From the NCBI RefSeq assembly GCF_000179555.1, contig NZ_AECZ01000031.1, positions 1 through 48,973 on the forward strand: a DNA stretch of 48,973 bases, written 5' to 3'. The notes beneath the pieces were generated by a model. The model was not told where the DNA came from. It ran no database searches and saw only the letters and a list, made by a program, of their open reading frames with translations. The DNA is from Solidesulfovibrio fructosivorans JJ] (GTDB taxonomy: Bacteria > Desulfobacterota > Desulfovibrionia > Desulfovibrionales > Desulfovibrionaceae). Both the position numbers and the translations under genes were made by a program. Shown piece by piece: positions 1 through 48,973 of the stretch. How positions within the stretch are numbered: the stretch's first letter is position 1; the number at the start of each line of letters is the position of its first letter.

Positions 1-70
1 TAAAAGTTTTTGGGAAGGGAGAGCGCGAGAGGGGAACCCTTTTTTCAAAAAGGGTTCCCCCTCTCGCCTC
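1..70. repeat. Terminal-hairpin repeat, copy T1 (partial)
   Basis: The stretch contains the hairpin half of a two-hairpin repeat seen again near 8.6, 18.4 and 34.8 kb. The stem runs from 25 to 67, with a GCGAGAGGGG arm, a T/A-rich centre and the complementary arm. The preceding taaaagttttt lead-in is also shared with the copies at 18.4 and 34.8 kb. The stop codon of the next minus-strand gene lies five bases beyond the stem, so the hairpin probably ends that transcript. The first half of the element would lie outside the window. Confidence 0.8.
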
Positions 71-71
71 T

Positions 72-815
72 TCATTTCGTCGAAAAGTGCCAAGCGCAGG
101 CGCAGGCGGGGAGTGTGATCTCCGGCGGGCAGCTGACGCAGGTGGTGACGATGGCGGGGTCGATGCCGGCGGCGAAGGCCGTATATTCCACCGAACCGCC
201 GGAGATACACGGATAGGGCGGCAGGCCCTGGCGTTCGCGCGAGGACTGCACCCGGCAGCGCACCATGCGCAGGACGAAGGAATCCGGGGTCTCGTCCGCG
301 ATCTCCCACTGGTTGATGCGCGACACCAGCCGCGCGCCAAAGGCGGCCTTGAGGGCGGGAAGTCCGCCCCGTTCGGGCAGGGCCAGGGCGGCCTTGGCCC
401 GCAAGGCTTCGTAATAGCCCAGGCGCGACCAGCAGGTGTCGTTGACCCGCTTGGCATCGTGCATGCCCCGGGCGTCCTCGACCTTGCGGAACCACACCCC
501 GTCCGCCGCCAGCCAGGAAACGGCCAGGGCGTCGAGCAGCTTGCCGAGCTTCTCCTCGCCCAGGGCTTCGAGGGCGGCGTTTATGTCCCCGGAAAGCCCC
601 AGCGCCCGCTCAATGCGACGTGTGAGCAGCGGAATGTAGGCGTCCCCGACCTGGGATTCCAACGCCACGGCCCGCTCCGGACCCAACTGATGCGCCGTCT
701 CGGCCAGCCATAACCCGTAGTGCACGGCAATCTGCCGCGCCGCCTCGACCACCCGTTGCGCTAAGGATGCAGCCGCATCGTCCGTGGCCGGGAGCGAAAA
801 ACGTTCATCTTTCAT
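72..815 (-). CDS. DUF6125 / ATC-hydrolase-like protein
   Basis: The 247-residue soluble protein has no signal peptide or membrane segment. It resembles the DUF6125 proteins related to the L-2-amino-thiazoline-4-carboxylate hydrolase family. The shared features are an alpha-helical first two thirds, an internal W-x-R...M-x-R-C-R-V-Q stretch near residue 190, and a C-terminal cysteine cluster (C-I-S-G-G, then C-V-S-C-P-P, then C-A-C-A-W-H-F). That cluster probably binds a metal or a redox partner. The substrate of this subfamily is unknown. The first ATG is used; it follows a gap of about 30 bases from the stop of the upstream small membrane gene, so the two may be cotranscribed. Repeat T1 directly follows the stop. 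Confidence 0.75.
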   Translation of the reverse strand: MKDERFSLPATDDAAASLAQRVVEAARQIAVHYGLWLAETAHQLGPERAVALESQVGDAYIPLLTRRIERALGLSGDINAALEALGEEKLGKLLDALAVSWLAADGVWFRKVEDARGMHDAKRVNDTCWSRLGYYEALRAKAALALPERGGLPALKAAFGARLVSRINQWEIADETPDSFVLRMVRCRVQSSRERQGLPPYPCISGGSVEYTAFAAGIDPAIVTTCVSCPPEITLPACACAWHFSTK

Positions 816-844
816 AGTAGAATCGGAAAAAGTCCGCCGAAGCG

Positions 845-1138
845 TTACAGCGTTGCGCCGATGATAAGCAGGGCCACATACACGGCCGTCGCAGTGAAGA
901 CGAATTGCCGCATGGTGCGGACGAACCGCTTCCGTTTGGCCAGCATGAACTCGATCATGCCGAGCCGCTCGTCGGGGCGGTCACACATATGCGGCAGCTT
1001 GTCGATATAGTGATCCATATAGGAATGCTCGGCCAACAGCAGCAAATAAATCCGCGGACGGAAGTAGAAACGATAAAAGAGCCAAAAGAACATGAAATAC
1101 AGGACAAAGAGCACCATGGCATAACGCAGGCTCAACAT
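845..1138 (-). CDS. Small membrane protein, unknown function
   Basis: This 97-residue protein has a hydrophobic N-terminal segment (MLSLRYAMVLFVLYFMFFWLF), a charged middle containing Y-M-D-H-Y-I-D-K-L-P, and a second hydrophobic segment at the C-terminus. It is probably a two-pass inner-membrane protein with a cytoplasmic or periplasmic loop of about 50 residues. A longer frame opens at 1195, but the ATG at 1138 is preceded by an AGGAAGG ribosome-binding site and the residues upstream of it look non-coding. I do not recognise the family. It lies upstream of, and in the same direction as, the DUF6125 gene, and is divergent from pgpA. Confidence 0.65.
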   Translation of the reverse strand: MLSLRYAMVLFVLYFMFFWLFYRFYFRPRIYLLLLAEHSYMDHYIDKLPHMCDRPDERLGMIEFMLAKRKRFVRTMRQFVFTATAVYVALLIIGATL

Positions 1139-1297
1139 CGACACCTTCCTTTCGGGTTGCGGCGCGCCAAGGACCCGCCGCCAGCTTTTTCCCACACTTC
1201 GCCCCCGAACTCAAGACGCCCTGCCGCCCCTTGCCCCGCCCCATGCCCCGGTGTAGCTTGCCCGAACCAATTCACCCCCACCACGGAGGCCCCGAAC

Positions 1298-1765
1298 ATG
1301 ACCACAGGCGACCGCCTGTCCCTGCTCGTTTCAGGACTCGGCCCCATCGGCAAAATCCCCTACGCCTCGGGCACCTGGGGTTCGGCCGCGGCCACCATCG
1401 CCGCCCCGGCCCTCTTCCTGCCCCTGCCCGGCTTCTGGCGCGTCCTCATCCTCATCGCCTTGTTTTTTATCGGCAGCTTCACCGCCACCCGCACCGAAAC
1501 CCTGCTCCAGAAAAAAGACCCCAGCCACGTCGTCATCGACGAACTCATCGGCCAATGGGTCACCTTCCTGCCCTTCGCCAGCTTGCCCACCCTGGAACTG
1601 GCCGCCGGATTTCTCCTTTTCCGCGCCTTCGATATCCTCAAGCCGCCACCTGTGCGCGCCTCGGAAAACTGGCTGCCCGCAGGCTACGGCGTCATGATCG
1701 ACGACGTGCTGGCCGGCATCTACGCCTGCATCTGCCTCGCCATCTTCCACTGGCTCCGGTCATAG
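1298..1765 (+). CDS. pgpA: Phosphatidylglycerophosphatase A
   Basis: PgpA removes the phosphate from phosphatidylglycerol phosphate, the last step of phosphatidylglycerol synthesis, at the inner membrane. The 155-residue product has the usual family length and its landmarks. These are G-x-G-x-I-x-K-x-P-Y-A-S-G-T-W-G-S near residue 13, the acidic V-I-D-E-L-I-G-Q-W motif in the middle, R-x-F-D-I-x-K-P-P-P, and the late Y-G-V-M-I-D-D-V-L-A-G motif. Four hydrophobic helices are visible. The reading frame is open from 905, but the ATG at 1298 has a GGAGG site and begins at the family start. No flagellar or lipid gene neighbours it; the gap that follows is filled with repeats. Confidence 0.93.
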   Translation: MTTGDRLSLLVSGLGPIGKIPYASGTWGSAAATIAAPALFLPLPGFWRVLILIALFFIGSFTATRTETLLQKKDPSHVVIDELIGQWVTFLPFASLPTLELAAGFLLFRAFDILKPPPVRASENWLPAGYGVMIDDVLAGIYACICLAIFHWLRS

Positions 1766-1772
1766 CGCAGGC

Positions 1773-2236
1773 AGGGGAGGCGCTGCCTCCCCCGCACCCC
1801 ACCGGCAGAGGCTCCGCCTCTGCACTCCGCCGGGGGGCGAGCGCGCCCCCCGGGCCCCCCTTTTCGGCTCTGGCTTGGCGGAAATGACGTTGGCTGTCGG
1901 GAAGGTCGTTGGGTGAAGATGGAGGCGGAATTTGTCGGGACGGTGCATGTCGCTTCGCGACAAGCTCGTCCCAAGCAAATGCCGCCTCCACCACGCCGGT
2001 CGCCCCTTTGGGGCGACATGTAAAGACACTCTGTTTTCTTGAATGCGGCGCTTCGCCGCTGGCGCGGTTGTTGCCGCAATCGCGTCCGGCGTCGAGGGGC
2101 GTAAGCCCCTCGTGTCGCCGGGCCGATTGCGGCAACTAACATACGGCGTTCCGCCGCCCCCCTACCCCCATGCTCACACCTCACCATCCCAACCCGGTAA
2201 AAGGGGGTCCGGGGGACATCAAGTCCCCCGGGGGGT
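1773..2236. repeat. Composite intergenic repeat, block A
   Basis: The gap between pgpA and pal (1766-2354) holds no convincing gene but is a mosaic of short repeats. In order these are a gaggctccgcctctgc palindrome near 1808-1825, a segment of about 100 bases (1914-2016) containing cggtgcatgtcgcttcgcga, a segment from 2041 with gcggcgcttcgccgct, and a segment at 2190-2236 with aacccggtaaaagggggt and gggggacatcaagtccccc. All recur in the opposite orientation and in the reverse order at 12,386-13,530. Frames in this region on both strands are unlike proteins and change frame between repeat copies. The gap lies between convergent genes. Confidence 0.85.
2070..2136. repeat. Large cruciform-capable inverted repeat
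   Basis: Perfect 13-base arms (GTTGCCGCAATCG at 2070-2082 and its complement at 2124-2136) enclose a second perfect hairpin, CGAGGGGC-GTAA-GCCCCTCG, at 2093-2112. The inner hairpin and about 35-45 bases around it are missing from the inverted copy near 12.5 kb, so it looks like an element nested in the mosaic. No T-run follows on either strand, so a simple terminator role is unlikely. Confidence 0.75.
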
Positions 2237-2291
2237 CCAGGGGCAGAGCCCTGGCGGGGTCCGGGGTGGCACCCCGGCCATGCCCACGCAC

Positions 2292-2325
2292 AAAAAAGGC
2301 CGCCGGGAAACCCCGGCGGCCTTTT
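2292..2325 (-). terminator. Rho-independent terminator of the tol-pal run
   Basis: The hairpin has GGCCGCCGGG paired with CCGGCGGCC and a run of six T on the minus strand (four on the plus strand). It lies about 30 bases beyond the pal stop. It can act in both directions between the convergent pal and pgpA genes. Confidence 0.85.
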
Positions 2326-2354
2326 GCGCCTTAACGGCGTGAAAGCAACGGAAA

Positions 2355-2870
2355 CTAGTAGGTGGCGCGGAATTCGTCGCGGCGGTTCTTGGCGTAGGCA
2401 GCCTCGGAGTGCCCCGGATCCAGAGGACGTTCCTTGCCGTAGCTGACGGTGGACAGCCGGTCGGCGGGAATCCCCAGGTTGCTCAGGTACTGGGCGGCAG
2501 CCTGGGCGCGGCGTTCGCCGAGGGCCAGGTTGTATTCGGCCGTGCCACGCTGGTCGCAGTTACCTTCCACGATGACCTTGATCTGCGGGTACTGCCGCAT
2601 GATCTCGGCCTTGCGGGTCAGGATCTGCCGGGATTCGGCCGTCAGGTTGGAGCTGTCGAAGGCGAAGTGGATCATCTGGGCCAGCTCGTTAGCGGCCTGT
2701 CCCATCTTTTCCCGCAGGGCACGCTCCTGTTCCAAACGAGCCTTTTCCTGGTCTTCCCAGCTCGTTCCGGAACCATCGCCGGGGCCGCCGGCTTTTTTGG
2801 CGCAACCAAATCCCGTCAGGGAAAGCATCAGCACCAGTACCGCCAAAGTCAAAATCCTCGAACGCGTCAT
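2355..2870 (-). CDS. pal: Peptidoglycan-associated lipoprotein Pal
   Basis: Pal is the outer-membrane lipoprotein that anchors the Tol complex to peptidoglycan. The 171-residue product starts with a lipoprotein signal (MTRSRILTLAVLVLMLSLTG, then F-G-C). The C at about residue 23 is the lipidation site, although the lipobox is not canonical. A short charged linker follows. The OmpA-like domain from about residue 65 contains I-H-F-A-F-D-S-S-N-L, the peptidoglycan-binding V-E-G-N-C-D-Q-R-G-T-x-E-Y-N-x-x-L-G-x-R-R-A motif and the closing R-R-D-E-F. An AGGAGGA site precedes the ATG. It ends the tolQ-to-pal run and is followed by a strong terminator. Confidence 0.95.
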   Translation of the reverse strand: MTRSRILTLAVLVLMLSLTGFGCAKKAGGPGDGSGTSWEDQEKARLEQERALREKMGQAANELAQMIHFAFDSSNLTAESRQILTRKAEIMRQYPQIKVIVEGNCDQRGTAEYNLALGERRAQAAAQYLSNLGIPADRLSTVSYGKERPLDPGHSEAAYAKNRRDEFRATY

Positions 2871-2883
2871 TTTTTCTTCCTCC

Positions 2884-2979
2884 TCACATAGCCCGCCCGG
2901 GCGTTACAGAGCCAGGAGCTTTACCCCTGGCCGTGTTCTCGATGGGGCTGGCGAAGCACCAACCGGAACGCGCCTCCAA
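2884..2979 (-). CDS. Possible 31-residue leader ORF before pal
   Basis: A TTG start follows an AGGAGG site by five bases, and the frame (starting MEARSGWCFAS) ends in a TGA that overlaps the pal ribosome-binding site (TGAGGAGG). That arrangement would couple its translation to pal. The peptide itself resembles nothing known and could be chance. It lies in the 261-base gap 2871-3131 between tolB and pal. That gap also holds a small hairpin at 2911-2931 (GCCAGG/CCTGGC) inside the frame. Confidence 0.25.
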   Translation of the reverse strand: MEARSGWCFASPIENTARGKAPGSVTPGRAM

Positions 2980-3131
2980 TTACGCCTCCTGCAATAAAAT
3001 GCAACAGGGAAATTATGGCCGTTCTGCATAGTTGTGTTCTTTTGCTAACCCCTGGACTCCATTTATTCCGTCCTTTGTCATATTGGACGCGACCATTACA
3101 GGATCGTCATGGAATGGAAAAAACCGTGACA

Positions 3132-4454
3132 CTACTTCGGAAGCGGCCCCCAGCAAGGCATTTGGGCTGTTCCGTCGCCGGTGGGGATCATGATCGGCGG
3201 CGTGCCGTGACGGGTCGTGACATACAATTTTTTCTGACCGCTACGGGTCGAGGAAAACACGATAAAATAGCCGTCCGGCGAAAAACTGGGGTTCTCGTCC
3301 GAGCCGCCGCCCGACGTGACCTGGGTATCCTGGCCGGTGGTCATGTCGTGGACGAAAACTTTTTGCGCGCCCCCGAGCTGCTTGGTGTAGGCGATGAGCT
3401 TGCCGTCTGGGCTTAAGGACGGGTTGGTGTTGTAGCCCGACGGGGTGATGCGCCGGGGCGAGCCGCCGCTCACATTCTGCAAGTAGATATTGGGATTGCC
3501 GGCCTGGTCGTTGACGAAGGCCATGAGGCTTCCCGAGGCGTCGAAGCTGGGGGAGACGTTGATGCCCGGACCGCCGGCCAGCACGCGTCCCGGCTGGTGG
3601 TTGGCGTTTAGGAGGTAGATATCCGCCTTGCCGTGCATGCGCACGCTGACGGCGATCTGGCCGTTTGGCAGAAAGCGCGGGCTCACCACGTTGGTGCTCG
3701 GCAGGGTGTAGACCTGGGGCTTGCCGCCGCCGGACCACACGCCCAGGTAATGGGAACGCGAACCGATGAGGGTAAACGCGATGCTGCGGCCGTCGAAGGA
3801 CCAGGCCGGGCTTTCGGCCATGCCGAGCTCATTGTAGTGGGTGATGCGGGTCAGGCCACGGCCGGTGGGGCGCACGGTCCAGATGTCGGTGCCCTTGCCG
3901 GAGCTGGGTTTGACGAAAGCAATCTGGGAATTGAAAAAACCGCCCTGGCCGGTAAGCGCGGCCATGAGCTCCATGCAGAAGCGGTCGGCGATATCGGGCA
4001 ATTGGGCGTCGGTGACGCTGTCATAGCCTTTGCCGACGATCACCTTCTGGGAATAGACCTCGAAGGCGCGCAGCTCCACGTTGCCGAGGTTGCCGCCGGG
4101 CGTCCATTTGGAGGTGACGAGCACGTCGATCTTGCCCATGCTGAAGGGCTTGAAATCAATCTGGTCCGCCGTGGCCCCGCCGATCTGGCCGGGGATATTC
4201 GAGGGCGGCACCAGTTGCAGGAACGGAAGGAACTGCAAATCCTTATTGATAAGATCCTGCAGCTTGTCGGCCGGGGTCATCTGTCCGCCGTCGGCAAAGG
4301 GCCTGGCCTGGACCAGGTTCATTTTGGCCTGTCCCGGCCCCTGGATGTCCACGGCCAGGGAAGTCTGGGCCGGTGCCCGTCCGGACAAAATGCCCAAAAG
4401 CATGAAAAGTGCCCCGAAAACACTGATGATTCGCTTATGCGCGCGCGTGGTCAT
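3132..4454 (-). CDS. tolB: Tol-Pal system beta-propeller protein TolB
   Basis: TolB is the periplasmic member of the Tol-Pal machine; it binds Pal and the TolA side and supports outer-membrane constriction during division. The 440-residue product has a signal peptide (ending A-P-A-Q near residue 30), an N-terminal alpha/beta domain with D-F-K-P-F, and a C-terminal six-bladed propeller. The propeller carries repeated WD40-like PD40 motifs such as E-S-P-A-W-S-F-D-G-R, V-S-P-S-F-D-A-S-G, N-P-S-L-S-P-D-G-K and N-P-S-F-S-P-D-G-Y. Length and layout are usual. It lies downstream of tolA with a gap of 172 bases, and upstream of pal. Confidence 0.96.
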   Translation of the reverse strand: MTTRAHKRIISVFGALFMLLGILSGRAPAQTSLAVDIQGPGQAKMNLVQARPFADGGQMTPADKLQDLINKDLQFLPFLQLVPPSNIPGQIGGATADQIDFKPFSMGKIDVLVTSKWTPGGNLGNVELRAFEVYSQKVIVGKGYDSVTDAQLPDIADRFCMELMAALTGQGGFFNSQIAFVKPSSGKGTDIWTVRPTGRGLTRITHYNELGMAESPAWSFDGRSIAFTLIGSRSHYLGVWSGGGKPQVYTLPSTNVVSPRFLPNGQIAVSVRMHGKADIYLLNANHQPGRVLAGGPGINVSPSFDASGSLMAFVNDQAGNPNIYLQNVSGGSPRRITPSGYNTNPSLSPDGKLIAYTKQLGGAQKVFVHDMTTGQDTQVTSGGGSDENPSFSPDGYFIVFSSTRSGQKKLYVTTRHGTPPIMIPTGDGTAQMPCWGPLPK

Positions 4455-4498
4455 TGTCCAAGTCCCTGATGCTCGCTGCTTGCCGGTTTGTCGTTAAG

Positions 4499-4518
4499 CC
4501 CCGGCGATGTCGCCGGGG
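4499..4518. other. Perfect hairpin in the tolA-tolB gap
   Basis: The stem CCCCGGCGA pairs perfectly with TCGCCGGGG around a two-base loop. It lies 45 bases upstream of the tolB start. Closer to tolA (around 4604-4630) a weaker stem is followed on the minus strand by seven T, so partial termination after tolA is possible. Both could lower or separate tolB-pal expression from tolQRA. Confidence 0.5.
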
Positions 4519-4626
4519 AGCCTGCCCTCGCGGCCGGCACGGGTATTCCCATGTTTCGGCCTATAGCCTGTTCCCGGGGCCCAGGCAAATGCCCCCCGGA
4601 AAAAAATGCGATCCCCGGTCGCGATC

Positions 4627-5874
4627 CTACCGCCCAAGCTCCTGGGAGCTAAACCGCAGTTGCAGGACATTGAGGCCCGGCGGCGGCGGCGGCAGCGTAT
4701 CCGTCTCGGACGCGGCCTTGACGGTCGAGGCGTCGAAGCTGGCCTGCCCGGAGGACTGCACCAATTTGTATTCGAGGATGCGCCCGTTTTGGTCGATATG
4801 CACTTCCACGACGGCCAAAAGCGGTTGGCGGGAGCCGCTCGGGAAACGCCAGTTCTTTTTGACCTCGCGGTTGACGATCTGGGCATAGACCCCCATGGTG
4901 ACGCCGCTGCCGCCGCCACCGCCGCCTCCTCCGCCGCCGCCGCCACCGGCCATGCGACGGGCATCGGCCAGGGCCTTGGCCAAGGGATCGCCGCCGGCCG
5001 AGCCCTTGCCCGAACCTTTGCCGCCGCCTTCTCCGGCCTTGGCCTTGGCATCCTTGAGCGCCTTGGCCAAAACGTTCTTGGCGGAGGCCGCTTCCTTGGC
5101 CGCCGCGGCGGCTTTGGCCGCTTCCGCCGCTTTCTTGGCATCGGCGGCTTTTTTCGCGTCCTCGGCTTTTTTGGCTTCAGCGGCCTTCCTGGCCTCCTCG
5201 GCCTTCTTTTTCGCTTCGTCAGCCTTCTTCTTCGCTTCTTCGGCCTTTTTGGCTTCCTCGGCTTTTTTCTTGGCCTCTTCAGCCTTCTTTTTCGCCTCTT
5301 CGGCCTTCTTGGCCTCTTCCGCTTTTTTCTTGGCTTCTTCCGCCTTTTTGGCGTCTTCGGCCTTTTTGAGCAGCTCGGCCTTCTTGATTTCCTCGAGTTT
5401 TTTGGCCTCCTCGGCCTTCTTCTTGGCCTGTTCGGCCTTCTGCGTCTCTTCCTCGAGTTTTTTGAAATCCGGCTTGGGCTCGATTTTGGGCTCGGGCTTG
5501 GGTTCGGTCTTCGGCTCGGATTTGGTTTCCGGTTCCGGCGCCTGGGGCACGGCGGCCACGGGCTCGGGCGCGGTGGGCTTGGCCGGTTCGGCCGGAGCCT
5601 TAGCCGGCTCGGGCACCTGCGCCTCGGCGGCATCTCCGGGACCTCCCTCGGGTTCGGGCGGACCGGGCTGGGGCCTGTCGCCCGGCCCCTTGGGTCCCGG
5701 CGGCAGGCCGGGTTCGCCGGGGGGCAGGCCGGGAGCGCCGAGCGAGACGAGGTCGACTTCGTACACGGGAACGTTGAGCTGGAATTTGACCGGCTCGATA
5801 TTGATGAAGACGAGGCTTGCCAGCACCACCGTCAGGTGCAGGAAGATGGAAAATATCCAGCCAAGAACGCGCAT
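4627..5874 (-). CDS. tolA: TolA-type energy-transducing protein
   Basis: TolA spans the periplasm and couples TolQR to TolB-Pal. The 415-residue product has one N-terminal membrane helix (W-I-F-S-I-F-L-H-L-T-V-V-L-A-S-L-V-F) and a Pro/Gly-rich stretch. A very long helix of A-E-E-A-K-K-type repeats covers about residues 145-290. Next comes a Gly13 run near residue 325. The C-terminal TonB/TolA domain has Y-A-Q-I-V-N-R-E-V-K-K-N-W and V-E-V-H-I-D-Q-N-G. A longer frame opens at 6030, but it would overlap tolR fully, and only from the ATG at 5874 does the protein look like TolA. The ribosome-binding site is weak. The low-complexity repeats produce long false frames on the other strand. Confidence 0.92.
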   Translation of the reverse strand: MRVLGWIFSIFLHLTVVLASLVFINIEPVKFQLNVPVYEVDLVSLGAPGLPPGEPGLPPGPKGPGDRPQPGPPEPEGGPGDAAEAQVPEPAKAPAEPAKPTAPEPVAAVPQAPEPETKSEPKTEPKPEPKIEPKPDFKKLEEETQKAEQAKKKAEEAKKLEEIKKAELLKKAEDAKKAEEAKKKAEEAKKAEEAKKKAEEAKKKAEEAKKAEEAKKKADEAKKKAEEARKAAEAKKAEDAKKAADAKKAAEAAKAAAAAKEAASAKNVLAKALKDAKAKAGEGGGKGSGKGSAGGDPLAKALADARRMAGGGGGGGGGGGGGSGVTMGVYAQIVNREVKKNWRFPSGSRQPLLAVVEVHIDQNGRILEYKLVQSSGQASFDASTVKAASETDTLPPPPPGLNVLQLRFSSQELGR

Positions 5875-5914
5875 GGGGCACTCGCTGTGACACGTCGGGC
5901 GACGCGTCCGGGTC

Positions 5915-6355
5915 CTATTTCTTTTTGGCGGCTGGGGAGGGCGCGGCCGTTTTCTCTTCTTCGGCCACAACGCCGAGCTTATCAACGCCAGCCTCTTTGA
6001 CCACGCCCATGACAGCAACCACCGTGCCATAGGGGACGGACTTGTCGGCCCGCAAAAAGAGCTGCTTTTTCTGAGCGGTCACCAGCTGCTGCACCTGCCC
6101 GCCCAGATCGCCGAGTTCCACCTGGTACTTGTCCAGGTACAGGGAACCGTCGGCCTTGATGGTCAACACCACGCTGTCGCTTTCCTTGGGCAACACGGAG
6201 ACGGCGCGGGTCTGGGGCAGGTCGACCTGCAACCCCTGAGTCATCATGGGCGCGGTGACCATGAAGATGATGAGGAGCACCAACATGACGTCCACGAAGG
6301 GGGTCACGTTGACGTCGGCCATGAAGCGGCCCTTGCCGCCGACCTGCATGCCCAT
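5915..6355 (-). CDS. tolR: TolR/ExbD biopolymer transport protein
   Basis: TolR forms the proton-driven motor with TolQ in the inner membrane. The 146-residue product has the N-terminal V-N-V-T-P-F-V-D-V-M-L-V-L-L-I-I-F membrane helix. It carries the conserved membrane aspartate that takes the proton, then P-M-M-T-Q-G-L-Q-V-D-L-P and a periplasmic domain with L-R-A-D-K-S-V-P-Y-G. The C-terminus is a charged Ala/Pro/Lys tail. The start lies three bases after the tolQ stop, so the two are translationally linked; tolA follows 40 bases later. Confidence 0.95.
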   Translation of the reverse strand: MGMQVGGKGRFMADVNVTPFVDVMLVLLIIFMVTAPMMTQGLQVDLPQTRAVSVLPKESDSVVLTIKADGSLYLDKYQVELGDLGGQVQQLVTAQKKQLFLRADKSVPYGTVVAVMGVVKEAGVDKLGVVAEEEKTAAPSPAAKKK

Positions 6356-6358
6356 GGC

Positions 6359-7105
6359 CTAGAACCTCTCCGAGGCCGGCCGGCGACGGGCCGCGGCCGG
6401 GGCCTCGGCGTCGCGCGGGGTCCAGGTCACTTCGCGCTGGATGCGGTTTAAAAACGCGCCGGCGAAGTTGACCAGCTCGCCCTCGATGGCCTGGATGTAG
6501 CCCAGGAAGAAGTTGTAGGAGATGACGGCCGGGATGGCCACGGCCAAGCCGATGGCGGTGGCGATCAGCGCCTCGGAGATGCCCGGGGCCACGGCGGCCA
6601 GGGCGGCGGACTGCATAAGGCCGATGGAGTGAAACGAGTTCATGATGCCCCATACCGTGCCGAACAGGCCGATAAAGGGCGTGGCGTTGGCGCTGGTGGC
6701 CAGAAACGGCAGGGAGCTCGAGAGCTTGGCCAGCTCCTGGGACACGCCCTGGCGCAGCACCCGGCGGATGTTGTCCATGGCGATGTGGCCTTTTTCCGCC
6801 GGATCGAGATCGGCCTGCTCCATGCGCACCAGTTCCTCGAAGGCCAGCCGTCCGACGTTGAACGCCGGGGACTGGCGGGACTGGCCCAGGGACTGCATGG
6901 CCGAACGCAGGGTGTCGGCCTCCTGGAACCTGTCGAAATCCCTGGCGGTCTCACGTTTGGCCGAGGTCAGCGTGAAGATCTTGACGAAGATGATGCTCCA
7001 ACAGCCAAGGGACATGACCCCAAGGACACACAAGACGAAAATGACCGTCGGCGTGGCATTGGCCATCATGGCCCAAAAGCCGCCATGCGGCGTAAGCGCA
7101 TCCAT
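6359..7105 (-). CDS. tolQ: TolQ/ExbB proton-channel protein
   Basis: TolQ is the multi-spanning partner of TolR. The 248-residue product has a first helix at about residues 18-40 (V-I-F-V-L-C-V-L-G-V-M-S-L-G-C-W), a long cytoplasmic region, and the paired helices of the MotA/TolQ/ExbB family. Those helices include A-T-S-A-N-A-T-P-F-I-G-L-F-G-T-V-W-G-I-M and G-I-S-E-A-L-I-A-T-A-I-G-L-A-V-A-I-P-A-V. It precedes tolR by three bases. The sirtuin gene ends only 29 bases upstream in the same direction, so the promoter may lie before the sirtuin. Confidence 0.96.
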   Translation of the reverse strand: MDALTPHGGFWAMMANATPTVIFVLCVLGVMSLGCWSIIFVKIFTLTSAKRETARDFDRFQEADTLRSAMQSLGQSRQSPAFNVGRLAFEELVRMEQADLDPAEKGHIAMDNIRRVLRQGVSQELAKLSSSLPFLATSANATPFIGLFGTVWGIMNSFHSIGLMQSAALAAVAPGISEALIATAIGLAVAIPAVISYNFFLGYIQAIEGELVNFAGAFLNRIQREVTWTPRDAEAPAAARRRPASERF

Positions 7106-7134
7106 TGCGACCCACCTGTGGGAAATGTAAGAGG

Positions 7135-7884
7135 TTAGGAAAGCGCGCGCTCGGCCAGGGCCGGCAAGGCGGTCTCCGCAGCGGCGAAGATCGAGACGTC
7201 GGCGAGCCCCGTTAGGGCGCTTTCCGTCAGATTGATTTCCACGACCGTTCCGCCCCTGGCCCTCACCTCCCTGGGCAGGAGATTGGCCGGGGCGACCTCC
7301 CCCGATGTTCCGGCCACGATAATCAAGTCAGCGGCCAAGGCCAATTGACCGCTTTTATCAAGGGCGTCAAGTGGTATGGCCTCACCAAAGAAAACGATGT
7401 CCGGCCGCACCACCGCGCCGCAGGCCTCACAACGCCAGGGGATGTCCGCCCGGGTCAGCGAAAGCGCCGCTTCCGGGGCGTGGGCCCGGCCGCAGCCCAT
7501 ACAGAAATAGCGCTCCATGCCGCCGTGGAATTCGATCACGTTTTTCGATCCGGCGGCCTGATGCAGCCCGTCAATATTTTGGGTCACGATGCCGGCAAGC
7601 CGCCCCGCCGCCTCCAGCCGGGCCAGGGCCGCATGGGCCGGATTGGGTTTTGCCGGGCCGATGACCGAAATGGCGTCGAGCAGAAACTCCCAGACTTGGC
7701 GCGGCGCGCGGTCCAGGGCCGTCGTCGTGGCCACGGCCATGGGATCGTAGCGGTCCCAGAGGCCGCCGGGGCTGCGGAAATCGGGAACGCCGCTGGCCAC
7801 CGAAATACCGGCGCCGGTCAGGGCGATGGCGGTCTTGGACCGGGCCAGAAGCCCGGCCGCCTTTTCCAACGAGGCCTCATCCAC
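7135..7884 (-). CDS. NAD-dependent protein deacylase (Sir2 family)
   Basis: Sirtuins remove acyl groups from lysine using NAD. The Rossmann motif A-L-T-G-A-G-I-S-V-A-S-G-V-P-D-F-R-S, the catalytic T-Q-N-I-D-G-L-H...F-H-G and four zinc cysteines (C-M-G-C, C-E-A-C) are all present. So are the late V-V-A-G-T-S and E-I-N motifs. The frame is open to an ATG at 7953. I prefer the GTG at 7884, because it has GGGAG seven bases upstream and gives the usual length of about 249 residues; the ATG has no visible site. Its position as apparent first gene of the tolQ-pal run is unusual. It lies divergent from a secreted-protein gene. Confidence 0.9.
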   Translation of the reverse strand: MDEASLEKAAGLLARSKTAIALTGAGISVASGVPDFRSPGGLWDRYDPMAVATTTALDRAPRQVWEFLLDAISVIGPAKPNPAHAALARLEAAGRLAGIVTQNIDGLHQAAGSKNVIEFHGGMERYFCMGCGRAHAPEAALSLTRADIPWRCEACGAVVRPDIVFFGEAIPLDALDKSGQLALAADLIIVAGTSGEVAPANLLPREVRARGGTVVEINLTESALTGLADVSIFAAAETALPALAERALS

Positions 7885-7984
7885 GGCATACTCCCTGCAT
7901 ACCTCTTGGCGGTATATTTTTTCGCAGGATCGCGTCATGCTGTCAAACGGCATAACGCTTTTTGCGATAAAGGAGGCTTACCCC

Positions 7985-8515
7985 ATGCACCCCCGCATCA
8001 AGACATTTCTTTTCTGCCTGGCGCTCGCCGTAGCAGCGCCGGTCTTTGCCGCCGAGCCCATCGTGCCGCTTTCTTCGGGCTCCGCGCCCAGGCAGCCCAT
8101 CAATCCCAATGAGCCGGGCAAGCCCATCTTCAAAAACCAGGTTCCCAGAGTGACCGCGCCCACCGCGCCCGTGCCCAAACCGCCCCGCGTGACGACGCCG
8201 ACGAAGCCCGTGCCCAAGGCTCCGGCCTTCAAACCGCGCCGCAAATACGTGCCGCAGCCCCCGAGCGTTGTCCGGCCCGGCGCGCCGGTGGTGGCCCCTC
8301 CGGGATCGGTCATCGTGCCCCCGGCCGCCGTCGTGCGGCAACCCGGACGGTCCGACCGGGCCAGGGCCGCCGACGTGGCCCGCTGCAACCGGGTGCAGGC
8401 CGATTGCTTCCAGCGCTGCAACCACGCCACCTTCGGCCAGGCGCGCAATCTGTGCTACAACCAGTGCAACGCCCGCTTCGTCACATGCACCAACCGGGCC
8501 AACGTCCGCCGTTAG
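7985..8515 (+). CDS. Secreted proline-rich protein with C-terminal cysteine motif
   Basis: The 176-residue protein starts with a clear signal peptide (ending V-F-A-A near residue 22), preceded by an AAGGAGG site. Residues 30-120 are rich in Pro, Val and Lys with repeated P-K-P-P-R-V-T and P-T-K-P-V-P-K units, suggesting an extended periplasmic spacer. The last 50 residues hold eight-residue-spaced cysteines: R-C-N-R-V-Q-A-D-C-F-Q-R-C-N, then L-C-Y-N-Q-C-N-A-R-F-V-T-C. They probably form disulfides in a small helical domain. I do not recognise the family. It is monocistronic, divergent from the sirtuin, and followed by repeat T2. Confidence 0.7.
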   Translation: MHPRIKTFLFCLALAVAAPVFAAEPIVPLSSGSAPRQPINPNEPGKPIFKNQVPRVTAPTAPVPKPPRVTTPTKPVPKAPAFKPRRKYVPQPPSVVRPGAPVVAPPGSVIVPPAAVVRQPGRSDRARAADVARCNRVQADCFQRCNHATFGQARNLCYNQCNARFVTCTNRANVRR

Positions 8516-8529
8516 GCGCGAGGGAGAAG

Positions 8530-8688
8530 CCGGGGGGAAACCTTGTCTTACGAAAGGTTCTCCCCCGGCCCCTTTCCAAATACTTTTAATAAAATTTAGC
8601 CGTTACGGAAAAATACATCCCCGTTAAAAGATTTAGGAAGGGGAGAGCGCGAGAGGGGAAACCCTTTTTAAAGGGTTTCCCCTCTCGC
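8530..8688. repeat. Two-hairpin terminator repeat, copy T2
   Basis: Hairpin 1 spans 8530-8568 (CCGGGGGGAAACC arm) and hairpin 2 spans 8649-8688 (GCGAGAGGGG arm), joined by an AT-rich linker. The layout and much of the sequence match T3 and T4, with more changes here. It sits between convergent genes. The stop codon of the minus-strand membrane gene lies inside hairpin 2. Confidence 0.85.
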
Positions 8689-9354
8689 ACTTTTCTTCCC
8701 CCTCTTCTCCACGTCCTCCCCGGGCAGCGTCGGCCGGGAGGCGGCGAAATCCGGGTCCCGGGCATCGAGCACGGCAAACAGCGCCCGCAGTTCCCCGTCG
8801 GCGCGCAGCATGCGCACATTGGCCCGGAAGTGACGGATCAGGTCCTCGCCCATGGCCCGCAGGCCCGCGCGCCTGTCGCGGCGGTACAGCCGCACGTCCT
8901 CGGCCGCCTCGCCGACCGGGTCGTAGGCCACGGCATAGCGATCCGGCGCGGCTTCGTAGAGCGCCACGGCGTCGAAGCGTTCCGGCAGCGCCACCGGCCG
9001 GGCCATGAGCACCCGCCGCCGCCGCACCGCGCCGCGACGCACCGTAAGCGTCCGCCGGCGGTAGCCTTCCCGCAGCAGCCAGACGTCGTAATAAAGGAGA
9101 AGCCGGTCGTAGAGCTTCTGGCGCATCGCATAGGCTGTCGCCAGGGCGATAACGGCCAGGGCGGCCGGAACGGTGATCCACAGGGGCAGGGCCGCGATCC
9201 GGGCAAGGACGTGCTCGGTCCAGCCGGCCAGCGCGACAGCCGCGTCGAGAAGCTTGCCCAGGGCCGCTTCCAGCAGTCCCAGACAAAAGTCCGCCGCCTT
9301 GCCCATATACCCCCACAGGGCGGCCTTCAGATGCTGCAGCAGGGCGTCATCCAT
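8668..9354 (-). CDS. Membrane protein, unknown function, with repeat-encoded C-terminus
   Basis: The 228-residue protein has one strong membrane helix (P-L-W-I-T-V-P-A-A-L-A-V-I-A-L-A-T-A-Y-A) near residues 55-75, possibly a weaker hydrophobic stretch before it, and an Arg-rich soluble remainder. Starts at GTG 9369 or ATG 9354 are possible; the ATG has GGTGAG at good spacing and is chosen. The final residues (S-A-R-G-E-T-L) are encoded by the arm of repeat T2, so the original C-terminus may have been replaced when the repeat arrived. The family is not recognised. It is divergent from the YitT-type gene. Confidence 0.6.
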   Translation of the reverse strand: MDDALLQHLKAALWGYMGKAADFCLGLLEAALGKLLDAAVALAGWTEHVLARIAALPLWITVPAALAVIALATAYAMRQKLYDRLLLYYDVWLLREGYRRRTLTVRRGAVRRRRVLMARPVALPERFDAVALYEAAPDRYAVAYDPVGEAAEDVRLYRRDRRAGLRAMGEDLIRHFRANVRMLRADGELRALFAVLDARDPDFAASRPTLPGEDVEKRGKKSARGETL

Positions 9355-9494
9355 ACGCTTGCTCACCACACGCCATGTTAAAAAATCCCGTATGTCCGGC
9401 CGGTTGCCGACAACACCATGCCAGGGCTACACCCGCTCCATCGCGGTGGCAACAATCCCCTTGCCCGGGCAAGCCGGCAAGGCTACAGGGGGGC

Positions 9495-10346
9495 ATGCCC
9501 AAAAACATCCGCGCCGTATTCTGGAACCTCGGCCTGCTCACTTTCGGGGGCCTGATCTTCAGCCTTGGCGTCAACGAATTCGCCGTGGGCAAAGGACTTA
9601 TGTCCGGCGGCATCTCCGGTTTGGCCCTGCTCCTTTACTACCTGACCGGCGTCTTGGGTCCGGGTCCGCTCTACTTCCTGCTCAACATGCCGCTGCTACT
9701 GCTCGGCTGGCACAGCCTGTCGCGCCGCTTCTTCCTGTACACCTGTTTCGGCATGGGCATCGTCAGCCTCTTCATGCAGATCCTGCCCGAACGCGTTCTC
9801 ATCGCCGACCCGCTTTTGGCCGCCATTTTCGGCGGCGCGGTCCTCGGCGCGGGCTCGGGCATCATGCTGCGCTCGCTGGGCTCCGCCGGCGGCACGGACA
9901 TCCTGGCCATCTGGCTCAACCAGAAATACAATCTGCGCATCGGCCAGTTCAATTTCTTTTTCAATCTGGCCGTGTTCGCCGCCGGCTTCGCCTTCTACGA
10001 ACCGACCCTGGTGCTTTATTCCATCATCCTCTCCTACACCACTTCCCAGGTCATGGAATATTTCCTGTCCCTTTTCAACCAACGCAAGATGGTGTTCATC
10101 ATCTCCGACCAGACCGAGACCATCACCCGCGACATCACGCAGCGCCTTCGCTGCGGGGCGACCTTTTTGCACGGCACCGGCGCCTATACCGGCCGGGACA
10201 AGCGGGTGATCCTCACCATCACCAACAACGTGCAGATGAAACGCCTGGAGGAACTCGTCTTCAAACACGACCCCCACGCCTTCTTTGTGGTGGAAAATAC
10301 CTTCAACGTCCTCGGCGGCGGCTTCGCCCAACGCAAGATTTATTGA
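9495..10346 (+). CDS. YitT family membrane protein (DUF161/DUF2179)
   Basis: The 283-residue protein has five to six membrane helices in the first 200 residues, with the family signatures G-L-M-S-G-G-I-S-G-L-A and L-G-S-A-G-G-T-D-I-L-A. A cytoplasmic DUF2179 domain of about 80 residues follows, containing R-G-A-T-F-L-H-G-T-G-A-Y-T-G-like and V-I-L-T-I-T-N-N motifs. The biochemical role of YitT proteins is not settled. The ATG at 9495 follows AGGGGGG; the frame is open from 9375 but lacks a family match there. Its stop overlaps the stop of the convergent LysR gene by seven bases. Confidence 0.9.
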   Translation: MPKNIRAVFWNLGLLTFGGLIFSLGVNEFAVGKGLMSGGISGLALLLYYLTGVLGPGPLYFLLNMPLLLLGWHSLSRRFFLYTCFGMGIVSLFMQILPERVLIADPLLAAIFGGAVLGAGSGIMLRSLGSAGGTDILAIWLNQKYNLRIGQFNFFFNLAVFAAGFAFYEPTLVLYSIILSYTTSQVMEYFLSLFNQRKMVFIISDQTETITRDITQRLRCGATFLHGTGAYTGRDKRVILTITNNVQMKRLEELVFKHDPHAFFVVENTFNVLGGGFAQRKIY

Positions 10347-11233
10347 GCGCCCGAGGCACAGGCCCGGGCAAGATCGACAAGGCGCGCGGCGGCCGCATCC
10401 CCCCGCCCCCGGGGCACGGCCGCCGCCAGCGACACCTCCGGCAGCCCCGGCTCGAGCGCCCGGAAAACCACGCCGCGCCGCCGCCATACCTTCACCGAGG
10501 CCGGCAAAAGCGCCATACCGATCCCGGCCGCGACCAGCGACAGCATGGTGAACTTCGACGCCGCCTCCTGAACCACGACCGGCCTGCCGCCCGCCGCGTC
10601 GAGCGCCGTCTCGATGGCCGCCACAAGCGCCGACGCCTGCCCGCGCCTGGGCAAAATCATGGCTTCCCCGCCAAGATCGGCCAGCGCGATCCGCTTCTTC
10701 CCGGCCAGGACATGCCCGGCCGGCACCGCCAGCAGATACGGCTCCCGGAAAAGGACGGCCACCTCCACCCCCGGCGGCTCCGGCCCGCCCTGGCGCACAA
10801 ACCCCACGTCCAGCCGCCCGGCGGCCAGGGCCTCGCCCTGCTCCCGGCTGCCCATTTCCCTAAGCACCAGTTCCACATCCGGGGCATTTCGCCGAAATAT
10901 GGCCAGAGTCGCGGATAAAAACGCGTCCATGGCCGGATTGACGAACCCCAGCCGAAGCCGTCCGCAAAGCCCGGCCGCCACCCGCCGGGGCACCGTCGCC
11001 GCCTCCCCGGCCAAAGCCAAAAGCGCCCGCGCCTCACGCCAAAACGCCTCCCCGGCCGGAGTCAGCGCCACCATGCGGCTGGTGCGCGCGAAAAGCGCCG
11101 CCCCCAGCTCCTCCTCGAGCGCCCGTATCCGCTGACTCAGCGGCGGCTGCGCCATGCCCAGCCGCGCCGCCGCCCGACCGAAATGCAGCTCCTCGGCCAC
11201 GGCCACGAAACACTGACAATCCCGCAATTCCAT
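10340..11233 (-). CDS. LysR family transcriptional regulator
   Basis: The 297-residue protein has the N-terminal winged helix (M-E-L-R-D-C-Q-C-F-V-A-V-A-E-E-L-H-F-G-R-A-A, then L-S-Q-R-I-R-A-L-E-E-E-L-G) and the periplasmic-binding-like effector domain from about residue 90. LysR regulators usually control a divergent gene and themselves from one shared region. Here the divergent gene encodes the carboxymuconolactone-decarboxylase protein, with 98 bases between the starts and a perfect palindrome in the gap. The ATG at 11233 starts exactly at the family N-terminus; the open frame goes on to 11257 only. Confidence 0.93.
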   Translation of the reverse strand: MELRDCQCFVAVAEELHFGRAAARLGMAQPPLSQRIRALEEELGAALFARTSRMVALTPAGEAFWREARALLALAGEAATVPRRVAAGLCGRLRLGFVNPAMDAFLSATLAIFRRNAPDVELVLREMGSREQGEALAAGRLDVGFVRQGGPEPPGVEVAVLFREPYLLAVPAGHVLAGKKRIALADLGGEAMILPRRGQASALVAAIETALDAAGGRPVVVQEAASKFTMLSLVAAGIGMALLPASVKVWRRRGVVFRALEPGLPEVSLAAAVPRGRGDAAAARLVDLARACASGAQ

Positions 11234-11262
11234 GGATCGATACTTTCCACATATCAATCAGA

Positions 11263-11283
11263 ATGTGAAATTATATTTCACAT
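11263..11283. promoter_or_regulatory. Palindromic operator, probably for the LysR regulator
   Basis: ATGTGAAAT at 11263-11271 and its perfect complement ATTTCACAT at 11275-11283 are separated by three bases. A third half-site (TTTCCACAT) lies just to the left at 11244-11252, and cacatatcaatc occurs twice, at 11249 and 11279. The AT-rich stretch stands out against the GC-rich surroundings. It fits the T-N11-A type of LysR site between divergent genes; assignment to this LysR is inference. Confidence 0.75.
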
Positions 11284-11331
11284 ATCAATCCAGCCCGCCT
11301 ACCCTGCCCGAAACAGCCCAGGGAGGCGACC

Positions 11332-12195
11332 ATGATCCGATCACCCGTAACCGGCATCCGGGCCGCCCTGGCCCTTTTGCTCACCCTCACAACCACAACC
11401 CTTTGCGGAGGCGCGCCCATGGAAAACGAACGCTACGCACGCGGCTGGAAGGCGCTTGTCGCCCTGGCCCCCCAAAAAGCCCAGGCCGTCCAGGACGGAC
11501 TGGCCGACATCGCCCCGGACATGGCCCGGTTCGTCGTGGAATTCGGCTACGGCGACGTCTTCACCCGGCCCGGGCTCGATCCGGCCTCGCGCCAGACCGC
11601 CACCATCGCCGCCCTGGCCGCCCTCGGCAACGCCGCGCCCCAGCTGCGCTTCCACATCGAAGCCGGCCTGGCCATCGGGCTAACCCCCCAAGCCGTCGTG
11701 GACATCATCTATGTCACCACCGTCTTCGCCGGCTTCCCCGCCGGGCTCAACGCCCTGGCCGCCGCCCGCGAGGTCTTCGCCGCCCAAGGCGTCGCCCCCA
11801 CGCCCCCGACCGCGCCCGAAAACCCCGACCGGCGCGAACGCGGCCTCGCCGCCCTGGCCGTCACCAGCCAGTCCGCCGGACAACGCGTCGTCGATTCCCT
11901 GGCCGATATCGCGCCCGACATGGCCGGCTTCATCCTCGACTTCTCCTACGGCGACGTCATCTCCCGCGCCGTCCTCACCCCGGCCCAAAAAGAAATCGCC
12001 ATGATCGCCGCCGCCACCGCCAGGGGCACCATGGCCCCGCAACTCAAAGTGCATATCAAGGCCGCCCGCAGCGTCGGCGTCAGCCGTGAACAAATCACCG
12101 AGGTCCTCATCCAGATGGCCGTCTACGCCGGCTTCCCCGCCGCCCTCAACGGCCTGGCCGTAGCCAGGGAGGCGTTCGCGGAGGAGGAAGAATGA
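11332..12195 (+). CDS. Double carboxymuconolactone-decarboxylase-domain protein
   Basis: The 287-residue product holds two tandem AhpD-like/CMD domains (about residues 45-150 and 170-280). Each has L-A-D-I-A-P-D-M-A, F-G-Y-G-D-V or F-S-Y-G-D-V, and A-x-F-P-A-x-L-N. Neither has the C-x-x-C redox pair of AhpD, so peroxidase activity is unlikely; a cofactor-independent decarboxylase or related role is possible. The start at 11332 (GGGAGG site) gives a hydrophobic leader with a cysteine; a second ATG at 11419 also has a GGAGG site and would give a cytoplasmic form of 258 residues. It is divergent from the LysR gene, its probable regulator. Confidence 0.85.
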   Translation: MIRSPVTGIRAALALLLTLTTTTLCGGAPMENERYARGWKALVALAPQKAQAVQDGLADIAPDMARFVVEFGYGDVFTRPGLDPASRQTATIAALAALGNAAPQLRFHIEAGLAIGLTPQAVVDIIYVTTVFAGFPAGLNALAAAREVFAAQGVAPTPPTAPENPDRRERGLAALAVTSQSAGQRVVDSLADIAPDMAGFILDFSYGDVISRAVLTPAQKEIAMIAAATARGTMAPQLKVHIKAARSVGVSREQITEVLIQMAVYAGFPAALNGLAVAREAFAEEEE

Positions 12196-12244
12196 AGAAG
12201 GAAGAGGAGACCTTCCCTGAGCTTGTTGATAAACCCAAAGGAAT

Positions 12245-12365
12245 CAGGCTGCTGAAAAGGTTCGAGTGCAAGGCGCAAAAAAACTCCAAGGCCGACGCGT
12301 AGATAACTACGCGAGGGTTTGGAGTTTTTGAAGCAACGCAGCAATCGGGCCTTTTCAGCAGCCTG
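12245..12365. mobile_element. MITE-like palindromic element, 121 bp
   Basis: Perfect 16-base terminal inverted repeats (CAGGCTGCTGAAAAGG and its complement) bound an interior that is itself an inverted repeat: AAAAAACTCCAA pairs with TTGGAGTTTTT, and GCGTAG pairs with CTACGC. There is no reading frame. Elements of this kind are common in delta-proteobacterial genomes as I recall them, but I did not search. No clear target-site duplication is visible. It follows the stop of the double CMD gene by 50 bases and abuts the inverted repeat mosaic. Confidence 0.75.
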
Positions 12366-12366
12366 A

Positions 12367-12526
12367 GGGGAGGCGCTGCCTCCCCTGGCCCCCACCGCCG
12401 GGGGACTTGATGTCCCCCGGCCCCCCCTTTTACCGGGTTTGGATGGTGGGTGGAGGAGCGGTAGGCGGGGGATCTTGTCGCCGCGATCGGCCCGGCGGCA
12501 ACCACGCCAGCGGCGAAGCGCCGCAT
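12367..12526. repeat. Composite intergenic repeat, block B left part (inverted)
   Basis: The segment holds the inverse of the right half of block A. First comes ggggacttgatgtcccccgg with accgggtttggatgg, then a degenerate, shorter copy of the 2041-2136 segment (gccagcggcgaagcgccgc). With the MITE-like element it fills the 441-base gap 12196-12636, which has no other gene except a possible extended start of the next gene. Confidence 0.8.
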
Positions 12527-12636
12527 TTTAAGAGTTCAAAGAGACGGACCTGGCGCGAAAATCAAGAAAATTTTGGATGGGGATAGTCGTACTACTGTTC
12601 GTAAGCGCCACCGCAAACGCGTCACAGGAGCATTCC

Positions 12637-13257
12637 ATGGGAAACGACACATTGGAACATTGCGCTCTGGCCCTTGTCGAGTATCAGGGCGAGTGGCTCG
12701 ATGCGGACGGCAAGCTCAACAAACTGATGCAGGATCGCACGCTGTTTACGGATTCCGTCGAACAGTCCGAACGCGCCCTTGAAGCGGCGCGCCGGGCGGG
12801 CATGCACATCGTCCACGTCGGCCTGCGTTTTTCACCCGGCTATCCCGAGCTGGGCAAAGCCCGGTCCGGGTTGCGGGCCGCCATTCCCAGGGCGGGAACG
12901 TTTCGGAAGGGAACGCCCGGCAGCGCCTTCGTGGAGCCGTTCGTGCCGCGAACCGGCGAGTGGGTGGTGGAAGGACGCACCGGAGCGAGCGGTTTTGCCG
13001 GGTCCAACCTGGAAAGCATGTTGCGCAACAACGGCGTGGAAACGATCTATCTGATGGGCTACGCCAGCCATGTCTGCGTCGAATCGACGCTCCGCGACGC
13101 CCATGACCGGGGTTACGACGTCGTTGTGCTGACCGACGCCACGGCGGCCTTCAACCGGGACCAGCAGCGCCACTTCGAAGAAGCCGTCGTGCATCATTTC
13201 GGTCGCGGCATAAAAACGTCCACCTTCGTACAATGGCTGCAAACCGTCGGGCATTGA
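12637..13257 (+). CDS. Isochorismatase-fold cysteine hydrolase
   Basis: The 206-residue core has the family layout: an opening strand A-L-A-L-V-E-Y-Q-G-E-W, V-E-G-R-T-G-A-S-G-F in the middle, and the nucleophile motif G-Y-A-S-H-V-C-V-E-S-T-L-R-D-A-H. It then reads V-V-L-T-D-A-T-A-A-F. The usual catalytic Asp is Glu and the usual Lys position is Arg, while Cys is kept, so substrate or activity may differ. ATG 12637 has AGGAG at good spacing. The frame stays open upstream (ATG 12577, CTG 12550) and encodes something like a complete signal peptide (R-K-S-R-K-F-W, hydrophobic stretch, A-N-A-S), so an exported form is possible. Repeat segments flank it on both sides. Confidence 0.85.
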   Translation: MGNDTLEHCALALVEYQGEWLDADGKLNKLMQDRTLFTDSVEQSERALEAARRAGMHIVHVGLRFSPGYPELGKARSGLRAAIPRAGTFRKGTPGSAFVEPFVPRTGEWVVEGRTGASGFAGSNLESMLRNNGVETIYLMGYASHVCVESTLRDAHDRGYDVVVLTDATAAFNRDQQRHFEEAVVHHFGRGIKTSTFVQWLQTVGH

Positions 13258-13280
13258 TACTCCCATACCCATAAAATCTT

Positions 13281-13530
13281 CGTTCGCCCCAAAGGGGCGA
13301 CGGCGTGGTGAAGGCGGAATTTGCCCGGGACGAGCTTGTCGCGAAGCGACATGCACCGTCCCGACAAATTCCGCCGCCATCTTCCACTCTCCGCCCTTCC
13401 GCCAACCAACCAAACCTCCCGCCTGGCCAAAGCACACCAGAAGGGGGGTCCGGGGGCCCGTGGCCTCCCGGCGAAGTGCAGAGGCGGAGCCTCAGCCGGG
13501 GGTACGGGGGCAGAGCCCCCGCCTCTTCCG
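13281..13530. repeat. Composite intergenic repeat, block B right part (inverted)
   Basis: The inverse of the left half of block A. Bases 13287-13385 match 1914-2016 closely (tcgcgaagcgacatgcaccg), and 13440-13530 match 1790-1870 more loosely (gcagaggcggagcctc). The gap 13258-13544 between the convergent hydrolase and DUF1786 genes holds nothing else that I can see. Confidence 0.8.
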
Positions 13531-13544
13531 CCTCCGCGTCGCCG

Positions 13545-14579
13545 TTACCGACGACGGCGCAGCCAGTCCACCAAGCCGAAGCAGGCGGTGAGCATCATGT
13601 CGGCGCCGGGGCTGGGAAAGGTGACATCAAAGCCTTTGAGCAGCGCGCGTTTGGGGCCGATGACGCAGGTATGGGGGAAGATGCCGGCGGTTTCGGGGAA
13701 GGCCAGGGTGAGGCTGCCGTGGCCGCCTTTGTCGAAGACTTCGGCGTTGGTGAGGTCGCCGCGCCGGAAGCGTTCGAGGTCGCTCCAGACGTCGTCGGCG
13801 GGCAGCATGCCGGTGTGGTGTTCGTAGACGCCGTAGATGCGCTGGCGATGGACCAGGGCGGCGACGGTATGGCTGTTGCCGACGTTGACGAGCATGACGC
13901 CGGTCTCGGCGGAGAGGGCTTTGACGGCCGGGTCGGTGAGCATGCCGAGCACGGCGGCGGCGGCGGTATCGGCCACGGGCCCGCCGCCGATGGCGGTCTG
14001 GAGGGTGGCCAAGCGGGTGAGTTCCGGGGGCGGCGTTTCGTAGACCAGGGCTTCGGGGTGTCCGTCGGCCTCGCGCAGAAAGCGTTCCCAGAGTTTGAAG
14101 CGGCCTTCGCGGCTGCTTTTGCCGGGGTGCAGGCCGTGGTCCTGGGCACAGGCCATGACAAGTTCCGGTTCGGGCAGTCCGGCGGCGGACAGGAAACAGG
14201 ACCAGAAACCGGGGTCGTAATCGGACAGCGGCAGGGGCACGTAGCCGTCGGGGCGGTGTTCGGTAATGGTAACGCCCATGGTGTCTTCGAGGCGTTTGGG
14301 ATCGTCGGTCAGGGCCCAGACGGCGTCCGGGTGGGCGGCGAGAGGCAGGCCGGCCTTTCTATGGGCGCGAAACGCCTTGAAGAAGCCGCCACCCATATTC
14401 CGGCCGCACAAGTAGACGGGCTTGGCGGCGGCGGTCAACGCGGCAAGTCTTGCCGCGACGCGGCGGGCCGGCGAAGGCAGCACGAATTTGGGGCAATTTT
14501 CCGGTTCCAGATCGGGCAGGTGGTAGTAGACGTCCTGGGTACCGGAACCGATATCCAGGCACAGCGTGCGTTCGGCCAT
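13545..14579 (-). CDS. DUF1786 family protein
   Basis: The 344-residue protein begins with an actin/ASKHA-like phosphate loop (L-C-L-D-I-G-S-G-T-Q-D-V), and later has G-V-M-L-V-N-V-G-N-S-H-T-V-A-A and M-L-P-A-D-D-V. These are characteristic of DUF1786, sometimes labelled pyruvate formate-lyase activating enzyme-like without proof. A nucleotide-binding fold is likely; the function is unknown. The frame opens at 14630, but ATG 14579 follows AAGGAGG and begins where the phosphate-loop strand should. It ends 15 bases from repeat block B. Confidence 0.85.
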   Translation of the reverse strand: MAERTLCLDIGSGTQDVYYHLPDLEPENCPKFVLPSPARRVAARLAALTAAAKPVYLCGRNMGGGFFKAFRAHRKAGLPLAAHPDAVWALTDDPKRLEDTMGVTITEHRPDGYVPLPLSDYDPGFWSCFLSAAGLPEPELVMACAQDHGLHPGKSSREGRFKLWERFLREADGHPEALVYETPPPELTRLATLQTAIGGGPVADTAAAAVLGMLTDPAVKALSAETGVMLVNVGNSHTVAALVHRQRIYGVYEHHTGMLPADDVWSDLERFRRGDLTNAEVFDKGGHGSLTLAFPETAGIFPHTCVIGPKRALLKGFDVTFPSPGADMMLTACFGLVDWLRRRR

Positions 14580-14817
14580 CGCCGCCTCCTTGGCTATGAA
14601 AGTGCCCGTACGTACGCCCAAAGAAGCCATGCTTCAAGGCGGAGGCGAGACCGGAGGGGACGCGGCTGAGGGCTCCGGTTACGAAAATGATACAAATCGG
14701 GATCGGAGTGAGAAAAATTTGCACACTGACCAAGGGGGGGAGATTGCGGACGGGTGGAGCGCCGTAAGGCCGGCGGCAGGGTGGCGCGGCCGGCTTACGA
14801 CCAGGGGGCGGCGTTTC

Positions 14818-14967
14818 CTAATGAAACAGCAAGGCTTTGTAGATGAAGCGCTCGTAGACGGAGCAGACGCGCTTGGCGCTGACGGTGGCCAGGCCGAAAT
14901 CCACAAGCCGGCAGTACATGTGCACGGGGTTGAGCCGATGTTGCAGGTAGTTTCGAAAGCGCTTCAT
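14818..14967 (-). CDS. 49-residue basic protein, unknown function
   Basis: The small frame begins with MKRFRNYLQHRLNPVHMYCR and continues with L-V-D-F-G-L, A-K-R-V-C-S-V-Y-E-R and ends I-Y-K-A-L-L-F-H. A GAGGTG site lies before the ATG. The composition (Arg/Lys/Tyr-rich with spaced hydrophobics and two cysteines) and the lack of an ambiguous start suggest a real gene. It may be an amphipathic membrane-associated peptide. It stands alone between the DUF1786 gene and a non-coding stretch. Confidence 0.55.
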   Translation of the reverse strand: MKRFRNYLQHRLNPVHMYCRLVDFGLATVSAKRVCSVYERFIYKALLFH

Positions 14968-15215
14968 GATGACACCTCGGATGGGGTGGAGCCCCCTGAC
15001 GCTTTTTCATAAGCAAGAAGCGTTCCTTTTTATTTTCTCCTCCCTCCTCCGGGGAGGCCTTCGCTGTTCTTATCGGACGATCGTGAAAAGGGCTTACCCT
15101 GCCGCGGAAAGAAATAACCATGCCGCTTCCGCCGCGAGGCCATGGGGCGGCTTGCTTGCGGTCCCATACGGCAGGAGGTATCCGTAAAGACGACTTTTTT
15201 GCCGGATGCTGGCTG

Positions 15216-15265
15216 ATCGGGCTCACCATTGCGAAACCTCAATGGTGCGATCCGGGAAGCCCGAT
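15216..15265 (+). other. Compound hairpin upstream of the acetyltransferase
   Basis: An outer stem ATCGGGCT/AGCCCGAT (15216-15223, 15258-15265) encloses an inner perfect stem CACCATTG/CAATGGTG (15224-15231, 15240-15247), with a 10-base bulge on one side. No T-run follows. It lies about 30 bases before the GNAT start, within the 331-base gap 14968-15298. In the rest of that gap I see only an orphan ribosome-binding-like aggaggt at 15175 with no start after it. A structured 5' leader is possible. Confidence 0.5.
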
Positions 15266-15298
15266 GGCTGCCCGACCCGTATAAAAATGCGCGACAGG

Positions 15299-15802
15299 AT
15301 GCGAATCAGACAGGCACGACCATCGGATGCCCATGTCTTGCCCACGGTCGAACGTTCGGCGGGTTCGGCCTTTCTCGTTTTGCCCGATCTGTCCTGGATC
15401 GCGCGGGACGATGTCCTGTCAACGGACCGCCATAGGGAGCTGATCGCCGACGGGCATTGCTGGGTAGCGGTCGACGAGCACGACGCGCCGGTCGGTTTTT
15501 TAAGCGCCGGACGGCTGGGGGACGGGCTCCACATCTGGGAGCTTGCCGTGGCGTTGGAGCTCCAGCGGCGCGGCATCGGCCGGGCGCTGCTCGATCGGGC
15601 CATCGAGGCGGCCAAAGCCCAAGGATTCTGGGCCATCACCTTGACGACCTTTCGGCATGTCGCCTGGAACCAGCCATTTTATGAAAAGATGGGCTTTCGG
15701 GTGATGGATCCCCCGCCGCGCGATCTGCAACGCATTCTCGACGAAGAAGCCGCCCATGGCCTGCCCATGGACAAACGATGCGCCATGGCACGGAAACCAT
15801 AG
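15299..15802 (+). CDS. GNAT family N-acetyltransferase
   Basis: The 167-residue protein opens I-R-Q-A-R-P-S-D-A and has the strand-turn L-A-V-A-L-E-L-Q-R-R-G-I-G-R-A-L-L, the acetyl-CoA pyrophosphate-binding motif, near residue 90. It continues with L-T-T-F-R-H-V-A-W-N-Q-P-F-Y-E-K-M-G-F. The family acetylates amines on small molecules or proteins; the substrate here cannot be read from sequence. The frame is open from 15206; ATG 15287 and ATG 15299 are both possible, neither with a strong ribosome-binding site, and the latter fits the family start. It is convergent with ferredoxin and shares a terminator with it. Confidence 0.85.
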   Translation: MRIRQARPSDAHVLPTVERSAGSAFLVLPDLSWIARDDVLSTDRHRELIADGHCWVAVDEHDAPVGFLSAGRLGDGLHIWELAVALELQRRGIGRALLDRAIEAAKAQGFWAITLTTFRHVAWNQPFYEKMGFRVMDPPPRDLQRILDEEAAHGLPMDKRCAMARKP

Positions 15803-15860
15803 CGAAAATTCGCGACAATCACTGGCGGAATCGGCGGAACTGATTGGCGCCGCCGGAAAT

Positions 15861-15896
15861 AAAAAAACCGCGCCGGTTTCCCGGCGCGGTTTTGCC
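15861..15896 (-). terminator. Bidirectional terminator between the acetyltransferase and ferredoxin
   Basis: The stem AAACCGCGCCGG pairs with CCGGCGCGGTTT around a four-base loop. It has a T7-plus tract on the minus strand and TTTT on the plus strand. It lies about 20 bases after the ferredoxin stop. Confidence 0.9.
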
Positions 15897-15914
15897 CGTG
15901 ACGGGCGAACGAAT

Positions 15915-16611
<697 letters not shown>

Positions 16612-18321
16612 ATGCTTCCCGAACCTTCCGACCTGCTGGAATCCCTTCCATCATACGCCGCCGTTCTTGATGCGGCGGGGGTTGTCGTCGCGGCCAACGC
16701 CTCCTGCCAGTCCCTGTTGCGGGAGATCGCCCCGGGCGAACCCGTGGGACGCGCCTTCACCGACTATTGCAACGCCCTTCTCCAGTCCTCGTCCGCCAAG
16801 GCCGTGCGCGAAGGCTTGGCCGCGGTGCTCAAGGGAAAAGCGCCCCGCTACGCCATGGACCTGTCCTACGGCAAGACGCAGTCCACAAGCTGGCGCTCCA
16901 TGGTCGTGACGCCGCTTACCGGAGCGCTGCCCGGCGCGCTGGTCATCCTCACGGACATCTCGCGGCAAAAGCAGCTCGAGGAGCACATCCTCCACGACGC
17001 CTTCCATGATACCCTGACCGGGCTTTTCAACCGGGCCCTGTTCCTCAACCGCCTGGATCAGGCCATAAAGCGCCTCAAACGCAATCCCGAGGCCCTCTAC
17101 GCGGTCGTCTATCTCGACATAGACCGCTTCAAGCTGGTCAACAAAACATTCGGCCACGTCACCGGCGACCGGTTGCTCATGGTCATCGCCAACCGGCTGC
17201 AAAAGCTTCTGCGCGACGTGGACACCCTGGCCCGTTTTGGCGGCGACGAGTTCGCCATCCTGGTGGAGGACGTGGCCGGCCTGGCCGACGCCAGCGCCAT
17301 GGCCGACAGCGTGCTGCGCCATCTGGCCGCGCCGTTTCGCCTCAAGAAACAGGAAATTTTCGTCACGTGCAGCATCGGCGTGGTGCTCGGCTCCGGGGCC
17401 TATGAACACCCCGACCAGGTGCTGCGCGATGCGGACAACGCCATGTACAGCTCCAAGGAGCACGGCGGCGACCACTACACCGTGTTCGACGCCGGCATGC
17501 GGGTGCTCACCCAGCGCCGCATGGAGATGGAGCTGGCCTTGCGCCATGCCCTGGAATCGGGCGAAATGACGGTCCACTACCAGCCCATCGTGTCGCTGAC
17601 GACAGGCGAGATCACCGGCGTCGAGGCGCTGGCCCGCTGGTTCCATCCCACCCAGGGGACGATCCCGCCAAGCGAATTCATTCCCATCGCCGAAGAAACC
17701 GGGTTGATAAACGATCTCGGAGCCCTGGTCCTGCGCCAGGCCTGCCGGCGCATGGTGGCCCTGGGCAAGGAAAACCCGGACGCCACACATTTGACGCTTT
17801 CCGTCAACATTTCCGGCCGCCAGTTCAAGCGGCCGGATTTCGTGGAGGAAGTGGCCGCCATCCTGACCGAAACCGACATAGACCCCTCGCTGGTCAAGCT
17901 CGAGCTGACCGAATCCGTGCTCATGGACAACGCCGACGAGGCGGTGGACACCATCAAGCGGCTCAAGGCCCTGTCGGTCAAAGTGGTCATCGACGACTTC
18001 GGCACGGGCTATTCCTCGTTGTCCTACATCCAGCGCTTCCCCTTCGACAGCCTCAAGGTGGACCGTTCGTTCGTGGGGAACATGAACGAGGCGGAACAAA
18101 ACATGGAGATCGTGCGCACGATCATCGCCATGGCGCACAAACTGGGCCTGGAGGTGGTGGCCGAAGGGGTGGAGCTGGCCGAGCACCGCACAGCCCTGTC
18201 GGACCTGCGCTGCGAAAGCGCCCAGGGATTCTACTTTTCCAAGCCCGTGGCCGGTGAGGAACTCGAGACGCTGGTACGCAAGAAATGGAATATCACTCCA
18301 CCCGCCGACGGTACGGTATAG
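16612..18321 (+). CDS. PAS-GGDEF-EAL cyclic di-GMP turnover protein
   Basis: The 569-residue soluble protein has an N-terminal PAS-like sensor (about 1-115), a GGDEF domain (about 125-285) and an EAL domain (about 300-560). The cyclase site reads R-F-G-G-D-E-F, intact, with an inhibitory R-x-x-D site (R-D-V-D) five residues before it. The phosphodiesterase side has E-A-L-A-R-W, N-I-S-G-R-Q-F, E-L-T-E-S, I-D-D-F-G-T-G-Y-S-S, L-K-V-D-R-S-F-V and E-G-V-E, all looking complete. It may therefore be bifunctional. ATG 16612 follows CCGAGGG; an upstream ATG at 16576 lacks a site. It could tie into motility, given the flagellar genes in the window. Confidence 0.93.
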   Translation: MLPEPSDLLESLPSYAAVLDAAGVVVAANASCQSLLREIAPGEPVGRAFTDYCNALLQSSSAKAVREGLAAVLKGKAPRYAMDLSYGKTQSTSWRSMVVTPLTGALPGALVILTDISRQKQLEEHILHDAFHDTLTGLFNRALFLNRLDQAIKRLKRNPEALYAVVYLDIDRFKLVNKTFGHVTGDRLLMVIANRLQKLLRDVDTLARFGGDEFAILVEDVAGLADASAMADSVLRHLAAPFRLKKQEIFVTCSIGVVLGSGAYEHPDQVLRDADNAMYSSKEHGGDHYTVFDAGMRVLTQRRMEMELALRHALESGEMTVHYQPIVSLTTGEITGVEALARWFHPTQGTIPPSEFIPIAEETGLINDLGALVLRQACRRMVALGKENPDATHLTLSVNISGRQFKRPDFVEEVAAILTETDIDPSLVKLELTESVLMDNADEAVDTIKRLKALSVKVVIDDFGTGYSSLSYIQRFPFDSLKVDRSFVGNMNEAEQNMEIVRTIIAMAHKLGLEVVAEGVELAEHRTALSDLRCESAQGFYFSKPVAGEELETLVRKKWNITPPADGTV

Positions 18322-18343
18322 ACGGAAATAAATGGAAAGCGAT

Positions 18344-18490
18344 GCGAGAGGGGAACCCTTTTTGAAAAAAGGGTTCCCCTCTCGCGCTCTCCCCTCCCAA
18401 AAACTTTTAACGGTGACAAGCTGTTATCGTTAAAAGTCTTTTGAAAGGGGGTCTGGGGGAAAACTTTTCTACAGAAAAGTTTCCCCCCGG
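18344..18490. repeat. Two-hairpin terminator repeat, copy T3 (inverted)
   Basis: Hairpin 2 lies first (18344-18385) and hairpin 1 second (18455-18488), so this copy is inverted relative to T2 and T4. Read on the minus strand it matches T4 almost base for base in the hairpins and in the cccctttcaaaagactttt and gttaaaagtttttggg joints. It lies directly after the GGDEF-EAL stop, in a convergent gap. Confidence 0.9.
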
Positions 18491-18510
18491 TCTCTTTTGC
18501 TAAAGGCACA

Positions 18511-18603
18511 AAAAAAGAGATTCGCCGTCGACGCAGGAGTTGCTTACACAACCGGTTCCGAAGCTTGCTTCGGGAACTCTTCCTATGACGTCTGGCGAAT
18601 CTC
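18511..18603 (-). terminator. Terminator-like long hairpin of the kinase operon
   Basis: On the minus strand GAGATTCGCC (18603-18594) pairs perfectly with GGCGAATCTC (18526-18517), followed at once by TTTTTT. The loop of 67 bases carries its own hairpin (18555-18577, GTTCCGAAGC pairing with a complement that has one bulged G). The terminator form suits the kinase operon ending at 18764, but the long structured loop is unusual and could belong to a small RNA. Confidence 0.65.
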
Positions 18604-18763
18604 GGAAAAGTGCGCCTCGATGCGCTTGGTATGGTTGTTGACTTTTATTTCTTTCAGCCCTCCGTTTCCGTTGCTCCCATATCGCTTGGAGAACCGCTCC
18701 CCTTACACCTTTCAAATAAGCATCCCCGCCCCGTTGTAAAGGGTCCGTCCGTATCGCGGGGCA
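18604..18763. other. AT-richer gap after the kinase gene
   Basis: The stretch is clearly less GC-rich than its neighbours. On the minus strand a frame without a start encodes R-F-S-K-R-Y-G-S-N-G-N-G-G-L-K-E and then N-N-H-T-K-R-I-E-A-H-F-S-E-I-R-Q-T-S, ending inside the hairpin at 18594. It reads like the tail of a protein and could be a gene remnant, or part of a structured RNA. I cannot name it. Confidence 0.3.
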
Positions 18764-21223
18764 TCATTTCCGGGCCAAAAGCGCCTCAATGGCGGCCAGC
18801 AGTTTTTCGGGGTCGAGGGGCTTGGGCAGCACCGCGTCGGCGGCGCCTAGCGGCGCGTCGCCGTGGCCGGTGATGACCAGGATGGGAATGGCGGCCAGCC
18901 GTGGATCCCGGCGCAAGGCCTCCATGGCCGCCCGGCCGTCCATCCCCGGCATGGCCATGTCCATGGTGATGACGCTCGGGCGCAGCTTTTCCGCCGCGGC
19001 CAGGGCCGATTCGCCGTCGTGGGCGGCGGCCACCCGGTAGCCCTCCCCTTCCAGAAACTGGATGAGAAACGAGGACACGGCCGGATCGTCGTCGACCACG
19101 AGCACGAGCGGCTTTTCCCGCCGCCGTGCTTTGGACGCGGGCGGCGCGGCGCTCGCCGCTCCAGGCGTGACGGCGGGCAGTTCGAAAACAAAGGCCGCCC
19201 CGCGCGCCGGGGCCGGCTCCACCCAGATGCTCCCGCCGTAATGGGTCACGATCTCCCGGCAGATGGCCAGCCCCAAGCCCGTGCCCTTGGCCGGGGCCGA
19301 ACCTTCGGGATCGCGCCGGACCTGGCGGAACTTGTCGAAAATGCGTTCCCGGTCCTCCGGGGCGATGCCGGGCCCCGTGTCGCGCACCGTCACCCGGGCC
19401 ACCCCGGGACACGGCGCGTCGAGGCTCACCGTGACCGCGCCCACGGCGGTGAATTTGGCCGCGTTGCCGATGAGGTTCAGGAGCACCTGCTCCAGCCGGT
19501 CCGGATCGGCCACCACCACGGGCGAGGCCTCCGGCAGCAGCGATTCCAGGTCCACTTCCGGCCGGGAAGCGAAAAGCCCGGACACGGCGGCCAGGGTGTT
19601 TTTGACCACCTCGGCCAGCTCAACCGGGCGGTCGCGCCACTCCATGCGCCCGGACTCGATACGGGACAGGTCGAGGAAGTCGTTTAAAAGCCGGGCCAGA
19701 CGCTCCCCCTCGACCGAGAGCACGCGCAGGTTCTCGATGATACGCCCGCCGCGCTTGGCCAGGACCGGATCATCGGCGGCCAGGGGCAGAAAAAAGCGGG
19801 AGAAATCCCGATCGATGAGCTTGGAAAAACCCAGAAGCGAGGTCAGCGGCGTGCGCAGTTCATGGGAAACCGAGGAGAGGAAGGCGCTTTTGATGGCGTC
19901 CATATCGCGCAGCCGCTCATTGGCTTCCGTCAGCTCCCGGGCCTTCGCCGTCAAATCGCTCGTGCGCTCGATAACGAGTCGCTCGAGGTTCCGGGTGAGG
20001 CGTTCGAGATGCTCCCCGGCCCGGCAGCGCTCGGTGTCGTCGCGCACCACGACCATGAAGCCGGCCGGCACGCCCCGCGCGTCGTAGATGCCCGAGGCCC
20101 GGGCGACATAGTGGCGGGACTCGTCGCTTCCGGTGAGGGTGAAGGAAAATTCGTGGCTGCGGCTCAGCGAAATGGCGTCGAGCCCCCGGGCCAGCGCCCC
20201 GAGGTCCACGCCGCGCTCCACATGCACCTCACGGATGTCCCTGCCGACAAGGACCGCGCCGCAGATGCCGAAAATGTCCTCGGCCGCCGGGTTGACGTAG
20301 GTTATGCGCCACTGCTCGTCGGCGGCGACGACGCCCGTTTCGGCGCTGCGCAACAGGTTGTCGAGAAAGAGGGTCTTTTCGTCCAGGCTGTCGCCCACCT
20401 GCCGCAGCGCCCGGCTTTTCTCGTCCAGGGCCGACTTGAGGCTGCGCACATAGCGGCTTTCGAGCCCTCGCACGATATCCGACTGGGTAACAAGCCCGAG
20501 CACCCGGCGGTCGTCGTCGACCACCACCAGCCGGCGCATGCGGCGTTTTTTCATGAGCATGGCCGCTTCGAACACGGGCTGGTCGGCCTCCACGCACACC
20601 ACGGGACAGCTCATGATGTCGTAGAGCGTCAGCCGGCCAAGCCGGGGATTGTCGGCCAAAAGGCGGACCACGTCGCGCTCGGTGATGATCCCGGCCGGAC
20701 GATCCTCGCGGGCCACGACCAGACAGGAGATGGACCGCGAGGCCATGCGGCGCACGGCCTCGCGCACGGAAATGTTCCCCGGCGCGGTCACCACGTCGCG
20801 GGTCATGATGTCGGCCACGCACTTGGCGCCGGTGAGGCCCTCATGCTCGAGCCCCGCCACCAAATCCGACTGGGTGAGCACGCCGCCGGCCTTGCCGGCC
20901 GCGTCCACCATGACCAGATGGCGCAGGTGTTTCTGGGCCATCAGGTGGTAGGCTTCGACCAGCATGGTGTCCGCCGGCACGGTGATGACCGGCGCGGTCA
21001 TGACGTCGCCCACGGGGCGCTCCGGAAAGTCCAGCCCCCGGTGGGCCGCCGCCCACAGGATGTCGCGCTCGGTGACGATGCCGACGGGCGCGCCGTCTTC
21101 GGTGGCGACGAGGCAGGAAATGCCTCGGTCGCGCATGACGGCCAGGGCCGAGCGCATGGTCTCGGCCGGAGAAATGGCGATGACGTCGGAAGAGACGATT
21201 TCGGCCAGGCGTCTGTCGCCCAT
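18764..21223 (-). CDS. Four-CBS/PAS hybrid sensor histidine kinase
   Basis: The 819-residue soluble protein has four CBS motifs (about 8-56, 73-122, 136-186, 202-250) forming two Bateman modules. A PAS domain (about 285-395) and a coiled coil follow. The HisKA box is S-H-E-L-R-T-P-L, and the ATPase has N-L-I-G-N-A-A-K-F, D-T-G-P-G-I and G-T-G-L-G-L-A-I. The C-terminal receiver carries the phospho-acceptor in M-D-M-A-M-P-G-M-D-G. CBS pairs usually bind adenine nucleotides, so it may sense energy or ligand state in the cytoplasm. It has no membrane segment. GAGGAGG precedes the ATG. It is last in the run HDOD-NtrC-kinase. Confidence 0.93.
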   Translation of the reverse strand: MGDRRLAEIVSSDVIAISPAETMRSALAVMRDRGISCLVATEDGAPVGIVTERDILWAAAHRGLDFPERPVGDVMTAPVITVPADTMLVEAYHLMAQKHLRHLVMVDAAGKAGGVLTQSDLVAGLEHEGLTGAKCVADIMTRDVVTAPGNISVREAVRRMASRSISCLVVAREDRPAGIITERDVVRLLADNPRLGRLTLYDIMSCPVVCVEADQPVFEAAMLMKKRRMRRLVVVDDDRRVLGLVTQSDIVRGLESRYVRSLKSALDEKSRALRQVGDSLDEKTLFLDNLLRSAETGVVAADEQWRITYVNPAAEDIFGICGAVLVGRDIREVHVERGVDLGALARGLDAISLSRSHEFSFTLTGSDESRHYVARASGIYDARGVPAGFMVVVRDDTERCRAGEHLERLTRNLERLVIERTSDLTAKARELTEANERLRDMDAIKSAFLSSVSHELRTPLTSLLGFSKLIDRDFSRFFLPLAADDPVLAKRGGRIIENLRVLSVEGERLARLLNDFLDLSRIESGRMEWRDRPVELAEVVKNTLAAVSGLFASRPEVDLESLLPEASPVVVADPDRLEQVLLNLIGNAAKFTAVGAVTVSLDAPCPGVARVTVRDTGPGIAPEDRERIFDKFRQVRRDPEGSAPAKGTGLGLAICREIVTHYGGSIWVEPAPARGAAFVFELPAVTPGAASAAPPASKARRREKPLVLVVDDDPAVSSFLIQFLEGEGYRVAAAHDGESALAAAEKLRPSVITMDMAMPGMDGRAAMEALRRDPRLAAIPILVITGHGDAPLGAADAVLPKPLDPEKLLAAIEALLARK

Positions 21224-21312
21224 GAAACCTCCTCGGGCAGCGTACGCGACGCGGTGGAAGCAAGCAGTGGGGCGATGCCCGATTTTCGCCGTCGCGGCAA
21301 GGCCGAAAACGG

Positions 21313-22719
21313 TCAGGAAGCCGGAGAGGCGGCGTAATCGGCCGTCCCGATGCGATGCTTTTGTATCTTATTCCACAGGTTTTTGGGGCTCACCCCCAAA
21401 AGCCTGGCCGCGTCTTTCTGGGAGCCGCCGGTTTTTCGCAGCGCGGCCACGATCATGCCGCGCTCCATGTCCTGAAGCGTCTGGCGCAGGTTGCCGATCC
21501 GGTCGGCGGGAGCCTGCTCCCGCGCTTCCTCGGGCGGACGGAGGGGCGCTCCGTCCAGGGCCCGGGATATCTCCGCCGCGGTCAGCACATCCCCGGAACT
21601 GAGGATGGCCGCCCGCTCCAAAACGTTGGACAGTTGGCGGACGTTGCCTGGCCAGTCGCAGGCGTACAGGAGCTGCATGCCCTCGCGGGAGACGCCGCGC
21701 AAATTGACGCCCACGCGCGGGTTGATGCGCTCCAAAAAATGTCCGACCAGAAGCGGCAGGTCCTCCTTGCGGTCGCGAAGCGGCGGCAGGGGAATGGCGG
21801 CCACGCTCAGGCGGTAGTAGAGATCGGCCCGGAATTTCTTTTCGGCGACCAGGGTCGGCAAATCCTGGTTTGTGGCGGCGATGATGCGGATGTCGATGTC
21901 GATGGGCCGCGAACCGCCCACGCGCTCGATCTGCTTTTGCTCCACGGCGCGCAGCAGCTTGGGCTGGAGGAAAAGCGGCATGTCCCCGATTTCGTCGAGC
22001 ATGATGGTGCCGCCGTGGGCCAGCTCGAATCTGCCCTTTTTAAGCGCCACCGCGCCGGTGAACGCGCCCTTCTCATGGCCGAACAACTCCGATTCCAGCA
22101 GGTTCTCCGGGATGGCGGCGCAATTGACCTTGATGAAAGGCGCATCGGCCCGCAGGCTGAGCGCCTGGACCGCGTCGGCCACCACCTCCTTGCCCGCGCC
22201 GGATTCGCCGGTGATGAGCACCGTGGAATCGAGCGGGGCCACCCGGCGCACCATGTCCACCACGTCCCGCATGGCCGGCGACTGGCCCACGATGACCGGT
22301 CCGCGCCCGGCGGCCATGGCCGACTTGAGGCGGGCAAGCTCCGCCACCAGTCCCCGGCGCTCCAGGGCCCGGCGGATGACGACCTCCATTTCGGCCAGGG
22401 AAAAGGGCTTGGTGAAAAAGTCGTAGGCCCCGAGCCGGACCGCGTCCAAGGCCTTTTCCCGCGCCGAATAGCCGGTCATGACGATGACCTCGCTTTGGGG
22501 GCTGGCCTCCTTGATTCTGGAAAGGCCCTCGATGCCGTCCATGCCGGGCAGCATGACGTCGGTGATGACGAGGTCGAAAGCCTCGGCCCGGGCCCGGGCC
22601 ACGCCCTCCTCGGCCGAGCCCACGCCGACCGGATCGTAGCCCTTGGAGGAAAGCGCCTCCAACAGCATGGCCCGAAAGGCCGCATCGTCCTCGATGACCA
22701 GAATACGCGCAGACATCAC
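21313..22719 (-). CDS. NtrC-type sigma-54-dependent response regulator
   Basis: The 468-residue protein has a receiver (phospho-site in V-I-T-D-V-M-L-P-G-M-D), a sigma-54-activating AAA+ domain and a Fis-type helix-turn-helix at the end (S-Q-K-D-A-A-R-L-L-G-V). The AAA+ domain has Walker A G-E-S-G-A-G-K-E, the G-A-F-T-G-A loop that contacts sigma-54, and Walker B M-L-D-E-I-G-D-M. It is probably the partner of the hybrid kinase encoded next (89-base gap), passing phosphate to a sigma-54 promoter. The flagellin promoter in this window is one conceivable target, but nothing here proves it. It follows the HDOD gene by 28 bases. Confidence 0.95.
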   Translation of the reverse strand: MMSARILVIEDDAAFRAMLLEALSSKGYDPVGVGSAEEGVARARAEAFDLVITDVMLPGMDGIEGLSRIKEASPQSEVIVMTGYSAREKALDAVRLGAYDFFTKPFSLAEMEVVIRRALERRGLVAELARLKSAMAAGRGPVIVGQSPAMRDVVDMVRRVAPLDSTVLITGESGAGKEVVADAVQALSLRADAPFIKVNCAAIPENLLESELFGHEKGAFTGAVALKKGRFELAHGGTIMLDEIGDMPLFLQPKLLRAVEQKQIERVGGSRPIDIDIRIIAATNQDLPTLVAEKKFRADLYYRLSVAAIPLPPLRDRKEDLPLLVGHFLERINPRVGVNLRGVSREGMQLLYACDWPGNVRQLSNVLERAAILSSGDVLTAAEISRALDGAPLRPPEEAREQAPADRIGNLRQTLQDMERGMIVAALRKTGGSQKDAARLLGVSPKNLWNKIQKHRIGTADYAASPAS

Positions 22720-22747
22720 CGCTCCAACTCGTCTTGCCGCCGGGCGC

Positions 22748-24031
22748 TCATGGCGGCCCTTCCCTGTCCGGGAAAAAACTGTGCATGGTTTCGGCCAGGC
22801 GCGCCTCCATGGCCGGCACCAGCCGGGCGAGCCCCTCGCCGGTCAACCCCAGGGCCTGCCAAGCGGCCGGATTAAGCGGCGGCGCATGGCGGTTGCCGCT
22901 GGCCCCCCAGCCCATGGCCGTGGCCACACAGTCGGCCAGATGGATCACGGCCGGCTCGTCGATAAAAAGCGGCTCGTCGAGATCGTGGTGGTAGCGGACC
23001 ATCTTTTCCAGATTGGCCGGAAACTGCCATTTCTGCAGCAGATGACCGCCGAGGACGGCGTGGTCGAAGCCGAGCAGGTCGCGTTCGGCGCGGTACAGGG
23101 GGTCTCTGTCGGCGGCGGCCTGGCGCATGGCGGCGGCCATGTGGGTCGAAGCCTGCTTGAAGAAGATGATGCGGCCGATATCGTGGAGCAGCCCGGCCAC
23201 GAAGGCCGTCTCGGGATTGCCCCGGGACGTGGCGGCGGCAATGGCCTGGGCGGCGGCGGCGCAGCCCACGCTGTGCTCCCAGAACACGCGCATGTTGACC
23301 CAGTGGGGGGGGATGTCCTGGAAAAGCGGCAACACGGACACGCCCAGGGCGAGTGTGGCGAGCTGGCGCGCGCCGACCACCATCACGGCCCGGGACAGGC
23401 TGTCCACCTTGGCCGGGAAACGGCCGCGCACGGCCCGCAGGGTGCGGGCGTAAAAAGAACTGTTGACCAGGCGCAAAAGCTTGGCGGCCAGACTCGGGTC
23501 GTGGCGGATGCTCTCGGCCGCGTCCTCGACGGTGCTTTTGGGATCGCGCAGCACGTCGTTTATGCGCAGGTAGACTTCCGGGGGCGAAACGAGCTGGGGC
23601 TCGTCGCGCAAAAGCGTTTCGGGGGAGGACAGCGGCGGCGGAACCTCTTCCGGGCGTCCCGGCACGGCGCCTTCCTGGCCGGCGGCCTGGGCGTCCCCGG
23701 CGAGGCGGCGGCGGGTTTCCCGCTCCAGGGCCAGACGCCACAGCACTTCCCCGGCCTCGTGTTCGCGGTCGAGCCGGCAAAGCCGTTCCCGCACCACGGC
23801 CACGGCGGCCTCCTCGGCGGCGTCGGCGCCCTCGCCCCGGCCCTCGGCCACGGGCGGCGGCGGGGCTTCGTCGGCCACGGATACGGCGTTTAAGTTCCAG
23901 GCCTGCAGGGATTTCAGATGGCCATGATCAAGGGTCGTTCCCTTGGGCATGAGGAAACGCCCGCCGGGTGTGAGCACATCCTCGGCCAGGATCATGCCCT
24001 CCCGCAATTCGGAAACGTTGCGTCTGACCAA
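22748..24031 (-). CDS. HDOD domain signalling protein
   Basis: The 427-residue protein opens with V-S-E-L-R-E-G-M-I-L-A-E-D-V, a module common before HD/HDOD domains, then a Glu/Ala-rich linker. An HDOD domain from about residue 180 follows (V-L-R-D-P-K-S-T...L-L-R-L-V-N-S-S-F-Y). The domain keeps G-L-L-H-D-I-G-R and Y-H-H, but HDOD proteins are often inactive relatives of HD phosphodiesterases. The start is TTG at 24031, with GGGGGG before it; ATG 23995 would cut into the first module. It is the first gene of the operon with the NtrC regulator and the hybrid kinase, so it may feed a signal into them. Confidence 0.88.
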   Translation of the reverse strand: MVRRNVSELREGMILAEDVLTPGGRFLMPKGTTLDHGHLKSLQAWNLNAVSVADEAPPPPVAEGRGEGADAAEEAAVAVVRERLCRLDREHEAGEVLWRLALERETRRRLAGDAQAAGQEGAVPGRPEEVPPPLSSPETLLRDEPQLVSPPEVYLRINDVLRDPKSTVEDAAESIRHDPSLAAKLLRLVNSSFYARTLRAVRGRFPAKVDSLSRAVMVVGARQLATLALGVSVLPLFQDIPPHWVNMRVFWEHSVGCAAAAQAIAAATSRGNPETAFVAGLLHDIGRIIFFKQASTHMAAAMRQAAADRDPLYRAERDLLGFDHAVLGGHLLQKWQFPANLEKMVRYHHDLDEPLFIDEPAVIHLADCVATAMGWGASGNRHAPPLNPAAWQALGLTGEGLARLVPAMEARLAETMHSFFPDREGPP

Positions 24032-24206
24032 TCGCCCCCCAAGCCCGCGTCAACGCGATGCATTCCTGCTATCGCACAATCATAAGGGATTGGGACAGGC
24101 TGTCAAGAAAGGCCGGGCGACGGAGAGGGCGCGGGGCGGACGGCCGGTTCCGAAAACCGTGCACTTCCGCCCCGCAAAAGGCTTCCCGCGGGACGCCCGC
24201 CGGGCC

Positions 24207-24920
24207 CTACTCGGGAAGATTGATGCGAAAATCCATGCGCCCGAAGGAGTCCAAGCTGTCGTCGGAGTTGCCGCGACCCTCGTGCTCCTCGGCGGAACGG
24301 GGGGCGGCCGAACGGTTCTTGCGGCGACGCCGGGCAATGATCTCCTTGAGCAGCTCGTCGCGGCCCATATAGCAGTCCATGCACATATCGTCGCGGGGGC
24401 TGAACTCCGAGGCGCGCTTGCGCAGGTTGCACACCTTGCAGATGCGGGCGTCGGAAACCGAAGTCACCGCTTCCTCGTCCTCGTCCTCGTCCCCTCCGCC
24501 GGAGTCCTCGTTGTCGACTGGCTCCGCGACAACTTCTTCATGCTCATGGCGAGGGGCCTTTTCCCGACGCGGTTTCGCCGCCGCCGGGCGGACGGGAGCC
24601 TCGGCCTCGCGGGGCTCGCTTTCCACGCGCAAGGCGAAAGGCCCTTTGCGGGTGCGCACCTGGATCTCGCCGCCAAGCAGATCGGGAAAAAGCTCCGCGA
24701 AAATGCGCACGAGCTGAAACTTCTTGTCCACTCCCTTGCGCCGCACCCGGATATACGCCCGGCTGCCCTGCACCGTGGGCCAGATGGCCTTATCCAGATT
24801 GGCGCCCCCGTCCTGGAGAAAGCGCCCCTCGACGACAAGCCCCTCCTCGCAGATATAGTACTCCGTACCGGGTTCGCAGTGAAAATAATCCGCCTCGGGG
24901 GGTATCTTCTTCCAAGCCAA
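24207..24920 (-). CDS. Protein with HNH-like N-domain and four-cysteine zinc finger
   Basis: The 237-residue protein has three parts. Residues 1-100 include Y-I-R-V-R-R-K-G-V-D-K-K-F-Q-L-V-R-I-F-A-E-L-F-P-D. This reads like the strand and recognition-helix pattern found before HNH homing endonucleases (Y-x-R-V...V-H-R-L-V-A-E-x-F-I-P). A highly acidic linker covers 125-155. The last part has C161-x2-C164...C180-x2-C183 followed by a basic helix. No HNH catalytic residues are evident. A DNA- or RNA-binding role is inference. It precedes nothing on the same strand for 1.2 kb other than LUD upstream, 33 bases away. Confidence 0.55.
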   Translation of the reverse strand: MAWKKIPPEADYFHCEPGTEYYICEEGLVVEGRFLQDGGANLDKAIWPTVQGSRAYIRVRRKGVDKKFQLVRIFAELFPDLLGGEIQVRTRKGPFALRVESEPREAEAPVRPAAAKPRREKAPRHEHEEVVAEPVDNEDSGGGDEDEDEEAVTSVSDARICKVCNLRKRASEFSPRDDMCMDCYMGRDELLKEIIARRRRKNRSAAPRSAEEHEGRGNSDDSLDSFGRMDFRINLPE

Positions 24921-24953
24921 AGCCGGACCCTCGTTTAGCCGCTTGCGGCTCTG

Positions 24954-25607
24954 TTACAGTCCCAAATCCTGATTGATGCATATCACCGTGACGCGTCCCC
25001 TGGGAAAGGACTTTTCGGTGATGGTCCAAACGTTGCAAATACGCTCCGGGCTGCCACAGTCCTCGCAACGGGAGGTGACCGCGCAGGGCGTCTTCTTCGC
25101 CAGGCGGATGGCATTGGCCGGAGCGGCGTATTCCTTGATGCGGCGCACGGCGGAGGTCAGGTCCGGCACGATCTTGTTGCGCCCGACAAAGACCACGACC
25201 CGCTTGGGGCCGAAAGCGATGGCGCAGGCCCGGTTGCCGATCATGTCCAGGTTGACCAGCACGCCGTCCTCGGTCACGGCGTTGGTGCCGGTGAAAAAGA
25301 GATCGGACAGAAGCGCCTGCCGCCGCCGCTCGTAAGCCTGCTCGGCGGAAAGCGTCTTATCCAGGGTATTGATGACCTCGATGTCCGGCATGGCGGCCAG
25401 CTCCGCCGGCAGGCCGGTTGCGAGCAGGGTGGCCGAACCGCCGTAGGCCACGGTTTTGGCCCCGGAGGCGGGGAGAATTTCGTTTATGACGAGGTCACGC
25501 GCCGCCGCCGCGTCGGGCACGACGTGGGCGTTGAAGTGGTTGCCCTGAAGAGCCTTGGCCAACTCCTCAAGCCGCTTGGCGTAATATGTCTCGATCGGTG
25601 CCTGCAT
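24954..25607 (-). CDS. LUD domain (LutC/YkgG-type) protein
   Basis: The 217-residue protein has the LUD fold (Y-G-G-S-A-T-L near residue 55, then F-F-T-G-T-N-A-V-T-E-D-G-V-L-V-N-L-D and V-V-F-V-G-R-N-K-I-V). The family includes the LutC subunit of lactate oxidation, but there are no lutA/lutB genes beside it. The C-terminus carries four or five cysteines (C-E-D-C, I-C-N, V-I-C-I) that could hold a metal or cluster. The frame opens at 25643, but ATG 25607 has AAGGAGA in place. The downstream gene on the same strand (zinc-finger protein) starts 33 bases after its stop. Confidence 0.88.
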   Translation of the reverse strand: MQAPIETYYAKRLEELAKALQGNHFNAHVVPDAAAARDLVINEILPASGAKTVAYGGSATLLATGLPAELAAMPDIEVINTLDKTLSAEQAYERRRQALLSDLFFTGTNAVTEDGVLVNLDMIGNRACAIAFGPKRVVVFVGRNKIVPDLTSAVRRIKEYAAPANAIRLAKKTPCAVTSRCEDCGSPERICNVWTITEKSFPRGRVTVICINQDLGL

Positions 25608-25685
25608 GCCGTCTCCTTTGCGCCGCCCGGTCCGTCGGCGCAAGACCTTTTAATCGCGCGGCGCAAAAAAGCAAGGCATGCGGCC

Positions 25686-26132
25686 CTAGGGATACAAGGC
25701 GCGCAATTCGCGCAGGAAATCCCCCACGGTCGGGTCCTTGCGGTTTTGTCGCACGACCACCCAGAGTCCCCAGGAAACCGGGATGTTTCTATTTTTCCTG
25801 TCGGTATAAAACGCATCCAGCGCCGTGACGATCCTGCCGGCGGGCATGCCGGCGAAAAAGGCGTCGGACTGGCGCATGATGCTTTCCATGATGTCGGTGC
25901 AAATGGTGTATTCGTTTTTGAGGGTGATCCCCAAAATATTCTCGTTGAGGTTGAAGCCGTCGAAGATGCCGAGGATCAGGTCGGTTTTCTGCTCGCGCGA
26001 GAGCCCGGACCAAAATGCCCCGGCCCGTTTGACCGCCAAGGCCCGCGACGGCGCGCAAAGCAGCGTCGCCAGGACAATCGCCCCGACCAATGCCGCCATA
26101 CCGGCCGATAGCGCCATGCGCCTTTGCGCCAT
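25686..26132 (-). CDS. Secreted protein, unknown function
   Basis: The 148-residue product starts with a signal peptide (charged MAQRRM, then a hydrophobic run, cleavage near A-L-A-V). The mature part begins F-W-S-G-L-S-R-E-Q-K-T-D-L-I-L-G-I-F-D-G-F and holds D-A-F-Y-T-D-R-K-N-R-N-I-P-V-S-W-G-L-W-V-V. That pattern is reminiscent of small periplasmic helical proteins of the Rap1a type, but the match is not secure. The frame is open much further upstream (to 26687) through unrelated sequence; the ATG at 26132 follows GGAGGGAGAGGG. It lies between the histidine phosphatase and the LUD genes, 78 bases before the latter's start. Confidence 0.65.
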   Translation of the reverse strand: MAQRRMALSAGMAALVGAIVLATLLCAPSRALAVKRAGAFWSGLSREQKTDLILGIFDGFNLNENILGITLKNEYTICTDIMESIMRQSDAFFAGMPAGRIVTALDAFYTDRKNRNIPVSWGLWVVVRQNRKDPTVGDFLRELRALYP

Positions 26133-26236
26133 TTCCCTCTCCCTCCGGTCCCCCGGGCGGGCTTTTTTTGTTGCGCCAACGTTGTAGAGCAACAACGATA
26201 TCGATTCAATGGGTTGCGCAAAAAGGCAACGCTTTT

Positions 26237-26881
26237 TTACGTGGAAAGCATTTCCGGCGGCAAATGTTCGACCGTGACCGGCCCGATGAGCGGCATGGCC
26301 GGCGAGACGGCCAGCACGGCCATGGCGGCGTTGGGCCAGGCGACGGCTTGCCGGACGGCCCGGAAGCGGACCATGGCTTCCTCGGCCCCGAGCGGCCCGG
26401 CCAAAACCCGCAGCACCACCCCGCGCAAAAACTGGCCATGGGAAAAAACGACCGCCGGGCCCCGGGTCCTGGCGACGCGTTCCATGAAAGATTCCACACG
26501 GTCCCAGAAGCCGACAAAGGACTCGGCGCCGTCGCCGTCGCGCCAGCGCGGGTCCAGGCGTTTCCAATAGGCGACCACGGCCTCGCCACGCTCCTTTCTG
26601 GTCGTGCCGATGTAGCGGTGTGGGGCCAGGTAGGTGAATTCCTGCACCGGCCAGACCGCGACGGACGCTTCGGGAAACCGTTCGCAAAGGGGCGTTGCCG
26701 TCTGCACCGCCCTGTCGAAGGAGGAAAAAACGACCAGCCTGGGCGCGCGCCGAAAGCAGGAAGCCACAAGGGCGGCCTGCCTTTGCCCCAGGTCGGTCAA
26801 GGGGATGGTATCGGGATAGTCGGTCACATGGCCGGCGTTGGAAGCGCTTTGTCCGTGGCGGATCAGGCGGAAAAGCGGCAT
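26237..26881 (-). CDS. Histidine phosphatase family protein
   Basis: The 214-residue protein begins L-F-R-L-I-R-H-G-Q-S-A-S-N (RHG motif with the phosphorylated His) and has S-S-F-D-R-A-V-Q-T-A. It later has the second His in V-V-F-S-H-G-Q-F-L-R-G. It is a phosphoglycerate-mutase-like phosphatase; the substrate is unknown. The ATG at 26881 begins seven residues before the RHG motif; the frame opens ten codons earlier without a site. It follows the FliL-like gene by 16 bases, so the two are cotranscribed. Confidence 0.9.
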   Translation of the reverse strand: MPLFRLIRHGQSASNAGHVTDYPDTIPLTDLGQRQAALVASCFRRAPRLVVFSSFDRAVQTATPLCERFPEASVAVWPVQEFTYLAPHRYIGTTRKERGEAVVAYWKRLDPRWRDGDGAESFVGFWDRVESFMERVARTRGPAVVFSHGQFLRGVVLRVLAGPLGAEEAMVRFRAVRQAVAWPNAAMAVLAVSPAMPLIGPVTVEHLPPEMLST

Positions 26882-26897
26882 GGAATCCCCTTTTCCC

Positions 26898-27293
26898 CTA
26901 TTCGATGACAAATTGCAGGAAGTAGATGCGCACCACGCGCGGCCCGCCCACGGCCTTGTTCATGACCGCCAGGAGCTGACGCTTGAACTCGCGTTTGCCA
27001 CGCGGCGTGGACAATTCGGCCACGGTCCGCTCGCGCAGGAAAAGCAGGACGGCCTCGCGCGTTTCCGGACTTGCCGCAAGGCGCGCCGCATCTTCGCTTA
27101 TGCACTGGGCCTCGAAGGCCAGATGCAGCCGGGCCAAGCGCGCGCCGTCGGTGATATTGACGTCGACGTCGGAGTAGACGGCCGTGCCGCCCCTGACGAA
27201 GGTTTCCCGCTGCTGCGCCGGAGCGTCCCGGGCCGCAAGCAGCGCGCACAGCAGGGCTACGGTCCCAAAAAGCAGTGCAAGATGTCGTCGCAT
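26898..27293 (-). CDS. FliL-like basal-body-associated protein
   Basis: The 131-residue protein has an N-terminal hydrophobic segment (A-L-L-F-G-T-V-A-L-L-C-A-L-L) and a periplasmic domain. That domain has Y-S-D-V-D-V-N-I-T-D and the closing V-V-R-I-Y-F-L-Q-F-V-I-E, close to the V-Y-F-T-E-F-V-V-Q ending of FliL. FliL associates with the stator around the flagellar motor. Here the gene lies outside any flagellar operon, between an MFS transporter and a phosphatase, so it may be a paralogue with another role. It starts 30 bases after the transporter stop. Confidence 0.7.
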   Translation of the reverse strand: MRRHLALLFGTVALLCALLAARDAPAQQRETFVRGGTAVYSDVDVNITDGARLARLHLAFEAQCISEDAARLAASPETREAVLLFLRERTVAELSTPRGKREFKRQLLAVMNKAVGGPRVVRIYFLQFVIE

Positions 27294-27323
27294 CCCCTCA
27301 TCTCCACTTTTCGAGGGTCGCCG

Positions 27324-28469
27324 TCAACGAAACGCCGTCGTGCGCAGCCGCAGGGCGATGCACGTGGCCGTGGCCGCCGAAAGGAGCAGCAGCCCGGCCG
27401 CGGCGAAAAAGCCGTACTCGGCAAGCAGCAGCCCGGGCAGATAGGTCCCGAGCGACCCACCCGAATAATAAAAAGAAATGTAGAGGCCGTTGACAAGCCC
27501 CTTGTGCTCGTTCTCCGCGCCGTTGAGCACGCCCGGGGCCACGGAGTGGGCCAGAAACATGCCCGAACACAGCACGAAGACGCTGGCGAAGATCGCCGCC
27601 TGGGCGGGGATGGAAAATACGGCCGCCGCCGTGATGACGATGGCGGCCCCGGCGCTCATGGCCCGGGTCGGTCCCCCGAAGTTTTTGGCAAACCGGTGGG
27701 AAGTGAGGCTTACGATGATGCCCATGAGATAGCCGGAATACATGACCCCGGCCCGAAGCGGTGAATAGCCGCCCGAAAGATGGCCCAGGCGAAAGGGCAG
27801 CAGGTTGAGCATGCCGGAAAAGACGAAGAAAAGCAGGGCGACCACGGCGTAGGTCGCGGCAAAGCCCGGCTTTTTGAGCACCTGCGGGGCATAGGCCAGA
27901 CGGATGGGCGAAAAGGCCGTGCGCGCATCCGGCGGCAGGGTCAGGCAGGCCGCCGCGCAAAGGGCCAGGAAGCAGCCCAAGCCGGCGAAGGGGATGCGCC
28001 AGCCAAAGGCCTGGGCGGTCAGACCGGAAAAAAAACGCCCGAAAAAGCCCCCGAACACCGTGACCGCGATATAGGCGGCCATGACGCGGCGCACCTGGGA
28101 TGGCGGCGCGGCAGTGGCCAGATAGGTCATAAGCGCCGTCAAAAGCGCCGGCACGAGCAACCCCTGCCCCACGCGAACGGCCAGAAACCAGCCGAAATTG
28201 GGCGCCAGGCACAGGCCGCCGGCGCACACGGCCAGCAAGGCCAGGGAAATGCCGATCAACGGGCGGGCCGGCACGGCGTCGAGAAAAAAACCGTAGGCCA
28301 GCGGGGCAAGGCCCAGCGGCAGCATGGTGGCGGTGATGGTCAGCCCGGCCGTGGACTCGGACACGCCGAAGGTCGAGGCCAGGACCGGAAGCAGCGGCTG
28401 GGGCGCGTAAATGGAGGAGATGCCGCTGACCGTGGCGGCGTACAATACGAAAAGCGTCCATTTCCCCAT
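27324..28469 (-). CDS. MFS transporter (YnfM-like)
   Basis: The 381-residue protein has twelve hydrophobic helices and no large loop. Features of the drug/metabolite efflux MFS group are visible: I-Y-A-P-Q-P-L-L-P-V-L-A near the start, a G-F-F-L-D-A-V-P-A-R-P-L-I-G-like loop 2-3, and L-T-Y-L-A-T-A-A-P-P. The substrate cannot be told. The frame opens at 28514, but ATG 28469 has GGGAG upstream and begins just before the first helix. An inverted repeat lies 30-70 bases upstream. Confidence 0.88.
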   Translation of the reverse strand: MGKWTLFVLYAATVSGISSIYAPQPLLPVLASTFGVSESTAGLTITATMLPLGLAPLAYGFFLDAVPARPLIGISLALLAVCAGGLCLAPNFGWFLAVRVGQGLLVPALLTALMTYLATAAPPSQVRRVMAAYIAVTVFGGFFGRFFSGLTAQAFGWRIPFAGLGCFLALCAAACLTLPPDARTAFSPIRLAYAPQVLKKPGFAATYAVVALLFFVFSGMLNLLPFRLGHLSGGYSPLRAGVMYSGYLMGIIVSLTSHRFAKNFGGPTRAMSAGAAIVITAAAVFSIPAQAAIFASVFVLCSGMFLAHSVAPGVLNGAENEHKGLVNGLYISFYYSGGSLGTYLPGLLLAEYGFFAAAGLLLLSAATATCIALRLRTTAFR

Positions 28470-28502
28470 ACGTTTCGCTCCCTGTGGCCTCGAGCCAACG
28501 GC

Positions 28503-28540
28503 CTTTATACGCACAACGCTTGCCGGAGGAAAGTATAAAG
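28503..28540 (-). promoter_or_regulatory. Promoter/operator candidate of the MFS transporter
   Basis: CTTTATAC at 28503-28510 and its complement GTATAAAG at 28533-28540 flank a possible minus-strand promoter (TTTCCT, 17 bases, TATAAA). The minus-strand stretch TTTATACTT is identical to part of the S24 repressor operator at 29054-29069. Binding by that repressor is speculation. Confidence 0.35.
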
Positions 28541-28559
28541 CCGTCTAGACCGGGAAAAT

Positions 28560-28597
28560 GCCTTCGGCGCCGCGGGAGCGGGTGCGACGCCGAAGGC
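28560..28597 (-). other. Strong hairpin upstream of the transporter
   Basis: GCCTTCGGCG pairs perfectly with CGCCGAAGGC around an 18-base loop. On the minus strand it is followed by ATTTTCCC, so it may end read-through from the zinc-ribbon gene. The rest of the gap 28470-28852 (383 bases) shows no gene. Confidence 0.5.
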
Positions 28598-28784
28598 GTG
28601 GGGTATGCGGCCACGGGACGGGGAACGTCACCGGACGACCGATCGGGGGGAAGGCCGCCGCATGGTGACGGGTCCGATGACCGCTGACCTGCCCGGTAAT
28701 GCGCGGACAAAGGGGCCGACCAGCCATTTGAGGGAAGCCCCACAAGGCGCCCGCCACAACAAAGCGTCTTGCAAGGGAAACGCG

Positions 28785-28825
28785 CGCGAAGGGAAAGCCC
28801 TTTTCCGAGGTTTTTCCCTCACGCG
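28785..28825 (-). terminator. Hairpin after the zinc-ribbon gene
   Basis: CGCGAAGGGAAA pairs with TTTCCCTCACGCG with one mismatch, about 30 bases after the stop. It looks like a degenerate hairpin 2 of the T repeat family, with a T-rich stretch within. Confidence 0.5.
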
Positions 28826-28852
28826 GCTTCATTTTCAAAACGAATCCGCCAC

Positions 28853-29017
28853 CTAGGACAGCCGGTCGATGTCCAGGGCCTCGCCGCAATGGGGGCAGCG
28901 CGACAGCCGGGCCCGGAACAGGCGGCTCGGTCGGAAGAAAAGCGCCCGCCAGGTCGGGCCGGTCGGTTTGAATTCCACCAGGATGGACATGCCGCAGCGG
29001 CAATAGCGACGTTGCAT
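28853..29017 (-). CDS. 54-residue zinc-ribbon protein
   Basis: The small basic protein (starts MQRRYCRCG) has two cysteine knuckles, Y-C-R-C-G at residues 5-9 and R-C-P-H-C-G near residues 40-44. Between them is an Arg/Phe-rich stretch (F-F-R-P-S-R-L-F-R-A-R). It probably binds zinc and perhaps nucleic acid. ATG 29017 follows GGAGGCG; a TTG at 29050 would add residues encoded by a palindrome and is unlikely. Two palindromes lie just upstream, the second matching an operator at the S24 repressor promoter, so the repressor next door probably controls this gene. Confidence 0.7.
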   Translation of the reverse strand: MQRRYCRCGMSILVEFKPTGPTWRALFFRPSRLFRARLSRCPHCGEALDIDRLS

Positions 29018-29030
29018 GATGCGCCTCCGT

Positions 29031-29048
29031 GTTGCGCGGTCGCGCAAC
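29031..29048. promoter_or_regulatory. Perfect 8-2-8 palindrome before the zinc-ribbon gene
   Basis: GTTGCGCG and CGCGCAAC flank two bases. It lies 14 bases upstream of the zinc-ribbon start, in the expected 5' leader or just before it. It could be a protein site or a leader hairpin masking translation. Confidence 0.5.
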
Positions 29049-29053
29049 AATCA

Positions 29054-29069
29054 GTTTATAAGTATAAAC
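29054..29069. promoter_or_regulatory. Operator O1 for the S24 repressor
   Basis: GTTTATA and TATAAAC flank a two-base centre, a perfect 7-2-7 palindrome. On the minus strand it reads GTTTATACTTATAAAC. The sequence at 29775-29790, on the repressor's own promoter, matches it at 14 of 16 bases. It lies 37 bases before the zinc-ribbon start, where a promoter would be expected. Confidence 0.7.
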
Positions 29070-29093
29070 ACAGCGGAGAAAAAAATTTCCCCC

Positions 29094-29774
29094 TTACAGC
29101 TCGCGCCCCACCCACAACACGCGCCCAATGACCCGCAAGGCGTCGATTTCGTCGCCGGAAAGGACAATGGGCGCATAGTCCCGGTTGTCGCTCAAAAGCA
29201 CCAGCGAGCCCGGGCGTTTTTCCACTCTTTTCACCAGCACCGTGTCCTCGACGCCCATGGCGTAGACGCCGTGGGCCACAATGGCGGTCTGCCCCTGGTC
29301 GATGAGCACCGTGTCGCCGTGGCGGATCTCCGGCTCCATGCTGTTGCCCACCACATCCATGAGCACCATGCCCGAGACGTTGCCCTTGCGCCGCAGCCAG
29401 TCGCCGCGAAACGGCACGACCGATTCGACCTCCCCCCGGGTCTCGAAGGAGCCGCCGCCGGCCGAAAGCCTGGCCCGGACCTTGGGCACGCCGATATAGG
29501 GGCCGTCCTCCGCCGTGTCGTTTTTGGCGGCCGACTTCGCCGGCCGGCCGTATTCCAGCCAGTCGGCGTCCGCCCCGGTCCGGCGGGACACGGCCAACAC
29601 CCAGGCCTTGGGCACGGCGTCCTTCTTCTTGGCCTGGGTCACGGCCGAACGATGCACCCCGAGCAGGGCGGCCAGTTCGGCCTGGGAAGCGATGTCCGCC
29701 GCCTGCGCGGCCCGGGCGAAAAAACCCTCGAAACCGCCGGCAGCCGCGGACGTGGCGTCATGTCGTTGCGTCAT
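29094..29774 (-). CDS. CI-type repressor with S24 (LexA-like) peptidase domain
   Basis: The 226-residue protein has an N-terminal phage CI-type helix-turn-helix (L-A-A-L-L-G-V-H-R-S-A-V-T-Q-A to D-W-L-E-Y-G, about residues 34-76), a hinge and a C-terminal S24 domain. The domain has the nucleophile S145 in V-G-N-S-M-E-P and the base K182 in V-L-V-K-R-V. An A105-G106 bond in L-S-A-G-G-G-S-F is a likely self-cleavage site, so DNA damage (RecA) could inactivate it. ATG 29774 has no ribosome-binding site, but a promoter ends seven bases before it, suggesting leaderless mRNA. The frame continues upstream to 29912 in non-protein-like sequence. No prophage genes surround it. Confidence 0.88.
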   Translation of the reverse strand: MTQRHDATSAAAGGFEGFFARAAQAADIASQAELAALLGVHRSAVTQAKKKDAVPKAWVLAVSRRTGADADWLEYGRPAKSAAKNDTAEDGPYIGVPKVRARLSAGGGSFETRGEVESVVPFRGDWLRRKGNVSGMVLMDVVGNSMEPEIRHGDTVLIDQGQTAIVAHGVYAMGVEDTVLVKRVEKRPGSLVLLSDNRDYAPIVLSGDEIDALRVIGRVLWVGREL

Positions 29775-29810
29775 GTTGATTCTTATAAACAACCCGTCAA
29801 CAGGGGGCAA
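29775..29810 (-). promoter_or_regulatory. Leaderless promoter and operator O2 of the S24 repressor
   Basis: On the minus strand TTGCCC (29810-29805), 17 bases and TATAAG (29787-29782) make a good sigma-70 promoter. Transcription should start seven or eight bases further on, at or next to the ATG at 29774. The operator-like plus-strand sequence GTTGATTCTTATAAAC (29775-29790) overlaps the -10 box, so the repressor should block its own transcription. Confidence 0.65.
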
Positions 29811-29942
29811 GCTTTTTTCCGCCCCCGCAAAACGAAATTTTGCGACCGCGCTAAAGTTCGGAAAACCATGGGCCGATAAGCCAAGCGAAGGACCCAAAGG
29901 CTTCCCGGCCATGACCGGGCGGCGCAGACAAGGATGTCAGCC

Positions 29943-30122
29943 ATGACCGTACCAGACAGTACCTGCAGGCCCCCAGGCGTCTCCCCGCCCCGCGAGGACC
30001 CGGCCGATCGCGCCCGCCGTATCGCCGATCTCAAGCGCCGCGTCCAGTCCGGCACGTACCTCATCCAACGCTACGAGATCATCGAGGGCCTGCTCGACGC
30101 GCTTGCCACCAACGCCGATTAG
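29943..30122 (+). CDS. Small FlgM-like protein
   Basis: The 59-residue protein has a Pro-rich, probably disordered N-terminal half. Its C-terminal helix pair reads R-A-R-R-I-A-D-L-K-R-R-V-Q-S-G-T-Y and Y-E-I-I-E-G-L-L-D-A-L. This resembles the sigma-28-binding C-terminus of FlgM (I-x-x-L-K-x-x-V-x-x-G-x-Y...V-A-x-x-L-L). FlgM holds back the late flagellar sigma factor. ATG 29943 has AAGGA at proper distance; ATG 29934 is nine bases upstream with no room for a site. The stop overlaps the stop of the convergent pseudouridine synthase by four bases. The call is tentative. Confidence 0.5.
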   Translation: MTVPDSTCRPPGVSPPREDPADRARRIADLKRRVQSGTYLIQRYEIIEGLLDALATNAD

Positions 30123-31030
30123 CCCACGCCATTCGTATCCTGTTCCGCGTTTTTTTCCAGCGCATCGCTTTCGACTGTCCGGGCCGCTTCCGCAAGCGAC
30201 CAGGGCGGTTGGTTCGTCACCGTAAGCACCGGGCTTTCGAGCCGGGCGCAGTGCAGGTACAGCCGCGCCCCCTCCCCCCGACCATAGACCGGATCCCCGA
30301 CCAGAGGATGGCCCGAGGCGGCCAGATGGGCCCGTATCTGATGACGCGCCCCCTTGGCGATGCGGCAGGCGACCAGGGTCAGCCCGCCCTTGGCCGCGCG
30401 CGGCGAAACACGGGTCTGGCGCAAGGGATCGGAATCGGCCGTGCGCAGCACCCGCGTTTTGGCCCGGTCGGCCATATCCAAGCGAAAATCGACCACGAAC
30501 GGAGAAGGTATCCCGCCGTGGACCACGGCCAGGTAGGTCTTGGCCACTTGGCCGGCGTTTTCCAGGCGGCGATAGCGTTCCCCGGACGCGGCGTCAAAGG
30601 CCAGGGGAACGATGCCCGAGGTGAGCCTGTCCAGGCGGGAGAGCAGTCCGGCGGCGCGACCGGGAAAAAGCTCCGGCAGCAGGTCCTCGAGGCTCTGGCC
30701 GCCGCCGCAGGCGATGGCGGCGCTGTGGAGGCCGGCCGGCTTGGCCACGGCCGCATAGGCGGCATCGGCGAAAAGAATCGGGATGTCCGAGGCCCGAAAC
30801 TCCCCTTCCGGGCGCGCGGCGATGCGGGCGGCAAGTTTTTCCCCGGCCCGGACCCGGTAGGCGGCGGGCCGCGCCCGCCCGTCCACGAGCAGCCGCCCCG
30901 CTTCGATCAGCCGGCGGCGGCCCCGCAGCCCCGTGTCCGGCAGCACAAGGATCGCCGCCCGGTCCAGGCGCTCACCGGCCATGTCCCCGGGGATCGCGCC
31001 TTCGACCACGCGGGCATCGTCGTTTCCCAT
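30119..31030 (-). CDS. RluA-family RNA pseudouridine synthase
   Basis: The 303-residue protein has an N-terminal S4-like RNA-binding region (G-E-R-L-D-R-A-A-I...R-R-R-L-I-E-A-G-R-L-L-V-D-G) and the RluA catalytic domain. The domain has S-R-L-D-R-L-T-S-G-I (catalytic Asp), A-K-T-Y-L-A-V-V-H-G, G-A-R-H-Q-I-R-A-H-L and L-V-G-D-P-V-Y-G. It converts uridines in rRNA or tRNA; the exact site cannot be told. The frame opens at 31066; ATG 31030 is the best start, though its ribosome-binding site is poor. It lies 40 bases after the large TPR gene and could be cotranscribed. Confidence 0.92.
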   Translation of the reverse strand: MGNDDARVVEGAIPGDMAGERLDRAAILVLPDTGLRGRRRLIEAGRLLVDGRARPAAYRVRAGEKLAARIAARPEGEFRASDIPILFADAAYAAVAKPAGLHSAAIACGGGQSLEDLLPELFPGRAAGLLSRLDRLTSGIVPLAFDAASGERYRRLENAGQVAKTYLAVVHGGIPSPFVVDFRLDMADRAKTRVLRTADSDPLRQTRVSPRAAKGGLTLVACRIAKGARHQIRAHLAASGHPLVGDPVYGRGEGARLYLHCARLESPVLTVTNQPPWSLAEAARTVESDALEKNAEQDTNGVG

Positions 31031-31070
31031 GGCCGGAGCATAGCCGCCTCCCCCGCCGCAAGGCAATCCG

Positions 31071-34000
31071 TCACGGACGCCGTTCAGCCGTGCGCAGGCG
31101 TTTCGCCGTCAGCTCGTAGTTGTCCTTGAACAGGTTTTCCTTGGGGTTGCAGCGAAGGGCCCGTTCGAAAAGGGGCAGGGCCTGGGCCGTACGGCCGAGC
31201 TTGTGCAGAGCCAAGCCCATGTTGTTGTAGGCGGCGCAAAAATCCGGACAGGTCGCCACCACGCGACGGTAGCCCTCCATGGCCCCGGAAAGATCCCCGC
31301 CCACGCGCCTGGATTCGGCGGTCTCGAAGGCGGCCTTGCAGGTCGCGGCCTTTTCGGGATCGGGCTGGCGGCTTTGGGCCAGACGCTTTTGGGTGAGCGC
31401 CGCGTTGTCCCGGTAGAGCCGCTCGTCCGGCGCGCATTTGACCGCCTCGTCGAACCAGGGCAGGGACTCGGCCGCGTAGCCCAGGGAGAAAAGCGAAGCC
31501 CCGACGTTGTTGTAGGCCTGGCAGGTGTCGGGACACAGGTTGAGCAGGGATTGGTAGTCGCGGATGGCCCCGGCGTGATCCCCCCCGCTCCGCTTGGCCG
31601 CAGCCTGCCGGCCGATGGCGGCGCAACGGGCGCGACGGTCGGCGTCGGCGGTTTGGGCGGTCGTGCGCACACGGTTGGCCTGCTCGCGCCGGGCGGCGGC
31701 CTGCCGGGCCAGACCGGCCTCGATACGCCGGGAAAGGTCCCGGGCCTTGCCGGCCAGGGCGGATGGCAAAGGCCCCGCCTCCCGGGCCGCGCGCAGGGCC
31801 GCGTCCGCGCCGGGAATATCCTTTTGGGCAAAGAGCTTTTCCGCCGTGGCCAGACGCGAGGCGGCCACGGCTTCCGCCCGCTTGCGAGCGGCCTGGATCT
31901 TGTCGCGCCAGCCGGCCAGGGCCGGCAGCTTGGGGTTGGCCTTTTCCGCCTCGGCCACCGCCCCGAGGGCCAAGTCATAGCGACCGGAGGCCAGTGCGTC
32001 CTTGGCCCGGGAAAGGGCTTCATTGGCCGCGTCGCGGGCGCGCACGAGCGCATCGCGCGTCGCGGTCGCCTTGGCGTTGTCCGGGACCAGGGCGATCAGG
32101 TCATTGAGAGCCAAAATCGCGCCGTCCGTATCGCCGGCGGCGTTGCGGCGCTCGGCCTCGGCCGCGAGCCCGGCCACGCGCCGGTCGCGGTCCACCCGAT
32201 GGGCCAGGGCCGCCTGCAATTGCTTCAGGCGCTCATGGCGCGGGTTGATCCCGGACGCGGCGGAAAGAGCCGCCTTGGCGGCGTCGATCTTGCCGGCATC
32301 CAATGCCGCTTCGGCCCGGTCCTCGGCCGCACCGAGATGTTCCCTGGCCTGGGCCAGTTTTCTTTTGGTCGCGGCCGCGCCGGCGTGTTCGGGATCGAGG
32401 CGCGCCGCTTCGGTCAGCGTCGCCAACGCCCCGTCGGCATCCCCGGCGTTCCACTGGTCCCGGGCCCGGGCCAGCCGCTCGTCCATGCGCCAGGCCTTGT
32501 CCTTGCGGGCGGCGATGGCCCGCGTCAGTTCCGCGATGGCCGGGAACCGGGGGCATATGGCCCGCGCCTCGGCCAGCGCCTCGCCGGCGCTGTCGAAGCG
32601 TTTGGCCGCAAGATAGCTGGTGGACTGCTTGAGCGCCGCGATAAGCCTGTCGCGGTCGGCCACCATGCGCTCGCGCTCGGCCTTGGCCGCGGCATGGTTC
32701 GGATCGAGGGAAAGCGCCTGGCCGGTCAGCTTCAAGGCCCCGTCCACCGCGCCGGCATCCCATTTATCCCGGGCGGCGGCCAAAAGCCTCGCCACCCTGT
32801 CCAGGGTCTCGCGACGGGCGACGGCCGCCTGGCGCATGGCCCCGATGGCCTCGGCCCGGGGACATATCTTGGCTGCCTCGCCGAGCATGGCCGCCACTTC
32901 GCCGAAATCGTCCATGCCAAGGGCCGCGTCGGCCTTGGCCAACGTATCGTCCAGACGGGCCTTGTCGCGGCTTATGCGGTCGTAGGCGGTCAGGGCCGGG
33001 GCGTCACGGGGATTTTTGCGCACGGCCCGTCCGGCCGCTTCCAGGGCCCCCGCCGCGTCGCCGGCATCCCAGGCGTCGGCCGCCGCCCGGGTAAGCCTGT
33101 CCGTCTCGCGGGCGTTGGCCACGGCCGCATCGAGTTCTTCCTGGGAAACGGCAACAGTGAACCCGCCCTCGCCCCGGCCGAGAAGCAGGCCCCTGGCGTC
33201 GCGGATTTCCACCGAAGCCTTGCACGGCCCCACGGCGTCGCGCGAGGCCTCGATCTCCCGGCCGTCGGTCCCGCCCCGGGCCCGCGCCCCGGGACACAGG
33301 CTCCAGGCATAGGCCAACGGCGGATTGTGCGGAGACGGCGAAATCCGGGCCAAAAGCCGCACGTTTTGCCGCACGGCCACGCCCGAGGCCGCAACCGGCC
33401 CCTCGCCCTCGCGCCAAACCGTGGCCGGCGGCCCGGTGAGCCCCTTGTCGGCCACGGCGACGGCGTATTCCCTGGCCCGCACCCGGACCGTGGCCGCGCC
33501 CAAATCCGCCGTGTCGCCCGCGCCCGCGCCGGCCGTGGCCGACACATGCACGGGGACCTCCCCGGCGGCCGTCGGATAAAATGTCAGGCTGCGCTCGCCC
33601 ACCCGCACCAGCTTGGCCGAGGCGGGCAGCGGGTCCCAGCGGAATTCCACCCCGTCGTGGACCGGAAAATCCCGAATGACGACCGTGGTCTCCTCGCCGA
33701 CCAGCGGCGACGACGGCCTCACGCCGAGCGAAAAGGCCGGCTGGGCCACATCCAGCTCCACCGGGACGGATACCGCCGCCAGCCCTTCGGACGGACCGGA
33801 CCGGGGCACGACCTCGACCCAGACCCGTTGACGGCCCGGGCGCAAAAAGACGGCCGTATTGGTGAACGGCCCTTCGGTTTCCAGAAACCGGGCTTCGGTG
33901 TCGGAACGCCAACGACAGACGTAGTCCCCCCGGTCCAGCTCCCGTTCGCCGTCGAAAATCCGGGCCGCGAACGAGGCCGCGCCGCCGACCCGCATGGTTC

Positions 34001-34247
34001 CGGCGGATGGCGCGCTTTTGACCAGCTCCACCCGGAATCCATGGGCGGCGTCGGTCTCCTCGCCCGGCGCGACCGGGGGCAACGGATCGGCCTGGGGCGG
34101 TTGCGGTTCGCGTACGGCGGCCTGGGCCGCGTCCGTGGCCAGGGCATCGGTTGCCGCCGCGACAAACCAGCATGGCGCGATGACGAGCAACACCAAGAGC
34201 AGTCGGACAAGGCGAACCGGGCGGAATTTCGTCACAAGTGCTTTCAC
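31071..34247 (-). CDS. Large periplasmic helical-repeat/TPR protein
   Basis: The protein has about 1,058 residues. A GTG start at 34247 gives a classical signal peptide (K-A-L-V-T-K-F-R-P-V-R-L-V-R, then a hydrophobic run to A-A-A) with GGGAAG upstream; the frame runs on to 34433 without good sites. Residues 50-370 look like beta-rich Ig- or PKD-type domains. From about 400 to 860 a series of roughly 37-residue helical pairs follows. Their ends alternate between I-C-P-R and L-D-P-x-H or N-P-K types. The C-terminus has two related TPR units, each with C-P-D-x-C-x-A-Y-N-N. It is probably a protein-binding scaffold in the periplasm; the function is unknown. Confidence 0.8.
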   Translation of the reverse strand: MKALVTKFRPVRLVRLLLVLLVIAPCWFVAAATDALATDAAQAAVREPQPPQADPLPPVAPGEETDAAHGFRVELVKSAPSAGTMRVGGAASFAARIFDGERELDRGDYVCRWRSDTEARFLETEGPFTNTAVFLRPGRQRVWVEVVPRSGPSEGLAAVSVPVELDVAQPAFSLGVRPSSPLVGEETTVVIRDFPVHDGVEFRWDPLPASAKLVRVGERSLTFYPTAAGEVPVHVSATAGAGAGDTADLGAATVRVRAREYAVAVADKGLTGPPATVWREGEGPVAASGVAVRQNVRLLARISPSPHNPPLAYAWSLCPGARARGGTDGREIEASRDAVGPCKASVEIRDARGLLLGRGEGGFTVAVSQEELDAAVANARETDRLTRAAADAWDAGDAAGALEAAGRAVRKNPRDAPALTAYDRISRDKARLDDTLAKADAALGMDDFGEVAAMLGEAAKICPRAEAIGAMRQAAVARRETLDRVARLLAAARDKWDAGAVDGALKLTGQALSLDPNHAAAKAERERMVADRDRLIAALKQSTSYLAAKRFDSAGEALAEARAICPRFPAIAELTRAIAARKDKAWRMDERLARARDQWNAGDADGALATLTEAARLDPEHAGAAATKRKLAQAREHLGAAEDRAEAALDAGKIDAAKAALSAASGINPRHERLKQLQAALAHRVDRDRRVAGLAAEAERRNAAGDTDGAILALNDLIALVPDNAKATATRDALVRARDAANEALSRAKDALASGRYDLALGAVAEAEKANPKLPALAGWRDKIQAARKRAEAVAASRLATAEKLFAQKDIPGADAALRAAREAGPLPSALAGKARDLSRRIEAGLARQAAARREQANRVRTTAQTADADRRARCAAIGRQAAAKRSGGDHAGAIRDYQSLLNLCPDTCQAYNNVGASLFSLGYAAESLPWFDEAVKCAPDERLYRDNAALTQKRLAQSRQPDPEKAATCKAAFETAESRRVGGDLSGAMEGYRRVVATCPDFCAAYNNMGLALHKLGRTAQALPLFERALRCNPKENLFKDNYELTAKRLRTAERRP

Positions 34248-34364
34248 GATGGCGCTTCCCTGCGTTTTCCAGGGATAAAGCAGCATTCGTGCCAGGAAAA
34301 ATCGGCCGCCCCTCCCTAAGACTTGCGCCCGGACGGCCGAAGAGAACCGGGCAAGGAGTCCGCC

Positions 34365-34661
34365 ATGAAAGACGCCGCCGTCCAACGCCACGAACAACCC
34401 GACCGCATTCTCGATATCCACCGGCCCGAACACGCCGCCCGCTTAAGCGAGGCCTTCGCCCGGGAACGCAACGAGGTCCAGGCCGCCCTGGCCGAACTGG
34501 GCACCATGCGCTACGCCGACAGGCCCTCCCGGGAGGAAACCGCCTTCGCCACCATGGAGCCCATGCCGGGACACAGCCTCATGGACCGGGCCCCGCGCGA
34601 GGTGCTGCGCCTTCGCGCCGCGCTTTTCCTCATCAGTTGCCACGAACATCGACGGAATTAG
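34365..34661 (+). CDS. Hypothetical 98-residue soluble protein
   Basis: The protein starts M-K-D-A-A-V-Q-R-H and has a long amphipathic helix (A-A-R-L-S-E-A-F-A-R-E-R-N-E-V-Q-A-A-L-A-E-L-G). A Pro/Met-rich loop and a second helix (R-E-V-L-R-L-R-A-A-L-F-L-I-S-C-H-E-H) follow. An AGGAG site precedes the ATG. No signal peptide; family not recognised. It is divergent from the large TPR gene and followed by repeat T4. Confidence 0.6.
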   Translation: MKDAAVQRHEQPDRILDIHRPEHAARLSEAFARERNEVQAALAELGTMRYADRPSREETAFATMEPMPGHSLMDRAPREVLRLRAALFLISCHEHRRN

Positions 34662-34686
34662 GGAGAGGGGAAGGGGGAGGAAGCAA

Positions 34687-34850
34687 CCGGGGGGAAACTT
34701 TTCTGTAGAAAAGTTTCCCCCCGGGCCCCCTTTCAAAAGACTTTTAGTAGTTACAGAGTGTTATCGTTATCCACCCATAACCGTTAAAAGTTTTTGGGAG
34801 GGGAGAGCGCGAGAGGGGGACCCTTTTTTCAAAAAGGGTCCCCCTCTCGC
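34687..34850. repeat. Two-hairpin terminator repeat, copy T4
   Basis: The clearest copy: hairpin 1 at 34687-34724 (CCGGGGGGAAACTTTTCT arm), an AT-rich linker, then hairpin 2 at 34809-34850 (GCGAGAGGGGGACCC arm). Both hairpins have T/A-rich stem ends, so each could stop transcription in both directions. It lies between the convergent 98-residue gene and the DRTGG gene, 20 bases from the stop of the latter. Confidence 0.9.
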
Positions 34851-34871
34851 ACGTTCTTCTCTCAGCCCCAA

Positions 34872-35939
34872 CTAACGTTTGAGACCCAAAATATCGAGCA
34901 GCACGGCGAAATCGAGGTTGGCGTTAATAAGCTGCGCGCCCTGGCGGATTTTGATTTCGTCGCGCAGTTTATGGCGCATCAGCAGGGTCTCCATTTTCTT
35001 GGCCACGGTGTAGGTATCCTCGCGCACCACGATGATGGGGATCTCCAGGACTTCGGAGCGGGTCAGGATGATGTCGTTGGGGTAAAGATTGCCGGTCAGC
35101 ACCAGGCAGGGGCTGTCGCCCTCCAGGGCCACCAGGTGGACGTCGGAGCGGTCGCCGCCGACGATGATGGCGGAATTTTTTTGCCGGCGGAAATGGGTCA
35201 TGAAGTTTTCCACCTGCATGGTGCCGATGAGAAAACTCTCCACGATGCGGTCGGCCTTGTGGTGGGCCGAAATGACTTTGCCGCCGAGGCGTTCGGCCAG
35301 ATCCGAGACCTTGATCGCTCCCATGAGCGGGTCCTTGGGGATCACGCCGAGCACCCGGATACCCCGGTCGCGCAAAAAGGGCGCGATAAGCGTCTGGGTT
35401 TCGTCCAGGAAGTTCTGGGCCACGTCGTTTAGAATCACGCCGCCCAGGTGGTCGCCGAGCTGTTCCTTGAGCACGAGCAGGTAGTCGTAGTTGAGCTCCT
35501 TGGAATAGCGGTCGATGACCACGGCCGTGAGCCCCAGTTCGCGCACCACCCGCACGCCGTCGGCGTTGCAGTATTTGCCGGTGTGCATGCCGCCGGAGCC
35601 GCCGACAATGGTGATGTCCTTGCCGGCGGAGACTTTCTCGTAGGAATCGCGGATGAGCCCCATGACGTCGCCGGTCTGGTTGCGGAACGCCTTGACCTGG
35701 AAATCGTGGGAGGCGATGACCGGGGTCAGGGTCTCGGGTTCTTCGCTTGTGCGCAGGATGCGCTGGACGTGGTAGGCGTCGTCGTCCCAGAGCCGGCCGT
35801 CGATCTCGCGCGGCATGGCTCCCACGGGCTTGAGGTAGCCCACGGAGTAGCCTTCCTTCTGGAACCGGAGCCCAAGCCCCATGACCACCATATTTTTACC
35901 GGAATATCCGGCCGTCGCGCCAACATACAGTCCAGCCAT
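34872..35939 (-). CDS. BioD-like/DRTGG (phosphotransacetylase-type) protein
   Basis: The 355-residue protein opens with a BioD-like P-loop region (L-Y-V-G-A-T-A-G-Y-S-G-K-N, Y-L-K-P-V-G) and has L-G-G-V-I-L-N-D-V. From about residue 220 a DRTGG domain follows (G-G-D-R-S-D-V-H-L-V-A-L, L-T-G-N-L-Y-P). This two-part arrangement is found alone, as here, or fused to phosphate acetyltransferase in Pta. The stand-alone form is thought to be regulatory. The ATG follows GGAGGGC. It is monocistronic, divergent from rnc. Confidence 0.88.
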   Translation of the reverse strand: MAGLYVGATAGYSGKNMVVMGLGLRFQKEGYSVGYLKPVGAMPREIDGRLWDDDAYHVQRILRTSEEPETLTPVIASHDFQVKAFRNQTGDVMGLIRDSYEKVSAGKDITIVGGSGGMHTGKYCNADGVRVVRELGLTAVVIDRYSKELNYDYLLVLKEQLGDHLGGVILNDVAQNFLDETQTLIAPFLRDRGIRVLGVIPKDPLMGAIKVSDLAERLGGKVISAHHKADRIVESFLIGTMQVENFMTHFRRQKNSAIIVGGDRSDVHLVALEGDSPCLVLTGNLYPNDIILTRSEVLEIPIIVVREDTYTVAKKMETLLMRHKLRDEIKIRQGAQLINANLDFAVLLDILGLKR

Positions 35940-36085
35940 GGCTGCCCTCCTGTGCGGCTCGTCCGCAGCCGCCGCACGTGGCGCCGATCACGGACGTCCT
36001 CGGCATAAAATGCCTGCCCCGGCCGGGATAATCAAGACAATTGGCCGGGGAGAGCGTAAAAACACGGTCACGTTCGGCCCGTGCC

Positions 36086-36114
36086 TTGGAAAGAACGCCC
36101 GAACGCGTTAGTAT
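36086..36114 (+). promoter_or_regulatory. Sigma-70 promoter of rnc
   Basis: TTGGAA, 17 bases, TAGTAT, giving a start near 36121 and a leader of about 36 bases with GGAG before the rnc ATG. Confidence 0.6.
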
Positions 36115-36156
36115 CGCTGCCCATGTCACGACCCGCCGCCATTTGGAGCCTGCAAA

Positions 36157-36858
36157 ATGTCTGAACCCACCGCCCTGGAAAACGCCCTGGGGCATGTTTT
36201 CGTCCGTCCGGAACTGCTCACCACGGCGTTGACGCACAGTTCCTATGCCAATGAACGCGGCGAAGCCGCCAAGCACAACGAACGCCTGGAATTTTTAGGC
36301 GATGCGGTACTGGAGCTGTCCGTATCCGAGGAACTTTTCGCCCGTTTCCCGGAAGCGCCGGAAGGCGAACTGACGCTCCTGCGCTCCCAGCTCGTCAACG
36401 AATCGAGCCTGGCCGCCATGGCGTTGCGCCTGTCCCTGGAGGACCACATCCTGCTCGGCAAGGGGGAGGAGAATCAAGGGGGCCGGACCCGGCCGTCGCT
36501 ATTAAGCGACGTCTTCGAGGCCGTCATCGGCGCGCTCTTTCTGGACGGGGGCTACGGGGTGGCCAAAAGCTTCGTGAACGCGACCTTCGCCGAGGTCTGG
36601 CCGGTCCGGTCCGTCGCGCCCAAAACCCGGGACTATAAAAGCCGGCTGCAGGAATACACCCAGAAGGTGCACAAGGCGCGCCCCGTCTACACCCTGCTCG
36701 ACAGCGAAGGCCCGGAGCACGACAAGCGCTTCACCGTGCGCCTGGAGCTGCCGGATGGCCACGCGCTCACGGCCATGGAAAAAAGCGTGAAAAAAGCGGA
36801 GCAGATGGCCGCCAGACTGGCGCTGGAGAAAATCTCGGACGCCGCGGCGACCTGGTAG
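36157..36858 (+). CDS. rnc: Ribonuclease III
   Basis: RNase III cuts double-stranded RNA, including rRNA precursors. The 233-residue product has the usual length, with the catalytic signature N-E-R-L-E-F-L-G-D-A-V-L near residue 42. It continues with L-L-S-D-V-F-E-A-V-I-G-A-L-F-L-D-G-G (second pair of acidic metal ligands) and a C-terminal double-stranded RNA-binding domain (D-Y-K-S-R-L-Q-E-Y-T-Q, then K-K-A-E-Q-M-A-A-R-L-A-L). It looks fully active. It is monocistronic with its own promoter, and convergent with flagellin. Confidence 0.97.
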   Translation: MSEPTALENALGHVFVRPELLTTALTHSSYANERGEAAKHNERLEFLGDAVLELSVSEELFARFPEAPEGELTLLRSQLVNESSLAAMALRLSLEDHILLGKGEENQGGRTRPSLLSDVFEAVIGALFLDGGYGVAKSFVNATFAEVWPVRSVAPKTRDYKSRLQEYTQKVHKARPVYTLLDSEGPEHDKRFTVRLELPDGHALTAMEKSVKKAEQMAARLALEKISDAAATW

Positions 36859-36996
36859 CCGGCCTGTCGCGGCGGCAGGGTCGGCGGCGCGTCCGCAAGC
36901 CGAAAGCTCCTCAGGCAAAGTGTCGTTTTCCCCGCCAGGGGCGCTTGGCGAAGCGGCGTCAATTCTTTGCCGCGACCGTCATCGAATCGTTTCGGA

Positions 36997-37043
36997 CCAG
37001 GGAGGGACCGACGTCCTGCGGTCCTCGCCTCCCTGGCCCTTTT
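36997..37043. terminator. Hairpin between rnc and flagellin
   Basis: CCAGGGAGG (36997-37005) pairs with CCTCCCTGG (37028-37036), followed on the plus strand by CCCTTTT. On the minus strand it lies about 35 bases after the flagellin stop. It probably serves both convergent genes. Confidence 0.6.
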
Positions 37044-37070
37044 CCATTATGTACCCCGTCTCCGTCAGGC

Positions 37071-37964
37071 CTAGCCGCTGATCAGCTGCATGGCCATCTT
37101 CGGCAGCGAGTTGGCCTGGGACAACATGGCCACCGCCGACTGGGTAAGAATCTGGTTGCGCACGAAGTTGGTCATTTCCGTGGCCACGTCCACGTCGGAA
37201 ATCTGGGATTCGGCCGATTGCAGGTTCTCGGCCTGGATCTGCAGGTTGGAAATGGTGTTTTCCAGACGGTTCTGCAACGCGCCCAGGTTGGCCCGGATCT
37301 TGTCCTTGGACACGATGGCCGTCTGGATGGCGTCGAGGGCCTTCTGGGCCATCTCCTGGGTGGAAATGCTGCGGCCGGAGGTGCCCGCCGCCGCGCCCAT
37401 GCCCACGCCAAGAGCGGAAGCCGTGGAGTTGCCGATCCGGACGTAGTAATAGTCCTCGGCGCTGGAGTTGCCGGTGCCGAAGTGGACCTTGAGCTTGCCC
37501 ACGGAATTGATGCCCGCGCCATCGTAGTTGGCGCCGGAGAGGTTGCCGTTCAAAAGATAAATGCCGTTGAAGTCGGTCGCCATGGCGATTCGGGTGATTT
37601 CCGATGCCATGGCCTGGTATTCGGAGTCGATGATGAGGCGCTGGTCCGAGGTGTAGGTGCCGGTGGCGGCCTGTTCGGCCAGTTCCTTCATGCGGATGAG
37701 CTTTTCGTCCACGACCTGGAGCGCGCCGTCGGCGGTCTGGATCATGGAGATGGCGTCGTTGGCGTTGCGCACACCCTGGTTGAGGGTGGCGACGTCGGAG
37801 CGCATGAGCTCGCGAATGGCCAGGCCGGCGGCGTCGTCGGCGGCGGTATTGATGCGAAGCCCCGAAGACAATCGCTGGGTCGAAGTCGCCAGGGCGCCGT
37901 AGGAATGGGACAGGTTCCTCGCGGCATTCATCGCCATCATGTTATTGTTGATGGTCAGGGCCAT
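37071..37964 (-). CDS. fliC: Flagellin
   Basis: The 297-residue filament subunit has the conserved N-terminal coil (M-A-L-T-I-N-N-N...L-S-S-G-L-R-I-N-T-A-A-D-D-A-A-G-L-A-I). Its C-terminal coil ends S-A-V-A-M-L-S-Q-A-N-S-L-P-K-M-A-M-Q-L-I. The variable middle is short (about residues 135-195), so the filament should have a small outer domain. AGGAGG precedes the ATG. A sigma-54 promoter lies 50-70 bases upstream, and the mRNA appears to hold only this gene. Flagellins of this type are often glycosylated; three glycosyltransferase genes lie 5-9 kb away. Confidence 0.96.
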   Translation of the reverse strand: MALTINNNMMAMNAARNLSHSYGALATSTQRLSSGLRINTAADDAAGLAIRELMRSDVATLNQGVRNANDAISMIQTADGALQVVDEKLIRMKELAEQAATGTYTSDQRLIIDSEYQAMASEITRIAMATDFNGIYLLNGNLSGANYDGAGINSVGKLKVHFGTGNSSAEDYYYVRIGNSTASALGVGMGAAAGTSGRSISTQEMAQKALDAIQTAIVSKDKIRANLGALQNRLENTISNLQIQAENLQSAESQISDVDVATEMTNFVRNQILTQSAVAMLSQANSLPKMAMQLISG

Positions 37965-38014
37965 AAAAACCTCCTTGTTGCAACCAGACGTTCCTTGTTG
38001 GTTTTGCTGAAATT

Positions 38015-38032
38015 AAGCAGACACCGTACCAA
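38015..38032 (-). promoter_or_regulatory. Sigma-54 promoter of flagellin
   Basis: The minus strand reads TTGGTACGGTGTCTGCTT: GG at -24 and GC at -12 with exactly ten bases between, close to the TGGCACG-N4-TTGCW consensus. Transcription should start near 38005, leaving a leader of about 40 bases. An NtrC-type activator such as FlrC would be needed. Confidence 0.8.
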
Positions 38033-38198
38033 CACTCATTTCCAAATAAATAACAGCGAGATAGACATTCAATTCAAGAATACGGGAAAAAAATGCCCCC
38101 ACGAAAGTCAATTCTCCCGCGCTGTTGACAAACCCGGGCCGCCAAGACCGGGACGAAGGCAGGGCAAGCTTTTCCGCCCCGAGCGCCGCAAGAAAGGG

Positions 38199-38232
38199 AA
38201 AAGGCCGCCCCTGGACGGGAGCGGCCTTTTTG
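38199..38232 (-). terminator. Terminator after flgE
   Basis: AAAGGCCGC and GCGGCCTTTTT form a stem around a 12-base loop, about 25 bases after the flgE stop. It ends the fliK-flgD-flgE run. The rest of the 290-base gap 37965-38254 is the flagellin promoter region. Confidence 0.85.
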
Positions 38233-38254
38233 CGGACGAGGAGGAGGAACGGGG

Positions 38255-39904
38255 CTAGCGCTTGAGCTGGATGATCTCCGAGAGCATTGTGTCCACGGTG
38301 GTGATGGTCTTGCTGTTGCCTTCGAAACCGCGCTGGGTCACGATCATGCTGACCATCTCCGCGGCCATGTCCACGTTGGAGGATTCCAGGGTGTTGCCGG
38401 AGATGGAGCCCACGGAGCCGCTGTTCGGCCGGTTGGTCGTCCCCTCGCCGGACTCCAGGGTGGCGGTGTAGAGACTGTTGCCGGCGTTATTGAGCCCTTG
38501 CAGGTTGGTGAAGTTGGCCAGGGCCAGCACCCACAGTTGGAGGCTCACGCCGTTGGAGAAGGTGCCGGTCAGCACGCCGTCGCTGTCCACCGAGACGCTG
38601 GTCAAAAGGCCGGCGGTGTAGCCGTTTTGCGAGGTGAACACCGTGGAGGAGGACGTGGCGTAGTTGGTGGTCACGTTGCTGTTGATCTTCAGCTGCGCCG
38701 GGTTGAAGGACCCGAGCGTGGTCATGTCGGTCGGGTCGATGTCGCCCAGGGTGGTGCCGGTGGCCCAGCCCGTGGTGCAGCGCATACCGAGATTGAGCGA
38801 GATGCTGGTGGCGTTGCCCTGGTCCGTGAAGCTGCCGTTGGAAACGGACTTGAAGTTGGCCGTGAACTCCGGATAGCCGCTGGAAGAGATGTTGGCCACG
38901 CTCCACAGATTCGAGTTGAAAGCGCCGGCGGTGGCGTTGCTGGCCTTGAGCGTATAGGCGCTCATATTTTCCATCGAGCCCGATGAGTCGAAGGTCATGG
39001 TGCCTACCATGAGCAGACCGGCCATCTGCGTGCCCGCTAAGGCATTGCTCAGGAGGTCCACCCGACCATCCTCCGCCGGGTCGCAGGTCACGGAGTATTC
39101 CCAGTATTCCTTGCCGTTGTCGTTCTTTATCTTGTCGTAATACACGGTCAGGGTATGGGGTGAGCCGTTGGCGTCGTAGACCTTGACGGTGGTCTGGTAG
39201 TCGTAGGCGGTGGAGGCCATGGCCGGATCCTTGGTGCCGTCCCAGGAGGCGCTCATGGCGTAGAAGCTCCCGCCGGAGGCGAGGTTGCGCGTGGTGGCGC
39301 TGACGGAATCGGAATCCAGGTTGGTGATGACCGTGGTGCTGGTCGTGGCCTTGGCCGGGCTGGAGTACGAGTCGAGAACGATGTCCCGGATCTGCCCGGT
39401 GATCGGGGTGCTGCTCAGGGTCGTGCCCGAGGCGGTGGCGGTGTCGATCTTGTCCTGGTCCACCTTCCAGCCCTGCACGGCCAGTCCGGTGGTGCTCGAC
39501 AGGTAGCCGTTCTCGTCGAAGTGGAAGTCGCCGGCCCGGGTATAATACATGGTCTGGTTGCCGGTATTGAGCATCTTGCCGTTGGAGCCCACCGAGCTCT
39601 TCTGCTTGACCATGAAAAAGCCGTTGCCGTTGATGGCCATGTCGGTGTTCGTGCCCGTGATCTCGAGGCCGCCTTGCGAGTAATCCGTCACCACGGAACC
39701 GACGCGCACGCCGCGCCCGACCTGGTCCACACCCGAAGCCGTGCCGATGGTCGCGCTCATGAGCGTCACGAAATCCGTCCGCGCCGACTTGAAGCCGTAG
39801 GTATTCACGTTGGCCAGGTTATTGCCGATACTGGTCATCTTCGTCGAGTTGGCCATCAGACCGGACACTCCCGACCACATGGCGGTATTTAATCCAACGC
39901 CCAT
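38255..39904 (-). CDS. flgE: Flagellar hook protein FlgE
   Basis: The 549-residue protein has the hook/rod N-terminus (A-M-W-S-G-V-S-G-L-M-A-N-S-T-K-M-T-S-I-G, N-N-L-A-N-V-N-T-Y-G-F-K). It continues with I-N-G-N-G-F-F-M-V, and the C-terminal coil S-N-V-D-M-A-A-E-M-V-S-M-I-V-T-Q-R-G-F-E-G-N-S-K. It polymerises into the hook joining the motor to the filament. AGGAGG precedes the ATG. It follows flgD by 34 bases and is last in the run. Length is in the upper normal range for hook proteins with an extra outer domain. Confidence 0.96.
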   Translation of the reverse strand: MGVGLNTAMWSGVSGLMANSTKMTSIGNNLANVNTYGFKSARTDFVTLMSATIGTASGVDQVGRGVRVGSVVTDYSQGGLEITGTNTDMAINGNGFFMVKQKSSVGSNGKMLNTGNQTMYYTRAGDFHFDENGYLSSTTGLAVQGWKVDQDKIDTATASGTTLSSTPITGQIRDIVLDSYSSPAKATTSTTVITNLDSDSVSATTRNLASGGSFYAMSASWDGTKDPAMASTAYDYQTTVKVYDANGSPHTLTVYYDKIKNDNGKEYWEYSVTCDPAEDGRVDLLSNALAGTQMAGLLMVGTMTFDSSGSMENMSAYTLKASNATAGAFNSNLWSVANISSSGYPEFTANFKSVSNGSFTDQGNATSISLNLGMRCTTGWATGTTLGDIDPTDMTTLGSFNPAQLKINSNVTTNYATSSSTVFTSQNGYTAGLLTSVSVDSDGVLTGTFSNGVSLQLWVLALANFTNLQGLNNAGNSLYTATLESGEGTTNRPNSGSVGSISGNTLESSNVDMAAEMVSMIVTQRGFEGNSKTITTVDTMLSEIIQLKR

Positions 39905-39938
39905 ATAAACCTCCTCCTTTCGTCCCGTGTCTACGCGG

Positions 39939-40676
39939 CTAGGAGCTCGAATCGCTGCCTGAGTTACTGCCCGAATCCTTGCCCGAATCGCTGTCGTTCG
40001 ACGATGTCTTGTCGATCACATTGGTGATGTCGCCGAAGGCCACGTACCGATTGCCGCCGATATTGAGGTAGTACGTTCCGTTTTGCTGGGTGACGCCGAC
40101 CACGGTGCCTGTCATGGTGCTCGACACCTTCATGACTTCGCTGTCGGCGTTGGTGGCGGTCACCGCGACCCGGTACTGGCCGTCGTCACAGACGTTGCCG
40201 TCGTGATCCTTGCCGTCCCAGGTAAATTCCACTTCACCGGCTTTCTTTGCGTCAAGATCCACGGTGCGCACGATGGTGCCCGCGCTGTCGAGCACGTTGA
40301 CGAGGCAGGTGCTCGCATCCTCGGGCAGGGTGAAGGTCACGGGAGTGGCCTTGCCCTTGGTGAGGCTCACGGCTTCGCCGTTGGCCTCGATGGTCTTGCC
40401 GATGAAATTGACCGCCCCCATGACCTGCGACTGCGTGTTGAGGTCGGCCAGTTTGTCGATGCCGGTATTGATCTCGGTGAGTTGCTCGAGGCTGGAGAAC
40501 TGGGCCAACTCGGCCACGAAGTCCTTGTCGTCCATGGGGCTCAGGGGATCCTGATACTGCAACTGGGTCACAAGCAGTTGCAGAAAGGCGTCCTGGCCGA
40601 GGCTGGCCGCGCCTGTCTTCGATGTGGTCGACGTGGTCGACGTATCGGCGCCGAGGATGCTGCTGACGTAACTCAT
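39939..40676 (-). CDS. flgD: Flagellar hook-capping protein FlgD
   Basis: The 245-residue scaffold caps the growing hook. The N-terminus has G-Q-D-A-F-L-Q-L-L-V-T-Q-L-Q-Y-Q-D-P-L-S-P-M-D-D-K-D-F-V-A-E-L-A-Q-F-S. The middle is a FlgD Ig-like and tudor-like region (F-T-W-D-G-K-D-H-D-G-N). The C-terminus is a low-complexity S-N-D-S-D-S-G-K-D-S-type tail, not usual for the family and possibly disordered. It sits between fliK (15-base gap) and flgE. Confidence 0.94.
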   Translation of the reverse strand: MSYVSSILGADTSTTSTTSKTGAASLGQDAFLQLLVTQLQYQDPLSPMDDKDFVAELAQFSSLEQLTEINTGIDKLADLNTQSQVMGAVNFIGKTIEANGEAVSLTKGKATPVTFTLPEDASTCLVNVLDSAGTIVRTVDLDAKKAGEVEFTWDGKDHDGNVCDDGQYRVAVTATNADSEVMKVSSTMTGTVVGVTQQNGTYYLNIGGNRYVAFGDITNVIDKTSSNDSDSGKDSGSNSGSDSSS

Positions 40677-40691
40677 GGCTATGCTCCGTTG

Positions 40692-42695
40692 TTACGCGAA
40701 AAGGTCGAGCCCGGAGGCGGCGGATGTCGCGGCCTGGGGCACGAATCCCGAAGCGTCGGCGTCCAGGGCGATGCCGCCGCCGGACCGGGCCAGACGCTGG
40801 GAGGAACGCATCCGTTCCATGGCCTCGCGCTGTTCACGGGCCTGGTTGTGCTGTTCGGGACTTTGCCAGGCGCTCTGGTTGTCCTGGGAAACGCCGGTCT
40901 GCACCTCGAGCTTGGTCACCTTGAACCCCTGGTCCTCCAGGGTCTTCTTGATGTGCGCCGCCTGATCGTGCAGCATGGCGGCCGTGTCGGTATTGTCGGC
41001 CTTGATGATCGCCTTGACTTCCTTGTCCTTGACCGTCAGCGTGACGCTCAGCTTGCCGAGTTCGTCGGGCGAAAGATTGAGGGTCAGCTGCTTGGTGTCC
41101 TGGCCGACGTTGCGCAAAATACCGGTTTCGAGTTGGCGCGCGGCCCGAGCCGCCAGGGCGGCGTCAAAGGGCTTGGCCGCGGACGCCCGGTTCGAACCGG
41201 CGACCGCGTCCATGGCGGCCATGGTCTGGGAGGTATTGCTTCCCGCGCCGGTGGCGGCCTGCCCGCCGGACTTGTCCACCCGCACCTTGCTCCAAAATTC
41301 TCCCCAGCCGCCTTCCTGGTCGCCGTGCTCGAACGAGCCGCCCGCGCCGCCGCCCTGCTGCCCGCCGGAGGATCCGCCGGTGTTGCCGGAGGCCGCGTTG
41401 CCGACCCCGAACTGGGGCGCGGACGCCGCTTGCTTGTGCGAAACCTGGGATTGCGGGGCCGCGTCGCCCGAAGAAGAAGAAGAAGAAGCGGTCTGCGCGT
41501 CGCCGCCGGCCGTCGCGTTCAGGCTGCCGGTCGCGGCCGCCTGCGCGGTGGCCACCGCGCCGGCCTTGCCGTGCAGCTCGGACGCCGGCGCCTGGGCGCC
41601 ATGTCCGGCGCCGCGCGCATCCTGATGGACCTGGCGCGCCTGGGTCTGCTGGCTCTGGACGTCCTGGCCCTGGACCCGCTGACCCTGACCGTCCTTGGGC
41701 AGGGGCGAGGTGCCGGCGTCGGGCACATCGGCCAACACGTCGATGCCGGGCTGGCTGGCCGTGGGCACGTCCTGGGCCTTGGCCTTCTTTTCGCCGCCCA
41801 TGGCCACGACCTGGGCGGCCTTGCGGGCCACGTCATCCTGATGCAGGTCGGAGCTGATCTTGGTCTGCTGGCGCTGCCAAGCCTTGTCCAACACCACCGA
41901 AGCGGCCTGGCGAAAAGCCTGCATGGACTGCGCTTCCTGGCCCAGCTGGGACAACACTTCGTTCTTGACCAGACCGAAGGCCGTGCGCAGGCCCTGGCCG
42001 GACAGCCCGGATTCGGCATTGGACTGGTCGAACAGGGCGGTCAGGCGCTTCTGGGCGGCCTCGGACAGGTTCATGGTCCGGCCGAGGGTGGACATTTCGG
42101 AAGAGCTGAGGCTGACGGAATCATTGTCGCCGAGGCTCGCCACCTTGTCGCTGATCTTGGACCAGACGCCGTTGGCCTCGCCCTTGCCGAGCGCGTCCAC
42201 CATGGATTGCGACTCGTCGGCGGTAAAGCCGAGCTTGCCGAAAAGACCGAGCAACTGGACCGTATCCTCGTTGGACACTTCCTTCTTCTCGTTGCTCTCG
42301 GTCTTGGAAATCTTCTTCTTCACCTCGTGCATCATTTCGCCCCAGGTCAGGCCCTCCGGACTCTCGGCCTTTTGCTCCATGGCGGCGAATTCGTCTTCGG
42401 AAAAGCCCTGCTCCACCAAGTCGTCGTGCAGGGCGGCAACATCTTCCCTGGTCATGGGCAGATTCATCAAATCCTGCCGACTTGGCGTGTTGGCCGCTTC
42501 CATGGGATCGGTGACGGTGGTGGTGGCGGAAGCCGAGGAAGCGACCGACGAGACTTGGTTCGCTTCCGTAGAGCTTCGGGCGCTTTGCAGCATGCTGGCA
42601 AACATCGCGGACTGACGCGAGGTGAGCGCGGCATTTTGCTGCGTGGCGTCCGCGGCGGCCTGCGCGCGGGTGGTGACAAGCGGAAGAATCTGCAT
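40692..42695 (-). CDS. fliK: Flagellar hook-length control protein FliK
   Basis: The 667-residue secreted ruler has a long, Gln/Ala/Ser-rich variable first three quarters. The C-terminal FliK domain has L-T-L-N-L-S-P-D-E-L-G-K-L-S-V-T-L-T-V and L-E-D-Q-G-F-K-V-T-K-L-E-V, which is the part that switches export from hook to filament. A stretch rich in Gly (S-G-G-Q-Q-G-G-G-A-G-G) lies before it. The ATG follows AGGAGG. It opens the run fliK-flgD-flgE. Confidence 0.92.
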   Translation of the reverse strand: MQILPLVTTRAQAAADATQQNAALTSRQSAMFASMLQSARSSTEANQVSSVASSASATTTVTDPMEAANTPSRQDLMNLPMTREDVAALHDDLVEQGFSEDEFAAMEQKAESPEGLTWGEMMHEVKKKISKTESNEKKEVSNEDTVQLLGLFGKLGFTADESQSMVDALGKGEANGVWSKISDKVASLGDNDSVSLSSSEMSTLGRTMNLSEAAQKRLTALFDQSNAESGLSGQGLRTAFGLVKNEVLSQLGQEAQSMQAFRQAASVVLDKAWQRQQTKISSDLHQDDVARKAAQVVAMGGEKKAKAQDVPTASQPGIDVLADVPDAGTSPLPKDGQGQRVQGQDVQSQQTQARQVHQDARGAGHGAQAPASELHGKAGAVATAQAAATGSLNATAGGDAQTASSSSSSGDAAPQSQVSHKQAASAPQFGVGNAASGNTGGSSGGQQGGGAGGSFEHGDQEGGWGEFWSKVRVDKSGGQAATGAGSNTSQTMAAMDAVAGSNRASAAKPFDAALAARAARQLETGILRNVGQDTKQLTLNLSPDELGKLSVTLTVKDKEVKAIIKADNTDTAAMLHDQAAHIKKTLEDQGFKVTKLEVQTGVSQDNQSAWQSPEQHNQAREQREAMERMRSSQRLARSGGGIALDADASGFVPQAATSAASGLDLFA

Positions 42696-42720
42696 ACCGG
42701 GCCTCCTGACGCCTGGTATT

Positions 42721-42738
42721 GTTCAAGTCTCGTTCCAA
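42721..42738 (-). promoter_or_regulatory. Imperfect sigma-54-like promoter before fliK
   Basis: The minus strand reads TTGGAACGAGACTTGAAC. The -24 element TTGGAACG is good and the spacing right, but the -12 GC is GA. Since the GC is strongly conserved, the site is doubtful. It lies 25 bases before fliK. Confidence 0.35.
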
Positions 42739-42873
42739 TTTGAAAAAGGGAGCATTGGCGCGAGGTTGCCGAATTGAAAGGAAACGAACAGGGAGTTTTT
42801 TTCCGCCTTGCCGGGCCGAGAGCCTCCGGGGCCCTAAACGGGCGAAGCGGGACACGGCCGGACGGGCCGGCGA

Positions 42874-44292
42874 TCAGGATCTGGAGACGAGGGAAGCGGT
42901 GCGCTCGAGCAAGGCCAGGGCGCGCAGGCGCGAAGCCCGGTCGCCGTCGGCGTTTTGCAGCAGACGCTCGACGAATCCGGCCAGAGGCCGCACCACCGGG
43001 GCAAAGGCCGCGGCGAACCCGGCATCGGGCACGTCCCCCTGGCGGGCCTGCCGGGCAAGGCGCGCCCCAAGAACGGCCAGCCCCCGGGACAGGGCGGCGA
43101 GGAGCCGAGGATGGGCGGCGGCCAGGACGGCCAGGGCGGTCCGGGGCTCGGCCGCGTCAAAGGCTCCGAGCAGCCAGCCGAACTGGGCCCGCCAAAAGGC
43201 TCCCAGCGCCTCCCGGGCGTCGGGGAGCTCCTTCCGGCAAAGAGGCGTCAGGCCGTAAAGCCCCAGGTCGTCGCGGCCGGTGGCGAGCAGTTCGTAGCCG
43301 GGGACCACCGCCCCGGCCAGCCGGTCCGCTTCGCCCCGGGCCAGCCGGGAGGCCACGTAGGCCACCCGGGCCGCGTCCAGGCGCTCCCGGCAAAACGGCC
43401 GCTCCCGCACACAGCCCCAGCAGCCCCGGCAGGACATGCGGGGCCGCAGCACGAAATGGCCGGGCTGGTACGGACCGGTTTCGTAGGCGCTGACCGGCCC
43501 GATGGAGATGTTGAGCGTGCGCAGTCCGGTCCAGGCGGCCAGATGCATGGGGCCGGTGTCCGGGGTGACGAGCAGGGAGAGTTCCTGGCCGAGCACGGCC
43601 AGCTCCATGAGCCCCAGCTTCCCGCACAGGTCGCAGACCGGAATGCCGGCGTGTCTTGCCGCCTCGGCCCCGAGCGCGACCTCGCCCGGACCGCCAAGGA
43701 GCACCGGCAAAAGCCCCCGCCGGGCCAGTTCGCGGCAAAGCGCCCCGGCAAAGGCCGCGGACGGCCGCTTGTCGCGCTCGCTTGCGCCCACGAACACCCC
43801 GACCTTGGACCGGTCGGGCCGGCCGCCGCGCGGCTCGGGCCAGGCCGTGGCCGCCATGTCGCGGACCGGGATCAGGTCCAGGGCGTTGAGTTCGGCCCAA
43901 TGGAAACGGTTGTGGCGGTTGTTGCCGACCACCGAAGCCCGGTAGAGCTGCCAGTCGCCGGCCACCCGCACCACGCCGGCCGCGTCCGCGACCGGGCCGA
44001 GGGTCGTTTCGGCCGGGATCAGGCCGGCCAATCGGGCCGCCTCGGGCCGGATGCTCAGGTTTACGACCAGGGCGTGTTCGCGCCGGGCCAGCTCCCCTCC
44101 CCGCGCAAGCGGCCAGTAGTCGGCCGGGGGACTCAGCGGGGCCAGAGGCGCGGCGAAATCGGGCTCGGCCACCACTGTGACCGGGTGGCCGGGATAGCGC
44201 CGGGCCAGCCACAAAAGCAACGGATAGGTGAGGATCAAATCCCCCATGCGCTGGGTCTGGAGCACGGCGATGGGGAGCTTTTCAGCCGACAC
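42874..44292 (-). CDS. Glycosyltransferase family 9 protein
   Basis: The 472-residue protein looks like a heptosyltransferase: P-I-A-V-L-Q-T-Q-R-M-G-D-L-I-L-T-Y-P at the start, V-G-V-F-V-G-A-S-E-R-D-K-R-P at mid-length, and the donor-site motif L-L-V-T-P-D-T-G-P-M-H-L-A-A. A four-cysteine patch (S-C-R-G-C-W-G-C) is extra. The last 140 residues form a helical extension without clear family. GT9 enzymes act on lipopolysaccharide core or on autotransporter proteins. The GTG start overlaps the end of the preceding glycosyltransferase gene by 11 bases, so the two are coupled. It is next to fliK. Confidence 0.88.
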   Translation of the reverse strand: MSAEKLPIAVLQTQRMGDLILTYPLLLWLARRYPGHPVTVVAEPDFAAPLAPLSPPADYWPLARGGELARREHALVVNLSIRPEAARLAGLIPAETTLGPVADAAGVVRVAGDWQLYRASVVGNNRHNRFHWAELNALDLIPVRDMAATAWPEPRGGRPDRSKVGVFVGASERDKRPSAAFAGALCRELARRGLLPVLLGGPGEVALGAEAARHAGIPVCDLCGKLGLMELAVLGQELSLLVTPDTGPMHLAAWTGLRTLNISIGPVSAYETGPYQPGHFVLRPRMSCRGCWGCVRERPFCRERLDAARVAYVASRLARGEADRLAGAVVPGYELLATGRDDLGLYGLTPLCRKELPDAREALGAFWRAQFGWLLGAFDAAEPRTALAVLAAAHPRLLAALSRGLAVLGARLARQARQGDVPDAGFAAAFAPVVRPLAGFVERLLQNADGDRASRLRALALLERTASLVSRS

Positions 44293-45958
44293 GGCCGCCC
44301 TCCGCGACGCGCCACAGGGCCGCCGTTTCCGGCGCGATGCGCCCCATGCCGGTCAGGATCTCCGCCTTGGCGGCGCAGTCGGCGGCCAGGGCGGCAAACG
44401 CCGTTTCGGCGGCGGCGGCGAACTGCCCATCGTCATATTTGTGGTGGAGCTTGAACTGGTTGGCGAAGCCCGAGCCGTACTGCTTGCCGCCCTGGCCCGA
44501 GGCCGCGCCCGTGGCCTTGGCGTGGACCACCCGCAAATGGCCCTGGCACACGGCCGGCCGGCCGGCGAGCAGCTGGCGCAGGTCCATATCCAGGTCATCG
44601 TACTGGGTGGGGGAAAAGCGCAGGTCGAAGCCGCCGAGATCGGCCAAAACGGGAGCGCGAAACAGATGGCAGCAGCCCGTGACCGAAGCGCACGGCCGGC
44701 AGACGCCGTACGCGCCGTCATCGGCCGTGGCCAGCCAGGGACGGGCCAGGTCGAATCCCCTGCCCCACTCCCCCTGCAAGCGCGGCGTGGGGATCAGGTG
44801 CGTGTCCGCGCTTTGGACGAAATGCGGGCTGCCGATGCCCCGGATCATCGCGCCCCACACGCCCGCCCCGGGCTGAGCGGCAACGGCCGCGCCGAACCGC
44901 CCCAGCCAGTCCGGCGGGGGCAAGGCGTCGTCGTCGAAAAAGACCGCGAAATCGGCGCTTCGGGTCCCGGGCAAAGCGGCCAGCCAGTTGCGGGCGGCGG
45001 GCGCGCCGATATTGACGGGAAGCGCCACGACATCCATGCGCCCGGCCATGCGCTCGCGCCAGCCGGACAGCAGCGCGGCCGTGTCGTCGCCCGAGCCGTT
45101 GTCCAGCACCGTCAGCCGCGCCCCGCCGGCGGCAAAGGTCCAGTCGGTCCGGGACAGGGCGTCCAGGGTGCGGTCCAGCAGCCGGGCGTTATTAAAGGAA
45201 TAGACCAATACCGCGACCGAGCCGGGGAGAGAATCGGTGCGCCAATCGAAGCCGGCGGCCAGATCGTGCAGCCGGGCCAGTCCCAAGGCGTCGAAGGGCC
45301 GGGCCGAAACCGCCCGGGAAAGCGCGGCCAGCCCCCCTTCCCGGTCCCCGCCGGCAAAAAGCGCCTCGGCCAGACGCTTGTCCACGGCCGGCGTCGGCAG
45401 GGCGCGTCGCAAAAGCGCCGCCGCCTCCCCGGCCCGTCCGGCAAAAAGGGCCAGCTCGCCGGCCACCTGCCGCCCAAGCGGCGCAAGCGGCTCCGGGAGC
45501 GCGGCCATGCGGGCGATCGCCCCGTCAAAATCCCCGACCATGGGAGCCAGGCAGGCGATCCTGTGGGCCAAGCCGGGATCTTCCGGGGCCTTCCCTTGCC
45601 GGGTCAGCAGATAAGCCAGCATTTTGGCCGTCTCGCGCCTGGCGGCCAGACGCTCGAAATACGGCTCGGGCACGCTTTTCCCGGCATATGCGGCCACATG
45701 GGCCGCAAGCACAGCCGTCTCGGGCGGCAGAAAAGCACGGGCGGCATCGCGGGCCGCGAGCACCGCCGCCGCCTCGGGCCAAAGCGGCGCGTCCCGCCAC
45801 ACGGCCAGGGCCAGGGCGTCGGCCAGAAGCGCACAGCCGTCCCCGGCGGCCATGGCCGCGTCCCGGGCCGCAGCCAATCCCGGACCGCGCCCGCCGACGA
45901 GCAGCAGGCGGCGGACCGTTTCCGGCAACCGGGCAAACGGCTCCTGGCCCGTCCGCAT
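44282..45958 (-). CDS. Glycosyltransferase family 2 protein with helical N-domain
   Basis: Of 558 residues the first 240 form a helical, TPR-like region (L-A-L-F-A-G-R-A-G-E-A-A-A-L-L-R-R-A-L-P). A GT-A catalytic domain follows, with A-V-L-V-Y-S-F-N-N-A-R-L-L-D-R-T-L-D-A-L, L-D-N-G-S-G-D-D-T, N-I-G-A-P-A-A-R-N-W and the metal-binding F-F-D-D-D-A-L-P-P-P. It is probably retained in the cytoplasm. The ATG overlaps the stop of the upstream glycosyltransferase by one base (TGATG), so the three glycosyltransferases are made together. The acceptor may be flagellin or a surface glycan. Confidence 0.88.
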   Translation of the reverse strand: MRTGQEPFARLPETVRRLLLVGGRGPGLAAARDAAMAAGDGCALLADALALAVWRDAPLWPEAAAVLAARDAARAFLPPETAVLAAHVAAYAGKSVPEPYFERLAARRETAKMLAYLLTRQGKAPEDPGLAHRIACLAPMVGDFDGAIARMAALPEPLAPLGRQVAGELALFAGRAGEAAALLRRALPTPAVDKRLAEALFAGGDREGGLAALSRAVSARPFDALGLARLHDLAAGFDWRTDSLPGSVAVLVYSFNNARLLDRTLDALSRTDWTFAAGGARLTVLDNGSGDDTAALLSGWRERMAGRMDVVALPVNIGAPAARNWLAALPGTRSADFAVFFDDDALPPPDWLGRFGAAVAAQPGAGVWGAMIRGIGSPHFVQSADTHLIPTPRLQGEWGRGFDLARPWLATADDGAYGVCRPCASVTGCCHLFRAPVLADLGGFDLRFSPTQYDDLDMDLRQLLAGRPAVCQGHLRVVHAKATGAASGQGGKQYGSGFANQFKLHHKYDDGQFAAAAETAFAALAADCAAKAEILTGMGRIAPETAALWRVAEGGRVG

Positions 45959-47202
45959 CAGGCGCCGCCCCCGAAGGTCTGGCGCATGACGGCGAAAAGC
46001 TCGGTCATGCGCCTGGGATAGGTGTGCTCGGCCAGCACCCGGCGGCGGCCGGCCGCGGCAATGGCCCGCCGGGCGGCGGGATCGGCCAGGTAGCGGGCGA
46101 GGAGTTCGGGAATCTCCTTGGCATCATTATATATGGCCACCTCGCGGCCGGGCTCGAAAAGCCGCTCCATCTGGGCCCGCGCGTCGGTGAGGAGAAACGC
46201 GCCGCAGGCCGGCACGTCGAAGACGCGCTGGTTGACCGCGCCCTTCATCTGCAGGCTGGTGGCGTTGAAATTGACCTCGGAGAGCGGATAAAAAAGCGGC
46301 AACTGGTTGTAGTAAGCCAGCTCCGGCTGGTAGCGCCAGTCCGTTCCCTCGCCGTCAAAGGTGTCGCGCCAGCCGGGATCGCCGACAAGCAGCGGCTTGT
46401 GCGCCATGGTGCGCGAAACGCAGTCGGCCCGGTAGCGGCGGGTGGATTCCCAGATCACGGCCGTCTCGAAGGCCAGGCCCCGCTCCACGGTCCCAAGGGC
46501 CGCATAGGCCGGCAACAGATCGGGACGGGCCTCGGCCATGTAGGCGCGCACCAGTCGGTGGCGCGACGCGCCGAACCCGGCGGCCAGTTCGCCAAAGGCG
46601 TCGAGCAGCGCCTTCGGCGGTCTGGCGGCGGCCAGGCGCAAGGCGGTCTTGACGCGCATGGAATTGCCGACGAAAGACACCCGCGCCCGCCAGGGATGGT
46701 CCGCCGGCTCGGGCGGACGCGGCGCGAAACGCGTCTCGTCGGCGGCCAGCGGCAGATAATGCACGTGGGGAAACCCGGCCGCGACAAGCGGTTCAATGCT
46801 GTCCACGTCCCAGGTGAAAAGGACCGTGTCTTCCGTCGCCGCCGGGGCATAGAGCGGCAGGGTCAGCTCCGGGCTGTCCACGAACCACGAGGCCAAGGGC
46901 AGGCGCATCTCGGCGAGCAAGGCAAGCAGCACACCCTCGCGGTCCACGCCCAGGTGGTTGACGGTCAGCAGGAAATCCGGGCGGAATTCGGCCACCGCCC
47001 CGCGCACCATGGCCACGAAGGCGTCGAGGTCCATGCTGTCGCCGGTTTCGAGATACCGGCACGGCGCGCCAAGCCGCTCGCAAGCGGCCGTCACCTCGCC
47101 CAAAAGGAACAACCGGCTGGTCAGGCACAGCACCCGGGGCGGCTTTTGACGGAAAAGCGGCCTTCGGGAACCTGGCGTGGCGGCATGCCGGGAATGCACC
47201 AT
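45958..47202 (-). CDS. CgeB/GT1-like glycosyltransferase
   Basis: The 414-residue protein has a GT-B fold: an N-domain with [11 protein letters not shown] and [21 protein letters not shown] at the domain joint, and V-S-F-V-G-N-S-M-R. It ends [17 protein letters not shown]. This set of motifs is that of DUF3880/CgeB-type transferases, common in clusters that glycosylate flagella or surface polymers. The stop is coupled to the next glycosyltransferase. It starts nine bases after the STAS gene. Confidence 0.85.
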
Positions 47203-47211
47203 GACGCCCCG

Positions 47212-47553
47212 TCAGGCGCAAACGGCGGCCAGGGCGGTTTCGTCGGCGAGAATCTGGAAGAACTGGAGCAACTGGACCAGCCCCAGGGTCTTTTCAACGG
47301 GTTTGCTCAGCCGATAGAGGTAGAAAGACCGCCCGGCGCTGCGCATCCGGGTGTTGACCGACACCAGAAAGCCGATGCCGGAGGAATCCATGAACGTGAC
47401 GTCGGAAAGGTCGATGACGACCGTGCCCACGCTGTTCCCGTCGAGTTCCGCGTCCAGGCGGCGCTTGAGATCCCCTGTGATCTCCAGGGTTATTTCGCCG
47501 ACGTAGCGCAGCATCAAGGCGTTTCCGACATGCGTGAGGGTCAGCTTTTCCAC
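47212..47553 (-). CDS. STAS-domain anti-sigma factor antagonist
   Basis: The 113-residue protein has the STAS fold with V-V-I-D-L-S-D-V-T-F-M-D-S-S-G-I-G-F-L; the first Ser after M-D is the usual phosphorylation site. Such proteins bind and release a switch kinase of the RsbW type, which is encoded directly upstream and overlaps by 13 bases. The GTG start lies inside that gene. The target of the pair is not visible; no sigma factor gene lies in the window. Confidence 0.92.
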   Translation of the reverse strand: MEKLTLTHVGNALMLRYVGEITLEITGDLKRRLDAELDGNSVGTVVIDLSDVTFMDSSGIGFLVSVNTRMRSAGRSFYLYRLSKPVEKTLGLVQLLQFFQILADETALAAVCA

Positions 47554-47972
47554 CGCGTCGTCCCTATGTCCTTATGGATGAAGACCACGTTTTCGCCGTC
47601 CCGCCGATGTACCCGGCAGTGCGTCGAGAGCATGCGCATAATATAAAGGCCCCGGCCGCCTTCGGAATCCGGCCCCGGATTCTCGAAGCGGGCGCCCGAG
47701 GCGAATCCCTTGCCCCAATCGACGATCTCGAGCTCCACCCACTCCTTCGGCAGCACGGCCAGCCGGACTTCCACCCGGCCCGGGTTCCCGCCGTAAGCAT
47801 GCCGGCAGACATTGGCGCAGGCCTCGGTCAGGATGATGTCGAGGTCGTGCAAGGCGTCGACATCGGCCAGATGCTCGCGGGCCAGATACTCCACCACGTC
47901 CTTGGCCAGCCGACGGCTGTCGCCAGGATGGGAGATGGCGCCAAAGACCTTGTGAATCACCGGCTGTTTCAA
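47541..47972 (-). CDS. RsbW-type anti-sigma kinase (HATPase)
   Basis: The 143-residue protein has the GHKL ATP-binding fold: I-I-L-T-E-A-C-A-N-V-C-R-H-A-Y (N-box), I-V-D-W-G-K-G-F and G-G-R-G-L-Y-I-M-R-M. It should phosphorylate the STAS protein encoded next. I chose the TTG at 47972, with GGAGCGGG before it, because it begins at the family start; the frame is open to 48071, but those residues overlap the dtd end. The GTG at 47960 is another option. The two genes form a partner-switch module inside an operon otherwise devoted to tRNA and glycosylation enzymes. Confidence 0.9.
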   Translation of the reverse strand: MKQPVIHKVFGAISHPGDSRRLAKDVVEYLAREHLADVDALHDLDIILTEACANVCRHAYGGNPGRVEVRLAVLPKEWVELEIVDWGKGFASGARFENPGPDSEGGRGLYIMRMLSTHCRVHRRDGENVVFIHKDIGTTRWKS

Positions 47973-48039
47973 AATCCCGCTCCGGATGGCTTGCGGCCGC
48001 TTGCCGCGTGTGGGCCCGATTACGCTTTGCGCTGAAACC

Positions 48040-48537
48040 TCAAGCGCCGTCAAGAGGCCGGGATGCCCCAAAGGTCGCGCTGTCGAGGGGAATGGTCACA
48101 GGCCCCCAGTTGACAAGGGAAACATCCATGTCCGCGCCGAAGACGCCGGAAGCCACCCGCCCGGGCAACACTTGCCCGGCCAGGACGAGCAACCGGTCAT
48201 AGAGCGCCGCCGCCACATCCGGCGGGGCGGCGGCGGAAAAGGACGGCCGGCGGCCCTTGCGACAGGCGGCGTAGAGCGTGAACTGCGACACCAGCAAAAG
48301 CTCCCCGCCGGCCTCGCGCAGGCTGACATCGAACTTGCCGGCGGCATCGGGAAAAATGCGCAGATCGCAGAGCTTCCCGAGCATCGCCCGGCACACCGGA
48401 CCATCGGCAAAATCCGGGCCGTCATCCCGCCCAAAGCCCACCAAGGCCAAAATACCCGGGCCGATGGCGGCCACGCCCTTCCCGTCCACCGTCACCGAGG
48501 CCCGCCGCGCCCGCTGGAGCAAAAGCCGCACCCTCAA
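48040..48537 (-). CDS. dtd: D-aminoacyl-tRNA deacylase
   Basis: The 165-residue enzyme frees tRNA mischarged with D-amino acids or glycine. The family motifs are intact: L-L-L-Q-R-A at the start, L-V-S-Q-F-T-L-Y (catalytic Ser-Gln-x-x-Thr) near residue 80, and N-W-G-P-V-T-I (the Gly-cisPro loop) near 143. A C-terminal tail of about 18 residues is longer than usual. The ATG overlaps the queD stop by four bases (ATGA), so translation is coupled. Confidence 0.96.
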   Translation of the reverse strand: MRVRLLLQRARRASVTVDGKGVAAIGPGILALVGFGRDDGPDFADGPVCRAMLGKLCDLRIFPDAAGKFDVSLREAGGELLLVSQFTLYAACRKGRRPSFSAAAPPDVAAALYDRLLVLAGQVLPGRVASGVFGADMDVSLVNWGPVTIPLDSATFGASRPLDGA

Positions 48538-48923
48538 TACTCCATATAGGTCGCCTTGCTGGCTTCCTTTTCCAGAACCGACACGCTCACCAGCCGGGCC
48601 GCCTCGCCTTCCAACGCCCCCTCCAACTTCCGGTAAATATACCGGGCCAGATTCTCGGACGAAGGATTCTCCACGTCAAACGGCGGCACCTCATTTAAAT
48701 GATGGTGATCCAGGGGGGCCAAGATCTCTCGCAAAGCACCTCGCAATCGCTTGAAATCCATCAAATACTCGACCTTCGGATCCAGCCGCTCGCCCTCCAC
48801 CACCGCCTCGACGCCAAAATTGTGGCCATGCAAATTCTCGCACGGCCCCTCGTAGCCCCGCAGACAATGCGAAGCGCTAAACGACTCCGTCACCGTCAAC
48901 CGCCATATCCCACGTTTACTCAT
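48534..48923 (-). CDS. queD: 6-carboxytetrahydropterin synthase QueD
   Basis: The 129-residue enzyme makes 6-carboxy-5,6,7,8-tetrahydropterin, an early step to queuosine in tRNA. Zinc ligands appear as F-S-A-S-H and L-H-G-H-N-F; the active-site Cys is in G-P-C-E-N; D-H-H-H-L-N-E and an S-S-E-N-L motif follow. AAAGGAA precedes the ATG. It is the first visible gene of the long minus-strand run with dtd, the partner-switch pair and the glycosyltransferases. Both it and dtd act on tRNA quality or modification. Confidence 0.95.
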   Translation of the reverse strand: MSKRGIWRLTVTESFSASHCLRGYEGPCENLHGHNFGVEAVVEGERLDPKVEYLMDFKRLRGALREILAPLDHHHLNEVPPFDVENPSSENLARYIYRKLEGALEGEAARLVSVSVLEKEASKATYMEY

Positions 48924-48932
48924 AGAAATTCC

Positions 48933-48973
48933 TTTGGGAGAGGAGGGAGAACTGGGGGAGGGGACCCCTTTTT
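48933..48973. repeat. Degenerate partial T repeat at the window end
   Basis: The stretch tttgggagaggagggagaac followed by gggggaggggacccctttt resembles the start of hairpin 2 in T1-T4 with several changes. The rest lies outside the window. The queD promoter should lie here or just beyond. Confidence 0.5.

Follow-up and report, generated by a model that had tools for sequence, protein, structure and literature searches.

Few cases of inducible mutagenesis controlled without LexA have been worked out, among them cases in Acinetobacter, Francisella, and Bacteroidetes. For Francisella, the consulted portions of the FddR study describe a co-opted phage-type S24 repressor that has a palindrome on its own promoter and controls both itself and an adjacent gene of unknown function; in some species it also controls the translesion polymerase gene dinB, with binding shown, and FddR is limited to one genus (PMC13148647). 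For Acinetobacter, the accessible parts of the UmuDAb–DdrR literature describe a damage response without LexA, in which an S24 repressor and a small neighbour lie under the same site and umuDC is controlled (PMC7273328, PMC11332147). The available text on IrvR of Streptococcus mutans presents an S24 regulator that resembles LexA and stands apart from canonical SOS; it acts on a biofilm lectin and is an exception to RecA dependence (PMC7101444). Our literature search, covering mostly papers outside subscription, returned nothing on a Desulfovibrio S24 repressor accompanied by a zinc ribbon and nothing on the SOS response, umuC, or DNA damage in sulfate reducers; a search of the same coverage on Desulfovibrionaceae and LexA, judged by titles, gave no paper on the topic. 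Within the portions available, one source found D. vulgaris to be without a SulA homologue (PMC4672049), and another makes no mention of Desulfo- (PMC8565304).

In the current work, we describe a two-gene locus in Solidesulfovibrio fructosivorans JJ that encodes a CI/S24-type repressor and a 54-residue zinc-ribbon protein, here called ZnR. The window is the whole stretch of DNA analysed (48,973 nt of contig NZ_AECZ01000031.1), and all coordinates refer to it in forward-strand numbering. On balance, we lean towards the reading that a repressor of phage type, since domesticated, operates a DNA-damage switch that is independent of LexA and has ZnR and, sometimes, Pol V as its targets. Such a switch would be a candidate answer, in an order whose members are common sulfate reducers, to the question of inducible mutagenesis without LexA, consisting of a candidate operator, a cleavable repressor, and a conserved 54-residue protein; it also provides a hypothesis of function for ZnR, a family with no Pfam or NCBIfam match over its cut-off.

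The repressor, ZnR, and their candidate operators

The repressor gene (29097–29774, minus strand; stop codon at 29094–29096) encodes 226 residues that exceed the cut-offs of both Peptidase_S24 (PF00717; 68.4 bits, cut-off 23.3) and Phage_CI_repr (PF07022; 34.3 bits, cut-off 22). The cleavage-site residues Ala105-Gly106 and the dyad Ser145 and Lys182 are in place, and the Ala-Gly, Ser, Met, and Lys positions are invariant in all 135 ZnR-linked repressors aligned. The LexA model TIGR00498 remains below its cut-off on this protein (33.4 bits vs. 110.95), and LexA is its only PDB sequence match at E ≤ 0.001 (E = 6e-4). Each of the 14 genus genomes holds an orthologue, one of them cut by a contig end. 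The promoter of the gene has a constant geometry at the 13 genus loci where it can be read (the fourteenth, in G010, runs into the contig end): a TTGC.. −35 element (here TTGCCC, 29805–29810, minus strand) stands exactly 17 bp before TATAA(A/G) (here TATAAG, 29782–29787, minus strand), which is followed by 7 nt to the ATG. Transcription from a promoter of this geometry would begin at the ATG, so a leaderless repressor mRNA is well supported, as judged from the promoter sequence. A tandem pair of S24 repressors also occurs apart from the ZnR pair (G000:C1:99817-101426), with similar tandem pairs in G002, G004, G009, G010, G011, G012, and G013.

On the same minus strand, the ZnR gene (28856–29017; ATG at 29017, stop codon at 28853–28855) starts 76 bp past the repressor stop codon and encodes a 54-aa protein of the CxCG...CPxCG type (MQRRYCRCG...CPHCGEALDIDRLS). 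The two genes are adjacent in all 14 Solidesulfovibrio genomes, with identical ZnR start and length, and the family follows the pattern MQ.R[YF]C.CG...CP.CG..L.I..L. No Pfam or NCBIfam model exceeds its cut-off on ZnR, and comparison with PHROGs gives weak matches only, none of them full-length and mostly to the CPxCG knuckle. AlphaFold (AF2) predicts a small fold of beta structure (mean pLDDT 89.9, pTM 0.65), for which Foldseek finds nothing at E ≤ 0.001 in PDB or BFVD; with PDB sequence matches that are mostly single zinc knuckles, a guess at function from the fold was dropped. An anti-phage defence system was likewise rejected, as PADLOC models match no family for either the repressor or ZnR.

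Of the genes around the pair, the four closest that were scanned comprise those for an MFS transporter, a histidine phosphatase, and a pseudouridine synthase, together with an ORF whose FlgM match does not reach the cut-off. The 62-aa ORF beside the repressor (29934–30119) reaches 21.4 bits against the FlgM (anti-sigma-28) cut-off of 25. Much of what an earlier note on this DNA had claimed for the locus is upheld by these observations: the intact HTH, Ala-Gly site, and Ser/Lys pair of the repressor and, judged by promoter geometry, its leaderless start, the reality of the 54-residue zinc-ribbon gene, and, for the four neighbours scanned, the lack of phage genes around the pair.

The same note had placed a perfect 7-2-7 palindrome before ZnR and a 14-of-16 partner on the −10 box of the repressor promoter, and both are confirmed. 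The candidate ZnR operator, GTTTATACTTATAAAC (29054–29069, minus strand), is separated from the ZnR ATG by 36 bp and overlaps a candidate −10 box (TAAACT, 29053–29058, minus strand); the candidate −35 box is weak (TTCTCC, 29075–29080, minus strand), a variable TT.... hexamer lying 16 bp before the −10 in 14/14 genus genomes. The candidate operator of the repressor promoter, GTTGATTCTTATAAAC (29775–29790, plus strand), matches the ZnR palindrome at 14 of 16 positions and has the repressor −10 box within it. The exact pattern shared by the two sites, GTTNATNCTTATAAAC, occurs at these two places only in the 4,673,595-bp genome, and the reversed control pattern at none.

Across the genus, sites were scored by matches out of the 12 positions of GTTTAT-N4-ATAAAC. 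The ZnR site, 51–58 nt before the ATG, has all 12 matches in nine genomes, 11 in one, and 10 in four (n = 14); its outer halves are conserved and its four central bases drift. The site of the repressor promoter has 12 matches at four of the 13 readable loci, 11 at one (the window), 10 at one, and 9 at seven. Those seven all carry GTTTATAAAACGCAAC, with one half only well kept, and all 13 retain the promoter geometry and one half-site. Thus, conservation of the operators alongside the pair, which the earlier note had made its test, was found at ZnR, where the site is kept in all 14 genomes, and in part at the repressor, where it is good at five of 13 loci and has one half only well kept at seven. 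Perfect copies of the motif occupy 16 places in the 14 genomes (13 in the module, two before umuD, and one inside an open frame). With one mismatch allowed, 66 forward sites compare with 62 for the reversed-pattern control, so the additional sites are, as a class, background, and a larger regulon drawn from them was rejected. Seven of the 66 precede umuD; among ten one-mismatch places read closely, four lie before umuD and six inside open frames.

Between the ZnR operator and the ribosome site lies an inverted repeat, GTTGCGC-N4-GCGCAAC (29031–29048, minus strand), which is present by pattern in 12 of the 14 genus genomes and, by eye, in weakened form in the other two. This repeat lies close to where the ZnR mRNA probably begins and would form a hairpin there, perhaps one that stabilizes the message. 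As an order-wide RNA element it was rejected: ZnR leaders (n = 102; mean z-score −0.32) equal repressor leaders (n = 99; −0.27), and the hairpin is thus clear within the genus only.

Spread of the pair, LexA, and the link to umuDC

A search for the neighbour pair among relatives, as the earlier note had suggested, found ZnR by profile in 139 of 348 Desulfovibrionales genomes and in 30 of 59 sampled genera. Two fragmentary matches were dropped (the sole one in G147 and the second in G280), leaving 140 loci from 138 genomes; at 135 of these, an S24 repressor gene lies upstream in the same orientation, 47–601 bp away (median 153 bp), and the remaining five have no S24 match within 3 kb upstream on either strand. 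On a tree that combines 57 ZnR-linked S24 repressors with 29 unlinked ones, the linked state needs 3 changes vs. 24.4 in label shuffles, and the linked repressors are therefore essentially one old lineage. A related S24 protein (E ≤ 1e-40) is present in 22 of 47 tested genomes without a ZnR match. Spread of the pair past the order was rejected, given that 395 sampled genomes of the phylum yielded a distant zinc ribbon in eight outside Desulfovibrionales (two families), none with an S24 protein within 1.5 kb on each side. Distant zinc ribbons in other Desulfobacterota (L264, L267, L270, and L271) lie between genes that we take to be cobalamin adenosyltransferase-like and MsrA-like.

Most Desulfovibrionales seem, from profile searches, to lack a canonical LexA. 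TIGR00498 exceeds its cut-off in 0 of the 14 genus genomes and in 11 of the 348 genomes of the order, counts to be read alongside a control search that detects 7 of 14 known genomes at a looser E limit and 6 of 14 at a stricter one, such that a very divergent LexA could escape. The positive genomes are sporadic (G074, G123, G274, G288, G291, G307, G327, G018, G034, G066, and G067), several also having ZnR, and their LexA was possibly acquired; the 13 weaker TIGR00498 matches listed in the genus are UmuD proteins. RecA is matched in 12 of the 14 genus genomes (11 over cut-off). With a best score of 6–8 of 12 positions at the 12 genus loci, recA promoters are without the operator, and recA was rejected as a regulon member. 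Over the apparent −35 region, the 12 recA promoters (L313–L324) carry TTGCCG-N2-CGGCA(A/G), one of them with a single extra change; this element is possibly the operator of another recA regulator.

UmuD matches in the genus number 18, in 12 of the 14 genomes, and comprise 16 near-complete copies and two fragments. The near-complete copies were divided, after their promoters had been seen, into type 1 (eight copies, 71–100% identity to the query) and type 2 (eight copies, 64–69%). Six of the 16, all of them among the eight type-1 copies, are preceded by a site that matches 11 or 12 of the 12 positions; in G009 and G010 two such sites stand in tandem, 20 bp apart, and the umuD fragment G002:C10 has a site with 10 matches. 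No site reaching 10 of 12 precedes the type-1 umuD genes of G011 and of the window genome, and the operator is found at none of the eight type-2 copies. On the contigs searched, the nearest other S24 match to the type-1 copies is about 57 kb away (in G000). Two type-1 umuDC copies (L067 and L068) may be on mobile elements, each having upstream an ORF that we take to be tyrosine-recombinase-like.

Outside Desulfovibrionaceae, umuD and/or umuC follows ZnR, with gaps of 0 to ~140 bp, at ten loci in nine genomes of four families (G025; G041, G042, and two in G043; G051, G052, G053, and G056; G069); Pfam confirms UmuC at three of the ten and the UmuD S24 domain at two. One survey found this arrangement at 8 of 19 loci outside Desulfovibrionaceae vs. 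0 of 21 inside, and in a second, umuD followed ZnR at none of the 30 Desulfovibrionaceae loci that have 1 kb or more of sequence beyond ZnR. The gene order in G051 is repressor, ZnR, umuD, umuC, with S24 and IMS domains confirmed by Pfam. In G056, the ZnR stop codon abuts the ATG of umuC with no umuD between them and no repressor within 3 kb upstream, and the near-palindrome TTTACATAAGTAAAT is retained before ZnR. At 26 separate umuD promoters of other genera, the lineage operator as defined here occurs in none (G031 having been scored with the motif of a neighbouring genus). The earlier note's view that a single zinc-ribbon protein is the output of the switch is consequently too narrow, with an operator before umuD at six genus loci and umuD or umuC after ZnR at ten; its impression of damage inducibility is strengthened by the umuDC link and by the rarity of LexA, although the induction itself is something that we infer.

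Under the favoured reading of a damage switch, the repressor of an undamaged cell would sit on its own promoter, on that of ZnR, and on some umuD promoters, blocking them. DNA damage would give rise to RecA filaments that trigger self-cleavage at Ala105-Gly106 via Ser145 and Lys182; the promoters would then open, ZnR would be made, and resynthesis of the repressor from its leaderless mRNA would reset the switch. ZnR most likely joins the damage response alongside Pol V, where it would assist or restrain translesion synthesis or act on regulation in the way of DdrR; a role as a Pol V partner or as such a co-regulator fits the neighbourhoods best. Counting against a damage switch are recA, the 26 separate umuD promoters, and the window genome's own umuDC, all without a good site. 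On the same side stand the seven repressor promoters with a poor second half-site, the type-2 umuD copies, the one-mismatch count close to its control, the composition-controlled result of 12 in 58 loci given below, and the lack of umuD after ZnR at the Desulfovibrionaceae loci surveyed. A more tentative extension, to which we give rather less than even credence, is that Desulfovibrionales, being mostly LexA-less (whether LexA was lost or never present), run inducible mutagenesis through an anciently captured phage repressor whose core output, ZnR, acts directly on Pol V or the stalled fork; on this view, the repressor–ZnR–umuD–umuC row of the outer families may represent the ancestral unit, later split in Desulfovibrionaceae.

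ZnR could also be a feedback partner of the repressor and not an effector, either helping it to repress, as DdrR does, or relieving repression at the shared operators as an anti-repressor. The two genes are seldom apart (adjacent at 135 of 140 loci), within the genus the site stands on the ZnR promoter and, less well kept at seven of 13 loci, on that of the repressor, and DdrR itself is described, in the available part of its source, as a small co-regulated neighbour acting as co-repressor (PMC7273328). Five of the 140 ZnR loci, however, have no repressor within 3 kb upstream (one elsewhere in the genome being possible), and two of these locally repressor-free loci, in G053 and G056, keep umuD or umuC beside ZnR, an arrangement that speaks for a role with Pol V; we regard a pure feedback role as somewhat unlikely.

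A trigger other than SOS is less likely again. Here the same circuit would respond to oxygen, heat, or a metal without RecA, in the manner of IrvR, and ZnR would be a stress effector unrelated to DNA repair. IrvR offers, in the part of its description available, a precedent as an S24/LexA-like exception to the RecA rule, a cysteine-rich ZnR could conceivably sense metal or redox state, and the recA promoters and the 26 separate umuD promoters outside the genus have no site. Against this stand the ten loci with umuD or umuC after ZnR and the six with an operator before umuD.

Candidate operators in other lineages of the order

In some clades, the two promoters share another sequence of 6-4-6 layout, palindromic or nearly so: ATTAACttttGTTAAT in G015 and L195, GTTTATAAAAGTGAAC in G099 and L259, and GTTTACttttGTAAAC in G051 and L232. 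Among 58 representatives, promoters paired with their own partners score 12.24 vs. 11.75 ± 0.11 when permuted, with 0 of 10,000 permutations as high, a comparison in which base composition is uncontrolled. In the composition-controlled test, where the upstream sequences were shuffled, the shared site reaches p ≤ 0.05 at 12 of 58 loci and p ≤ 0.01 at 6 of 58; G007 and G004, two of the five Solidesulfovibrio representatives, fail it. Universal co-variation of the operators was accordingly rejected, since the permutation result held but the shuffle control was exceeded at 12 of 58 loci only. Going by these alignments, sharing of an operator between the two promoters is secure in some clades and putative in the rest, and the operators appear to move with the lineage in part.

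The same data bear on the very unlikely case that the palindromes are mere AT-rich promoter elements bound by no repressor. Each lies over an apparent −10 box, 46 of 58 lineages do not rise clearly above their shuffles, and 7 of 13 repressor promoters keep little beyond the −10 half; on the other side, the shared pattern has no further exact match in the genome, the outer halves of the ZnR site are conserved as its centre drifts, and some lineages have a different palindrome at both promoters, all of which counts against this case.

Most improbable of all is a relic of prophage immunity (in which a phage repressor would have decayed beside a passenger gene and been retained for superinfection immunity), for although the repressor falls in Phage_CI_repr and has phage relatives, the best being that of Desulfovibrio phage ProddE (MZ666938.1; 41.9% identity over 188 aa), ZnR is absent from 50,697 phage records and a search of IMG/VR contigs yielded none, the four closest genes scanned are non-phage, and an old single lineage in many genera with intact catalytic residues is not decay.

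Comparison with known systems

ZnR is a new protein family, with no curated model over its cut-off, inside a proposed switch that resembles known ones. The nearest described relatives of its repressor differ from it in distinct ways. The ProddE protein, its closest phage relative, is annotated as a repressor and is phage-borne, whereas ZnR occurs in no phage record. LexA shares the S24 autoprotease domain, but the window repressor has a CI-type HTH instead. IrvR, compared by description and from part of its source, is alike in being a LexA-like S24 regulator outside canonical SOS (PMC7101444).

UmuDAb–DdrR, as far as the available parts of its sources describe it, shares with the present locus a damage response without LexA (here predicted), a small neighbour under the same site, and umuDC (PMC7273328, PMC11332147). 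UmuDAb derives from a UmuD, however, whereas the repressor here has a CI-type HTH, and DdrR is not called a zinc ribbon in its abstracts.

FddR of Francisella is the nearest described case in logic. In both, judging from the portions of the FddR study at hand, a co-opted phage-type S24 repressor acts, or is predicted to act, where a working canonical LexA response is, or seems to be, lacking, with a palindrome on its own promoter (here well kept at some of the genus loci) and control, here putative, of a neighbour and sometimes of a translesion polymerase (PMC13148647). The two differ in architecture and reach: the FddR genes are divergent and their motif is GTG-N11-CAC, whereas the genes described here are co-directional with 6-4-6 operator halves; and FddR is a matter of one genus and dinB, whereas ZnR, the zinc-ribbon neighbour, extends to 30 of 59 sampled genera and is linked to UmuDC.
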